From Chamaesiphon sp. 341R_metabat_111 (GTDB lineage: Bacteria > Cyanobacteriota > Cyanobacteriia > Cyanobacteriales > Chamaesiphonaceae), in NCBI GenBank assembly GCA_025351825.1, contig JANXVE010000129.1, positions 1 to 47,601 on the forward strand: 47,601 bases of DNA, given 5' to 3'. Shown in pieces: positions 1 to 47,601 of the stretch (its first letter is position 1; each line of letters begins with the position of its first letter). Made by a program: the position numbers and the translations under genes. The notes below the pieces were generated by a model. That model did no database searches and was not told the origin of the DNA. It worked only from the letters and a program-made list of their open reading frames with translations.

Positions 1-2564
1 ACGATCGCAAGTAACAGCCACTCAGCAGGCTCTGGTGTCGCCGAAACATTGGTTGATGGCGGCAACTGTTGCTTATCTTCTCCATCGCGTTTGAAGCGAT
101 CCTTGCCCTGCTCGGCATTCTTGAGATCCTGCTTCTGTTGCTCGTTGACGAGGACGATCATCGAGGAGTAAGGAGTGACTAGATTGTATCGCTTGGCTAA
201 AACATGCACCGCATCCAATTCTTTGAGCTGACTTGGCTGCAATGATTGACTCACCTGGGAGATCCATTGCCGCGCGGCGATCGCATCAAAGCCATCATCT
301 TTTGGTTTTGCAGTTGGATCTTTTGCCTGACTCAGGAACCAAGCGTAGTTGTCTACTACACTCAGTAGTGATGTATCTTTACCCAAACTTGGTAGAGTGG
401 CGATCCGCTGCATTACAGTTTCGATCTCAGTCGAGACACTCCCACCGCTGTGTTGAATCATCGAGAGGGTGGCATCATCGTAGGCAAACGGCAATCCACC
501 CAGATGCACCATCCACAATGGCGCAGACATAGATTTTGGCTTGTCTTTATCGGTGGTTAATTCATAGCTACCTCGATCGGTAATCGCAATTACAGCATCA
601 TACTTAGGATTGGCGGCTGTTTTGCTGAGGCTCTCAAACTGCTCCAGCATTTGCTTGGGATCGATCGATCCATAGAAAATCGCTCGATCTGGTTTGAAGT
701 CAGTCATCGATCCTAACTGGGGTGGAGTCGATCCACTCGCCGTGAGATAGAGATCGATCTGGTTCTGGGGTAGGATCTTCGATCGCAGCCAGTCGATCGT
801 TTTCACTAGTTCGGGGCGATGGGCGTTCATGCTGTAGGAGCTATCGAGGACGATCGCCATCCGTTGATTTTGGGGCAAGCTATAACCTTTAGCATCAAAG
901 GGTTTAGCGATGATATTACTGCCATTAGGTAACGTCATTTGATGTACCACTGGTGCCGATGGATCGGCCGCGATCGCATCAGGTAGCCATTGACTATTCG
1001 ACCCTACGGATTGACCATCAATCGATCGATCGGTCTGCTGATTCCAGTAGACATTGCGCTGCTCATTCAGGTGGGGGAGTGGCCAGCTATTTGCCTGTTT
1101 CATCACCTTGTACGTCATCCACATGTGCATCGGCTGTCGCTGCGCTAGGACTGGATAGACGCGCAGGCGGTAGTTTTGGGGGCCAACTTGTTCCAGTAAG
1201 GCGGGATCGACTCGCTGCACCAACTGTTCTTTATAGATTTTTTGGGCAGCACCACGGGTAGATACTTGGAAGGGGTGGCTCAGAGCTTTATTATCGGTCT
1301 CACCCAGCCAGATCCCAGTCAGTGTCGCACTTTCAGGTAGTGAGAAATAGTATAAAATTTCTTGCAGCTCTGTTGTTTGATTGCGATAGGTTTCATGGAG
1401 TTTCACCTCCGCCCAATCCCCATGGGGCGAGACTTTTAGCTGTTGATTGGTCAAAAGTACCCGCTTTGCGTCGATACTTAGCAGTCCGGCATTGACTTCA
1501 GCGCGATTGAAATTTGATTCAACGGCACGGCGAATGGTGTCTTTTTCGCCGCGCAAAATCGGCGTATCAAAAAATTCGGCGTAGAGAGTTTCCGCAGTTT
1601 GGCGATCTGCTCGTTTCCCTTGGTAGGTAAATGGCTTGGTCAGGAACGCATAAGCATTCAGGGCAGATTGTTCGCCGGAAAAATTCAAATATCGATAGTC
1701 TGCGAGATAGGCATTTAATAATCCCTGACGAATCTGCGCTGATTTTTGGAGATTGGCAGCTCGATCGACTGGCTGCTGCTGGAGTAGTTCAAACGCTTCA
1801 AGTTGGGGTTGATACGATAGGCTGCTAAAAATACCCACCCAGACAACTGCCAACACCCCAACGAGAGATTCTACTTGCCATCTGCCGTACCGCTCGATCG
1901 ATTGCTGAAAATTCTGCCACCACAGTCTCGCCGCGACAAATACCATCCCAAATGGCGCGCTAGCTACGGCAAACCCACAGGCGAAGATCGGAAACACAAC
2001 AACAACCAGCACGAGTGCATCTAGATGGGTCAGAAACCAAATCAGGACTGGAAATATGAAGCATGACGAGATCGCTACTAAGTAAAATGAGACTAGTAAA
2101 AATAGGCTCAAACCCACCAGTGAGAACAAGTTTCCCCGTTGCTTCACTGGTGCCTGCCGCTGTTGCCAAAACCAATAGTAGCTTCCGGCAAATCCGAGTA
2201 TCCCCGAAACTAGCAAGAAGCTACTAGCCGTCGTCAACTCCCGCAGCATAAACAGCCGAATCACACAGGCAGTCAGAATCGGTGCTTCGATCGCGTAAAA
2301 CAATTCAAATAGAGATAGCGGTAATGGTGACTTTACCTGCTGTTGCTTGCTTACACCGATCTGCTGTTGCTTACCGCCCGCGATTGTTGTAGCCAGTGGT
2401 ACCCCGACTAAGCCCAAAAATGGCAGCATCAGATCGATCGGTACTGTCCCCCCGATCGAGTCTCGCGCTAGTGCCATGCCAATTGATGGCAAAAAGCCGA
2501 CGCAGAGGATTAATAAAAAAGTGATATTGGAAGTCCAGAATAGGAGTTTGAATAGTAATTTCAT
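1..2564 (-). CDS. PEP-CTERM family integral membrane protein with vWA domain (3' end outside window)
   Basis: An uninterrupted minus-strand frame of about 854 codons starts at ATG 2564 and runs off the left edge. The first ~240 residues are several hydrophobic segments. The middle resembles a VIT-like beta domain. A von Willebrand A domain begins near residue 569 with a MIDAS motif (D574, S576, S578). The last visible residues read TPEPAEW followed by hydrophobics, which is the start of a PEP-CTERM sorting signal. This layout fits the cyanobacterial 'PEP-CTERM family integral membrane protein' (TIGR02921) that accompanies exosortase O. Its start is 9 bp after the exosortase stop, so the two form an operon, and the neighbour is its likely processing enzyme. 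Biochemical function is unknown. The family call is from memory of its architecture. Confidence 0.8.
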   Translation of the reverse strand, partial: MKLLFKLLFWTSNITFLLILCVGFLPSIGMALARDSIGGTVPIDLMLPFLGLVGVPLATTIAGGKQQQIGVSKQQQVKSPLPLSLFELFYAIEAPILTACVIRLFMLRELTTASSFLLVSGILGFAGSYYWFWQQRQAPVKQRGNLFSLVGLSLFLLVSFYLVAISSCFIFPVLIWFLTHLDALVLVVVVFPIFACGFAVASAPFGMVFVAARLWWQNFQQSIERYGRWQVESLVGVLAVVWVGIFSSLSYQPQLEAFELLQQQPVDRAANLQKSAQIRQGLLNAYLADYRYLNFSGEQSALNAYAFLTKPFTYQGKRADRQTAETLYAEFFDTPILRGEKDTIRRAVESNFNRAEVNAGLLSIDAKRVLLTNQQLKVSPHGDWAEVKLHETYRNQTTELQEILYYFSLPESATLTGIWLGETDNKALSHPFQVSTRGAAQKIYKEQLVQRVDPALLEQVGPQNYRLRVYPVLAQRQPMHMWMTYKVMKQANSWPLPHLNEQRNVYWNQQTDRSIDGQSVGSNSQWLPDAIAADPSAPVVHQMTLPNGSNIIAKPFDAKGYSLPQNQRMAIVLDSSYSMNAHRPELVKTIDWLRSKILPQNQIDLYLTASGSTPPQLGSMTDFKPDRAIFYGSIDPKQMLEQFESLSKTAANPKYDAVIAITDRGSYELTTDKDKPKSMSAPLWMVHLGGLPFAYDDATLSMIQHSGGSVSTEIETVMQRIATLPSLGKDTSLLSVVDNYAWFLSQAKDPTAKPKDDGFDAIAARQWISQVSQSLQPSQLKELDAVHVLAKRYNLVTPYSSMIVLVNEQQKQDLKNAEQGKDRFKRDGEDKQQLPPSTNVSATPEPAEWLLLAI

Positions 2565-2573
2565 ATTAAATAT

Positions 2574-4010
2574 TTAGGATGACAGAGCATCGATCGCATC
2601 ATGTGTCTGTTTGATAAACCCTTTTACTGCGGGAGATTCTGGCGAGTCAGATCGATCGAATACTACCGAAACCATCGTCCATCGAGATTCACGGCGAAAC
2701 ACCTCATCCCAAAACCGAGCATTAAAGTTATCTGTCGTACTGGTTGCCGATTGAAACCAATAGACTGCCGATTTTTTGCCATTATCTAGAGACAACCATC
2801 TAGCAGTCACATCTGGAGTTACTAACTGCTTGATTTCCGGCGCGATTTTGTAACCGATCGATGCCAAACAGACTTCGGGTGAATGATGTGCTTGCCAAGT
2901 TGGACTGGCAACTAGCACCGAAGTTCCAGTCAGATCGCCATACTGAAACTGCTGTTTACGGGTGGTTACACCTGGATAATTAGCAAAAAACTTCTGTTCG
3001 GGAACGTTAAGAGCCAACGGCTGAGTCTGCATTGGCTCCGCCCACTGCAATCTCGATAAATCCACTGTGGCGATCGCGCGATCTGTTTGGGGTACGGGGA
3101 CAATTGCTAATGCTAGGATCAATCCAGCAACTCCTAGTAGCGATCGCCAGTTTAGGCTCATCAGCGTCGTCTCAGCCCGATCGTCTGTTTGCGACTGACT
3201 ACTCGCCTTGGGCACCCAGCGCAACAGCCCCCAGGTGAGTAAACTCGCCATCACAAACCCAATTAAGCCCAGTGGCACATGGAGAATTTCCGCCCATGCC
3301 GATTGGTGCAGGACATGGGAAAGAATCGTCAAAATCAACACCCGCGCGGTATTGGCGATCGCCAAAAACACCAAATTTGCCAGTCCCACCACAATCCAGC
3401 GCAGCCCAATCTGCCGCCCTTCTAGCCAAGTGGATGCCAACAAAAACAGCGTCCCCGTCCACATGCTCTTGAGTCCACTACAGGGCAGATCCACATAAGC
3501 AACGCCTGTTTCTAGGACAATCACATCGCCTGCCGAGATTGCCGTAATCTGCCAGGAGTGCAAAATCCACTCGACAACCTGAGCCGTAAAGATCCTTGCG
3601 GGTGTACCAACTCCGGTACTAAACTGCACCCCGAACGGCAGCAGACAAGCGATCGAGATCCCCACGGGCAAACCACGCTTCCACACCGATGGAGCCAGCC
3701 ACAAACCCGCTAACCCATAGCTGCCCAATAAAAACAACCCGACAGGCAACTGGGCAAATGATACCAGCCATTGCGTCGAGATCGTCGCGACACTACAGCC
3801 AAATATCAGTAGCAGGGGCAGTCGATACAGTCCTGGAGCTAATTCAATCGATCGACGATAATTCCAGCCCAGCAACGCCAATAACAACGCACCAGCAACT
3901 AAGATCGCCCCATTGAACAGAGAGATATCAACGATCGATGTTGCCAACCAGTACAGAGCTGCTCGATTTACTCCCTTCCCACCAAAGAAATAGACGCGCT
4001 GTCTATTCAC
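2574..4010 (-). CDS. xrtO: Exosortase O (cyanobacterial exosortase with EpsI-like C-terminal domain)
   Basis: A 478-residue multi-spanning membrane protein. The exosortase core has the LPCSG motif (catalytic Cys about residue 177), an NTARV motif (Arg) and a HVPLG motif (His), the usual Cys-Arg-His set. The last ~170 residues form a soluble EpsI/DUF3485-like domain, so core and EpsI part are fused in one chain, as in exosortase O. It is expected to cleave and sort PEP-CTERM proteins at the inner membrane. The downstream gene encodes a protein with such a signal. The only plausible start is GTG 4010, which lies inside a GTGGTTTA tandem repeat; an in-frame stop occurs at about 4026, so no longer product is possible. 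Confidence 0.8.
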   Translation of the reverse strand: MNRQRVYFFGGKGVNRAALYWLATSIVDISLFNGAILVAGALLLALLGWNYRRSIELAPGLYRLPLLLIFGCSVATISTQWLVSFAQLPVGLFLLGSYGLAGLWLAPSVWKRGLPVGISIACLLPFGVQFSTGVGTPARIFTAQVVEWILHSWQITAISAGDVIVLETGVAYVDLPCSGLKSMWTGTLFLLASTWLEGRQIGLRWIVVGLANLVFLAIANTARVLILTILSHVLHQSAWAEILHVPLGLIGFVMASLLTWGLLRWVPKASSQSQTDDRAETTLMSLNWRSLLGVAGLILALAIVPVPQTDRAIATVDLSRLQWAEPMQTQPLALNVPEQKFFANYPGVTTRKQQFQYGDLTGTSVLVASPTWQAHHSPEVCLASIGYKIAPEIKQLVTPDVTARWLSLDNGKKSAVYWFQSATSTTDNFNARFWDEVFRRESRWTMVSVVFDRSDSPESPAVKGFIKQTHDAIDALSS

Positions 4011-4303
4011 TAAACCACTAAACCACTAAACCACTACCCACTCTAGATGTCTAATTCGATACTGGGAAGGGAGTAGATACAGCCAGCTTCCACCGATCGC
4101 GATCGATCCCACTACCAAACCCCTATCTAGTCCGTTTTTTCGGCGCAACAAAGGGATGTCTATCATAAAAATTGTAATCCTCTACTCTATATCCGGTCGA
4201 TTTCGATTCAGTATGTTCGGTACAAGTATTACATACAGCCTCAAAACCCAGATTTCCGGAGAAAGGAAAAATCTTTCAGTGGTTTAGTGGTTTAGTGGTT
4301 TAG
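4010..4303. repeat. 26-bp perfect inverted repeat made of 8-bp units, arms 242 bp apart
   Basis: The left arm at 4010-4035 is three CTAAACCA-type octamers. The right arm at 4278-4303 is its exact reverse complement (GTGGTTTA units). The intervening 242 bp has no supported gene. The left arm overlaps the GTG start of the exosortase gene. It could be a tandem octamer repeat family that landed twice in opposite orientation, or a small non-autonomous element. Confidence 0.8.
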
Positions 4304-4387
4304 CGAACTCAGATGCAAGTTTCCCCCAGTCTCCCAGTCCCCCACTCCCCAACTCCCCCACGCTCCCGTGCCCCCAAGCCCACACCC
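4037..4387. other. Intergenic region upstream of the exosortase operon
   Basis: No supported gene. It contains the spacer and right arm of the inverted repeat above, then a C-rich low-complexity tract (about 4320-4430, many CCC and CCAC runs) that overlaps the end of the next gene. The exosortase operon promoter is presumably here, but I see no clear -35/-10 pair. Confidence 0.5.
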
Positions 4388-4777
4388 CTAACCCCGCCAA
4401 CTACCCCAAGCCGCCTTCACCCCCACCCACACACTGCGGCTATTCGTCTGGACATTTCCCGCTTGCTTTTTGACAACAGCCAGACTGAGATCTACTTGCT
4501 GGGCGACTGCGGCGGCACTTTGGACACCTTGAGACATTTCATCGCTGAGATCGCCGAGTTCTAGTCCTGCGAGTCTGATTGCTTCAAGTGTCGGTGGCAA
4601 TTCTCGATCGAGTTTATCAAATAATTTTTCGGCACTTCTCGCCGCACGAGACACATCTTGAATCGCGGGAAAAGCAGCAACTAACAGTGCTGTCAAACTT
4701 ACAGCAACGAGTAAGATCGAGCAGCCCAGCAGTAATAGCGGATCGATGACAGTGGTGGATAGTTGAGGATTATTCAT
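4388..4777 (-). CDS. Small single-span membrane protein, DUF948-like
   Basis: 129 residues. Residues ~12-35 form one strong hydrophobic helix; the rest is a long amphipathic, coiled-coil-like segment rich in Ala, Leu and Glu, a layout seen in DUF948/YoxC-like proteins. Its start overlaps the end of the YtxH-type gene by 8 bp, so the two are translationally coupled. Pairing of a DUF948-like and a YtxH-like protein is common. The role is unknown; envelope stress or general membrane organisation is only a guess. The 3' end is C-rich low-complexity sequence, so the last ~15 residues may be poorly conserved. Confidence 0.65.
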   Translation of the reverse strand: MNNPQLSTTVIDPLLLLGCSILLVAVSLTALLVAAFPAIQDVSRAARSAEKLFDKLDRELPPTLEAIRLAGLELGDLSDEMSQGVQSAAAVAQQVDLSLAVVKKQAGNVQTNSRSVWVGVKAAWGSWRG

Positions 4778-5102
4778 CTACCTTACTAACAGATTTAGAC
4801 TCTTTTGAGGTGTTGAGTTCACGGATGGATTGACTGGCGACAATGCCAGCAGAGATGGCGGTGGTTAGTCGATCGAGTGTATCACGCCACCTGTCGCCTG
4901 TCGCAGTAGACAGCTTATCGGCTTGAAATTGAACGCTACTAGCAATATCTTCAGCTATTTGGGGCACTGCGGATACAGTTTTGTTCAAAATTTTGCGCGT
5001 GTCTCGCCCTTTACGCGGAGCTGCGAGTAATCCCGCCACAGCTCCAATTGCAGCTCCGACGAACATGCCGCCGATAAATTTACTGTTATTTTTATCTGCC
5101 AT
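4770..5102 (-). CDS. YtxH domain-containing protein
   Basis: 110 residues. The N-terminus has the YtxH signature: a Gly/Ala-rich helix (GGMFVGAAIGAVAGLLAAP) followed by a basic patch (RKGRDTRK). The C-terminal part is polar and helical. YtxH proteins are small membrane-anchored proteins of general stress or unknown role. It overlaps the downstream DUF948-like gene by 8 bp and follows a multi-span membrane protein by 16 bp, so the three probably form one minus-strand operon. Confidence 0.8.
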   Translation of the reverse strand: MADKNNSKFIGGMFVGAAIGAVAGLLAAPRKGRDTRKILNKTVSAVPQIAEDIASSVQFQADKLSTATGDRWRDTLDRLTTAISAGIVASQSIRELNTSKESKSVSKVDE

Positions 5103-5118
5103 AAATGATCGATCTGTA

Positions 5119-5697
5119 TTAGTTTAGATAATTTTTGCGGTGCCGATCGCGTTTTTGTCGTCTTCCCCACCATAGACACCAGCACACGAGCGTGGTAATC
5201 AGCACCATATACACTGGATAGAGGATAATTTGCCACTCCCATCGATCGACTGCCAGCAGATTAATGATATTGGCAAGGGCAAATAGTAGCCACGAGAATA
5301 GATCTTCACTGTATGGATCTCGAATTGATTTACGGAGCGTCGGTAAAGCACCTAAAAAATCGATCCCGATATTGAGTCCCAATGTAAGATCTGGCGATCG
5401 ATACACCCCCCATAATATCAAACCAATCCCCACTCCAACCAAGCAAATCGTATCTAATTTAGTCCAATCACCTGCGCCGAATTTGATGGAGAGTAGCGCA
5501 GTACAAAATGGCCCAACTACATAAGTAATTGGCACCCAGATCGTGGATTCGGCACCAGACGCTCGATAGCTAACAGCAATGATGATTCCTACAATCGTCC
5601 AGATCCACCACGTTGCTCGATTTGGGCGAGTTTGCCCCTGCACGATCGCCCACCAGTAAGGGATAAATCCAGCTAATGAAAAAATCCCTGCAATCAT
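5119..5697 (-). CDS. Multi-pass membrane protein of unknown function
   Basis: 192 residues with about six to seven hydrophobic segments and many Trp (for example PYWWAI, ATWWIWTIVG, CWCLWWGRR), ending in a basic cytoplasmic tail. The repeated 'G/N-x-ATWWIW' style helices resemble small PQ-loop/SWEET-like or DUF-type membrane proteins, but I do not recognise the family with certainty. It is the first gene of a probable operon with the YtxH and DUF948-like genes. Confidence 0.65.
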   Translation of the reverse strand: MIAGIFSLAGFIPYWWAIVQGQTRPNRATWWIWTIVGIIIAVSYRASGAESTIWVPITYVVGPFCTALLSIKFGAGDWTKLDTICLVGVGIGLILWGVYRSPDLTLGLNIGIDFLGALPTLRKSIRDPYSEDLFSWLLFALANIINLLAVDRWEWQIILYPVYMVLITTLVCWCLWWGRRQKRDRHRKNYLN

Positions 5698-5792
5698 CCC
5701 CAGCCAGCTCTGAATAGTCAGTTTCCTTGCTCCAATTGCACATGTAAGCTCACATCTTACACCAGTATAAAATATTAGTAATTAGCTTAGTA

Positions 5793-5851
5793 GGGTACCC
5801 ATGAAGGGCACCCCTACAGGTAATTTATGGGGGTGCCCTTCATGGGTACCC
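5793..5851. repeat. 22-bp perfect inverted repeat (hairpin)
   Basis: The arms at 5793-5814 and 5830-5851 are exact reverse complements with a 15-nt loop. Each arm begins or ends with the palindrome GGGTACCC. It lies between two minus-strand genes and has no T-run, so an interspersed chromosomal hairpin repeat is more likely than a simple terminator. Confidence 0.85.
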
Positions 5852-5924
5852 ACGGATTGCAGCATTAATAGTATATGTGCATTGATACAAGATGTGGATG
5901 GGAAAGGAGCATCTAACCTAAAGC

Positions 5925-7058
5925 CTAATTTGATGGCTTATCATCTGGATTGGGAATCGAAATATCTGGAGCTTTAATCGCTCGCAGCCGCAGCAGAACT
6001 GTCAAAATTAGCAGCAGAGCAATCCCAGCAGCCGTAACCACGATCGCGATTGGTTTTGCACCTTGCATTTGCATCGCAATAATCCCACCAGCAAGCGTCA
6101 CACCCCACAAAATCAACGCTGAATGTCTCTGAGAAAATCCCTGCGCTAGTAATCTGTGGTGAAGATGATCTTTGCCTGGAGTGCTGAGGGGATTGTGCCC
6201 TGACAGTAAGCGTTTGATAATTACCTGACTAGTATCAATTACTGGCACGACAAACAGCATGATGATGGGGAGCAGTGAAGTAACGTTTGTTACCTTAACG
6301 TTACCCAAAATACTAGTCGCTGCCAAGACATAGCCCAAAAAGTAAGCTCCAGCATCACCCATGAAAATTCGAGAGGGATGATAGTTGTGTCGCAGGAATC
6401 CCAGCGCGGCTCCAGCCACACCTGCGGAGATCAGCGTCGCCGCTGCCCTAGACTCAAATTGAGCGGAAGCTGCTAATAAACTCATCGCGCTAATAAAGCT
6501 CACACCGCCAGCCAAACCATCCATCCCATCCATCAAATTTACCGCATTGGTAATTCCGACGATCCAGAATACTGTCAGCACCACCGAAAGGATGCCATCG
6601 ATGGGCGCGCCAAAATAGACAACGTGAATTTGGATCTTGCAGACAACCAGTAGTAATGCGGTTAAAATTTGAACGAGTAGTCGAAATAATGCGGGTAATC
6701 CACCAAATTGATCGTCGATAAATCCGACAATGACTAGGACTGAGCCACCGAGCAAGATTGCCAGAATCGCTACTTGAACTTTGATCAGCACTCCCGTCGA
6801 AAGGCATCCAGCCAGAATAATGGCTGCAATAACCCCTGTGTAAATCGCCAGTCCTCCCGCATTTGGTGACGGTTCCTGATTTAATCTGCGCGCATTTGGT
6901 AGATCTGCCCAACCGACTTTGATGGCGAAAGTGCGTACCTTCGGAATGAATAAATAGGTAACGACCCATGCGAACATAAAAGTTAGCACTACAGATAGCC
7001 ATCCGCGCCCATGCGGGTCAGCAATCCCGATCGAATTCATAAAACTATCAAAAGTCAT
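5925..7058 (-). CDS. UDP-GlcNAc:undecaprenyl-phosphate GlcNAc-1-phosphate transferase family (MraY/WecA/TagO)
   Basis: 377 residues with about eleven membrane helices. Conserved cytoplasmic motifs are visible: GFIDDQFGG (Asp pair), NLMDGMDGLAGG (NxxNxxDGxDGLA type) and MGDAGAYFLG. These identify the polyprenyl-phosphate N-acetylhexosamine-1-phosphate transferase superfamily. It would start a lipid-linked glycan (exopolysaccharide, O-antigen or wall polymer) on undecaprenyl phosphate. MraY is less likely because the loop motifs are of the WecA/TagO type. It begins 8 bp after the Fur-family gene stop, so they appear co-transcribed. Confidence 0.88.
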   Translation of the reverse strand: MTFDSFMNSIGIADPHGRGWLSVVLTFMFAWVVTYLFIPKVRTFAIKVGWADLPNARRLNQEPSPNAGGLAIYTGVIAAIILAGCLSTGVLIKVQVAILAILLGGSVLVIVGFIDDQFGGLPALFRLLVQILTALLLVVCKIQIHVVYFGAPIDGILSVVLTVFWIVGITNAVNLMDGMDGLAGGVSFISAMSLLAASAQFESRAAATLISAGVAGAALGFLRHNYHPSRIFMGDAGAYFLGYVLAATSILGNVKVTNVTSLLPIIMLFVVPVIDTSQVIIKRLLSGHNPLSTPGKDHLHHRLLAQGFSQRHSALILWGVTLAGGIIAMQMQGAKPIAIVVTAAGIALLLILTVLLRLRAIKAPDISIPNPDDKPSN

Positions 7059-7066
7059 AGATGTTC

Positions 7067-7519
7067 CTATTCAGATCGATCGTGGCTGTGATGTTGATGC
7101 GAATGAGCGACTCGATTTTCATCATTATTGGTTACTGCTGTTGGCGCACAAGCTAGACATACGCCAAAGAATTCGAGTGTGTGGTAATAAATTTTGAACT
7201 GATGCAGTGATTCTAGTTTCTGTTCTAGTTGTTCGACTGGACACTCATCGATCGGAATCGAATTTCCACAGTGGAGGCAAGTCAAATGATGCCTGTCGGC
7301 TTGCACACAACTATACAATGATTCACCTGTCGATAATGTTCTACCTTGAACGCTACCTTCCAATTTTAAACTTTCTAGAGCACGGTAAACAGTTGCAAGT
7401 CCAACGGTTTCATTCCGAGTTCGCAGTTCGACATAGATATCTTGAGCCGAAATTCCGCGATCGAATTGGTTCAGAAGTTGTAAAATACGTTCTTGGCTGC
7501 GAGTTCGATCGGCTTTCAT
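7067..7519 (-). CDS. Fur-family transcriptional regulator, probably Zur (FurB)
   Basis: 150 residues. The N-terminal winged helix contains the family signature TVYRALESL; the C-terminal part has HHLTCLHCG and CLAC (two CxxC pairs forming the structural zinc site) and a His-rich tail (HSHQHHSH). Cyanobacteria carry Fur, Zur and PerR paralogues. The two CxxC motifs and His-rich end fit Zur best, but this is inference. The start ATG 7519 is preceded by an intergenic region with short AGGCTTT tandem repeats. Confidence 0.75.
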   Translation of the reverse strand: MKADRTRSQERILQLLNQFDRGISAQDIYVELRTRNETVGLATVYRALESLKLEGSVQGRTLSTGESLYSCVQADRHHLTCLHCGNSIPIDECPVEQLEQKLESLHQFKIYYHTLEFFGVCLACAPTAVTNNDENRVAHSHQHHSHDRSE

Positions 7520-7549
7520 TCGGCTTTCATTTCAGAGGTGTCTAGTGAG

Positions 7550-7582
7550 GGAAGGCTTTAGGCTTTGGACTTTAGGCTTTAA
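7550..7582. repeat. Short tandem repeat of AGGCTTT units
   Basis: Several near-perfect TTTAGGC heptamers lie upstream of the Fur-family gene. The complementary form (CTAAAGC) recurs at about 10,856-10,888 before yraN and in brief near 5,918. This resembles the short tandemly repeated repetitive sequences typical of cyanobacteria. Confidence 0.6.
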
Positions 7583-7743
7583 AAGATACTTCCTAATATT
7601 GCGAATACACGGTTGAAGTTAAAGATTCGGCATATTTTGAAAAAACGATAGCCGAGGTTAGTACTAGTTTACAATTGGTGGTGATAGATTTGAGTTTGTC
7701 CGACCGCTATATCTATAATTATCACAAAGTTGAGGGATTTTCG

Positions 7744-8004
7744 TTGAAGCAAAAATATCAAGCGCGTATTTACGTTACACTTCGTCCCTCTGTTCTCGAT
7801 CCAGCGGGTACGGCAGTACAATCTGGTTTAGCACATATGGGCTACACTGATGTCGAAAGTGTCCGAATCGGCAAATACATCGAAGTCAGTCTCAGTGCAA
7901 CTGATGAAACCGAAGCACACAAACAATTAGATGTGATGTGCGACCAACTCTTCGCCAATCCGGTGATTGAGAATTATCGGGTGGAGTTGGGAGATGGGAG
8001 TTAG
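7744..8004 (+). CDS. purS: Phosphoribosylformylglycinamidine synthase, PurS subunit
   Basis: Small subunit of FGAM synthase (purine synthesis, FGAR to FGAM), acting with PurQ and PurL. The conserved core reads QARIYVTLRPSVLDPAG and the length from TTG 7744 is 86 residues, the normal size. The frame is open further upstream to TTG 7675, but the extra 23 residues are not expected in PurS. A GAGGG ribosome site about 8 bp before TTG 7744 supports this unusual start. purQ follows on the same strand after 132 bp. Confidence 0.92.
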   Translation: MKQKYQARIYVTLRPSVLDPAGTAVQSGLAHMGYTDVESVRIGKYIEVSLSATDETEAHKQLDVMCDQLFANPVIENYRVELGDGS

Positions 8005-8133
8005 GAGTTGGGAGTCAAGCAGACAAGTTTTCTAGATCCAACCTTTAAAACTTAACTTCCAACAAGTAGCTAACTCTCGATTTCTCTGGTGGCGCAGCCA
8101 CTCTCCCAACTTCCAACTCCTAACTCCCAACTC
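7986..8133. repeat. Inverted low-complexity repeat between purS and purQ
   Basis: GGGAGTTGGGAG-type repeats at 7986-8018 face complementary CTCCCAACTCC-type repeats at 8102-8133. The transcript between purS and purQ could fold into a long imperfect hairpin ending just before the purQ start codon. Such GTTGGGAG repeats are common between cyanobacterial genes. Confidence 0.6.
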
Positions 8134-8136
8134 ATT

Positions 8137-8787
8137 GTGAAATTTGGCATAATCGTCTTCCCTGGCTCCAACTGCGATCGTGATGTGGTGTACGTTACCC
8201 GCGATTTGCTCGGACAACCTACCCGTACTATCTGGCATGAAGAAACCGATCTAGATGATGTAGATGTGGTTGTCGTACCTGGGGGTTTTAGTTATGGTGA
8301 CTATCTCCGCTGTGGGGCGATTGCTAGATTCTCGCCCATCATGAAGGCCGTTGTCGCCCACGCCAAGCAGGGTAAATATGTTTTGGGTATCTGCAATGGT
8401 TTTCAGGTGCTTACAGAGGCAGGATTGCTGCCTGGAGCACTAGTTCGCAACCGTGATATGCACTTTATCTGCGATCGAGTGCCCCTCCACGTCGAGAGTA
8501 CAGATTCGATCTGGACGCAAGGCTACAATAACACTGAGATCAGCCTGCCGATCGCTCACGGTGAAGGCTGCTATCATGCCGATCCTGAGACACTCGATCG
8601 ACTAGAAGCCAACGGTCAAGTATTATTTAGATACGCTGGCACCAATCCCAACGGCTCTCTCAATAATATCGCTGGAATCTGTAACGAAACCAAAAATGTA
8701 ATTGGGATGATGCCCCATCCCGAACGCGCCGCCGATCCCTTACTCGGCAGAGCCGATGGACTCCAGTTGTTCAAAAATCTGATCTAG
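8137..8787 (+). CDS. purQ: Phosphoribosylformylglycinamidine synthase, glutaminase subunit PurQ
   Basis: Class I glutamine amidotransferase that feeds ammonia to PurL. The nucleophile elbow GICNGFQ (Cys), HGEG, and the terminal MMPHPER (His, Glu) are all present. GTG 8137 gives 216 residues and begins VKFGIIVFPGSNCDRD, the normal PurQ N-terminus. The open frame extends upstream to 8089 through low-complexity repeat sequence and should not be used. It follows purS; no purL is in the window. Confidence 0.95.
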   Translation: MKFGIIVFPGSNCDRDVVYVTRDLLGQPTRTIWHEETDLDDVDVVVVPGGFSYGDYLRCGAIARFSPIMKAVVAHAKQGKYVLGICNGFQVLTEAGLLPGALVRNRDMHFICDRVPLHVESTDSIWTQGYNNTEISLPIAHGEGCYHADPETLDRLEANGQVLFRYAGTNPNGSLNNIAGICNETKNVIGMMPHPERAADPLLGRADGLQLFKNLI

Positions 8788-8878
8788 GTCTGGTCGTAAT
8801 ATTTGCTCGATCGACGGCTGGTAATGATCGATTATCGACGATCGACTATCAATTCTTGAATAAGCTACAACCCCAAAT

Positions 8879-10804
8879 ATGTCAAATATCAAAAAGCCTA
8901 CCCGCATCGGTCGATGGTTACTGAATGAGAATCGCACCAAGGATAGTACGCATCACCAGACTCACCCGTGGTGGCAGGTGATGTGTCTGACTGGAGTTGA
9001 TTATTTTTCGACATTGGGATATCAGCCAGGAATTGCCGCATTGGCAGCGGGTTCACTCTCACCGATTGCGACTTTTATTCTCGTCCTACTGACACTATTT
9101 GGAGCCTTGCCAATCTATCGGCGGGTAGCTACCATTAGTCCCCACGGCGAAGGTTCGATCTCGATGTTGGCGCAGCTATTATCATGGTGGCAGGGTAAGC
9201 TATTTGTGCTGTGCCTACTGGGATTTGTGGGGACTGATTTTATTATCACGATCACTCTCTCCGCCGCAGATGCTTCAGCACATATCATTGAAAACTCCCT
9301 TGTCCATGACTGGGCAAAAGGTCACGAAGTTGCAATTACCCTGGTGCTGATTGCGCTACTAGGTGGCGTATTTTTGAGGGGATTTCAGGAAGCTGTCGGA
9401 CTAGCTGTCGTCCTAGTAGTCGTCTATCTTTCGCTCAATTTAGTTGTAATCGTCATTGGCATTCAACAGATTATCGAGAATCCTTCAGTATTAGCTAACT
9501 GGCAACAAGAACTGTTTACCAGTCATGGCAATCCATTGATGATGGTGGCAGCATCAGCATTATTATTTCCGAAGCTAGCATTGGGTTTATCGGGCTTTGA
9601 GACTGGAGTTGCGGTGATGCCACTCGTCGCTGGTAATCCAGGCGAAACAGAAGATAATCCGGCTGGGAGAATCAAAAATACCTACAAATTGCTGACGGTT
9701 GCTGCGCTGATTATGAGCTTCTTCTTGCTCACCAGTAGCCTGATTACCACAGTTCTGATTCCAGCGGCGGAGTTTAAAGCAGGCGGGCCAGCCAATGGAC
9801 GCGCTCTAGCTTACTTGAGTCATAAGTTCCTGGGCGACGGCTTTGGGACAGTATATGACCTCAGTACGATCGCCATTCTCTGGTTTGCTGGATCTTCAGC
9901 GATGGCTGGATTACTCAATATCGTACCGCGCTATTTACCGCGCTATGGCATGGCTCCCGATTGGGCTAGGGCAACTCGCCCACTGGTGCTAGTATTCACA
10001 GCCATTGCTTTCGTCGTAACGATTATTTTCAATGCAAATGTCGAGGCTCAAGGTGGGGCTTATGCGACAGGAGTATTGGTACTAATGAGTTCGGCGGCTT
10101 TTGCGGTAACTCTATCAGTTAGGAAAGGGGCTAATGCCTCGATCGCTAAAACTTCAATGTTTAGCGTGATTACCATATTATTTATCTACACGACGATCGT
10201 TAATGTCGTCGAACGTCCTGACGGGCTGAAGATTGCCAGTCTATTTATCGGTTCGATCGTGGCTGTATCTCTAGTATCGCGGGTCATGCGATCGACTGAA
10301 CTACGAGTAGAAACGATCGAAATGGACGAAATGGCTCAAAGCTTTATCGCAGAAGATGTCAGAGGTACTGTCCGCCTGATTGCTAACCGCAAGCAAGCTG
10401 GAGATGAACAAGAATATTTCGAGAAGGAACGCGAAGTGCGGGATGACAACCACATTCCCGAAAGTGACTCAGTGCTATTCTTGGAAATTCAGATCTCGGA
10501 TGCGTCTGAGTTTGTCGGCAAAATCGAGGTACAAGGTGTGAAAGTGAGTGGTTATCGGATTCTCCGCGCCAAGGGAGCCGCCGTCCCCAATACGATCGCT
10601 GCCATCTTACTCGATATTCGCAACCACAATGAATCTGGTCGCTATCCCCACGCTTATTTTGGTTGGGTAGAAGGCAACCCGATTCAATATTTGATGCGGT
10701 TCCTCCTCTTCGGCGAAGGCGACACCGCTGTAGTTACCCGCGAAGTCATTCGCCGCGCCGAGCCAGATCCCAATCGTCGCCCAGGTATTCACGTCGGCGG
10801 ATAA
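8879..10804 (+). CDS. Large APC-superfamily amino-acid permease-like transporter
   Basis: 641 residues. Residues ~30-470 contain about twelve hydrophobic helices, starting with the motif [21 protein letters not shown], typical of a cyanobacterial APC-type permease. The last ~160 residues are soluble and charged, a probable cytoplasmic regulatory domain. Substrate is not evident. The gene follows purQ by about 90 bp but need not be functionally linked. A hairpin at 10829-10859 follows the stop. Confidence 0.75.
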
Positions 10805-10828
10805 GAACCATAAATTAAACAACCTGTG

Positions 10829-10859
10829 TAGGTTGGGTAAAAGCATTAAACCCAACCTA
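10829..10859 (+). terminator. Hairpin downstream of the permease gene
   Basis: 10-bp perfect arms (TAGGTTGGGT at 10829-10838 and its complement at 10850-10859) with an 11-nt loop. There is no T-run, so termination is likely but not certain. It is a known style of cyanobacterial intergenic hairpin. Confidence 0.5.
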
Positions 10860-10888
10860 AAGCCTAAAGCCTAATATCTAAAGCCTAG

Positions 10889-11302
10889 ATGAACACTGGT
10901 AAAAAAGGAGAAGAAGTCGTCGCCCAGTGGTTAATTTCCCGTGGCGGCAAAATCCTGCATCAACGATGGCGATGGAAAAGAGGCGAAATTGACCTCATCG
11001 CCATCGAATCAGATACCCTACTATTTATTGAAGTCAAAACCCGCAATCGATCGAATTGGGATGCCGATGGACTCCTGGCGATTACTCCCCAGAAGCAAGC
11101 CAAAATCGTCACTACCGCCCAACTGTTCCTGCTCAAGCATCCCCACCTCGCCGAGCAACCCTGTCGCTTTGATGTCGCCATTGTCCGCCATCAGCCGATT
11201 AGCAGATCGATCGTCGGTACACCACTGCATATTTGTACCGATCTCGCGACCGAACAGAATTTGTTACTGATTGGATACATTTCTGGGGCATTCGACGGAT
11301 AA
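10889..11302 (+). CDS. YraN/UPF0102 family nuclease-like protein
   Basis: 137 residues, full length for the family. The signature is visible: GEEVVAQWL at the N-terminus, then RGEIDLIA and LFIEVKTR, which contribute the D...ExK residues of a restriction-endonuclease-like fold. The cellular role is not established; links to recombination or rRNA maturation have been proposed. CTAAAGC repeats precede the start. Confidence 0.88.
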   Translation: MNTGKKGEEVVAQWLISRGGKILHQRWRWKRGEIDLIAIESDTLLFIEVKTRNRSNWDADGLLAITPQKQAKIVTTAQLFLLKHPHLAEQPCRFDVAIVRHQPISRSIVGTPLHICTDLATEQNLLLIGYISGAFDG

Positions 11303-11712
11303 ATTTAATTATTGCTACTAGCTCTAAATGACTCAAAATAGGCAAGTTTGCACGACAACTGATAAGGGATCATAATTTCTTAATAATTGGCGATTTCGAT
11401 CTAAGAAAAGGTATTCAGAGATACAAACAGTGCGATCGAAAATGCGCTAGAAAGGGAGTATGCAAGTTGTGATATCTCCGTAAATCTACTGTTGTCAAAT
11501 CGGCACGAACTAAGACATGATATATATCGTGAGCAAATTTGGTTCGGAACCAAGTCGGTCGATGTGGTCATAGTACGTTTGTCATCGGCACAGCGGTTTT
11601 GTCCGGAAATCAATCCCCAACCTGCGTAGTTTACTCTAAATGAACATTTCACCTTCGATCGCCGTCATCAACAGCGGTTGCCTCCATCGGTAGCGCTAAT
11701 ACATCTCATATT
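11303..11712. other. Intergenic region, no supported gene
   Basis: About 410 bp between yraN and the nitrogenase-associated gene. A minus-strand frame at 11401-11652 is open but has no recognisable family or ribosome site and I do not call it. No RNA gene or strong hairpin seen. Confidence 0.5.
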
Positions 11713-12057
11713 ATGGTTTCCAACTTATCCAGACTTGCTCGTTTATTCTTTCTCGGATCTACAGCACCAGCAACTAACGATTTTCATCACTCAGCCAAAT
11801 TCGATCTACTCAAACCATTGCGGGGATGGTTAGACAATCTCAAAATTTCCAATCCCCGATTAGCCCACAAGCTTTGTCAACTAATTCCCTCTCAATGTCC
11901 CTTTGAACGCGATCTCAATTTATTTGGACACACCCTCGTACACATTCCGCCGATGTGTAAGCTCAACCCTCTCTATGATGAAGTGGTGATGCTCCGATTT
12001 AAAGCAATGTGTTATCTCGCCGATGAATGCGGGGAAGATATCAGTCAATATTGCTAA
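11713..12057 (+). CDS. Mo-dependent nitrogenase C-terminal family protein
   Basis: 114 residues. The segment LLKPLRGWLDNLKISNPRLAHKLCQLIPSQ...CPFERD...IPPMCKLNPLYDEV is the conserved core of the 'Mo-dependent nitrogenase C-terminal' family (PF06967), with Cys residues in C-x-F, PPMCKLNP and the tail. Despite its name it is a small stand-alone cyanobacterial protein also found in strains that do not fix nitrogen. Function unknown. Confidence 0.8.
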   Translation: MVSNLSRLARLFFLGSTAPATNDFHHSAKFDLLKPLRGWLDNLKISNPRLAHKLCQLIPSQCPFERDLNLFGHTLVHIPPMCKLNPLYDEVVMLRFKAMCYLADECGEDISQYC

Positions 12058-12075
12058 CTAATTTAGTCGATCGTC

Positions 12076-12106
12076 GTTGGCGTAAGCCTCTCCGTAGGAG
12101 AATCGT
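12076..12106. repeat. Interspersed palindromic repeat (CTCTCCGTAGGAGA type)
   Basis: Contains GGCGTAAGCCTCTCCGTAGG, a partly palindromic element (TCTCCGTAGGAGA core) upstream of lysS. A related copy, in the opposite orientation relative to GGCTT, occurs at about 32211-32238 inside a decayed gene. This is a small dispersed repeat found in many cyanobacteria. Confidence 0.65.
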
Positions 12107-12179
12107 TGATGGCGAATTAGGACAGCGAGGTTCGATAGGACTTAGAATATAGAGTCCAGCCTAGTATCGATCCTAATAT

Positions 12180-13736
12180 ATGTCCAAGCAACAGTCGCCA
12201 GAACAGCCAGAACCACATTCGACACTAGCCGAAATTCGGGCGACTCGCCTGGTTAAAGCCGACAAACTCCGCGAAATAGGGATGAATCCCTATGCTTACA
12301 ACTGGGTATCTACTCACCAAGCCGCAGCATTACAGCTAGAGTACGCAGATCTAGCTAGCGGTGAGGAAGTAGATATCCCCGTCTCGATCGCTGGGCGCAT
12401 CTTAGCACGGCGGGTGATGGGCAAATTAGCATTTTTTAGTATTCAAGACGAGACAGGTTCGATTCAGCTCTTTCTGAGTAAGCCGCAGATCGAGGAAGGG
12501 ATGCCAGATCTGCCAGATGCCTTCAGTCATCTCAAGCAATTAACCGATGTCGGCGATATCCTCGGCGTGAAAGGAACGATTAAACGCACGGAAAAAGGGG
12601 AACTCTCGATCCTCGTTAATGAGTATGTGATGTTAACAAAATCACTACTACCCCTTCCCGACAAATGGCATGGTTTAACCGATGTCGCCAAACGCTATCG
12701 TCAACGCTACGTCGATCTAATCGTCAATCCCTCAGTCCGCGATACCTTTAGAAAACGCTCCCTGATTACCGCTGGAATCCGTCGCTATCTCGAAAACCTC
12801 GACTTCATCGAAATCGAAACCCCCGTCTTGCAGTCAGAAGCAGGCGGAGCCGACGCGCGTCCATTTAATACCTATCACAACACTCTGGAAATGCCGCTGT
12901 ACCTGCGGATTGCCACTGAGCTGCACCTGAAACGCCTAATCGTTGGCGGCTTCGAGAAAGTATTTGAACTAGGGCGCATCTTCCGCAACGAAGGTGTCTC
13001 CACCCGCCATAACCCCGAATTCACCAGCATCGAGGTATATCAAGCCTATGCTGACTACGAGGATATGATGACCCTCACCGAAGACATGATTACCACCGTC
13101 GCCCAGTCAGTCCTGGGAACCCTGGAAATCACCTATCAAGAAACCCCCATTAGTCTCACCGCTCCTTGGCGACGAGTAACGATGCACGATATCGTCAAAG
13201 AAACCACCGGACTAGATTTTAGTACCTTCGACAATCTAGAGACAGCCCAAACAGCCGTCAAAACCGCTGGCATTCATGGCTGTAATGACATTAAAACCCT
13301 CGGCAAACTCTTGAACGAGGTATTCGAGCAAAAGTGCGAATCAACCCTGATCCAGCCCACTTTCGTCCTCGATTATCCCACCGAAATCTCGCCCCTCGCC
13401 AAGCCACATCGATCGAAACCAGGCATCGTCGAGCGGTTTGAACTATTCGCAGTCGGACGGGAACTAGCCAATAGTTTCTCAGAATTAACCGATCCCATCG
13501 ATCAACGGGAACGCCTAGAGGCTCAAGCTACCCGCAAAGCCGAAGGCGATAACGAAGCCCACGATGTCGATGAAGACTTCCTCACCGCTCTAGAATACGG
13601 GATGCCCCCTACAGGGGGATTGGGAATTGGGATCGATCGATTAGTGATGCTCTTATGTGATTGTGCCAGTATACGCGATGCGATCGCTTTCCCACTCTTG
13701 AAACCAGAACCAACCGAACAATCTGGAGACGATTAG
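12180..13736 (+). CDS. lysS: Lysyl-tRNA synthetase (class II)
   Basis: 518 residues, normal length. The N-terminal OB-fold ([28 protein letters not shown]) is followed by the class II catalytic core with motif 2 ([18 protein letters not shown]) and motif 3 ([12 protein letters not shown]). It charges tRNA-Lys in the cytoplasm. Start ATG 12180. A short hairpin-like element follows at 13747-13774. Confidence 0.97.
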
Positions 13737-13746
13737 ATCAAAGTAG

Positions 13747-13774
13747 GGTGTGTTGTCCAGAAGGGTAACGCACC
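13747..13774 (+). terminator. Hairpin after lysS
   Basis: GGTGTGTT at 13747-13754 pairs with AACGCACC at 13767-13774 (one T-G wobble). It resembles the frequent cyanobacterial GGTGCGTTAC...AACGCACC intergenic hairpin. There is no strong T-run. Confidence 0.45.
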
Positions 13775-13802
13775 ATTATTTTCTAAATTTGGTTAAATTT
13801 GC

Positions 13803-14786
13803 TTGAGCGTGGGCACATTAAGAGAGTACTACGCTAGCATAAAAATGATAGAGACTCTAGAAAATGATATTACTAAATATGTAGTATCAGATTATCTCAA
13901 AAACTTTTTACATGAGAAGGTAAACTTACCTTTTGAAAATAAATCTCTTGTGACAAGTAGTTGGCGAAGAGAAGTTCTCAATCCTTATAAGGATCGTGAC
14001 TATGCTCGGATAAAAGACATGAGAGATATCATAGAGGGAGGTCAAGCAGACTTTGACAAAGAATTCAAAGGAATTACACCAAAAGAGAAAGTATTATTAT
14101 ATTGTTACAGAAACTTTGAACAACATCTTGTAAGTCAGATGTACATTTTTGAGAGTCACGCTGATATTTTGAAACAATATGTTTCTAACGATGATCCAGC
14201 AGTCTTTATTGATTATGGTTGTGGCCCAATGACTTCCGGTATAGCACTAGCAAGGTGTTATGCAGAATTTATCAGTACGAATGGAGATCCGTTAAAGATC
14301 AATTACATCGGAATTGATAGCTCTGAAACTATGTGTGAAAAAGCTGATGACTTTCGGAAGTATCCTAATCTATTTCATGAGGATAGTAAGTTTGAATTTA
14401 TAAAAGAAGTTTATCTACCAGAGTGTTTGGATAAGTATATATCCGAAAAGTCAACTATTTTCTTTAACTTTTCTTACTTTTTTGCAAGCCCTACTCTTGT
14501 CGTAGAGGACTTGGTACTTAGAATCCAGCATTTGTCAGAAAAATATCCTAACCAAATGGTTATACTATTTCAGAATCCAGATAGTAATGATGGAAGAATA
14601 AATGGAAAATGGGATCATTTTAAAAAATCTTTAACAAACTTTAAATCATCACTAAGTGGCGAAAGTGGTGGAAAGAAAGAGCTAATTTGCTATATGAAAA
14701 ACACAGAAATACCTTCTAGAACGCCACGAGATACTCATCTGTATTATGACATTAGGTGTAAAAGTGAAATATGCCTGAACAACTAA
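13803..14786 (+). CDS. Predicted class I SAM-dependent methyltransferase
   Basis: 327 residues from TTG 13803 (alternative ATG 13845). The glycine-rich loop FIDYGCGPMTSG followed by IGIDSSETMCEKA is motif I plus acidic motif II of a Rossmann-fold methyltransferase; NFSYFFASP may be motif IV. I cannot name the substrate. The gene is clearly AT-richer than its neighbours and lacks the CGATCG words dense elsewhere, pointing to transfer. Its 3' end overlaps the next gene, an AlkB-type dioxygenase, by 16 bp, so the two are coupled. Confidence 0.65.
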   Translation: MSVGTLREYYASIKMIETLENDITKYVVSDYLKNFLHEKVNLPFENKSLVTSSWRREVLNPYKDRDYARIKDMRDIIEGGQADFDKEFKGITPKEKVLLYCYRNFEQHLVSQMYIFESHADILKQYVSNDDPAVFIDYGCGPMTSGIALARCYAEFISTNGDPLKINYIGIDSSETMCEKADDFRKYPNLFHEDSKFEFIKEVYLPECLDKYISEKSTIFFNFSYFFASPTLVVEDLVLRIQHLSEKYPNQMVILFQNPDSNDGRINGKWDHFKKSLTNFKSSLSGESGGKKELICYMKNTEIPSRTPRDTHLYYDIRCKSEICLNN

Positions 14787-15439
14787 ATCTATTCGATACA
14801 TGTTTAGATCATTCTGAAAACTCTCGACAAAGCCTTTGCGATTGTCAAGAAGACATCGCAATGTGTCGAGAGATAACTTTTCCTGAAATTGATGGGTTAA
14901 TTTACGTAAGTAATTTTATCAATCGTAGAGAACATGATGAACTAATTGCTAATATAGATAGTCAGATTTGGTTGACAGATTTAAAGAGAAGGGTGCAACA
15001 TTATGGATACAAATATGACTACAAAAATCATCAGATCAATAGAGAGATGTACATAGCTCCCTTACCTGATTGGGCTTTGGTAATAGCCAATAGAATTCAT
15101 GACAAGTATAGTCATACTTTGCCAGACCAGGCGATTATCAATGAATACGAGCCAGGTCAAGGAATAGAAAATCACATTGATTGTAAGACATGCTTTCGGG
15201 AGACTGTTGTCTCATTAAGTCTTGGATCGCCGTGTGTCATGAATTTTATTAAGTCCAGAGGTGATGAGAAAAAATCTATTTTGTTAGAGCCTAGAAGCTT
15301 AGTTGTATTAAACAAAGCTTCTAGATATGATTGGACTCACGGCATTAGTAAAAGAAAAAGTGATGTTTGGAACAACGAAAAATTCTTAAGGGGCAGGCGT
15401 GTTTCATTAACATTTAGAACGGTAATATTACCTAATTAG
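14771..15439 (+). CDS. AlkB-type 2-oxoglutarate/Fe(II)-dependent dioxygenase
   Basis: 222 residues. Iron ligands HID (His135, Asp137) and His190 and the 2-oxoglutarate-binding Arg pair in RRVSLTFR (about Arg210 and Arg216) match the AlkB fold; NEYEPGQGIENHID is the characteristic strand-loop. It should remove or hydroxylate methyl-type modifications on nucleic acid (or a protein); the target is unknown. It overlaps the methyltransferase upstream and shares its AT-rich composition. The pairing recalls ALKBH8, where an AlkB domain and a methyltransferase act together on tRNA, but no RRM or Trm9-like match is evident. Confidence 0.82.
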   Translation: MPEQLNLFDTCLDHSENSRQSLCDCQEDIAMCREITFPEIDGLIYVSNFINRREHDELIANIDSQIWLTDLKRRVQHYGYKYDYKNHQINREMYIAPLPDWALVIANRIHDKYSHTLPDQAIINEYEPGQGIENHIDCKTCFRETVVSLSLGSPCVMNFIKSRGDEKKSILLEPRSLVVLNKASRYDWTHGISKRKSDVWNNEKFLRGRRVSLTFRTVILPN

Positions 15440-15555
15440 GTTAATTGACGCACTATTATGAAATAGTGTACGTTGGCTGTATACGTTGACATGTAGTGTC
15501 GATAGATAGCGAATAACATTAAGATTATCCAGCTTCCATGAGAGTTAGATAATCT

Positions 15556-15891
15556 TCAGGAAACAGCATATTCTGAATATTCGCGCACAGAAGGATGGTG
15601 AAATCCCACGACAAGTTCCTTTTTAAAGATTCCCATCTCTTCTAATTCCTTATCCACTTCAATATCAGTATTATTTTCCTGAATCCAAATTTTATCACCT
15701 TTGATATCAAAGTGAAAAATGCAGTTGTGAATCCGGCGTTGGTTATCCCAGCCAGTGCGAAACAGTAGATATCGATCGTTAACAGTATCAAAAATTAACT
15801 GCGTTTCAATCTCTGGATTTTTACTACCATAGCTAGAATAGTTGCTGAGAAACTCCTGCAAGCATTTGCGGTAGAAAGCTACTCTATCCAT
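15556..15891 (-). CDS. xisI: XisI-like fdxN-element excision controlling factor
   Basis: 111 residues, whole-length match to the XisI family (MDRVAFYRKCLQEFLSNYSSYG at the start, GWDNQRRIHNCIFHFDIKGDKIWIQ in the middle, VVGFHHPSVRE near the end). In Anabaena, XisI and XisH are needed for excision of the fdxN element in heterocysts, but the pair is widespread in cyanobacteria without that element. It overlaps xisH by 13 bp. Confidence 0.9.
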   Translation of the reverse strand: MDRVAFYRKCLQEFLSNYSSYGSKNPEIETQLIFDTVNDRYLLFRTGWDNQRRIHNCIFHFDIKGDKIWIQENNTDIEVDKELEEMGIFKKELVVGFHHPSVREYSEYAVS

Positions 15892-16295
15892 AATTCAATC
15901 TCCTGCGTTATTTGACTATAAACTATGATTTTGGTGGGATAAAATCTAAAAACTTCCTGGATGAGAATTTCCTGAAACAACTTATCATAGGTGAGTTTTG
16001 GTACAGCTAAATACAATTCTCGCTCGGGTTCCTGAAGTTTGAGTGCAACACGATACGTTAGATATTGACCCAAGGCACCATAGAAGTCTGTAATTTGGGA
16101 TGCACTGATAAAACTTTTAACCTCAACGGCAATTTTGCGATCGTCTTTTGTTGCTGCAATTAATGGCTCTGCGGCTAGATCGATTTGAATGTTGACATTG
16201 CCAATGCTCAGATACAGCGGATCGTCTGTAATTTTCCATCCGGTTTGGATGAGTGCCTGCTTCACCAAATCATGGAAACGATCTTTACGAGACAT
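15879..16295 (-). CDS. xisH: XisH-like excision controlling factor (endonuclease-like fold)
   Basis: 138 residues, family-typical length. The signature D-x(n)-VEVKSF (IAVEVKSFISASQITDFYGALGQY) is the catalytic-looking strand of a restriction-endonuclease-like fold. XisH and XisI always travel together, and the layout xisH then xisI with an overlap is the usual one. Whether the pair regulates recombination or acts as a toxin-antitoxin-like module is not settled. Confidence 0.9.
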   Translation of the reverse strand: MSRKDRFHDLVKQALIQTGWKITDDPLYLSIGNVNIQIDLAAEPLIAATKDDRKIAVEVKSFISASQITDFYGALGQYLTYRVALKLQEPERELYLAVPKLTYDKLFQEILIQEVFRFYPTKIIVYSQITQEIELWIE

Positions 16296-16408
16296 AATTT
16301 GTAAAACTTGCTATCACCGCTAGAATTTTATCATCTCGATCGTCATTATATAAATTTAAGGGCGAATCTGTCGTAATATTTAAGCAAAAGAAGCATTCCA
16401 CAACGCTC

Positions 16409-17320
16409 ATGTTTCCAGTCATATATTCAGACGAATTTTTATTGCACGAGACAGGAGAATTTCATCCCGAACAACCAGGACGGCTGACTGCGATCGAATC
16501 TGCCTTAAAACGATCGAACTTCGCGAACCAGATTGAATGGCGATCCCCCACCTCAATCGCTGCTAAATCGCCACTACCCTGGATCGAACAAATCCATCCA
16601 GCCGAATATATTCGTACAGTCGAACAACTCGCCCAGCAAGGCGGATCGATCGATGAGGATACAGTCGTCTCTCTCAAAACCTATGAAGTCGCGCTCCTAG
16701 CTGTCAATGCTTGGCTGGATGGCGTGGATCTTGCCATGACGGGACAACCTTCATTTGTGCTGGCTCGTCCGCCTGGGCATCATGCAGAGCCGTTGGGGGG
16801 GATGGGATTTTGTATTTTTAGTAATGCGGCGATCGCGGCTACATACGCCCTGGCAAATGGTGCCGAGCGGGTGGCGATTCTCGATTGGGATGTCCATCAC
16901 GGCAATGGTACCCAAGCAGTAGTTGCTCAAAATCCCCAGATGGCTTACTGTTCGCTGCATCAGTCTCCCTATTATCCAGGTACTGGTAGATCGATCGAGC
17001 GCGGAGTACATCGAAATATCCTAAATTTACCGATGCAGGCGGGGAGTACGATGGAGGATTATCAGCCTTTGTTTGAAACTAAAGTGATTCCGTTCTTGAC
17101 TGATTTTCGCCCAGATTTATTAATAGTCAGTGCGGGATACGATGCCAATCATGACGATCCATTAGCGAGTATTTCGCTTCAGCCTGATGATTTTGGGGTG
17201 TTTACCAATTATTGTTTGCAGGTGACGCGGAAGATTGTATTTGGGTTGGAAGGTGGGTATGATTTTGATTCTTTGGGTGCATCTGTGGTGGCGACAATCG
17301 ATCGATGTTTGAGAGCTTAG
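16409..17320 (+). CDS. Histone deacetylase-family hydrolase (AcuC/acetylpolyamine amidohydrolase type)
   Basis: 303 residues. Active-site motifs RPPGHHAE (His124, His125), LDWDVHHGNGTQ (zinc ligands Asp161, His163) and SAGYDANHDDPLA (Asp ligand) are all intact. Bacterial members deacetylate acetyl-lysine, acetylpolyamines or similar amides; the substrate is not predictable here. Start ATG 16409. Confidence 0.93.
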   Translation: MFPVIYSDEFLLHETGEFHPEQPGRLTAIESALKRSNFANQIEWRSPTSIAAKSPLPWIEQIHPAEYIRTVEQLAQQGGSIDEDTVVSLKTYEVALLAVNAWLDGVDLAMTGQPSFVLARPPGHHAEPLGGMGFCIFSNAAIAATYALANGAERVAILDWDVHHGNGTQAVVAQNPQMAYCSLHQSPYYPGTGRSIERGVHRNILNLPMQAGSTMEDYQPLFETKVIPFLTDFRPDLLIVSAGYDANHDDPLASISLQPDDFGVFTNYCLQVTRKIVFGLEGGYDFDSLGASVVATIDRCLRA

Positions 17321-17329
17321 AGATGCAAA

Positions 17330-17412
17330 AAGAAGCCCGACTTTTTGGAAAAGCGGCTCGCGATCCTCGGGTTCCCCGAGGGTTTAGCGAGACAAGACAG
17401 TCGGGTTTCTTA
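17330..17412 (+). terminator. Composite hairpin after the deacetylase gene
   Basis: Outer arms AGCCCGACT and AGTCGGGTTTCTT enclose an inner hairpin CCTCGGGTTCCCCGAGG. The outer arms are the same AAACCCGACTTTTT family seen as a simple hairpin at 19082-19114. Ends in a T-rich run, consistent with termination of the plus-strand gene. Confidence 0.55.
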
Positions 17413-17428
17413 GCCCACCCTATTTTAA

Positions 17429-19033
17429 TTAACTATTAACAGTTAATGCTGCTTCTTCCAGTTTAGTTTTAGCTGCATACAACCGATTGAGCGCATTGAT
17501 ATAGGCTTGTGCCGAGGCAACAATAATATCGGTATTCGCGGCATAGCCAGAATAGGTATAGTCCTGATATTTGAGCCGAATTGTCACCTCACCGATCGCA
17601 TCAATGCCGCCTGTAACTGATTGAACCGAAAATTCGATTAATTTGTTCGGAACATCAATCACGCGGTTGATCGCTTTGTAGACGGCATCTACGGGACCAG
17701 TACCGATCGCGGCATCGCTTAATTCTTCGCCATTGGGTTTGCGGATGGTGACAGTGGCGGTAGGTTGAGCACGATCGCCACAGGTTACTTGGACACTATC
17801 GAGAACAAAGATTTCTGGAACTTTTTGGGTTTCATCATTGACAATCGCTTCGAGATCTCGATCGGTAATCTCTTTTTTCTTGTCAGCAACATCTTTAAAT
17901 CTCAAGAAGGCTTTATTGAGATCGTTCTCAGATAATTCTATCCCCAATTCTAATAGACGAGTACGGAACGCATTCCGCCCCGATAATTTACCGAGGACGA
18001 TCGAATTGTCAGTTAAGCCGATCGACTGAGCATCCATAATCTCATAGGTGAGCTTATTTTTCAGTACGCCATCTTGATGAATTCCCGATTCATGGGCAAA
18101 GGCATTGGCTCCGACGATCGCTTTATTTGGTTGGACGATCATACCAGTTAGGCTAGATACCAAGCGGGAAGTTTTATAAATTTGGCGGGTATCTATATTG
18201 GTTAATGAAGTAGTAGAATCAACGGGACGACCGAGGAAGGGATTGAAATATTGACGGCGCACATGTAGAGCCATCACCAGCTCTTCTAATGAGGCATTTC
18301 CGGCTCGTTCGCCGATGCCATTAATCGTGCATTCTAATTGCCGCGCTCCGTGTTTTACAGCTTCTAAGAAGTTAGCAACAGCCAATCCTAAATCATCATG
18401 CCCATGCACTGAAATAACTGCTTTGTCGATATTTGGGACGTTCTCTACGATCCCCTTAATTAATGCACCAAATTCAGCGGGAGTCGTATAACCAACTGTA
18501 TCGGGAATATTAACAGTAGTTGCTCCAGATGCGATCGCCGCTTCCAATACCTCATAAAGATACTGCGGATCTGTCCGCACTGCATCCATTGGCGAAAACT
18601 CCACGTCATCCATCAAAGACTTGGCGTAAGCTACCATTTCTTGAGCAATGTCTAAAACTTCAGCACGAGATTTTTTGAGCTGATACTCTAGATGAATATC
18701 TGATGTGGAAATAAAAGTATGAATTCGACCCTTAGCAGCAGGCTTAAGTGCATCAGCAGCAGCTTTGATATCTTTTTCATTCGCCCGTGCCAATCCGCAA
18801 ATAATCGGCCCAGATGGCGTGCCAACTAGATCGGCGATCTGCTGAACCGCTTCAAAGTCACCCCGACTAGAGTAGGGAAAACCAGCTTCAATCACATCTA
18901 CGCCCAACCTTGCTAATTGACGAGCAATGGTCAGTTTCTCATCAGAATTCAGCGTTGCGCCTGGAGATTGTTCGCCATCACGGAGGGTGGTGTCAAAAAT
19001 AATTACGCGATCGGATTCTGGCTGTTGAGTCAT
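17429..19033 (-). CDS. leuA: 2-isopropylmalate synthase
   Basis: 534 residues, normal length. Catalyses acetyl-CoA + 2-ketoisovalerate to 2-isopropylmalate, the first committed step of leucine synthesis. Signature [15 protein letters not shown] at the N-terminus, metal site [11 protein letters not shown] and [12 protein letters not shown] are present, then the C-terminal allosteric (leucine-binding) domain from about residue 390. Start ATG 19033. No leader peptide was recognised upstream; the region contains a strong hairpin instead. Confidence 0.96.
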
Positions 19034-19081
19034 GAGGTTAGCTACCTAAAATAATAATGCTAGGAGTTACTAGTACGTTCT

Positions 19082-19114
19082 AGAAACCCGACTTTTTGAA
19101 AAAGTCGGGTTTCT
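19082..19114. repeat. 16-bp perfect hairpin (AAACCCGACTTTTT family)
   Basis: Arms of 16 nt at 19082-19097 and 19099-19114 with a 1-nt centre, between the leuA start and the end of the NYN gene. It could terminate the minus-strand NYN transcript. The same element, interrupted by an inner hairpin, follows the deacetylase gene at 17330-17412. Confidence 0.8.
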
Positions 19115-19237
19115 GCTTTAAGGTGACAGATTTACCTAAAAGGATATCTGCCACCTAAATAAGTTCTAGTAACTCAAATAAAGGACACTGCATGATTATA
19201 ATTAACGGTTTTTGTTCTAACACTGCGACTATTTCTC

Positions 19238-19759
19238 CTACAGAGAATCAACTTTTTCAATGCGATCGCGAATATCATTGAGATCGATATAGCGATCGGT
19301 GACATTCCTCAGCTCTCTGGCGATCATTCCTTCGGTTGAGATGACGGTGATATGGGTATTCTTGGATCTGAGTAGCTCGATCGCCCGCTCAAAGTCACCA
19401 TCACCGCTGAATAGTACCACTCGATTGTACTGATCTACAGTATTAAACATATCGACCACAATTTCAATATCTAGATTCGCCTTCTGAGAATAGCGACCAG
19501 ATGTATCATCGTAATACTCTTTGAGGATTTTGGTGCGGACTGTATAGCCGAGACTGATCAGCGCATCCCGAAAGCCCCGTTGGTCTTGAGCGTCTTTGAG
19601 TCCAGTATACCAAAAAGCATTGATCAGCATCAATTCTGGTTCTTTCGTAAAATACTCCAGCACGCGCCGAGGATCGAAAAACCACCCATTCTTTTGTTGG
19701 GCATAAAACATATTATTGCCGTCCACAAAGATGGAGAGACGGTTAGCAGCAGAAAACAT
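19238..19759 (-). CDS. NYN-domain protein (LabA/DUF88 family)
   Basis: 173 residues covering one NYN (PIN-like ribonuclease) domain: LSIFVDGNNMFYA at the start, DIEIVVDMF in the middle and LFSGDGDFERAIELL near the end supply the acidic metal-binding residues. LabA-type proteins act in circadian output in Synechococcus; others are predicted RNases. The N-terminus begins MFSAANRLSIFVDGNNM. Confidence 0.85.
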   Translation of the reverse strand: MFSAANRLSIFVDGNNMFYAQQKNGWFFDPRRVLEYFTKEPELMLINAFWYTGLKDAQDQRGFRDALISLGYTVRTKILKEYYDDTSGRYSQKANLDIEIVVDMFNTVDQYNRVVLFSGDGDFERAIELLRSKNTHITVISTEGMIARELRNVTDRYIDLNDIRDRIEKVDSL

Positions 19760-20493
19760 TATAATAGTACCTATGTTATTTCTTATAAGTTAAATTAGGC
19801 AGATCTAATATCTATTTCATCTGGATTGAGCCAAATTAGATTGACACAAATAACTAGGGTCTGGGATTATCCAACCATAGAGTTATAGAGGATGTAGATA
19901 CGATCTTTGGTGCTTAATTTAGCTAGTTAATTTTAAAGATATAGAAATTAAGTATGAGGATTCTGGCTTTGTAGATAGATATTTATCCGCTACAACAGCC
20001 GTCTAAAGAGTTAGATAATTAATAAAAATGGAGGAGTAACGCAATTTAGCGCGGGTAGAACTCCCTCAAAAAATATTTAACAGTTAGCATAATAGTTAGG
20101 AGAATATGTATATATGGCTTTCATCTTACCAAACTTCGACTACTTCAGCTCAAGTTCTTCACATTACGGCTTGAAGGCGATCGTGATTAGTATGGATGCT
20201 CGGAGATTGGTCGATCTGAGCTGTCAAACACTAACGAGCCAAAACTAGTAGAAATATCGCTGGGGCAGATAGGTCCCTAATCACAGATCGTAGTTAGTGA
20301 CTAAAATTCGGGTATGCTGATGTTGACGATCTAATCAAATCTTGTAGTTTCAGGGCAATTGCAACCTTTTTGCCATGAAATTGAGTCTAGATCTATATAA
20401 GTATTGTCTTGTCGATTTTATTATTCGGATGGAACCTCCGAATAAAACCGCCGCTTAAACCCCGTCCATAACTAGCCGATCGATTTTCGTAAT
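19760..20493. other. Long intergenic region between divergent genes
   Basis: About 730 bp with no recognised gene family. It holds one possible 44-codon frame (20114-20248) and a 9-bp hairpin (TTATTCGGA at 20421-20429 with its complement at 20437-20445). Promoters for the two divergent flanking genes must lie here. Confidence 0.5.
20114..20248 (+). CDS. Possible small protein, 44 residues
   Basis: ATG 20114 begins MAFILPNFDYFSSSSSHYG and ends at TAG 20246-20248. AGGAG lies 11 bp upstream. It does not match the small photosystem or cytochrome subunits I know and has no membrane helix. Could be chance; listed because it is the only frame with a ribosome site in a 730-bp gap. Confidence 0.2.
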   Translation: MAFILPNFDYFSSSSSHYGLKAIVISMDARRLVDLSCQTLTSQN

Positions 20494-21108
20494 ATGATAG
20501 CATCGCCGATCAATGGCCCTATGTCCGAGTCACTCATGGGGGTACTAGAAACTCTGCCAAATCCAGGTATTGCGGGAGCTGCATGTCCACGCCGCACTAG
20601 GGTGGAACTCGATCTGATGCTACTGGCGATCGAAGCGATCGAATCTAGCAGCTCAGAGCAAATTTTAGAGCTTGCTAAAGAATTAAACTTGGATGACACG
20701 ATTAAAAATCGGATCGTGCTGTGGCGGATGCGATCGACTAATCCGATGCGTCGCGCCCATACCCGTCGCAATTTATCAGTCAATGAAGCCAAGGCTCTCA
20801 GCGCGATTTGTTGCAGATTGGCAAGTCGGTTGACAGTGACGATTCGGCAGCTCTTACTCGCCCAGCAGCAGCTCAGTATCAAGCAAATTCCACCAGAGTG
20901 CAATTTCAGACTCTCTGAATATCTCGATCGTTTTCGTGCTCATTTTCGGAGTCGGATGAATCCCCGCCGCACCAAAGTGGCAATTTATCAAGATGATGAT
21001 GAGTTAAACCAATTGGCAATCTCATTGCTGGGCAAACTACTTTTTTGTACTGGAACACTCGGTACTCAAAGGTTGTGGATGAGTCTATTTGATGGAGAAG
21101 TCAAATAG
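20494..21108 (+). CDS. DUF3038 family protein
   Basis: 204 residues. The core CPRRTRVELDLMLLAIEAIE, then LWRMRSTNPMRRAHTRR, FRAHFRSRMNPRR and the terminal LLFCTGTLGTQRLWMSLFDGEV match the cyanobacteria-specific DUF3038 family as I remember it. Largely helical and basic. Function unknown. Confidence 0.75.
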   Translation: MIASPINGPMSESLMGVLETLPNPGIAGAACPRRTRVELDLMLLAIEAIESSSSEQILELAKELNLDDTIKNRIVLWRMRSTNPMRRAHTRRNLSVNEAKALSAICCRLASRLTVTIRQLLLAQQQLSIKQIPPECNFRLSEYLDRFRAHFRSRMNPRRTKVAIYQDDDELNQLAISLLGKLLFCTGTLGTQRLWMSLFDGEVK

Positions 21109-21209
21109 GATCTAGCGATTACGGATATTACCCCGATCGAATCATGAGAGCTAGCTTAATGGTTCGTTACAATAGAAACAATCGATGTTTTGAGTAGCAG
21201 GTGACTGTG

Positions 21210-22334
21210 ATGAATGGTAATATCCGTGTCGGATCATTGTTTGGCATTCCTTTCTACGTTAACCCTTCGTGGTTCTTGGTGTTGGCGTTGGTAACGTGGA
21301 GCTATGGTACTGGTTTGGCGGAACAGTTCCCCAATCTGCCAGGGAATAGTCCGTTATTGTTGGGATTGGTTACGGCAATACTGATGTTTAGTTCCGTCCT
21401 CGCTCATGAGCTGGGACACAGCTTTGTGGCGATTAAGCAGGGGATTAAAGTCGATTCGATTACCTTGTTCATTTTTGGCGGATTGGCCAGCTTAGAGAAG
21501 GAATCTGAGACACCAGCAGCCGCTTTTTGGGTGGCGATCGCTGGCCCTGCGGTTAGTTTATTATTATTTGGGCTGCTGACGACGATCGGCTTTGCAGGTC
21601 ACATTACTGGCCCTCTAGCCGCAATTATCGCAGTACTCGCCGCAATTAATTTATCATTGGGTTTATTCAACCTGATTCCTGGACTACCTCTCGATGGTGG
21701 GAATATTCTCAAAGCGATCGTTTGGAAAGTTACTGGCAATCAGTACAAAGGTGTAAAAATCGCTAGTATTGTCGGTCAAGGTTTTGGTTGGGTAGCAATC
21801 TTATCGGGACTAGTACCGATCCTGTTGTACGGTAATTTCGACAATATCTGGAACTTGCTCATCGGTTCGTTCCTACTCCAAAATGCTGGTCGCTCTGCTC
21901 AATTTGCCCGAGTCCAAGAGCGGTTAACCGGATTAACTGTCGGCGATGCAATCACCCCCAACAGTCCGATGATCGCTGATGATATTACGCTCCGAGAATT
22001 TGTAGATCGGCGTACCCTGACTGGTAGTAACTGGCAGAAGTTTCTCGTTACAAATGAGTCTGGGCATCTCGTCGGTGAATTGGCATTGGACGCGCTCAAG
22101 GCTGTGCGATCGGATCGATGGGCGCATACTTTAGTGGGCGAGATTATGGAAACAGTTGAGCCATCTACGATTATCATTAGCGATCGACCATTATTACAAG
22201 CGATCGAACAATTGGAATCCAAGCATGTGACGACGTTGAGTGTGACCAACAGCGATGGTATTCTGCTCGGACTATTGGAGAAATCTGCTGTTATCAATCT
22301 CTTGCACCGTCAACCTCAAGCTAATCCTGCCTAG
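21210..22334 (+). CDS. Site-2 protease family metalloprotease (M50) with C-terminal CBS domains
   Basis: 374 residues from ATG 21210 (GTG 21201 is an alternative; AGCAGG sits 8 bp before the ATG). Six or so membrane helices carry the zinc motif HELGH (66-70) and the second motif LIPGLPLDGGN. After about residue 220 the protein is soluble with a CBS pair (for example VGDAITPNSPMI and VGEIMETVEPSTI). It is an intramembrane-cleaving protease of the sporulation-factor IVFB/Rip1-like type with ligand-sensing CBS domains. Substrate unknown. Confidence 0.9.
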   Translation: MNGNIRVGSLFGIPFYVNPSWFLVLALVTWSYGTGLAEQFPNLPGNSPLLLGLVTAILMFSSVLAHELGHSFVAIKQGIKVDSITLFIFGGLASLEKESETPAAAFWVAIAGPAVSLLLFGLLTTIGFAGHITGPLAAIIAVLAAINLSLGLFNLIPGLPLDGGNILKAIVWKVTGNQYKGVKIASIVGQGFGWVAILSGLVPILLYGNFDNIWNLLIGSFLLQNAGRSAQFARVQERLTGLTVGDAITPNSPMIADDITLREFVDRRTLTGSNWQKFLVTNESGHLVGELALDALKAVRSDRWAHTLVGEIMETVEPSTIIISDRPLLQAIEQLESKHVTTLSVTNSDGILLGLLEKSAVINLLHRQPQANPA

Positions 22335-22392
22335 AGATATTTGTCGATCGAAATATGTTAGCAGCGGTTGAAACCACTGCTAGTGGTGCAAA

Positions 22393-22408
22393 GTCCGCCT
22401 ACGCGGAC
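22393..22408 (+). terminator. GTCCGC-CTAC-GCGGAC hairpin
   Basis: A 6-bp perfect stem with a 4-nt loop about 60 bp after the protease stop. This hairpin word is frequent between cyanobacterial genes. No T-run follows. Confidence 0.4.
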
Positions 22409-22514
22409 TGACTGGATTGAAGTTGCTGCTAATTTTGGTATTTCGATCGAATGATGTCGATTGTCTGTTCGAGATATGTTATTATACTGGGGTGGCAAAT
22501 TAACTGGCCCAAAT

Positions 22515-22585
22515 GCGAGCGTAGTTTAGTGGTAAAACTACAGCCTTCCAAGCTGTTGTTGTGGGTTCGATTCCCACCGCTCGCT
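22515..22585 (+). tRNA. tRNA-Gly(UCC)
   Basis: 71 nt with a complete cloverleaf: acceptor GCGAGCG pairs with CGCTCGC; anticodon stem ACAGC/GCTGT with loop CTTCCAA, anticodon TCC; T-arm GTGGGTTCGATTCCCAC. CCA is not encoded. It is the attachment locus of the CAST: 16 nt (22549-22564, anticodon loop to T stem) equal the spacer of the element's homing guide, and the element starts 27 bp after the gene. The gene is left intact. Confidence 0.97.
22549..22564 (+). other. Protospacer of the CAST homing guide inside tRNA-Gly
   Basis: CAAGCTGTTGTTGTGG at 22549-22564 is identical to the sequence directly after the degenerate repeat (minus strand 22842-22827). The 5'-flanking triplet is TTC (22546-22548), not the GTN described for ShCAST. 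Sixty-three bases (22549-22611) separate the PAM edge from the transposon end. Confidence 0.9.
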
Positions 22586-22606
22586 TACCCTCAAAGCCTT
22601 ATCCCG

Positions 22607-22611
22607 TATCA
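22607..22611. other. Predicted 5-bp target-site duplication (TATCA)
   Basis: The five bases directly outside the TGTACA end. Tn7-like elements duplicate 5 bp. The partner copy should adjoin the tnsB-side end, which is beyond the window. Confidence 0.55.
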
Positions 22612-22695
22612 TGTACATTAACTAATTATTTGTCACTGTTAACACATTAGTGTCAATTTAACTAATTATTTGTCACTGTTAACTAATTAGTGTCA
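22612..22695. mobile_element. CAST terminal region, guide-side (right) end with TnsB-type repeats
   Basis: Begins with TGTACA (22612-22617), the terminus typical of V-K elements. Four TnsB-like sites ending in TGTCA follow: 22618-22635, 22641-22655, 22658-22675 and 22679-22695. Sites one and three sit in an exact 26-bp direct repeat (22618-22643 and 22658-22683, 40-bp period). The arrangement is like the published right ends of ShCAST-type elements. Confidence 0.88.
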
Positions 22696-22703
22696 TTATT
22701 CAC

Positions 22704-22796
22704 GTAAGCTGTCGAACATTTAAAACACTCTTTTTGTCCTCTACAACCCTTGTTATAAGGGATTCAGTCAAAATATTTGGATGACAGACAGCTTAC
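22704..22796. repeat. 10-bp inverted repeat inside the CAST right end
   Basis: GTAAGCTGTC at 22704-22713 and its exact complement at 22787-22796 enclose 73 bp that include a smaller hairpin CCCTT-GTTAT-AAGGG (22747-22761). It lies between the TnsB sites and the homing spacer; it could end the guide transcript, but no T-run is evident. Confidence 0.5.
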
Positions 22797-22826
22797 AACC
22801 ATCAGTGCATGGCGATATTTACATCA

Positions 22827-22880
22827 CCACAACAACAGCTTGCTTTCAACTATTCTTATTTTAACCATAGCAATCCTAAA
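22827..22880 (-). ncRNA. Delocalised homing guide: degenerate CRISPR repeat + 16-nt spacer
   Basis: On the minus strand a degenerate repeat ends AAGAATAGTTGAAAG (from about 22880 to 22843), sharing the GTTGAAAG end with the array repeats. The next 16 nt (22842-22827) equal the tRNA-Gly sequence 22549-22564, then identity stops. Separated short-spacer guides near the array that target tRNA genes are known for V-K CASTs and direct insertion into the attachment site. Its repeat pairs through ten Watson-Crick pairs (AAGAATAGTT) with the tracrRNA anti-repeat at 23339-23348. Confidence 0.9.
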
Positions 22881-22957
22881 TCAGTTGCGAATGATGGCTC
22901 TATTCTCAGAAAGGGTTTGAGCGACGTAAAACTCAGTAACTCAAATAGGATCTGTCA

Positions 22958-23138
22958 CTTTCAACCACTCCTTACGAAGAAGGATGGTTGCGACCTGGCA
23001 GCAGCAATTAACTTTGATAACGCCCGATCCTTTCAACCACTCCTTACGAAGAAGGATGGTTGCGACATCGCTATCTGCTCGATCGCGAACATTACTACCC
23101 CCTTTCAACCACTCCTTACGAAGAAGGATGGTTGCGAC
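22958..23138 (-). CRISPR. Type V-K CRISPR array, three 37-bp repeats and two 35-bp spacers
   Basis: Identical repeats at 22958-22994, 23030-23066 and 23102-23138; spacers 22995-23029 and 23067-23101. Read on the minus strand (same as cas12k) each repeat starts GTCGCAACCATCC and ends GGAGTGGTTGAAAG, the typical V-K repeat end. The repeat contains an internal CCTT...AAGG stem. Sequence after the last repeat (22957 downwards) may be a third, terminal spacer. The spacers have no match I can see within the window. Confidence 0.96.
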
Positions 23139-23336
23139 AGCGGTTATGAATCGAGTATGCCCCAAAAGGATTTGAGGTGTGTCGATCGCGAACCTAGTCA
23201 ATCAGACTTCTCGTGCTAGACCTCGATAGAACAATCTGGCGATCTAAATCACTCAGAAGCATCATTTAGTCTAGATTTGAAGATTCAGCGCGAACCTCCC
23301 AGGAAAGTTGCCCTTACTATGGGTTCGCGCGAACTT
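23139..23336 (-). promoter_or_regulatory. Array leader region between tracrRNA and CRISPR array
   Basis: About 200 bp without a gene. It has inverted GCGCGAACC (23288-23296) / GGTTCGCGC (23322-23330) and the palindrome GTTCGCGCGAAC (23323-23334), which could fold at the 3' side of the tracrRNA or terminate it. The array promoter, if separate, would be here. Confidence 0.45.
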
Positions 23337-23563
23337 CAAAGAATAGTTTCCACAAATGTGGATGATTTGGTAGCTACTGAGCAGTAAACCTGCATCCGTA
23401 TTGCTGGGAGCGCACCTGATTCCTGTCTGAAAGAGACAGCAGCATCGAGACTTGCAGCTACCAGGGTCAGAAAGTAAAACAGTATCTCTACTGTCAAACA
23501 AACCCTCATTTAACACGTTGGAGCGGTTATTGCTAACATTCAACGCGGCGCGATTAATAATAC
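23337..23563 (-). ncRNA. tracrRNA of the type V-K system
   Basis: The minus strand downstream of cas12k carries, in order, blocks I recognise from ShCAST-type tracrRNA: TTAAT-CGCGCCGC, GTTAAATGAGGGTT, TTTGAC...ACTG, TTTCTGACCCTGGTAGCTGC, GATGCTGCTGTC, GACAGGA, GGTGCGCTCCCAGCAATA, TTTACTGCT..AGTAGCTACC and AAATCA, then a CCACATTTGTGG stem and an anti-repeat AACTATTCTTTG (23348-23337). The length of about 225 nt agrees with known examples. Ends are approximate. The anti-repeat pairs with both the array repeats (12 pairs, four G-U) and the homing repeat (10 pairs, none G-U). Confidence 0.92.
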
Positions 23564-23597
23564 TTACATTCTATTTTCTAGGTACAAAATTAGCAAG

Positions 23598-25460
23598 TTA
23601 AGAAACTGCTCTTTTGGCATATGCAGATAGGGCAATTTCCCTGGCTCGTTCGTTAGGACTTGCTCTGGCTGGCTGACTACCATACTCGATCGCAATTCCA
23701 GACTGTGCTGCTTTACTAATAATTGATTCGCTCAGACGATTGTAGCTCCAATTATGGAGGCTGATTCGTACTTGTTTGACATATTTTTTTTGCCCTTCCA
23801 GATAGTCAGGAATTTTTAGCTGTGCCATTGCATCTACTTCATTTTGGATACTCAAGCGAATTTGGTCTAGTTTTGGTAATGCAATACTATCAGCTTGGTA
23901 GATTTGAGCTAATTCGACGATCGATTTAGCAAATAATCGATCGAGATGTTCTCCCAATTCAGAATTAGAGAACTGCCTCGATAAACCTTGCTTTTGAGCT
24001 TTATGGCTTGAATGTCGTTGCTGGGTTTGAAGATTCCGTTGACGATTTACAAGTCGATAATTGTCGCCTAATAACTGTTTGGTATTGCGATAAGCGATGA
24101 TATCTCTAGTTGTTAGGTCGATCGCGATCGCAGTAACGGGAGATTTCAATCCCACACTCACTGCCACCATAATGTTGGACTGTCCCTGATATATAGGCTT
24201 ACTGGAACGGTTAAATGGTCGATCTAGTTTGTCTAGAGTAGATTGAAGGCGTTTAACATAGTTATCTTGAGTGTTGGTACGATCGACCTTTTCCTTCATT
24301 GCGACAAGCTTTTGAGTCGTACCTGCTGCCACTTCTCGCTTGACTAATTCTGTCCCCTCTGCGGTTAAGAGCCGAGTATCTAAGGTACAGGAAAGATACA
24401 ACTGATATACATTCCAAGGTTCTCCCTTATCTTTCCTTGGTGCCCATTGTAATTTAGCCGACCGCAGTAGAAAGAGGCTGCTGGTATGCTGTCTTTTACT
24501 GGCTAACATGGTTTGGTAGTCAGACAAGAATCGTTGGAAGTAATGTAGTTGTCTTTGACCACAACCAATCGTAAATTCATGTTCGCTAATACCGCCGATA
24601 TGCAGACCAATCTTGTCTTGTTGGGTACCAAGCCACATTAAGTCCATATTGCTTTCCAATACGATCGGAAATGGAACTAAATTTGGTCTTGCCAATAATT
24701 GGGACTGCCATCTTGAAGCTTCAGCATTATCGATCGGAACGTCTCTGGTTGCTAATTCTAAAGTAGTGAGGAATCTCTCTCCTGTGAGATCTCGTCCTTG
24801 CGGCAGACGGTTTTCGAGTTGTTGGGTTAGACGTTTTACTTGATTCTCAATCTTGCTCCGATATTTGAGGAATTTTTGGGGGTCTTTATCGGTCTCTGAA
24901 GGGATTTGACAGCGATTTCTCAGTAAATAGGCAATCGCACTCCGACTTAATAAATCTTCAGTTCGTTCATAAGCTTGGTACAAACTTTTGCGGAGATTTT
25001 TTTGGGATTCTACTGAATTATCAGCAGATTGGTAGCGCAGGAGCAGAGCTTGTGCTTTGCTTCTAATTTGGTCTAAACTTTGTCCACAATCAGCGATAGA
25101 TTCCTCGTCGGTACGCAGCATTCTCAGCCAGGAAATTTTGCCTTTTAATTGCCACTCAACGCGCTTTTGAATTGCCAGCCAGGATTTGAATGTGTAAAGT
25201 ACTGTTTTCTCTGCGGAGATATGAAATTTAGCTGGTTGGTTGCTGAATCGAGGATCTGTTTTGAGTGTCTTAGCTAATTTTGTGACTTCGGCAGTGGGAA
25301 GCTTGCCTTTGCTGCGCCAGGTGGAAAAGTCAGAATGGATAGCAACTAGACGCAATAATTCGTTTACCAGTGGGGTATTACGATCGCTCATCAACTCCCA
25401 GAGATATCGTCGGGCAGTTTCATCGGCAAATAGTCGGCACTGGACAGTGATTTGGCTCAT
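23598..25460 (-). CDS. cas12k: Cas12k, nuclease-inactive CRISPR effector of the V-K transposon
   Basis: 620 residues, close to the ~640 of ShCas12k. N-terminus ITVQCRLFADETARRYLWELMSDRNTPLVNELL, the segment NIMVAVSVGLKSPVTAIAIDLTTRDIIAYRN (degenerate RuvC-I region), RQRNLQTQQRHSSHKAQKQG, and the tail YGSQPARASPNERAREIALSAYAKR are family-typical. It binds the dual guide RNA, finds the target and recruits TniQ/TnsC without cutting DNA. tracrRNA and CRISPR array lie downstream on the same strand; the divergent regulator gene starts 68 bp upstream. Confidence 0.97.
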   Translation of the reverse strand: MSQITVQCRLFADETARRYLWELMSDRNTPLVNELLRLVAIHSDFSTWRSKGKLPTAEVTKLAKTLKTDPRFSNQPAKFHISAEKTVLYTFKSWLAIQKRVEWQLKGKISWLRMLRTDEESIADCGQSLDQIRSKAQALLLRYQSADNSVESQKNLRKSLYQAYERTEDLLSRSAIAYLLRNRCQIPSETDKDPQKFLKYRSKIENQVKRLTQQLENRLPQGRDLTGERFLTTLELATRDVPIDNAEASRWQSQLLARPNLVPFPIVLESNMDLMWLGTQQDKIGLHIGGISEHEFTIGCGQRQLHYFQRFLSDYQTMLASKRQHTSSLFLLRSAKLQWAPRKDKGEPWNVYQLYLSCTLDTRLLTAEGTELVKREVAAGTTQKLVAMKEKVDRTNTQDNYVKRLQSTLDKLDRPFNRSSKPIYQGQSNIMVAVSVGLKSPVTAIAIDLTTRDIIAYRNTKQLLGDNYRLVNRQRNLQTQQRHSSHKAQKQGLSRQFSNSELGEHLDRLFAKSIVELAQIYQADSIALPKLDQIRLSIQNEVDAMAQLKIPDYLEGQKKYVKQVRISLHNWSYNRLSESIISKAAQSGIAIEYGSQPARASPNERAREIALSAYAKRAVS

Positions 25461-25528
25461 AAAGATACTAAGACAACATTTGTTGATGACATATTTGTTT
25501 GGTAGCTGGCTGGGGTACGATCGATACT
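25461..25528. promoter_or_regulatory. Divergent cas12k / CvkR-like promoter region with inverted repeat
   Basis: 68 bp between the two start codons. It contains the palindrome CAACA-TT-TGTTG (25474-25485) 13 bp before the cas12k start. CvkR-type repressors bind a short palindrome at the cas12k promoter, so this is the best operator candidate; the assignment is inference. Confidence 0.5.
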
Positions 25529-25990
25529 ATGCAGGAGCCATTTTTTACTAGTAAGCAAGCAGCAAACATATCGGGCTGCACCTTGCGTCAATTGCAATAT
25601 TGGCGGGAGAAAGAAATTGTTGTGCCCACAGTCAGTTCTCAGGGAACGGGACGGAGCATTTACTACAGTCCGGCGGAGGTTGTAGAACTGGGGATTATGG
25701 AATATTGTCTGGGATCGGGATTAAACATGGAAATCGCCGCTGCTGCTCTCAAATCATTAAAGGACAAGTCCCCCAATCTGATTCAGGCAGTATCCCAGCC
25801 ATGGTTGTTGTCTTGGAATGGACAAAAGAAAACACTGGATGTGGTCGATTTTGATGAAATACAGGCGATAGAGTGGTTGAAAGCAGGTAGAGTCATGATT
25901 CTGCTGCGGTTTGAAGAGGTAGCTTTTCTTCGATCGGTCAAAGATGCGCTAGCTATTTATCATTCGAGACATCGATCGAATCTCGGTTGA
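25529..25990 (+). CDS. cvkR: MerR-type transcriptional regulator, CvkR-like repressor of the CAST
   Basis: 153 residues from ATG 25529 (the frame is open to TTG 25499, but that would cover most of the promoter region). N-terminal MerR winged helix: FFTSKQAANISGCTLRQLQYWREKEIVVP. The rest is a short effector-like domain, not a Cys metal-binding one. CvkR proteins, described from Anabaena (Alr3614), are encoded divergently beside cas12k and repress cas12k and tracrRNA. Position, orientation and family all match. Confidence 0.85.
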   Translation: MQEPFFTSKQAANISGCTLRQLQYWREKEIVVPTVSSQGTGRSIYYSPAEVVELGIMEYCLGSGLNMEIAAAALKSLKDKSPNLIQAVSQPWLLSWNGQKKTLDVVDFDEIQAIEWLKAGRVMILLRFEEVAFLRSVKDALAIYHSRHRSNLG

Positions 25991-26117
25991 TTCTTTTAGG
26001 CATGGTCGATAGATAGTTGACGATACTAGTATAAAACAATTATGTGCTTATTTAACCAGTCTCTCACAAGTTATTTTTTATTTCCAGGTTCCGAGCTAAA
26101 TAATTCCTCTGTACTAT

Positions 26118-27896
26118 TCAATTGGCTCGGTTTACACTCGATAAATTTTTGCCCATCACTCGATCGATCGAGTGAGATAGATTCCCAAAGCGAGACTCTA
26201 AAAAAGCCTCAAAATCGTCATTCCACAAGGTCAGAGGTTCGATTGAATGCGATCTCAAAATCTCATCTAGCCGCGATCTAGAAATACCATGCTGTTCTAC
26301 CAACCGAGCCAAATACACCGATGGCGATTGAGATCCGATAAACCGATTCGTATCTTTTCGCAGTGGAGTTCGATTGAGCAGACAATTATATCGAGCCGAT
26401 GGAATTCCTTGCTGCTTGCACCAAGCCTCTGGAAATACATGATGGGACTCAATCTCCCCATCGAATGCTTTCACGTCTCGCAGTATCTCTCCAGAGACAA
26501 AATCAATCGCCCCCTGCTTGCGGAGTAGTGCATTCAAAGTCTTATAAATGGCTCCCTGTCGTCTGGTGGTATTGAACAATTTTTCCCGATTGAAGCCTAC
26601 AGTATCGAGATTACTCGGTATTTTCCCACCAGCTAGCCACTCAGGAAGCTCGATCGTATCGTTAGCTGTCCGCTTATTTTGCCAATTATTATAAATCTCG
26701 CCAAACGAACACGACCACCACCAGTGTTCTAATTGAGTACGTCCCAGATCGTTAGGTAATCCAATAATTGCCAGTGCTGATGCCAAAGCTAGTAACTGAC
26801 TAGAATAGGCAATATCTTCAGGATGGACGAATCCTAAACTATGCAAGAATTTAGCCGCTTGCTCAAAACCTGCCAGTGTCATCGGTGCAAATTGTCGGTA
26901 ATCCGCTAATTCCAGATCGAGGATATTACGACGACCGCAGCCGATACTTGGTAGATGATTGGCTCTAGGATTTTCCTTCAACACCTGCTCTCGACAGTGA
27001 TGAGTTGCGACCAGAGTTACTGCTGATAGCCAATCGGTATTTCGCACACCTTGAAGGACTCCAAATCTTGATAACTGCTGACTGATATCTGCAAAATGAT
27101 CTCGGAGAGAGAAGTCTTCTGCGGCGAAACAGGCGGTTACAAGGTCGAAGAAGGTCATCGGTGTAGGCATTTCATGCATATCTTCAAAGATCTGACAAAC
27201 GGCTACTTTAGACAGTTCTGGGCGCAATTGAATAATTGGCAGTTGATAATGCTCGAATCTTTTGACAATTTCTAATTCAAACTGTCGGGCGAGAGCTAAT
27301 TTCTCTGGATCGTAGTTCCAGTATTTCTGAAATCCGTCACGCCATTGGGCATAGTTAAAGATGGCAGAGACGGGAAATAATAATTGCTCGTACTCTTTTT
27401 CGCTGGTAGTACAGTCAATCTTCCGGTGTTGAGTTTTTTTGGTTTGCGATCGAGGTAATGAAATAATCGCATCTACTCGCTCGACCGCTGGATTGAGTGC
27501 GGCAGGGATATCGATGTAATACCATCGCTCTTGAACTCGATGGGTTTGACGGTCGCGAATACTAACTGCGACACCAGAGCGCAAGCACATGAACATACTG
27601 GTTAACCGCTGTTGTCCATCCAAAATCAGACTTTCAGGGATGGGTTCCTCTTTGAGTCGAACACCTTCAAGCAGTCGTGGCTTGAAAGTAAAACTGCTAC
27701 TGCTATTGACTTTAATCGTTAGGATTGCACCAATTGGGAAAGATTGAGAGATGCTGGCAATCAGTTTGACGATTTGTTCGTTGCACCAAGTGAAACTACG
27801 CTGAAGATCGGGTAATTGAACTTTGCCTGTGTGGATCTCTTCGAGCAAGTCGCCGAGAGATTCTTTAGTGTTGTCGAACATTCCGATCGAGTTCAT
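26118..27896 (-). CDS. DUF262-HNH protein, GmrSD-like type IV restriction nuclease
   Basis: 592 residues from ATG 27896 (an upstream ATG 27941 would add 15). N-terminal DUF262/GmrS domain with LQRSFTWCNEQIVKLIASI and ILDGQQRLTS (DGQQR 93-97, the nucleotide-binding/catalytic motif). The C-terminus has ESHHVFPEAWC (His485, His486) and YNCLLNRTPL, an HNH (DUF1524/GmrD-like) nuclease motif. Single-chain DUF262+HNH proteins cut modified phage DNA or otherwise defend against phage. First cargo gene beyond the regulator, on the opposite strand. Modification specificity is unknown. Confidence 0.85.
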   Translation of the reverse strand: MNSIGMFDNTKESLGDLLEEIHTGKVQLPDLQRSFTWCNEQIVKLIASISQSFPIGAILTIKVNSSSSFTFKPRLLEGVRLKEEPIPESLILDGQQRLTSMFMCLRSGVAVSIRDRQTHRVQERWYYIDIPAALNPAVERVDAIISLPRSQTKKTQHRKIDCTTSEKEYEQLLFPVSAIFNYAQWRDGFQKYWNYDPEKLALARQFELEIVKRFEHYQLPIIQLRPELSKVAVCQIFEDMHEMPTPMTFFDLVTACFAAEDFSLRDHFADISQQLSRFGVLQGVRNTDWLSAVTLVATHHCREQVLKENPRANHLPSIGCGRRNILDLELADYRQFAPMTLAGFEQAAKFLHSLGFVHPEDIAYSSQLLALASALAIIGLPNDLGRTQLEHWWWSCSFGEIYNNWQNKRTANDTIELPEWLAGGKIPSNLDTVGFNREKLFNTTRRQGAIYKTLNALLRKQGAIDFVSGEILRDVKAFDGEIESHHVFPEAWCKQQGIPSARYNCLLNRTPLRKDTNRFIGSQSPSVYLARLVEQHGISRSRLDEILRSHSIEPLTLWNDDFEAFLESRFGNLSHSIDRVMGKNLSSVNRAN

Positions 27897-28161
27897 AGAT
27901 CTCTTTGAATCTTTTTTCCCTGTAGTGGCGATAATGGGCATTTACCAAATTAGATGAGATGGTAATCGGAGTTTCCCGTTCGATATACAAACGATACCAG
28001 CAGCTAGATTTTGCTGGTATTGCTGTGTTTTGGGCATTGCCTTTGTCTTCTGAGACTTTTAACAGTGCGGGTGATTGACGTTTGCTATTGCGGTTCTTCC
28101 TGGCAGTCGATTCGCGGAGCTGGTTTTCAATCATCTTAATTGTGTTAGCTGAAACTGTCAA
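27865..28161 (-). CDS. Small basic hypothetical protein upstream of the DUF262 gene
   Basis: 98 residues, basic, overlapping the DUF262 gene start by 32 bp. Residues 1-30 are a Lys/Arg/Asn-rich helix; the tail is Tyr- and basic-rich. No family recognised. The N-terminal coding part (28075-28127) is duplicated upstream at 28273-28325, so this could be a shortened or decaying gene. It could be a helper of the nuclease or not expressed. Confidence 0.4.
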   Translation of the reverse strand: MTVSANTIKMIENQLRESTARKNRNSKRQSPALLKVSEDKGNAQNTAIPAKSSCWYRLYIERETPITISSNLVNAHYRHYREKRFKEIYELDRNVRQH

Positions 28162-28325
28162 CTAAATGCGCTAACAAATGAATAATTAGTTAGCCTCACT
28201 GACTTTCTGATGGGATCTGACGATCGATCGCATTGCTGTCATGCGATCATAGGAGTCTAACCTCGCAAGGGGTTGACGTTTGCTATTGCGATTCCTCCTG
28301 GCAGTCGATTCGCGGGGCTAGTTTT
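28075..28325. repeat. 53-bp imperfect direct repeat
   Basis: Copies at 28075-28127 and 28273-28325 differ at four positions. Each reads TTGACGTTTGCTATTGCG then TCCTGGCAGTCGATTCGCGG. The first lies inside the 98-residue frame, the second upstream of it, so a partial tandem duplication of about 198 bp is likely. Confidence 0.85.
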
Positions 28326-28389
28326 TGCTCGTCTTCTTACGCTATCAAATCGTCAACCTTGCGCTAACTGTAAAGAGTAAGTAGCTGGT

Positions 28390-28650
28390 ATGGACATGAA
28401 ACAATTGCGTCTCAGAGTCAAACTTCGGACTGTTGATGTCGCAAGTAGGGTTGGTATCGCCGAGTCTTCGGTACGAAATTGGGAAAAAGGACGCACGATT
28501 CCTAAACTAACCATCGATAAGGTGGCAGTTTTATGTGAGTTGTATCAATGTTCGATCGCGGAGCTGGCTCAATCTGCTCAGGAGTCGATTTCAAAAGCAG
28601 ATGTCAATCTCAACTCAGGCAAGATTTCAGATAGTTCAGCGGCTGAATAG
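28390..28650 (+). CDS. XRE-family helix-turn-helix regulator
   Basis: 86 residues. Residues 5-60 form a HTH_3/XRE DNA-binding domain: LRLRVKLRTVDVASRVGIAESSVRNWEKGRTIPKL. The last ~25 residues are polar. It is in the CAST cargo, divergent from the DUF262 nuclease operon, and is a candidate for controlling that operon or other cargo. Confidence 0.85.
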   Translation: MDMKQLRLRVKLRTVDVASRVGIAESSVRNWEKGRTIPKLTIDKVAVLCELYQCSIAELAQSAQESISKADVNLNSGKISDSSAAE

Positions 28651-28721
28651 CTGGTTGGTTGCTGAAGAATACTGGCTAGGGGTTTAGTAAGATTTACAAA
28701 CCCCTGAGCTTGTGATGACCT

Positions 28722-29183
28722 CTACAGATTAATCAATCGACAATCCGACCAACCACGAGGGATGTCGATCTGATGATAGAGAATATCGATCCATTCCCCG
28801 TCATCAGGTAGATGCTTTGCGTTTACACAAATTACCCAATGGCAGTGCATTCCTAACGAAACGCGCACATCCTTCCATGAATAGGCTTGCCGTTGCTTCA
28901 TCAATCGATATGCACGAGCTTCATTCTCGACGATCGAGATTGCTACCCGATGGTGTTGCCCTTGAATATCCTCTAGGGAGATAACTGCATCAATGCTGAG
29001 TAGTTCCCATACCTCATAGGGATCGTCTAAATCTGTGCCGTTCGATCGAGCTTTATCGAACATTTCAGCGAGTCGATCGCTAATGACTAGTCGAACCTTT
29101 TCAACTGCTAAATCTGGATGGTTGAGGCTTAAAACTTTGATTCGAGCCGCCATACTCCGAAATCTTAATCCGATAATTGACAT
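28722..29183 (-). CDS. Hypothetical protein in CAST cargo
   Basis: 153 residues from ATG 29183 (ATG 29210 and ATG 29153 are alternatives). Mixed alpha/beta with segments MAARIKVLSLNHPDLAVEKVRL, RVAISIVENEARAYRLMKQRQAYSWKDV and HCHWVICVNAKHLP. No family recognised. Neighbours are an XRE regulator (tail-to-tail) and an unknown protein. Confidence 0.55.
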   Translation of the reverse strand: MSIIGLRFRSMAARIKVLSLNHPDLAVEKVRLVISDRLAEMFDKARSNGTDLDDPYEVWELLSIDAVISLEDIQGQHHRVAISIVENEARAYRLMKQRQAYSWKDVRVSLGMHCHWVICVNAKHLPDDGEWIDILYHQIDIPRGWSDCRLINL

Positions 29184-29210
29184 CATCTCTCTCCTGATAA
29201 ACAAACACAA

Positions 29211-29525
29211 GATTCCTGCGGACAGGTTAATCTGTGTGTGATTTAGGAGTGGATTTGCTATCGGTCAGTCATCGAGATTCCTGGTTGGCGGATGGGAAGT
29301 AAGCTAATAACTTACCTGGGATTAAACATAGCATTATTATGGAAGACTTTGCCAAGAGGAGTTTGGTTTGACGAGTATCGATCGGATCGAGAACTCGATC
29401 GCGCAGCGTTAGCTTGTGGAATCGACTACGGTAAGATGGACAATTAAAATGACACTTGCATTTTCTACTGCCCCCATATATAGTAATTGTGTATTATTAA
29501 ATCGGCTTCATTCAAGCTCCAGCCT
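29211..29525. other. Intergenic region in cargo
   Basis: About 315 bp. No supported gene or RNA. A weak hairpin GTAAG...CTTAC near 29298-29315 is visible. Presumably contains the promoters of both flanking divergent genes. Confidence 0.4.
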
Positions 29526-29996
29526 ATGAAATTAGCAGATTTGTCCGAAGTAACACTTCAAAAGATTGCCAAAGTCCGATGGGATCTAATTATTGAGAAG
29601 CACGAAGGCCCTGAAGATTGGAGTTGCATCGTTGCTGATGATTCCGATCGAGTAATCTTTGTCAATCGTCCAGATTACGATCCATTTACTCGTCAAGTTG
29701 AGGATGTTCCAGAATTTATAATCATCGATAACCGCCCTGTCTTGCTGCCGATTCCACGTAAATATCATTCTAATGTCGAAATTAGTAGAGCTATCTGGAG
29801 TGTAGATGGCAATTCAGTAACGATATTTTTGACAGACACGACTTTTGGGAGCAATTGGTATGAGATTGGTTTTCTAGCTGTCTGCGATCGAGTGGTAGGA
29901 GAAGAATTTTGGCTGGCAATTATCTATCATGAGCGGTTTGTCATCGAACCAGATCCCCTGTTTGATGTCACTCTCGACAATTATCATTCCACATAA
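29526..29996 (+). CDS. Hypothetical protein in CAST cargo
   Basis: 156 residues from ATG 29526 (an upstream ATG 29487 is possible). Begins MKLADLSEVTLQKIAKVRWDLIIEKHEGPEDWSC and ends in an acidic tail. Beta-rich centre (EFIIIDNRPVLLPIPRKYH, SVTIFLTDTTFGSNWYEIGFLAV) suggests a single compact domain of the kind seen in cyanobacterial immunity-type or carrier proteins. No family recognised. Confidence 0.55.
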   Translation: MKLADLSEVTLQKIAKVRWDLIIEKHEGPEDWSCIVADDSDRVIFVNRPDYDPFTRQVEDVPEFIIIDNRPVLLPIPRKYHSNVEISRAIWSVDGNSVTIFLTDTTFGSNWYEIGFLAVCDRVVGEEFWLAIIYHERFVIEPDPLFDVTLDNYHST

Positions 29997-30047
29997 TCAA
30001 TTCAGATTATTGATGGCTGACAACAATAATATTTGATATCGGAAAGT

Positions 30048-31085
30048 ATGGCAGATTCTAATAGTTCGACCCGACGATATAAAAGTGATAGTATTTGGCT
30101 ACATGATTTGCCGGAAAACTTGGATGATATTGCTCATCTAAAGGGATTAATTCTACATCATGCCGATCGGATTAAAGAATTACCAAAAAATATTGGTATT
30201 CTAACAAAATTGACCAAGTTATCCATGTGTGCGTCAAGGCTAACTAACTTAGAAAATATTGGAAATCTGACTAGCCTGACTCACTTAGATCTCTATGATA
30301 ATCGTAGTCTACTCAGTTTACCGGAAAGTATTGGTAATCTCATTAATTTAACTTACCTATGTCCAAGGCAAGGTAAGCTAACCACCTTACCGAAAAGTAT
30401 TGGCAGCCTCATTAATTTAACCCATCTAACTCCTAGAAGCAATCAGCTAACTACTCTGCCAGAAAGTATTGGCAACCTCATTAATTTAACGCATCTGGAT
30501 TTAAGTCATAATCAGCTAGATAATTTGCCGAAAAATATGGCTAATCTTCGTAAGCTAACAAGCTTGGATTTGACAGGAAACAACTTAAATACTGTGCCAG
30601 ATTGCATCAATAGCTTCAGCAATCTGAGCCACTTAGATTTGTGTATGAATCAACTGGCTAGTTTGCCGGAAGATTTTAGTAATCTCAACAAACTAGCTCA
30701 TCTGGATCTGTCACATAATCAGCTAATCGTCTTGCCGGAAGTTGTTTGCAATATTAAACATTTAAATTGTTTAATATTGAGGGATAATCAGATAAGTACT
30801 TTGCCAGATAATATTCTTAATCTGACTAATTTGATCGAGCTAGATCTAAGAAATAATCCCTTGACCGATTTGTCAGTTTTGGAAAAATTACCAAGTTTAC
30901 AAGAAGTCAGATTCTTAGGTGTTAATCTACCTCGTCGATATTGGTGTAAGCTCAGTGATTGGCGACCAGAATGGCTGTTGGATGAGGAGAATGCAGATAT
31001 CAGACGTGTATTAATACTGGCGGCACAAGTGGGATATCAAAGGATTTATGATGAATTAAATACGACATCACTCGATCGTCGATGA
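30048..31085 (+). CDS. Leucine-rich repeat protein
   Basis: 345 residues from ATG 30048 with GGAAAG upstream. Eight or nine 23-residue repeats of the form LxxLPxxIGNLxNLTHLDLSxNQ fill residues ~30-290, followed by a capping segment (RRYWCKLSDWRPEWLL). No kinase, TIR or ROC-COR domain is attached. LRR proteins bind other proteins; in this cargo it may sense or recruit, but that is inference. It is AT-richer than host genes. Confidence 0.85.
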   Translation: MADSNSSTRRYKSDSIWLHDLPENLDDIAHLKGLILHHADRIKELPKNIGILTKLTKLSMCASRLTNLENIGNLTSLTHLDLYDNRSLLSLPESIGNLINLTYLCPRQGKLTTLPKSIGSLINLTHLTPRSNQLTTLPESIGNLINLTHLDLSHNQLDNLPKNMANLRKLTSLDLTGNNLNTVPDCINSFSNLSHLDLCMNQLASLPEDFSNLNKLAHLDLSHNQLIVLPEVVCNIKHLNCLILRDNQISTLPDNILNLTNLIELDLRNNPLTDLSVLEKLPSLQEVRFLGVNLPRRYWCKLSDWRPEWLLDEENADIRRVLILAAQVGYQRIYDELNTTSLDRR

Positions 31086-31168
31086 GAATATACTCTCTTA
31101 AAAATTGATAGGTTTGAATATCGTTCGCGATCGATTTTGCAAACCTCGATCTTTAGTGACTTTATACT

Positions 31169-31765
31169 ATGGCATATAATGATTTCACGTTACAGTTAGC
31201 AAAAGATACTTTCGACCTAAAAATAATCGATAGTCGCTTTTGCGAAGACATACATCCAGCAGAACCACAACCGAGTATGCTCGATCTTCTAAATCAGAGC
31301 GTTGTCAGTGCTAGAATCGGTCGAACTGAGAAAGCTAGAGCCGAACGGGTGATTAGTCCAATTTTGGTTGAAGCAAGGAGACTTGTAGGCGATCGAGTAC
31401 AGTTATTTTCTGGTGAGGAGTTTGATGTAGACAAAGATTTGGGTCTATCTGGATTTTGTGATTTTCTATTTAGCAAATCCGATAATGAATGGATTATGGA
31501 TGCTCCAGTAACAATGTTTGTCGGACAGCCTAAAGAAGGAATTTTAGATGATGGTTGGGGTCAATGTGTAGTTCAAATGGTTGCAGCTCAAAAATACAAT
31601 CGGGATCGAAATAAAAATATTCCAGTTATTTATGGCTGTGTAACTAGTGGTAGATTGTGGCAGTTTCTCAGGTTGGAAGGCAACATTCTGACAATCGATG
31701 CCAACCATTACGACCTCATGCCAGTGCAGAAAATTTTAGGAATTCTTAAATGGATGTTGAGTTAA
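31169..31765 (+). CDS. Cyanobacterial conserved hypothetical protein, possible restriction-endonuclease-like fold
   Basis: 198 residues. Features: RAERVISPILVEARRLVG (helix with Glu), GFCDFLFSK (Asp strand), PVTMFVGQPKEG (a Q-x-K strand in place of E-x-K), then a Gln-rich helix and the terminal GRLWQFLRLEGN...ILGILKWML. The pattern is reminiscent of PD-(D/E)XK folds but not proof. A decayed partial copy lies at 32162-32314, so the family has duplicated in this cargo. Confidence 0.65.
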   Translation: MAYNDFTLQLAKDTFDLKIIDSRFCEDIHPAEPQPSMLDLLNQSVVSARIGRTEKARAERVISPILVEARRLVGDRVQLFSGEEFDVDKDLGLSGFCDFLFSKSDNEWIMDAPVTMFVGQPKEGILDDGWGQCVVQMVAAQKYNRDRNKNIPVIYGCVTSGRLWQFLRLEGNILTIDANHYDLMPVQKILGILKWMLS

Positions 31766-31787
31766 GATTGTGTTCGGTTTGGTAGCC

Positions 31788-32161
31788 TTAATATCGCTGC
31801 TGCGGGAAGGAAATCGAGTATTTTTGTGAGTATGCCGACGATCTCGCATTGCTACCCCAGCGACAATCGCCAAATTCCTGGCACTCGATCGAGTTGAGAT
31901 CGTATGCGCTCCTAGTTTTCCAGGTTAAGACCATCGATTGGCACGAGCGGCAAGTTAAGTATATCGAGTCGCTACCGATCGAGACGATGTTAGAGGTCGC
32001 AGCTAAATTGCACGCTCTAATTGATTGAGTCCGTCCTGTAACATAATGACAACTAACGCCTAGAGGCTCGAAGTCGTTGGCTTTCTGGCAACTTACGATC
32101 GATCGACCCCTCTCCATGCGCTATGGTGTACACACAAATCCAGCCAGACTCGGTTTAAGAT
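31788..32161 (+). other. Degenerate region with gene remnants
   Basis: No intact gene. One frame at about 31912-32028 reads VKTIDWHERQVKYIESLPIE and ends LHALID-stop, which looks like the end of a broken protein of a family I do not recognise. Stops and frame changes interrupt everything upstream of it. Confidence 0.45.
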
Positions 32162-32314
32162 ATGGGGACTTTCTGGCAGTTTCTTAAGCTGACTGGACAG
32201 GATTTGACAATTCTCCGTAGGAGAGGCTTCACCAACGATATTACAGAGTATTCGCTCAATCCCATCGATCGAATTTTAGGGATTTTGAAATGGTCGATCG
32301 ATAGCCGATACTAA
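32162..32314 (+). pseudogene. Remnant paralogue of the 31169-31765 gene, interrupted by an interspersed repeat
   Basis: Fifty codons matching the C-terminus of the intact gene: GTFWQFLKLTGQDLTI and SLNPIDRILGILKWS align with GRLWQFLRLEGNILTI and LMPVQKILGILKWM. Between the two blocks about nine extra codons correspond to the dispersed CTCCGTAGGAGAGGCTT repeat (32211-32238). The rest of the gene is missing. Confidence 0.75.
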
Positions 32315-32535
32315 ATCGGGTTAAATGAAATGTAAGCATTACGATCTGTAACTCCTCGTCGCTATGGGATTAAGGTGCTGCGGCCAGTTTAGAGCGACAG
32401 ATTTGAGTAAAATTAGAGTATCCTCTCTCGTTTTCCTTTTCATCGATGTTTAAAAACAAAGTTGAAAATAGAGCAAGCGTGCTTCGCTCATAGCTCATGG
32501 GAAGAATAAGCTGATGGTAACTAAAATAAATATTT
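32315..32535. other. Intergenic region before the DUF499 operon
   Basis: About 220 bp with no gene. It should carry the promoter of the four-gene methylase-helicase operon; no clear box was identified. Confidence 0.4.
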
Positions 32536-35500
32536 ATGAAAACGCTTAAAGAACTCTGTATCCCTAGATCGAGCATCTTCGATCGATCCAGGCAAGATAC
32601 TGTCCTAGATCTTACCGACTTGATCGAAGACAAAATCGATGCAGCGGATTTCTTTGCTGAAAATTATCTAACTGATGGGATGAAACGGCTACTCAGAGAG
32701 TCGTTCCGACGATTTGAGGATGTCTCTAGTCAAGGAGTATTTGTGCTTACTCAAGCAATGGGTGGCGGTAAAACTCACAATATGATTGCTTTAGGGTTGT
32801 TGGCAAAGCATCCACACCTGAGATCTCAGGTAATGGGGGACTTTTATCAATCTAATAAGTCGGATGTAGTCCGAGTAGTAGCCTTTACTGGGCGTGAAAG
32901 CGATACACCCCTGGGACTGTGGGGATCGATAGCCGAACAATTGGGCAAGAAGGAGCAGTTTAGTCAGTATTATTCGCCCCTGTCTGCGCCAGGACAAACG
33001 GCTTGGGTTAAGCTGCTCCAGGGTGAGCCGCTACTAATTCTGCTCGATGAACTGCCGCCATATTTGGAAAATGCTAAATCTAAAGAGATTGGAAACTCAG
33101 ACCTGGCACAGGTCACATCAACGGCATTAGCGAACCTTTTAACTGCTGTTGCTAAAGAAGATTTGGCAAATGTTTGTGTGGTAATTTCTGACCTAAAAGC
33201 CACTTATGAAGGTGGTTCCGAACAAATTAATAAGACACTAGAAAATCTCAAAGGCGAAGTGGGTAGATCGGCAATTACGTTAGAACCTGTTGCCCTGAAT
33301 ACGGATGAACTTTATCATATTCTCCGCAAACGATTATTTGAGCAACTACCAGATGAGAGCGAAATATTAGAGGTTGCCCGTGCTTATGCCAAGGCGGTGA
33401 GTGATGCCAAACAAATGGATATTACTAATGCTTCTCCAGATAAATTTACGGCTCAATTAAAGGATTCTTATCCTTTTCACTTTGCGATACGCGATCTGTA
33501 TGCGCGGTTTCGAGAAAACCCTGGTTTCCAGCAAACTCGCGGTCTAATTCGCTTGATGCGAGTAGTTGTCTCTAGATTATTTGATGAGCAGCAAGGTAAA
33601 GCCGATCGACTTTATCTCATTCATGCCCATGATATCGATTTAAACGATCGAGATACGTTGGCAGAAATCACTCAAATCAATACAACATTAGATAACGCGA
33701 TTAGTCATGATATCGCTTCTAGTGGACAAGCGATCGCTGAAATTATGGATTCCCATTTGGGGGGTAGTGATGCTCAGGATGCCTGTAAGCTACTTTTAGT
33801 TTCTTCTTTAGCAACTGTTCCTAATGCGCCTGTCGGCTTGTCTCTGTCAGAAGTAGTATCTTATCTCTGCATTCCAGGGCGAGATGTTTCTAAAATTCCT
33901 AAAGATATTCTTGGAGTTATTTCTACTAAAGCTTGGTATTTACACTCCAATACTGAAGGCAAACTTTACTTTAGAAATCTTCAGAACCTAGTAGCTAAAC
34001 TCAAGGCTACTGCCGAATCTTATAACCGTGAGTCTTCCTTCAAAGAACTGCGAACCTTTTTGGTCAAGGTATTTGAACCTACCATGAAAGATTGTTATCA
34101 GGAAGTATTAGTACTGCCGCCGATCGATGAAATCAAAATCAAGTCAGATAAAGTCACTCTGGTAATTTACGAACCTTATGGCAGTGGAGGCTTTCATCCC
34201 GATCTCCAAAAACTATATGACGATCTAGATTATAAAAATCGGATTCTCTTTCTTTCGGGTACTCGTGGCACTTTAGATAATTTGCTAGAAACAGCCGCAG
34301 AACTTAAAGCGATCGGCTATATTCTCAGTGAAATGAAATCGGAAAAAGTAGCCGATAACGATCCGCAGCAAATGGCAGCGAAGGATATGCATGATAGTAT
34401 TCAACTCCGGTTGCTTAGTGCTACTCGCGAAGCTTTCACCACACTTTGCTATCCGACCAAAGATAGCTTGATGAATGCTGATTTTCAGATGATTTTTACC
34501 GATAATAATTATAATGGTGAAAAGCAGATTCGAGAAACTCTGAAAGCAAAACAAAAATTTACTGAGGATGTATCCAGCGATTCTTTTGGTAAAAAGTGCG
34601 AACAGCGACTATTTACCCAGAAATCAATGATTTGGTCTGAAGTCAAAAAACGATCGGCTGTCAATACAGCTTGGCAATGGCATCTCCCAAATGCACTGGA
34701 TCTGCTCAAAGATGATTTGGTTAATAAAGACCAATGGCGTGAAGCAGGCGGTTATGTCGAAAAGCCACCTTTCCCCAAACCGCAGACGGATATCCGCGTC
34801 AAAGACAAACACCGTAATGATGATACAGGGGAAGCAACCCTCGAATTAACCGCAGTTCATGGCGATCGCATTTACTATGAAATCGGCGCACTTGTCACCA
34901 CAGCCTCACAAATTATCGCCGATCCCAAAAACTTTCGGACTAGCGAATTAGAGGTTCATTTCTTGTGTGTTGACTCCAAAGGCGAACACGACACAGGCAA
35001 CTCTTACACTTGGCGCAACCGGATTACCATCAAGTCCCGTACATTCCAATCTGGCAATGATAAGATGGTTGAGCTTCAAGCAGTACCTAATGTCCCGATT
35101 CGGTACACTACAGACGGTTCTGACCCCAAATTGGGCGGCGGAATCTATCACGATCCAGCCATTGTGCCGCAAGGAACTCTGTGCGTTTTAGTGGTGGGAG
35201 AAGAACAGGGGATCTTTCACGAACAGCGGATCGATATTCAATGGGATAAGACAGATGATTTTCAGGTTGATGTATCAAAACCTGCTACTTGGAAACACGA
35301 ACATCATCCGGCAACTACGAAAGAGGCTTACGAGTTTCTCAGTCGGCTGAGAAAGCATCAAGCAGGGGTTTTTGCCCCTCGGATCACCATCAATGGCAGT
35401 CATTGGGTGGAACTATCGGTCGATAGTGGTTTAATTCTAGATATAGATAAATTAGAATCTACTGTAAATCACTTGCGATCGCTCCTAGCTGATGGTGAAG

Positions 35501-35604
35501 TAGAAATTGAAACTCAGTCACTCAGTTTTCCTACCGGACAACAACTTGTAGACTGGGCAGCAGAATCGAGAACCGAACTTAATCGTGATGAGGTGCAGCA
35601 ATAG
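32536..35604 (+). CDS. Anti-phage-associated DUF499 ATPase (Hma-like system)
   Basis: 1022 residues. N-terminal P-loop ATPase with Walker A MGGGKTH (75-81) and Walker B-like LLILLDEL (166-173), typical of the DUF499 family. The C-terminal third contains a chitobiase/beta-hexosaminidase-type segment (VPIRYTTDGSDPKLGGGIYHDP), a beta-sandwich often used in defence ATPases. First gene of a tight operon with DUF3780, DUF1156 methylase and helicase genes; similar sets are known as anti-phage operons of the helicase-methylase-ATPase kind. Exact mechanism unknown. Confidence 0.88.
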   Translation: MKTLKELCIPRSSIFDRSRQDTVLDLTDLIEDKIDAADFFAENYLTDGMKRLLRESFRRFEDVSSQGVFVLTQAMGGGKTHNMIALGLLAKHPHLRSQVMGDFYQSNKSDVVRVVAFTGRESDTPLGLWGSIAEQLGKKEQFSQYYSPLSAPGQTAWVKLLQGEPLLILLDELPPYLENAKSKEIGNSDLAQVTSTALANLLTAVAKEDLANVCVVISDLKATYEGGSEQINKTLENLKGEVGRSAITLEPVALNTDELYHILRKRLFEQLPDESEILEVARAYAKAVSDAKQMDITNASPDKFTAQLKDSYPFHFAIRDLYARFRENPGFQQTRGLIRLMRVVVSRLFDEQQGKADRLYLIHAHDIDLNDRDTLAEITQINTTLDNAISHDIASSGQAIAEIMDSHLGGSDAQDACKLLLVSSLATVPNAPVGLSLSEVVSYLCIPGRDVSKIPKDILGVISTKAWYLHSNTEGKLYFRNLQNLVAKLKATAESYNRESSFKELRTFLVKVFEPTMKDCYQEVLVLPPIDEIKIKSDKVTLVIYEPYGSGGFHPDLQKLYDDLDYKNRILFLSGTRGTLDNLLETAAELKAIGYILSEMKSEKVADNDPQQMAAKDMHDSIQLRLLSATREAFTTLCYPTKDSLMNADFQMIFTDNNYNGEKQIRETLKAKQKFTEDVSSDSFGKKCEQRLFTQKSMIWSEVKKRSAVNTAWQWHLPNALDLLKDDLVNKDQWREAGGYVEKPPFPKPQTDIRVKDKHRNDDTGEATLELTAVHGDRIYYEIGALVTTASQIIADPKNFRTSELEVHFLCVDSKGEHDTGNSYTWRNRITIKSRTFQSGNDKMVELQAVPNVPIRYTTDGSDPKLGGGIYHDPAIVPQGTLCVLVVGEEQGIFHEQRIDIQWDKTDDFQVDVSKPATWKHEHHPATTKEAYEFLSRLRKHQAGVFAPRITINGSHWVELSVDSGLILDIDKLESTVNHLRSLLADGEVEIETQSLSFPTGQQLVDWAAESRTELNRDEVQQ

Positions 35605-35623
35605 TCCGATTATCCTAAAACGT

Positions 35624-36199
35624 ATGGCAATCAAACTCAAATCTGAAGGTTTTGGCTTTGCTCCCACTGAGTCGGAGCATCACTTTGTGGTGACTATTCC
35701 GACCAAAAAACAAGACAATGTTTTTATCTCCGAACATTTCACCTGGGATGAGAGCGAAGCCAGACAGGAATTGAGTTTTGCCTTGGGGAATGAGGATAAT
35801 AAGATGCGGATAATTTTGCCGCGCTTCAAATGGGATGCCATCGCTGATGGTGTCAAAGCCGAATTTAATCAGCGGCTACGACAGGATGGACTGAAAACAG
35901 GACAGTGGAAGGCTGGAAAGACTGCTGTTTCTCGCCTATTTGGTAAGGAACTAGTATTATTAGCTTGGTCGATCGAAGATGCCGATCCTGCGTTGATACC
36001 TGTAGGCATCAAAAACTGGTTGGGGTTGACTCCAGAGGAACGCTGGTGGCTATTCACCATGACTAATGCGGCTACAGGTCACGCCATCTCTGGACGCGGG
36101 AAAGGCTGGCGCAAAGCCGTTCGTTATGCGTTGACAGAAAACTCTGTGTCTGATTATCGACCTAAAAAGCTAGAGTTACCCCTGTTTGAGCTAATCTAG
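35624..36199 (+). CDS. Anti-phage-associated DUF3780 protein
   Basis: 191 residues from ATG 35624, 19 bp after the DUF499 stop (the frame is open to GTG 35585, which would overlap the ATPase gene). Segments GFGFAPTESEHHFVVTIP, LVLLAWSIEDADPALIPVGIKNWLGL and ERWWLFTMTNAATG are family-typical. DUF3780 proteins occur almost only between DUF499 and DUF1156 genes. Function unknown. Confidence 0.85.
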   Translation: MAIKLKSEGFGFAPTESEHHFVVTIPTKKQDNVFISEHFTWDESEARQELSFALGNEDNKMRIILPRFKWDAIADGVKAEFNQRLRQDGLKTGQWKAGKTAVSRLFGKELVLLAWSIEDADPALIPVGIKNWLGLTPEERWWLFTMTNAATGHAISGRGKGWRKAVRYALTENSVSDYRPKKLELPLFELI

Positions 36200-36250
36200 C
36201 GGTTTTGAGCTAATATAGCGGTTGCTATGCTCACATCTTGCCACCGGATA

Positions 36251-39157
36251 ATGTCATCTTTTATTGAAACTCAGTTCCCCGTCTCCAAGCTCTCCAAAGA
36301 AAGCTATAAGGAACGCAAATCTAACTATTCCCAGACATTAACAGGATTAGGCAAGTGGTGGGGCAGAAAACCTTTAATTCTGGTTCGGGCAATTATTTTA
36401 GGATTATTATTACCCAATTCAGCCAATCCTAAAAAAGATCGAGAAATCTTTCTCAAAATCCTGACAATGGATAATGAGGGACTATGGCAGCGGAAAACTA
36501 AGTCCATTTCGATGAAGGAACTTTATCGCTGTCTCAAACCGATCGATCGAATCAAATATTTCGATCCCGATTCTACTGATGAAAAGCCCAAATATCTCAA
36601 GGGAATTAGCCAAGAGCAAAAGCAAGAATTACAGCGACTTGTATTTGAGACTTTCTCCTATGATGGAAAATTAGAATATTGCGATCGCCCCGAACAAATC
36701 TCCGGTGCATCTGCCGCAGCATGGCAAGAAATCAATGCTCATCTTGATACAACCGCTGAGGATTTACCTCAATTAATTCAACAGTTAGGCGAACGTGAAT
36801 TTGGACATATTCCTCGCGTTGGTGATGCCTTTTGCGGTGGTGGAAGCGTGCCTTTTGAAGCAGCTAGAATCGGTTGTGAAGCTTATGCCTCAGACTTAAA
36901 TCCGGTCGCAGCATTGCTCACTTGGGCAGACTTAAATATTGTTGGTGGTGGGGAAGAGGTTGCCAAACAAGTTCGAGAAGCACAACAGCGAGTCTATAAT
37001 GCAGTAGACGAGCAAATAACGGCTTGGGGGATCGAACGTAACGAACAAGGTTGGAGAGCGGATGCGTATCTTTATTGCAATGAAACTAAATGCCCTGAGT
37101 GTAGTTGGCTGGTTCCTTTAGCACCTAGTTGGGTAGTAGCAGAAAAAAATCTCACAATTGCCAAACTTCAGCCAGACGAGGAAAATCAACGCTTTGAACT
37201 TGTCATCCAGTCTGATGTTTCTGCAAGTGAAATTAAAGCTGCAAAAATATCAGGAACAGTTAAAGATTCTAGTTTGAATTGTCCTCATTGTTATCAATCT
37301 ACACCAATGATCGCGATTCGTGGAGATCGGCGTTCTAGTAATGTTACAGAATATGGTCTGAGACTTTGGGAAAATGATGATATTATTCCTCGCCCTGAAG
37401 ATATCTTTCAAGAGCGGCTATATTGTATTCGCTGGGTAGAAACTTATCTAGATGATAAAGATAAGGAAAAAATTAATCGTTATTATCGCGCTCCGAATCA
37501 AGATGATTTAAACCGAGAATTAACCGTATTAGCCTTGTTAACAGAGCGGTTTAGCGATTGGCAGGAAAAAGGCTATATTCCTAGTCGCAAAATTGAGCCA
37601 GGAGACAAAACTGATGAGCCTATCCGTACACGAGGATGGACGCATTGGCACCATTTATTTAATGCAAGACAACTTTTAATATCAGGTCTAGTAGCTCAAA
37701 CCATAGAAGGCTCCATAACAAGTGTTCCTGAGAAGATTGCAGGAATATTATCGATTGGACGAATGGCAGATTGGAATAGCAGACTTTGTAGATGGATTAC
37801 AAGCCTCGATAAAGCAGGTGGTATTGGTGCTGGAACTCAGACTTTCTACAACCAAGCATTTAACACGTTACAAAATTATAGTTGTAGAACTATTAAATCA
37901 GTACAAACAACCTTAAATACTGATATTACTGAAACAGTTGGTGTTTGCAATCAACATATAGTATTGCCCAGAGATGCAAGATCTATCTCTTATAACTCTG
38001 ATTTCTGGATTACAGATCCACCCTATGCAGATGCAGTTAATTATCATGAATTAACTGAATTTTTCTTGAGTTGGTATGACAAACATATAACTAAATTATT
38101 TCCCACTTGGTATACCGATAGTAAACGTGCTTTAGCTATCATCGGACGTGATGAAAACTTCCGTAAAAGCATGGCGGAGTGCTACCGAAATTTAGCAAAT
38201 CAGATGCCCGATAATGGCAGCCAAGTAGTCATGTTTACCCATCAAGATGCAGGAGTTTGGGCAGATTTAGCTCTGATCCTCTGGGCATCTGGTTTGCGAG
38301 TAACCGCCGCTTGGTGCATTGCGACGGAAACAGACTCTGCTTTAAAAGAAGGTAACTATGTCCAAGGAACAGTCCTACTGATTTTGCGAAAACAAACTTC
38401 AGAAGATACCGCATTCTTAGATGAACTTTATCCCCAAGTCGAGATCGAAGTCAAAGCACAACTAGACTCAATGTTGGCACTAGAAGATAATGACGATCCT
38501 AACTTTAGCGATACAGATTATCAACTAGCCGCTTATGCTGCTGCACTGCGAGTCCTGACTCAATACAAAAACATCGAAGATATTGATATTGCCTACGAAC
38601 TCTCCAAACCGCGCAAGAAAGGCGAAACTTCAGAAATAGAAAAACTAATTGCTAATGCCGTTAAAATTGCCTGTGATTATCTAGTACCACAAGGATTTGA
38701 TTCCTTCATCTGGAAAAGTCTCATCCCCGAAGAAAGATTTTATCTCAAAGGATTGGATATCGAAACTCACGGTGAATATCGTGCTGGCGCATATCAAGAA
38801 TTAGCCAGAGGGTTTGGCATCAAAGAATATAAATCACTGCTAGATAGTGGCAAAGCCAACGAAACTCGCTTAAAAACTGCCAGTGAATTTGTCGCCAAAC
38901 AATTGGGCGATATTGGCTTTGGTGCATCCTTAGTCAGAAATGCCTTATTTGCCATGCGTGAGATCGTGCGGACAGGCGAAGTCCAGACTGGTAAAACTTG
39001 GCTTCGCACTGAAATCAAAGACTACTGGAATCAACGCAAAAATATTATCGAAATTCTCCAATTTCTGTCAGCAATGGGGCTAAGAATCACCCACTGGCAA
39101 ATCGACGCTGATGCAGCCAGATTATTAGCGGGTGCAGTTGAAAACGATAGTATTTAA
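36251..39157 (+). CDS. DUF1156 adenine-specific DNA methyltransferase
   Basis: 968 residues from ATG 36251 (ATG 36227 is possible). N-terminal DUF1156 motif (KERKSNYSQTLTGLGKWWGRKPL), SAM-binding GDAFCGGGS (191-199), zinc-type Cys pairs (CNETKCPEC, CPHC), and the catalytic DPPY (589-592) in TDPPYADAVNYHEL. This is the COG1743 class of amino-methyltransferase in anti-phage operons; it likely marks host DNA as self. Recognition sequence unknown. Confidence 0.92.
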   Translation: MSSFIETQFPVSKLSKESYKERKSNYSQTLTGLGKWWGRKPLILVRAIILGLLLPNSANPKKDREIFLKILTMDNEGLWQRKTKSISMKELYRCLKPIDRIKYFDPDSTDEKPKYLKGISQEQKQELQRLVFETFSYDGKLEYCDRPEQISGASAAAWQEINAHLDTTAEDLPQLIQQLGEREFGHIPRVGDAFCGGGSVPFEAARIGCEAYASDLNPVAALLTWADLNIVGGGEEVAKQVREAQQRVYNAVDEQITAWGIERNEQGWRADAYLYCNETKCPECSWLVPLAPSWVVAEKNLTIAKLQPDEENQRFELVIQSDVSASEIKAAKISGTVKDSSLNCPHCYQSTPMIAIRGDRRSSNVTEYGLRLWENDDIIPRPEDIFQERLYCIRWVETYLDDKDKEKINRYYRAPNQDDLNRELTVLALLTERFSDWQEKGYIPSRKIEPGDKTDEPIRTRGWTHWHHLFNARQLLISGLVAQTIEGSITSVPEKIAGILSIGRMADWNSRLCRWITSLDKAGGIGAGTQTFYNQAFNTLQNYSCRTIKSVQTTLNTDITETVGVCNQHIVLPRDARSISYNSDFWITDPPYADAVNYHELTEFFLSWYDKHITKLFPTWYTDSKRALAIIGRDENFRKSMAECYRNLANQMPDNGSQVVMFTHQDAGVWADLALILWASGLRVTAAWCIATETDSALKEGNYVQGTVLLILRKQTSEDTAFLDELYPQVEIEVKAQLDSMLALEDNDDPNFSDTDYQLAAYAAALRVLTQYKNIEDIDIAYELSKPRKKGETSEIEKLIANAVKIACDYLVPQGFDSFIWKSLIPEERFYLKGLDIETHGEYRAGAYQELARGFGIKEYKSLLDSGKANETRLKTASEFVAKQLGDIGFGASLVRNALFAMREIVRTGEVQTGKTWLRTEIKDYWNQRKNIIEILQFLSAMGLRITHWQIDADAARLLAGAVENDSI

Positions 39158-39218
39158 CCTCAGTTGGGGATAATAAGCGCGGTACTCGAACGAAACCAAC
39201 TAAAACAGGTAGAAAAGA

Positions 39219-41918
39219 ATGACAATTAATCGCTTTTCTTCACGGCGGACAAAACTCGACCAGTCCTTTCTCAATCAAAGATTACAGGGTGCGAAATCAT
39301 ACGATCGTATTGCTGGATACTTTAGCTCCTCCATGCTCGAAGTCGCAGGCGAAGCCCTCGAAAGCATGACTGGACTGGTTCGGATCGTTTGTAATTCCGA
39401 TTTAGATGTCCGCGATGTCGAAACCGCCAAAGCTGCCAAATTTGCGATTCGCCGCGAGTGGTGTGCATCCCAGCCCGAAAAGCTGGCTCCCCATAGCAAA
39501 CCCCGCTTTGCCCGTCTGTATGAATTCCTCTGCTCTGGCAAAATGCAGGTAAAAGTTCTGCCCTTAGAAAAATTCGGTTTAGTCCACGGAAAGGCTGGTG
39601 TAATTACCTTTGCCGACGGCGACCAAACCTCATTTATGGGCAGTACCAACGAAACCTATCGCGCTTGGAAGCTAAACTACGAGCTACTGTGGGAAGATGA
39701 TGCCCCAGACGCAATCCAATGGGTACAAGAAGAATTCGATGCCCTCTGGAATCATCCCCTGGCTTGCAATCTCTGTGATTTTGTAATTGAAGATATCGGT
39801 CGAATTGTCCAGCGGACAGTTATTCCCAGTGTCGAAATTTGGCGCGAACAACCAGACGCAGCCGCCCCAATTATCGAGACACCCGTTTATCGGAAAGAAT
39901 ACGGACTGTGGGAACATCAAAAATACTTCGTCAATTTAGCCTTCAATGCTCACCGTACCTCTCATGGAGCCAGATTCGTCTTAGCCGATATGGTGGGCTT
40001 GGGTAAAACCATGCAGCTTGCCATGTCAGCCATGTTAATGGCACTCTACGGCGACAAACCCGTACTAATTTTGGTGCCTAAACCCCTGCTATGGCAGTGG
40101 CAGGAAGAGATGAAAACCTTATTAGATATGCCTTCGGCAATTTGGGACGGCAAACGATGGATTGATGAAAATGGGATCGAATATCCCGTCACAGGTGCTG
40201 CTGGAATCAAAAAGTGTCCTCGCCAAATTGGACTTGTCTCCCAAGGGCTAGTTACTAGGAAATCCGAAGCCGCAGAATATCTCAAACAACTAACTTACGA
40301 GTGCATCATCGTCGATGAAGCACATCGCGCCCGCCGCAAAAATCTCGCCCCCGATAAAGAAGCCGAAAGACCCGAACCAAATAACTTAATGGCATTTCTC
40401 TGCCAAATTTCCACCAAAACCAAAAGCCTATTACTTGCAACCGCCACCCCAGTTCAACTTTATCCCGTTGAAGCATGGGATTTACTCAATATACTCGCCC
40501 CGATCGAAAACGAGTCAGTATTAGGCAACACCTGGAGCCATTGGCGCAAAGCCGCAGAAGCCCTCGATGTCGTCATCGGTGACGCTCATTTACCAGAAGA
40601 TGACTTAGACCTGTGGAGTTGGATTCGCAACCCTTTACCGCCATCCTCAGAAGACCGAGACTGCGCCATAATTCGCCGTTCCCTCAAACTACCCGATAGC
40701 CAAGCAGTAGCCACTGGCGACGCATGGTCAAAATTAAGAAAACCCGACCAACAACGGGTAAAAGAGCTGGGACAGGATTTTGCTCAACTACATAATCCTT
40801 TCATCCGTCATATTGTCAGAAGAACCAGAGAATTCCTGGAAAATACGATCGATCCTGAGACAGCCGAACCATACTTGCAGCCTGTAAAAGTAGAATTATT
40901 CGGAGAAGGAGATCGGGATGCGATTAGATTGCCGCCATATCTCAACGAGGCTTACCAATTTGCCGAAGATTTTTGTCAGCTACTTGGCGCGAGGATGAAA
41001 GGAGCAGGGTTTTTAAAAACATTACTACTGCGGCGCGTCGGCAGCACGATCCATGCTGGCATGAACACTGCCAAAAGTATGCTTCAGGATTGGGATGATA
41101 TTGAAGATGAAGAAGATGAAGAAGAAAGCATCGAACTAACAAAACTTAAATCTTTGACCATCTCTGAAAGAGAATTACTTCAAGCATTTGTCCATGCTCT
41201 AGAAGCTAATCAAGAACGAGATCCGAAGTATCAAGCTATTGTCGATATACTGTTAAATCGAGGTTGGTTAGAACGCGGCTGTATTATTTTCTCTCAATAT
41301 TTTGATTCAATTTATTGGTTAGCCGATCGACTCTCTCAAGAACTACTGCCACAAGAACCGATCGGTATCTATGCTGGCGGACAAAAATCGGGAATCTTCT
41401 TAGGTGGATCGTTTACCAAACAAAATCGAGAAGAATTAAAACAGATGGTATCGAAGGGCGAGATGCGCTTATTATTGGGCACAGATGCCGCAAGCGAAGG
41501 ACTCAATCTTCAACGGCTGGGCACTCTAATCAATCTAGATTTACCGTGGAATCCAACCAGATTAGAACAGCGGAAAGGGCGAATTCAACGGATCGGTCAG
41601 CTTCGCAGTACAGTCTACGTCTATAATATGCGCTACAAAGGGTCGGTAGAAGACCGCGTTCATCAATTACTTTCTAACCGATTAGCCTCAATTCATCAGA
41701 TATTTGGACAAATCCCTGATGTACTTGAAGACCTATGGATTGAAATTGCAATGGGAGAAATAGAACTAGCAAAGCAAACTATTAATGCTGTCCCTAAACA
41801 AAATCCGTTTGAAATAAAATATCATAAACCTGAGAAAATTGCTTGGGAATCTTGTACTCAAGTTTTAGATAGTAGCGATATCAAAAAATCTCTGTTAAAA
41901 AAGTGGGAAACTCTTTAG
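39219..41918 (+). CDS. SNF2-type helicase with N-terminal PLD-like domain
   Basis: 899 residues. The N-terminal ~180 residues carry a phospholipase D-like HxK motif (HGK 123-125) and GSTNET. Then a SNF2/DEAH helicase: Walker A GLGKT (GKT 262-264), VDEAH (365-369), TATP, and motif VI QRKGRIQRIGQ (from Gln784). The enzyme probably translocates on or remodels non-self DNA; with the methylase and ATPase it completes the Hma-like operon. The PLD part could be nuclease or structural. Confidence 0.92.
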   Translation: MTINRFSSRRTKLDQSFLNQRLQGAKSYDRIAGYFSSSMLEVAGEALESMTGLVRIVCNSDLDVRDVETAKAAKFAIRREWCASQPEKLAPHSKPRFARLYEFLCSGKMQVKVLPLEKFGLVHGKAGVITFADGDQTSFMGSTNETYRAWKLNYELLWEDDAPDAIQWVQEEFDALWNHPLACNLCDFVIEDIGRIVQRTVIPSVEIWREQPDAAAPIIETPVYRKEYGLWEHQKYFVNLAFNAHRTSHGARFVLADMVGLGKTMQLAMSAMLMALYGDKPVLILVPKPLLWQWQEEMKTLLDMPSAIWDGKRWIDENGIEYPVTGAAGIKKCPRQIGLVSQGLVTRKSEAAEYLKQLTYECIIVDEAHRARRKNLAPDKEAERPEPNNLMAFLCQISTKTKSLLLATATPVQLYPVEAWDLLNILAPIENESVLGNTWSHWRKAAEALDVVIGDAHLPEDDLDLWSWIRNPLPPSSEDRDCAIIRRSLKLPDSQAVATGDAWSKLRKPDQQRVKELGQDFAQLHNPFIRHIVRRTREFLENTIDPETAEPYLQPVKVELFGEGDRDAIRLPPYLNEAYQFAEDFCQLLGARMKGAGFLKTLLLRRVGSTIHAGMNTAKSMLQDWDDIEDEEDEEESIELTKLKSLTISERELLQAFVHALEANQERDPKYQAIVDILLNRGWLERGCIIFSQYFDSIYWLADRLSQELLPQEPIGIYAGGQKSGIFLGGSFTKQNREELKQMVSKGEMRLLLGTDAASEGLNLQRLGTLINLDLPWNPTRLEQRKGRIQRIGQLRSTVYVYNMRYKGSVEDRVHQLLSNRLASIHQIFGQIPDVLEDLWIEIAMGEIELAKQTINAVPKQNPFEIKYHKPEKIAWESCTQVLDSSDIKKSLLKKWETL

Positions 41919-42134
41919 CGTTCGATCGAGTCTCGCAAAAATACGCCGGACAGTACAAATATTCATCACATCAAGAGTTCTAGAAATCTAGCTGTTCAAT
42001 AGCTGTTAATCGCTATCGCACACAGAGATAGATAAAATCGAGTCTAGATATAGAGTTCTGTTACTTTAGACACTCGGATGGGTACTATTTCAGATACAAT
42101 AGTACAAGAGAATGTTAAATAAAATTACTCTCCC

Positions 42135-43181
42135 GTGAAAGCCGATCTGCTAGAAAGAGTGTTTAGAGCGATCGCTACTGATGATGAAGTAGCGGTAGAT
42201 AAGCTATTGGACACGATCGTGCGAGAAGAGCGCAAAAAAGGACATATTATCCTTGCCGACAGGTTGGAAAATATTACCAAATCCAAAACTAAAAGCCAAT
42301 CTCGCCCCAGCGGACGCTCCACCCTCTTAGACTCCGCTCAGGGCAAGCCTGCCAATAAGCCCACTCCAACAGCCTCAGCAACCAACCTCCAAGCCCTCAC
42401 CGAACTCCCCAACAGCAAGCGATCGCAATTGCCCTTGCTCACGGTAATTCCTCGCGAACAACTCAGACACCACACCATCCTACCAGCCACAGTCGAACAA
42501 CGCTTCCAACGGATCGAGCGTGAATATGCCGCCCGTGACAGATTGGCGCATCATGGCTTCCACTACAAACAAAAAATCCTCCTATACGGATTACCAGGCT
42601 GTGGCAAAACCATGAGTGCCGAGCGATTAGCTTGGAATACTGGCTTGCCCCTGTTCAAAGTACGCTTTGACACGATGGTATCCTCCTATCTCGGCGAAAC
42701 TGCCACCAACCTCCGCGAAATCTTCGAGGTAGCTAGCAAGAACCCCTGTCTGCTATTTCTCGATGAATGTGACTCTCTTGCGAAATCCCGCGAAGACAAT
42801 AACGAAGTCGGTGAGATGAAGCGGGTAGTGAATACCTTCCTCCAAATTTTGGACGAATATAATACCTCCTCCGGCTTACTCGTCGCCGCCACCAACCTCG
42901 ATAAATCCCTCGATATGGCAGTGTGGCGTAGATTTGATGATGCGATCGAAGTTCCCAAGCCCACAGCCACAGAACTAGAAGCACTGCTCAAACAGACCTT
43001 AATTGCCATGTCGAAAGGCTCGATCGAATGGCACTCGATCGTCGCCAAGATGCAAGGATTTTCCGCCGCTCAAGCTGTACGGGTAGCTCAGGATGCTGCA
43101 AAACGCGCTATTCTCGATCGAGAAGAACTCGTGATTCCAGAGCATCTTGAAGCCGCCATTCAAGAAATCTCCCGTACCTAA
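42135..43181 (+). CDS. ietA: AAA+ ATPase, IetA-like
   Basis: 348 residues from GTG 42135. Residues ~1-50 are a helical N-terminal domain, ~50-100 a Pro/Ser/Thr linker. The AAA+ core has Walker A GLPGCGKT (152-159) and Walker B LLFLDECD (206-213) and the sensor ATNLDKSLDMAVWRRFD. The next gene, 26 bp on, is a subtilisin-like protease, so the pair matches the IetAS anti-phage module (ATPase + S8 protease). The ATPase is expected to control or feed the protease. Confidence 0.85.
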   Translation: MKADLLERVFRAIATDDEVAVDKLLDTIVREERKKGHIILADRLENITKSKTKSQSRPSGRSTLLDSAQGKPANKPTPTASATNLQALTELPNSKRSQLPLLTVIPREQLRHHTILPATVEQRFQRIEREYAARDRLAHHGFHYKQKILLYGLPGCGKTMSAERLAWNTGLPLFKVRFDTMVSSYLGETATNLREIFEVASKNPCLLFLDECDSLAKSREDNNEVGEMKRVVNTFLQILDEYNTSSGLLVAATNLDKSLDMAVWRRFDDAIEVPKPTATELEALLKQTLIAMSKGSIEWHSIVAKMQGFSAAQAVRVAQDAAKRAILDREELVIPEHLEAAIQEISRT

Positions 43182-43207
43182 AAAGTTGAGCCGCATCCGC
43201 CTCTAGC

Positions 43208-45796
43208 ATGAACGAAGCCAATAGATCATTTCCCCACATCGAACTCAAGTTTGCTATTGAAGGAACAGCATTTTTCCAGACCTTTCCCAGAGACAAAACA
43301 CCTAAAACTCAAGCGAATTTGGGTGACAGTTGGGGGCATGGTCGTAAACTAAAAGGTTCGGTTTCGGGAATTATCTCAGATTGGCAGGAGAAATTAGTAG
43401 AACGAAAAAAAGCACAAAAGCCAGAGCTGCCCGATGCTGTCCCCTTAATTTTACAGATCGATCCAACTGCGTTCGATGCAGAAGAGCTGCGTAAATACGG
43501 GATTGAAGTCATCGCCGAACTAGAGGATGGATATATTATCGGAGCATCAGCCGATCCTCAATTTACAGATTTACAGAAAAAGATCGAGCAATTTATCAAT
43601 CAAGAACGTGGGGGTGGCAAAGTCCCAGAAATTTGGGATATCCTCGATGGTACAAAACGACCTGAATATATCCTTGCCCCAGAATTGCAAGCGCAATGGG
43701 GTCAAATTGAAGACGATCGACTATATACCGTAGATGTTGGTATTGCTTGCGTTGGAGAGAAATCACAACTACGAGCCTATCCTAAACCAAATGAAAATAG
43801 AACTCAGGAAAAGGATCTGATTATTACTCAACGTTGGATAGAGGAACGCGATTTAACATATCAACGATGGGATGAGATCAAGAGTAAACGTGAAGATGAA
43901 TTCGATCTTTTTGTGCGGGAATATCAGGGAGAATTGCTAGATATCACTGATGGTGAAATCATCACTCATACCGAACTGCCCGATAGCTTTTCCTGCCGAA
44001 TAAGCATTTCTGGCAGGGGTTTGAGAGATCTAGTCTTGAATTTCCCCTATGTGTTTGATGTCAGTCTGCCTGATGAAGTTGGAGATGATTTGTCTGGGGA
44101 GACTGAATTAGAAGAACTTGCAATATCTTTTACCTTGGAACCACCAGGTCAAGATGCCCCCAAAGTTTGCGTCATCGATAGCGGCATTGAGGACAAACAT
44201 CCATTATTACAATCGGCGATTATCAAAAATGATTCTCGATCGTGGGTGCCCAATGAGACTGGATTAACTGCCGATCTTGTCGAAAATGGTGGACATGGCA
44301 CCCGTGTCGCTGGAGCGGTCTTATATCCCAATCTAATCCCCGCCAGCGGACAAAAGCAGGCGATCTGCTGGCTGCAAAATGCTCGCGTACTCGATCGAAA
44401 GTGTTATTTGTCTAAATCACTATTTCCACCAACTCTCCTGGCAGAAATTGTCGAATTTTATCACGGTCAAACAGGAACGAGAATTTTCAATCATTCCATA
44501 ACAGGAAGAACGCCCTGTCGTACTCAGTACATGAGTGCATGGGCAGCCGAAATCGATAATTTATCATGGCAACATGACATTTTATTGATCGTGGCAGCGG
44601 GTAATCTTCCCTTTAATGAACGGATCGGTCATCTCAGATTACCAATCCAAGAAAATCTCCAAACTGGCAAACCTTACCCAGATTATCTACTACGGGATTC
44701 TTGTCGAATTCCCAACCCCGCACAGAGTTTTCAAGCTCTAACTGTTGGCTCTGTCTCCTTGCAAACATTCAAAGACTTATCTAAAACGTCGATTGCTCTG
44801 CAAGACTATCCATCTTCTTTCTCCTGCACGGGTTTGGGAATTTGGGATTCAATTAAACCAGAAGTAGTGGAATATGGCGGCGATGTCGTCTCTGATGGTG
44901 GCACACCACCGAGCCTGACGACACCACCAGAAGTATGTCCCGATCTAGTTCGTTCCACATTAGGCGGTGGGCCAATGTCAGCACGAGATTGTATCGGAAC
45001 TTCTTACGCAGCTCCCAAAGTAGCGCACATTGCCGCTTGTCTGGCGGCTGAATTACCAAATGAAAGCTGCTTACTATATCGAGCATTAATTGTGCAGTCA
45101 GCTCGATTCCCTAGTTGGGTGGAAACCACAAATTTCGACCTCTACAGTGCCATTCGGTTGCTGGGCTATGGTATTCCCAATCTCGATCGAGCCTTGGGTA
45201 ATTCCACTAACCGGATTACGCTAGTTGCTAGAGGCGAACGCCGGATTGCCGCCCGTCAAGCTCAGATTTATGAAGTAAGTCTACCAGAAGAATTACGTTC
45301 TCCTGGAGAGGATTTGGATATTCGCATTGAAGTCACCCTCTCTTACAAATCCCAACCTCGACGCACCCGCCGCGCTCGAAGAAAGTACCTCTCAACATGG
45401 CTAGATTGGGACTGTAGCAAAAAAGGTGAAGTTCCAGAGCGATTTTTGGACAGAATACTCAAAGAGTATGATGCTCCAGAAGAAGTAGAAGAAAGCGAGA
45501 GCATCTTTAATTGGGTTTTGAACAAACGAAAGAATTGGGGACAGGCGCGGAATGTCTCACGACAAGAAGGCACTTTACAGAAAGACTGGGCGATCGTCAA
45601 ATCATACGACTTACGTGAGTCCTTCTGTATTGCCGTAGTCGGACATGAAGGCTGGAATAACGATCCCAGTGCCACTGTCCCCTATGCCCTAGTAGTCAGT
45701 TTTGAGGCAGTAAATACAAATATACCGATCTACACCTCGATCGCTACCGTTCAAGTTCCGACTCAGGTAGAAACTGAAGTATCCATCAAATCATAG
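43208..45796 (+). CDS. ietS: Subtilisin-like serine protease (S8), IetS-like
   Basis: 862 residues with no signal peptide, so cytoplasmic. Catalytic triad Asp324 (CVIDSGIEDKHP), His363 (GGHGTRVAGA) and Ser599 (GTSYAAPKVA) are intact. About 320 residues precede the peptidase domain and ~200 follow it, matching the large IetS-type proteases rather than secreted subtilases. Partner of the AAA+ ATPase 26 bp upstream. IetAS protects against phage; the protein cut on infection is unknown to me. Confidence 0.88.
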   Translation: MNEANRSFPHIELKFAIEGTAFFQTFPRDKTPKTQANLGDSWGHGRKLKGSVSGIISDWQEKLVERKKAQKPELPDAVPLILQIDPTAFDAEELRKYGIEVIAELEDGYIIGASADPQFTDLQKKIEQFINQERGGGKVPEIWDILDGTKRPEYILAPELQAQWGQIEDDRLYTVDVGIACVGEKSQLRAYPKPNENRTQEKDLIITQRWIEERDLTYQRWDEIKSKREDEFDLFVREYQGELLDITDGEIITHTELPDSFSCRISISGRGLRDLVLNFPYVFDVSLPDEVGDDLSGETELEELAISFTLEPPGQDAPKVCVIDSGIEDKHPLLQSAIIKNDSRSWVPNETGLTADLVENGGHGTRVAGAVLYPNLIPASGQKQAICWLQNARVLDRKCYLSKSLFPPTLLAEIVEFYHGQTGTRIFNHSITGRTPCRTQYMSAWAAEIDNLSWQHDILLIVAAGNLPFNERIGHLRLPIQENLQTGKPYPDYLLRDSCRIPNPAQSFQALTVGSVSLQTFKDLSKTSIALQDYPSSFSCTGLGIWDSIKPEVVEYGGDVVSDGGTPPSLTTPPEVCPDLVRSTLGGGPMSARDCIGTSYAAPKVAHIAACLAAELPNESCLLYRALIVQSARFPSWVETTNFDLYSAIRLLGYGIPNLDRALGNSTNRITLVARGERRIAARQAQIYEVSLPEELRSPGEDLDIRIEVTLSYKSQPRRTRRARRKYLSTWLDWDCSKKGEVPERFLDRILKEYDAPEEVEESESIFNWVLNKRKNWGQARNVSRQEGTLQKDWAIVKSYDLRESFCIAVVGHEGWNNDPSATVPYALVVSFEAVNTNIPIYTSIATVQVPTQVETEVSIKS

Positions 45797-45839
45797 TTCG
45801 AGCGGGTTTCTGATGCTTAATCATCGATCTATCTTGACC

Positions 45840-46361
45840 TTATATTTCTCGATCTGTACATTTCTGCAAGTTCTTCATCTCACCAAAGGTTGTAAAACAC
45901 CGCTGACACCAACCATCAACCCACAAAGCCGGAACTTTAAACCGTGCCCCACACTTAGGACATTCCGATAACAACCTCAATTGATGCTGATGACATCGAT
46001 CTACACTCTTCAACTGCCACTCAATCCGATGATAGGGCGATTCGCCATAACAAGCCCCGCACAAACGAATCGGCTCCATCTTCATCCCCATCCCCACTGG
46101 TGGCAACATCTCCATCAACCTCTCCACATCCACACCCACAACTCCAGCGAAAGCTGCCAATTGGCTCGGAGATGGTGGCGGATTAAACCGAAACTTTTCC
46201 CATCGCGAAATTATTGCACCACCAAATCCCGCCGCCTTAGCTAATCTCCCTGGAGTCAAGTCATTCGCTCGACGAAACCGACCCAAAAAATGACTCAAAC
46301 TCTCTCCAGACAAAGGTTCGACCTGAAACAACCAAGCTTGAATCTCCTCAATTTCTATCAT
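45840..46361 (-). CDS. tniQ: TniQ, target-selection protein of the CAST
   Basis: 173 residues, the size typical of V-K TniQ (ShTniQ is about 167). N-terminal TniQ segment VEPLSGESLSHFLGRFRRAND and helix-turn-helix-like part, then two zinc-binding clusters: C101-x2-C104 with C123/H126, and C134-x2-C137 with C152-x2-C155. TniQ bridges the Cas12k-guide complex and TnsC. Its start overlaps the tnsC end by 4 bp, so the three transposition genes are one operon. Confidence 0.94.
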   Translation of the reverse strand: MIEIEEIQAWLFQVEPLSGESLSHFLGRFRRANDLTPGRLAKAAGFGGAIISRWEKFRFNPPPSPSQLAAFAGVVGVDVERLMEMLPPVGMGMKMEPIRLCGACYGESPYHRIEWQLKSVDRCHQHQLRLLSECPKCGARFKVPALWVDGWCQRCFTTFGEMKNLQKCTDREI

Positions 46362-47209
46362 TTATATTCCTCTGCAACTTCCTTCAAAGTCTGCAAATCG
46401 ATCTTCGCCAAACCCTTCTTGAGCGATCGAATTGCCGCCTCCCGCAGAATCATATCCATCAACCCGATATAACCGCCAGTAGCTTCTCCCAGAGTCTTGA
46501 TTATCGTCTTCCCCGTCAGATTTGAAGGAGTCGGCAACCGCAACACCTGCTGCTCCCAGATCTTCACAGTCCGCTCAAAATCCTCCCCCGACAACTTTCC
46601 AAACCGATAACAAGCGCGAAACCGATTGTAAACTTGCTCATCGCGCTTAATTACAGCATCTAATCGATCGGTACCTACAAGAATCACCGAAATCTGCAAA
46701 TTATCAAAAATATCCCGTACCTCTGCAAAAGTTTTTGGTTTAAATCGATCGGCTTCATCGATAATCAGCATCTCCACCTGACATCCCTTCATTACCCGCA
46801 GCGTTCGATCGCGCATTTCTGCAATCGTCCCTTTTGTCACTTGATACTTCAAATGACCTAAAATCACACCAAATAACTCCTTTGCACCACATTCCTGTGG
46901 TATTTGAATGTAAATCACGGGTACAGTCGGCGGTTTTCCTGCTACCTGTTGAGGTTTATTCCTCAACCGATACGCATCACACGCCATCGTCTTGCCCGTT
47001 CTAGATTCTCCTACCACTCGACCCGATTGACGAGACTGTCGCTTACCTTCCAGCCAGTCATGAGCGATTTGTACCTGATGGAGAGGGATAAAACCTTTCC
47101 GATTCAATCGTTCGATTGCCGCCTGAACTTCAGCCGTCATCACAGGAAGATTTCCTAGTTGCTGGGCAACAGTTGTTGCAGTTGGATCGATCGTACTTTT
47201 AGAATCCAT
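46358..47209 (-). CDS. tnsC: TnsC, AAA+ regulator of transposition
   Basis: 283 residues from ATG 47209 (the frame is open to 47236, but that would overlap tnsB by 38 bp instead of 11). AAA+ core with Walker A GESRTGKT (67-74) and Walker B MLIIDEAD (D151, E152). V-K TnsC forms ATP-dependent filaments on DNA that link the Cas12k target complex to TnsB. The length fits ShTnsC. Part of tnsB-tnsC-tniQ. Confidence 0.95.
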   Translation of the reverse strand: MDSKSTIDPTATTVAQQLGNLPVMTAEVQAAIERLNRKGFIPLHQVQIAHDWLEGKRQSRQSGRVVGESRTGKTMACDAYRLRNKPQQVAGKPPTVPVIYIQIPQECGAKELFGVILGHLKYQVTKGTIAEMRDRTLRVMKGCQVEMLIIDEADRFKPKTFAEVRDIFDNLQISVILVGTDRLDAVIKRDEQVYNRFRACYRFGKLSGEDFERTVKIWEQQVLRLPTPSNLTGKTIIKTLGEATGGYIGLMDMILREAAIRSLKKGLAKIDLQTLKEVAEEYK

Positions 47210-47601
47210 AATCTTGATGCATTTCCTCGTAATCAACTAGTGCGGGCATTTCCCAATCTGTCTCTGTCTTGGTTATTTCTATATCTGTTTCAGCTTCCAC
47301 TTGTGTCACCGATACAGATACCTGAACTTGCTTAACTTGTGCCTGTTCTGCCTTCTTGCGTTCTTTCTGGGTTGGCTTCCGATTTACAAAGATGTCTCGA
47401 TCTCGTACTTCCGCTAGGATCGATCGATTAGTAACGTCTTTCCCTTTCTCCCGCACCTTTCGACTCATCGCCTTCGCCTCATCTAGAGACAGTTCTTCCG
47501 TCTCTAAATCTTGAGCATGAGCGCGGGCTAAAAATACTTCATTCTCTCCCTCACGACGATAAATGAGGATTGTCGTAATATCTCTGGGATCGAATCGAAC
47601 A
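47199..47601 (-). CDS. tnsB: TnsB transposase, C-terminal 133 codons (5' end outside window)
   Basis: The frame is open from the window edge to the stop at 47199. The segment VRFDPRDITTILIYRREGEN, then VFLARAHAQDLETEELSLDEAKAMSRKVREKGK, matches the Mu-type beta-barrel end of V-K TnsB; the last ~40 residues are a variable linker and the TnsC-binding tail. TnsB is the DDE transposase that binds the end repeats and joins them to target DNA. The catalytic domain is outside the window, so its integrity cannot be judged. Confidence 0.93.
   Translation of the reverse strand, partial: VRFDPRDITTILIYRREGENEVFLARAHAQDLETEELSLDEAKAMSRKVREKGKDVTNRSILAEVRDRDIFVNRKPTQKERKKAEQAQVKQVQVSVSVTQVEAETDIEITKTETDWEMPALVDYEEMHQDYGF

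Follow-up and report, generated by a model that had tools for sequence, protein, structure and literature searches.

Organization of the locus

The window, 47,601 nt long, is an entire contig (C125) of Chamaesiphon sp. 341R_metabat_111. Reading inward from a tRNA gene, it contains: the left end of a transposon; an anchor unit made of a truncated repeat (R*) and a short spacer; a CRISPR array; a tracrRNA region; the genes for Cas12k and a MerR-type regulator; about 20 kb of cargo; and the genes for TniQ, TnsC and the C-terminal part of TnsB (Table 1). The published scheme for type V-K CASTs has the same order, from tRNA and left end through R* with its spacer, array, tracrRNA and cas12k to the regulator (PMC9938897, partial text). 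Cas12k is identified by the NCBIfam V_Cas12k model (765 bits; cut-off 150) and by solved Cas12k chains (E 1e-193 or better). The small DNA-binding regulator of CvkR or Arc type that marks V-K elements, divergent from cas12k, is represented here by the MerR_1 match.

The Cas12k, TniQ and TnsC reading frames are open. tnsB is split by contig ends: its C-terminal part lies on the window and its N-terminal part, corresponding to residues 3-110 of the TnsB on contig C190, lies on contig C131, while the middle, about 300 residues, is on no contig of the assembly. One possibility is that an unassembled repeat inserted in tnsB lies behind this split, at window end 47601 and the start of C131. The anchor unit lies between two short relics of mobile repeats, with similar stretches on contigs C187 and C32 of the same genome.

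Several cargo proteins between 32536 and 45796 match models named as anti-phage: DUF499 (850 bits, below the cut-off of 1200), DUF1156 (1421 bits; cut-off 1000) and a phospholipase D-like helicase (1322 bits; cut-off 1100), followed by an ATPase and an S8 peptidase that resemble IteA/IteS, both below cut-off. A GmrSD_N protein is encoded at 26118-27941. The targets of the array spacers would show the PAM directly; neither of the two spacers has a plasmid match, and their first 21 nt have no exact match in viral contigs.

Table 1. Features of the element and its insertion site in the window
Feature	Position	Strand	Basis or remark
tRNA-Gly(UCC), probable attachment site, pointing towards the element	22515-22585	+	
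TTC at the PAM site, counted as T33-T34-C35 of the tRNA	22546-22548	+	GTN expected
Protospacer, 16 nt	22549-22564	+	match to anchor spacer
Target-site duplication TATCA, 5 bp, left copy	22607-22611	+	right copy on C131 (L084 688-692)
Left end: TGTACA and two 38-nt repeats (presumed TnsB sites)	22612-22695	+	22611-22654 matches the right end on C131 at 89%
MITE-like inverted repeat	22704-22796		second copy on C187, another contig of the same genome (82%)
Anchor (putative homing) spacer CAAGCTGTTGTTGTGG	22827-22842	-	sequence match, shuffles
Truncated repeat R*, ending AAGAATAGTT then GAAAG	22843-22865	-	5' limit set by neighbouring repeat
Mobile-repeat relic between R* and array	22866-22952		86% like C32 1641-1727
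CRISPR array	22958-23138	-	37-nt repeats 22958-22994, 23030-23066, 23102-23138; 35-nt spacers 22995-23029, 23067-23101
tracrRNA anti-repeat AACTATTCTT, exact complement of R* block AAGAATAGTT	23339-23348	-	just after a hairpin
tracrRNA region	23339-23597 (5' bound not fixed)	-	position between cas12k and array as in PMC9938897 (partial text); sequence
Cas12k (620 aa), with Lys aligned to Arg78 of ShCas12k	23598-25460	-	V_Cas12k match
MerR-type regulator, divergent from cas12k, positioned and oriented like cvkR	25499-25990	+	MerR_1, 45.8 bits
TniQ	45840-46361	-	TniQ model match
TnsC (TniB/AAA)	46358-47236	-	TniB/TnsC model match
TnsB, C-terminal part	47202-47600	-	matches residues 428-560 of C190 TnsB

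The anchor spacer and its match to tRNA-Gly(UCC)

The spacer, read on the minus strand from 22842 to 22827, is identical at all 16 positions to the plus strand of the tRNA; at the next base the tRNA has G and the spacer T, so identity ends. The spacer begins directly after AAGAATAGTTGAAAG, whose final seven bases, TTGAAAG, are also the 3' end of all three array repeats. Across the 24,990 nt of the element within the window, 16 nt is the longest exact match to the tRNA, compared with 9-13 nt in 60 dinucleotide-preserving shuffles. The analytic chance that one fixed 16-mer matches any tRNA 16-mer, on either strand, is 2.6e-8. An earlier note on this DNA, made from the letters alone, had reported a 16-nt spacer beside a degenerate repeat, identical to this stretch of tRNA-Gly and losing identity immediately afterwards, and both observations are confirmed. 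The arrangement is that of a V-K anchor: a truncated repeat with a short spacer, between left end and array and on the strand of the array.

Of 60 relatives, 6 carry the 25-nt stretch that spans the protospacer, and every one of these belongs to the family of the host (6 of 11 inside the family, 0 of 49 outside). Since the exact target stretch is confined to this family among the relatives compared, the spacer fits the local tRNA allele. The same-genus genomes G388 and G391 carry CAAGCTATTGATGTGG in its place. TTGAAAG joined to the spacer pattern of the window was found in 1 of 388 genomes of the order, the host itself.

The insertion site

The 89% match to the left end led to C131, a contig of the same genome that starts inside tnsB and continues through the element end TGTACA into TATCA. 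The element is therefore bounded by TGTACA at both ends and by TATCA on both sides, the TGT...ACA termini and 5-bp duplication of a V-K insertion. When the two flanks are joined, they align with the tRNA-Gly loci of two same-genus genomes that represent empty sites: without gaps over 366 columns in G392 (81%), and with two gaps over 245 columns in G393 (87%). The other seven of the nine loci compared align more weakly (109-146 bits), and two inspected alignments stop at or just after the tRNA. Together, the tRNA facing the left end, the duplication at both ends and the empty sites bear out the earlier proposal that tRNA-Gly is the attachment locus of the element itself.

The end of TTC lies 63 nt from the left end. 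This is within the PAM-to-left-end range of 46-82 nt of published anchors (PMC9938897, partial text). The insertion distance of ShCAST is 61-66 (PMC9876797, partial text), and the commonest distance of Anabaena insertions is exactly 63, seen in 4 of 6 (PMC10949235, partial text). In the comparison set described below, TGTACA is within reach of 39 of 61 anchors, at 36-74 nt and most often at 62.

Anchors in other V-K loci

Anchor spacers with a truncated R* are a published kind in cyanobacterial V-K CASTs (Ziemann et al. 2023, PMC9938897, partial text). As far as that text goes, the unit in the window is like these anchors in its place by the left end, its strand, its truncated repeat, a protospacer in a tRNA just outside the element, and a distance within 46-82 nt. 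It is unlike them in having TTC where they have a conserved GTN, and its spacer is 16 nt long where 17 nt is usual. The delocalised crRNA of ShCAST matches tRNA-Leu by 17 bp (Saito et al. 2021, via the partial texts of PMC10949235 and PMC11656645). Homing by a short crRNA from outside the array to a tRNA beside the element would be common to ShCAST, as described in those sources, and the window; the window differs in its target, tRNA-Gly(UCC) from the anticodon loop to the T arm, and in its TTC.

For comparison, 84 loci including the window were picked for long Cas12k matches, together with three same-genus fragments, from 1,254 genome look-ups in overlapping draws. Anchors were sought as TGA[AG]AG followed by a stretch that matches inversely further out, either over at least 14 exact nt or, inside a tRNA, over 17 nt with no more than 2 mismatches. 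The PAM played no part in this search. Anchors were found in 61 of the 84 loci (23 were without), 59 of them in a tRNA. The 61 anchors represent 47 distinct spacers, and some loci are near-copies.

Other anchors to tRNA-Gly occur in L034 and L125 (both CCC) and in L115. The latter, from the same-genus genome G391, is a V-K element beside tRNA-Gly(UCC) with a different anchor to that tRNA, whose PAM is a GTA in the D-loop. In this region of the contig (G391:C609, about 2340-2560) there is also a second repeat-like unit followed by GAACGTCAGCTTCCCAA, which may be the remains of an earlier anchor with tRNA-Gly(CCC) as its target. The genome of the window itself contains a second V-K CAST (L051, on C190), anchored to tRNA-Pro(GGG) with PAM GTA. 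L051 and L115 share the anchor architecture of the window, and L115 also its tRNA; unlike the window, both have GTA in the D-loop as PAM, and their Cas12k proteins are about 40% identical to that of the window (L051, 41%).

On G448:C1, a single V-K element is present twice (L166 and L167), and both copies have the same anchor, which matches tRNA-Thr(GGU). L167, the second copy, adjoins tRNA-Gly(UCC) without any anchor match to that tRNA-Gly; a resident anchor therefore does not account for every V-K insertion next to a tRNA. The expectation of related V-K elements beside tRNA-Gly with the same spacer thus has a mixed outcome that does not refute the guide: such neighbours exist in L115 and L167, and both are without the spacer. 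The novelty that the earlier note attached to a homing guide for tRNA-Gly was overstated, given the published short tRNA anchors (PMC9938897, partial text) and the tRNA-Gly anchors of L034, L115 and L125.

The PAM position and Cas12k

Published V-K anchors have a conserved GTN PAM (PMC9938897, partial text); the window has TTC, a feature absent from the earlier note. Across the 61 anchors, the PAM is GTN in 59, TTC in the window and GCG in L068, so that 59 of the 60 other anchors have GTN. In L068, the spacer is 3 nt out of register, with a GTA inside it, and the Cas12k gene is in pieces. A comparable shift of register was considered as the cause of TTC in the window and rejected: there is no GTN just beside the site, the nearest one upstream is the GTA of the D-loop, and no D-loop spacer is left.

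Arg78 of ShCas12k, which we take to be a PAM-contacting residue, is replaced by Lys (codon AAA) in the window only. Among the 84 rows, its place holds Arg in 78, Asn in L060 and Thr in L068, and is unread in 3. All 55 anchors from rows with Arg78 have GTN. L060 (G145:C1), on a long branch, combines Asn with PAM GTG, so a changed residue at this place does not force a changed PAM. Thr287 and Arg421 have been named for the PAM fit of Cas12k (PMC10949235, partial text); the window has Ser and Arg at these places, and Ser is frequent among GTN rows.

The window Cas12k is divergent. Among the matches listed, its identity to other Cas12k proteins is around 50% at best, and none exceeds 51% (386 phylum-draw, 9 genus and 388 order-draw genomes, and 2 + 6 genomes of two further families, in overlapping sets). 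Further matches are one 43% fragment in a scan of genome contigs and two on plasmids, 32% and 50% identical, the latter over 31% of the query. In a quick tree, which gives no firm placement within the 46-row set, its branch is among the longest (1.04).

These observations suggest that the window Cas12k may tolerate or prefer TTC, with T kept at -2 and G replaced at -3. R* ends in AAG, and therefore even an NTN PAM would not be expected to aim the guide at its own gene. The feature is best described as a variant of the known anchor guide: it is anchor-like, departs from the others at the PAM position, and is accompanied by a correspondingly unusual Cas12k. It is called a variant because one defining feature of anchors, GTN, was tested for and TTC was found.

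Complementarity between R* and the tracrRNA

The ten R* bases before GAAAG form an exact 10-bp Watson-Crick complement to the anti-repeat in the tracrRNA of the element. None of the 59 other R* with a different block has more than 6 complementary nt at the tracrRNA of the window. By direct reading, the array repeat of the window forms 4 Watson-Crick pairs at the anti-repeat, or ten pairs if three G-U are allowed.

This pattern extends to other V-K elements. With anti-repeats located by means of R*, 41 of the 50 loci with both kinds of repeat have a longer Watson-Crick run for R* than for the array repeat, 8 have runs of equal length and 1 has a shorter one; a looser count over 51 loci gives 42, 6 and 3. 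Among 30 distinct R*, the run is longer in 24, equal in 5 and shorter in 1 (sign test, p 1.5e-6). There are exceptions: L115 reaches a run of no more than 5, and the resident R* fails to exceed the average of the other R* in 9 of 60 loci. R* and the anti-repeat look as if they change together.

Tighter binding of R* than of array repeats to the tracrRNA was considered and rejected, as predicted duplex energies do not favor it. In the window, the array repeat is about as good as R* or better (-8.8 vs -8.5 or -8.3 kcal/mol for the 10-bp block, and -9.6 vs -11.2 for 12-nt blocks at the anti-repeat site). The best energies over 50 loci favor R* by more than 0.5 in 17, lie within 0.5 in 5 and are weaker for R* in 28; the best-energy sites of R* and array repeat are mostly in different places, with only 12 of 50 within 5 nt. 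Because the energies give no tighter binding, the fit is used here as support that R* is real, and not as a mechanism.

Neither a non-GTN anchor nor this fit between R* and tracrRNA was met in the partial texts of PMC9938897, PMC11406308, PMC9876797, PMC10949235, PMC11127173 and PMC11656645, a set that leaves Saito 2021 and the Cas12k structure papers outside; this is no claim that either is unpublished.

Interpretation and alternatives

Taken together, the exact match after a truncated repeat, the TATCA duplication, the empty sites and the 63-nt distance argue for a homing guide. Very probably, the 16 matching nt are the spacer of a delocalised homing crRNA (an anchor) in a type V-K CAST that has tRNA-Gly(UCC) as its attachment site; the homing guide proposed in the earlier note is thus supported. 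We infer transcription of the anchor unit, loading of Cas12k and transposition by the anchor guide. R* and the spacer would be transcribed on the minus strand, and R* would pair with the tracrRNA of the element. With this short guide, Cas12k would then bind tRNA-Gly(UCC) over the stretch between the 3' side of the anticodon loop and the beginning of the T arm. Finally, TniQ, TnsC and TnsB would place the element, left end first, about 63 bp downstream and beyond the tRNA. Four observations count against this explanation: TTC rather than GTN; a tnsB not seen intact; an array repeat whose predicted pairing equals or exceeds that of R*; and L167.

That the spacer is a chance match or functionless tRNA-derived debris is hardly credible. 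Pieces of tRNA are common at integration sites, which would favor debris, but the match is 16 nt long against 9-13 nt in the 60 shuffles, has the right place, strand and register, and belongs to an arrangement found in 60 other loci. A dead element, with the spacer and Lys78 as products of decay, is improbable and deserves more weight than debris. The long Cas12k branch (from the quick tree only), a tnsB not seen whole and the two mobile repeats around the anchor unit speak for decay; the open Cas12k, TniQ and TnsC frames, the identity of spacer and host tRNA over 16 nt, the exact complementarity of R* and tracrRNA and the identical copies of the target-site duplication speak against it. Death after insertion would, in any case, be compatible with the guide reading.

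The element could also have arrived by another guide, for example one to the D-loop GTA of the same tRNA, or by none, with the present anchor copied later and non-working without a PAM. This is unlikely, slightly more so than decay. The TTC would be accounted for, the GTA of the tRNA (22532-22534) is the one used by the anchor of same-genus L115, and L167 is a copy at tRNA-Gly without an anchor to it. Against this route, the D-loop spacer AAACTACAGCCTTCCAA, sought with as many as 3 mismatches, has no match in the window outside the tRNA, and the present spacer follows TTGAAAG in exact register behind an R* that is still an exact complement of the tracrRNA. The D-loop GTA lies 77 nt from the left end, compared with 63 nt for the present guide, although 77 is inside the published range of 46-82 (PMC9938897, partial text).

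Implications

Within the homing-guide reading, a more specific proposal can be made tentatively, as one that may well prove wrong: a natural shift of PAM in a CAST. A fast-evolving Cas12k, with Lys for the near-invariant Arg78, would home at TTC (or an NTN-like PAM), which would have opened to the element a GTN-free site on the anticodon-loop side of tRNA-Gly(UCC). The anti-repeat would have changed together with R*, as one case of a broader tendency of V-K anti-repeats to be exactly complementary to R* and not to array repeats.

Although the predicted energies give no sign of tighter binding by homing guides, the fit of the anti-repeat to its own R*, by longer exact complementarity in 41 of 50 elements, offers a testable idea for how homing guides may be told from array guides. 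V-K CASTs are being explored as tools for DNA insertion and depend on GTN. If the proposal is true, the PAM determinants of Cas12k could readily be tested on a natural protein that homes at TTC and differs at one near-invariant residue on the PAM side.
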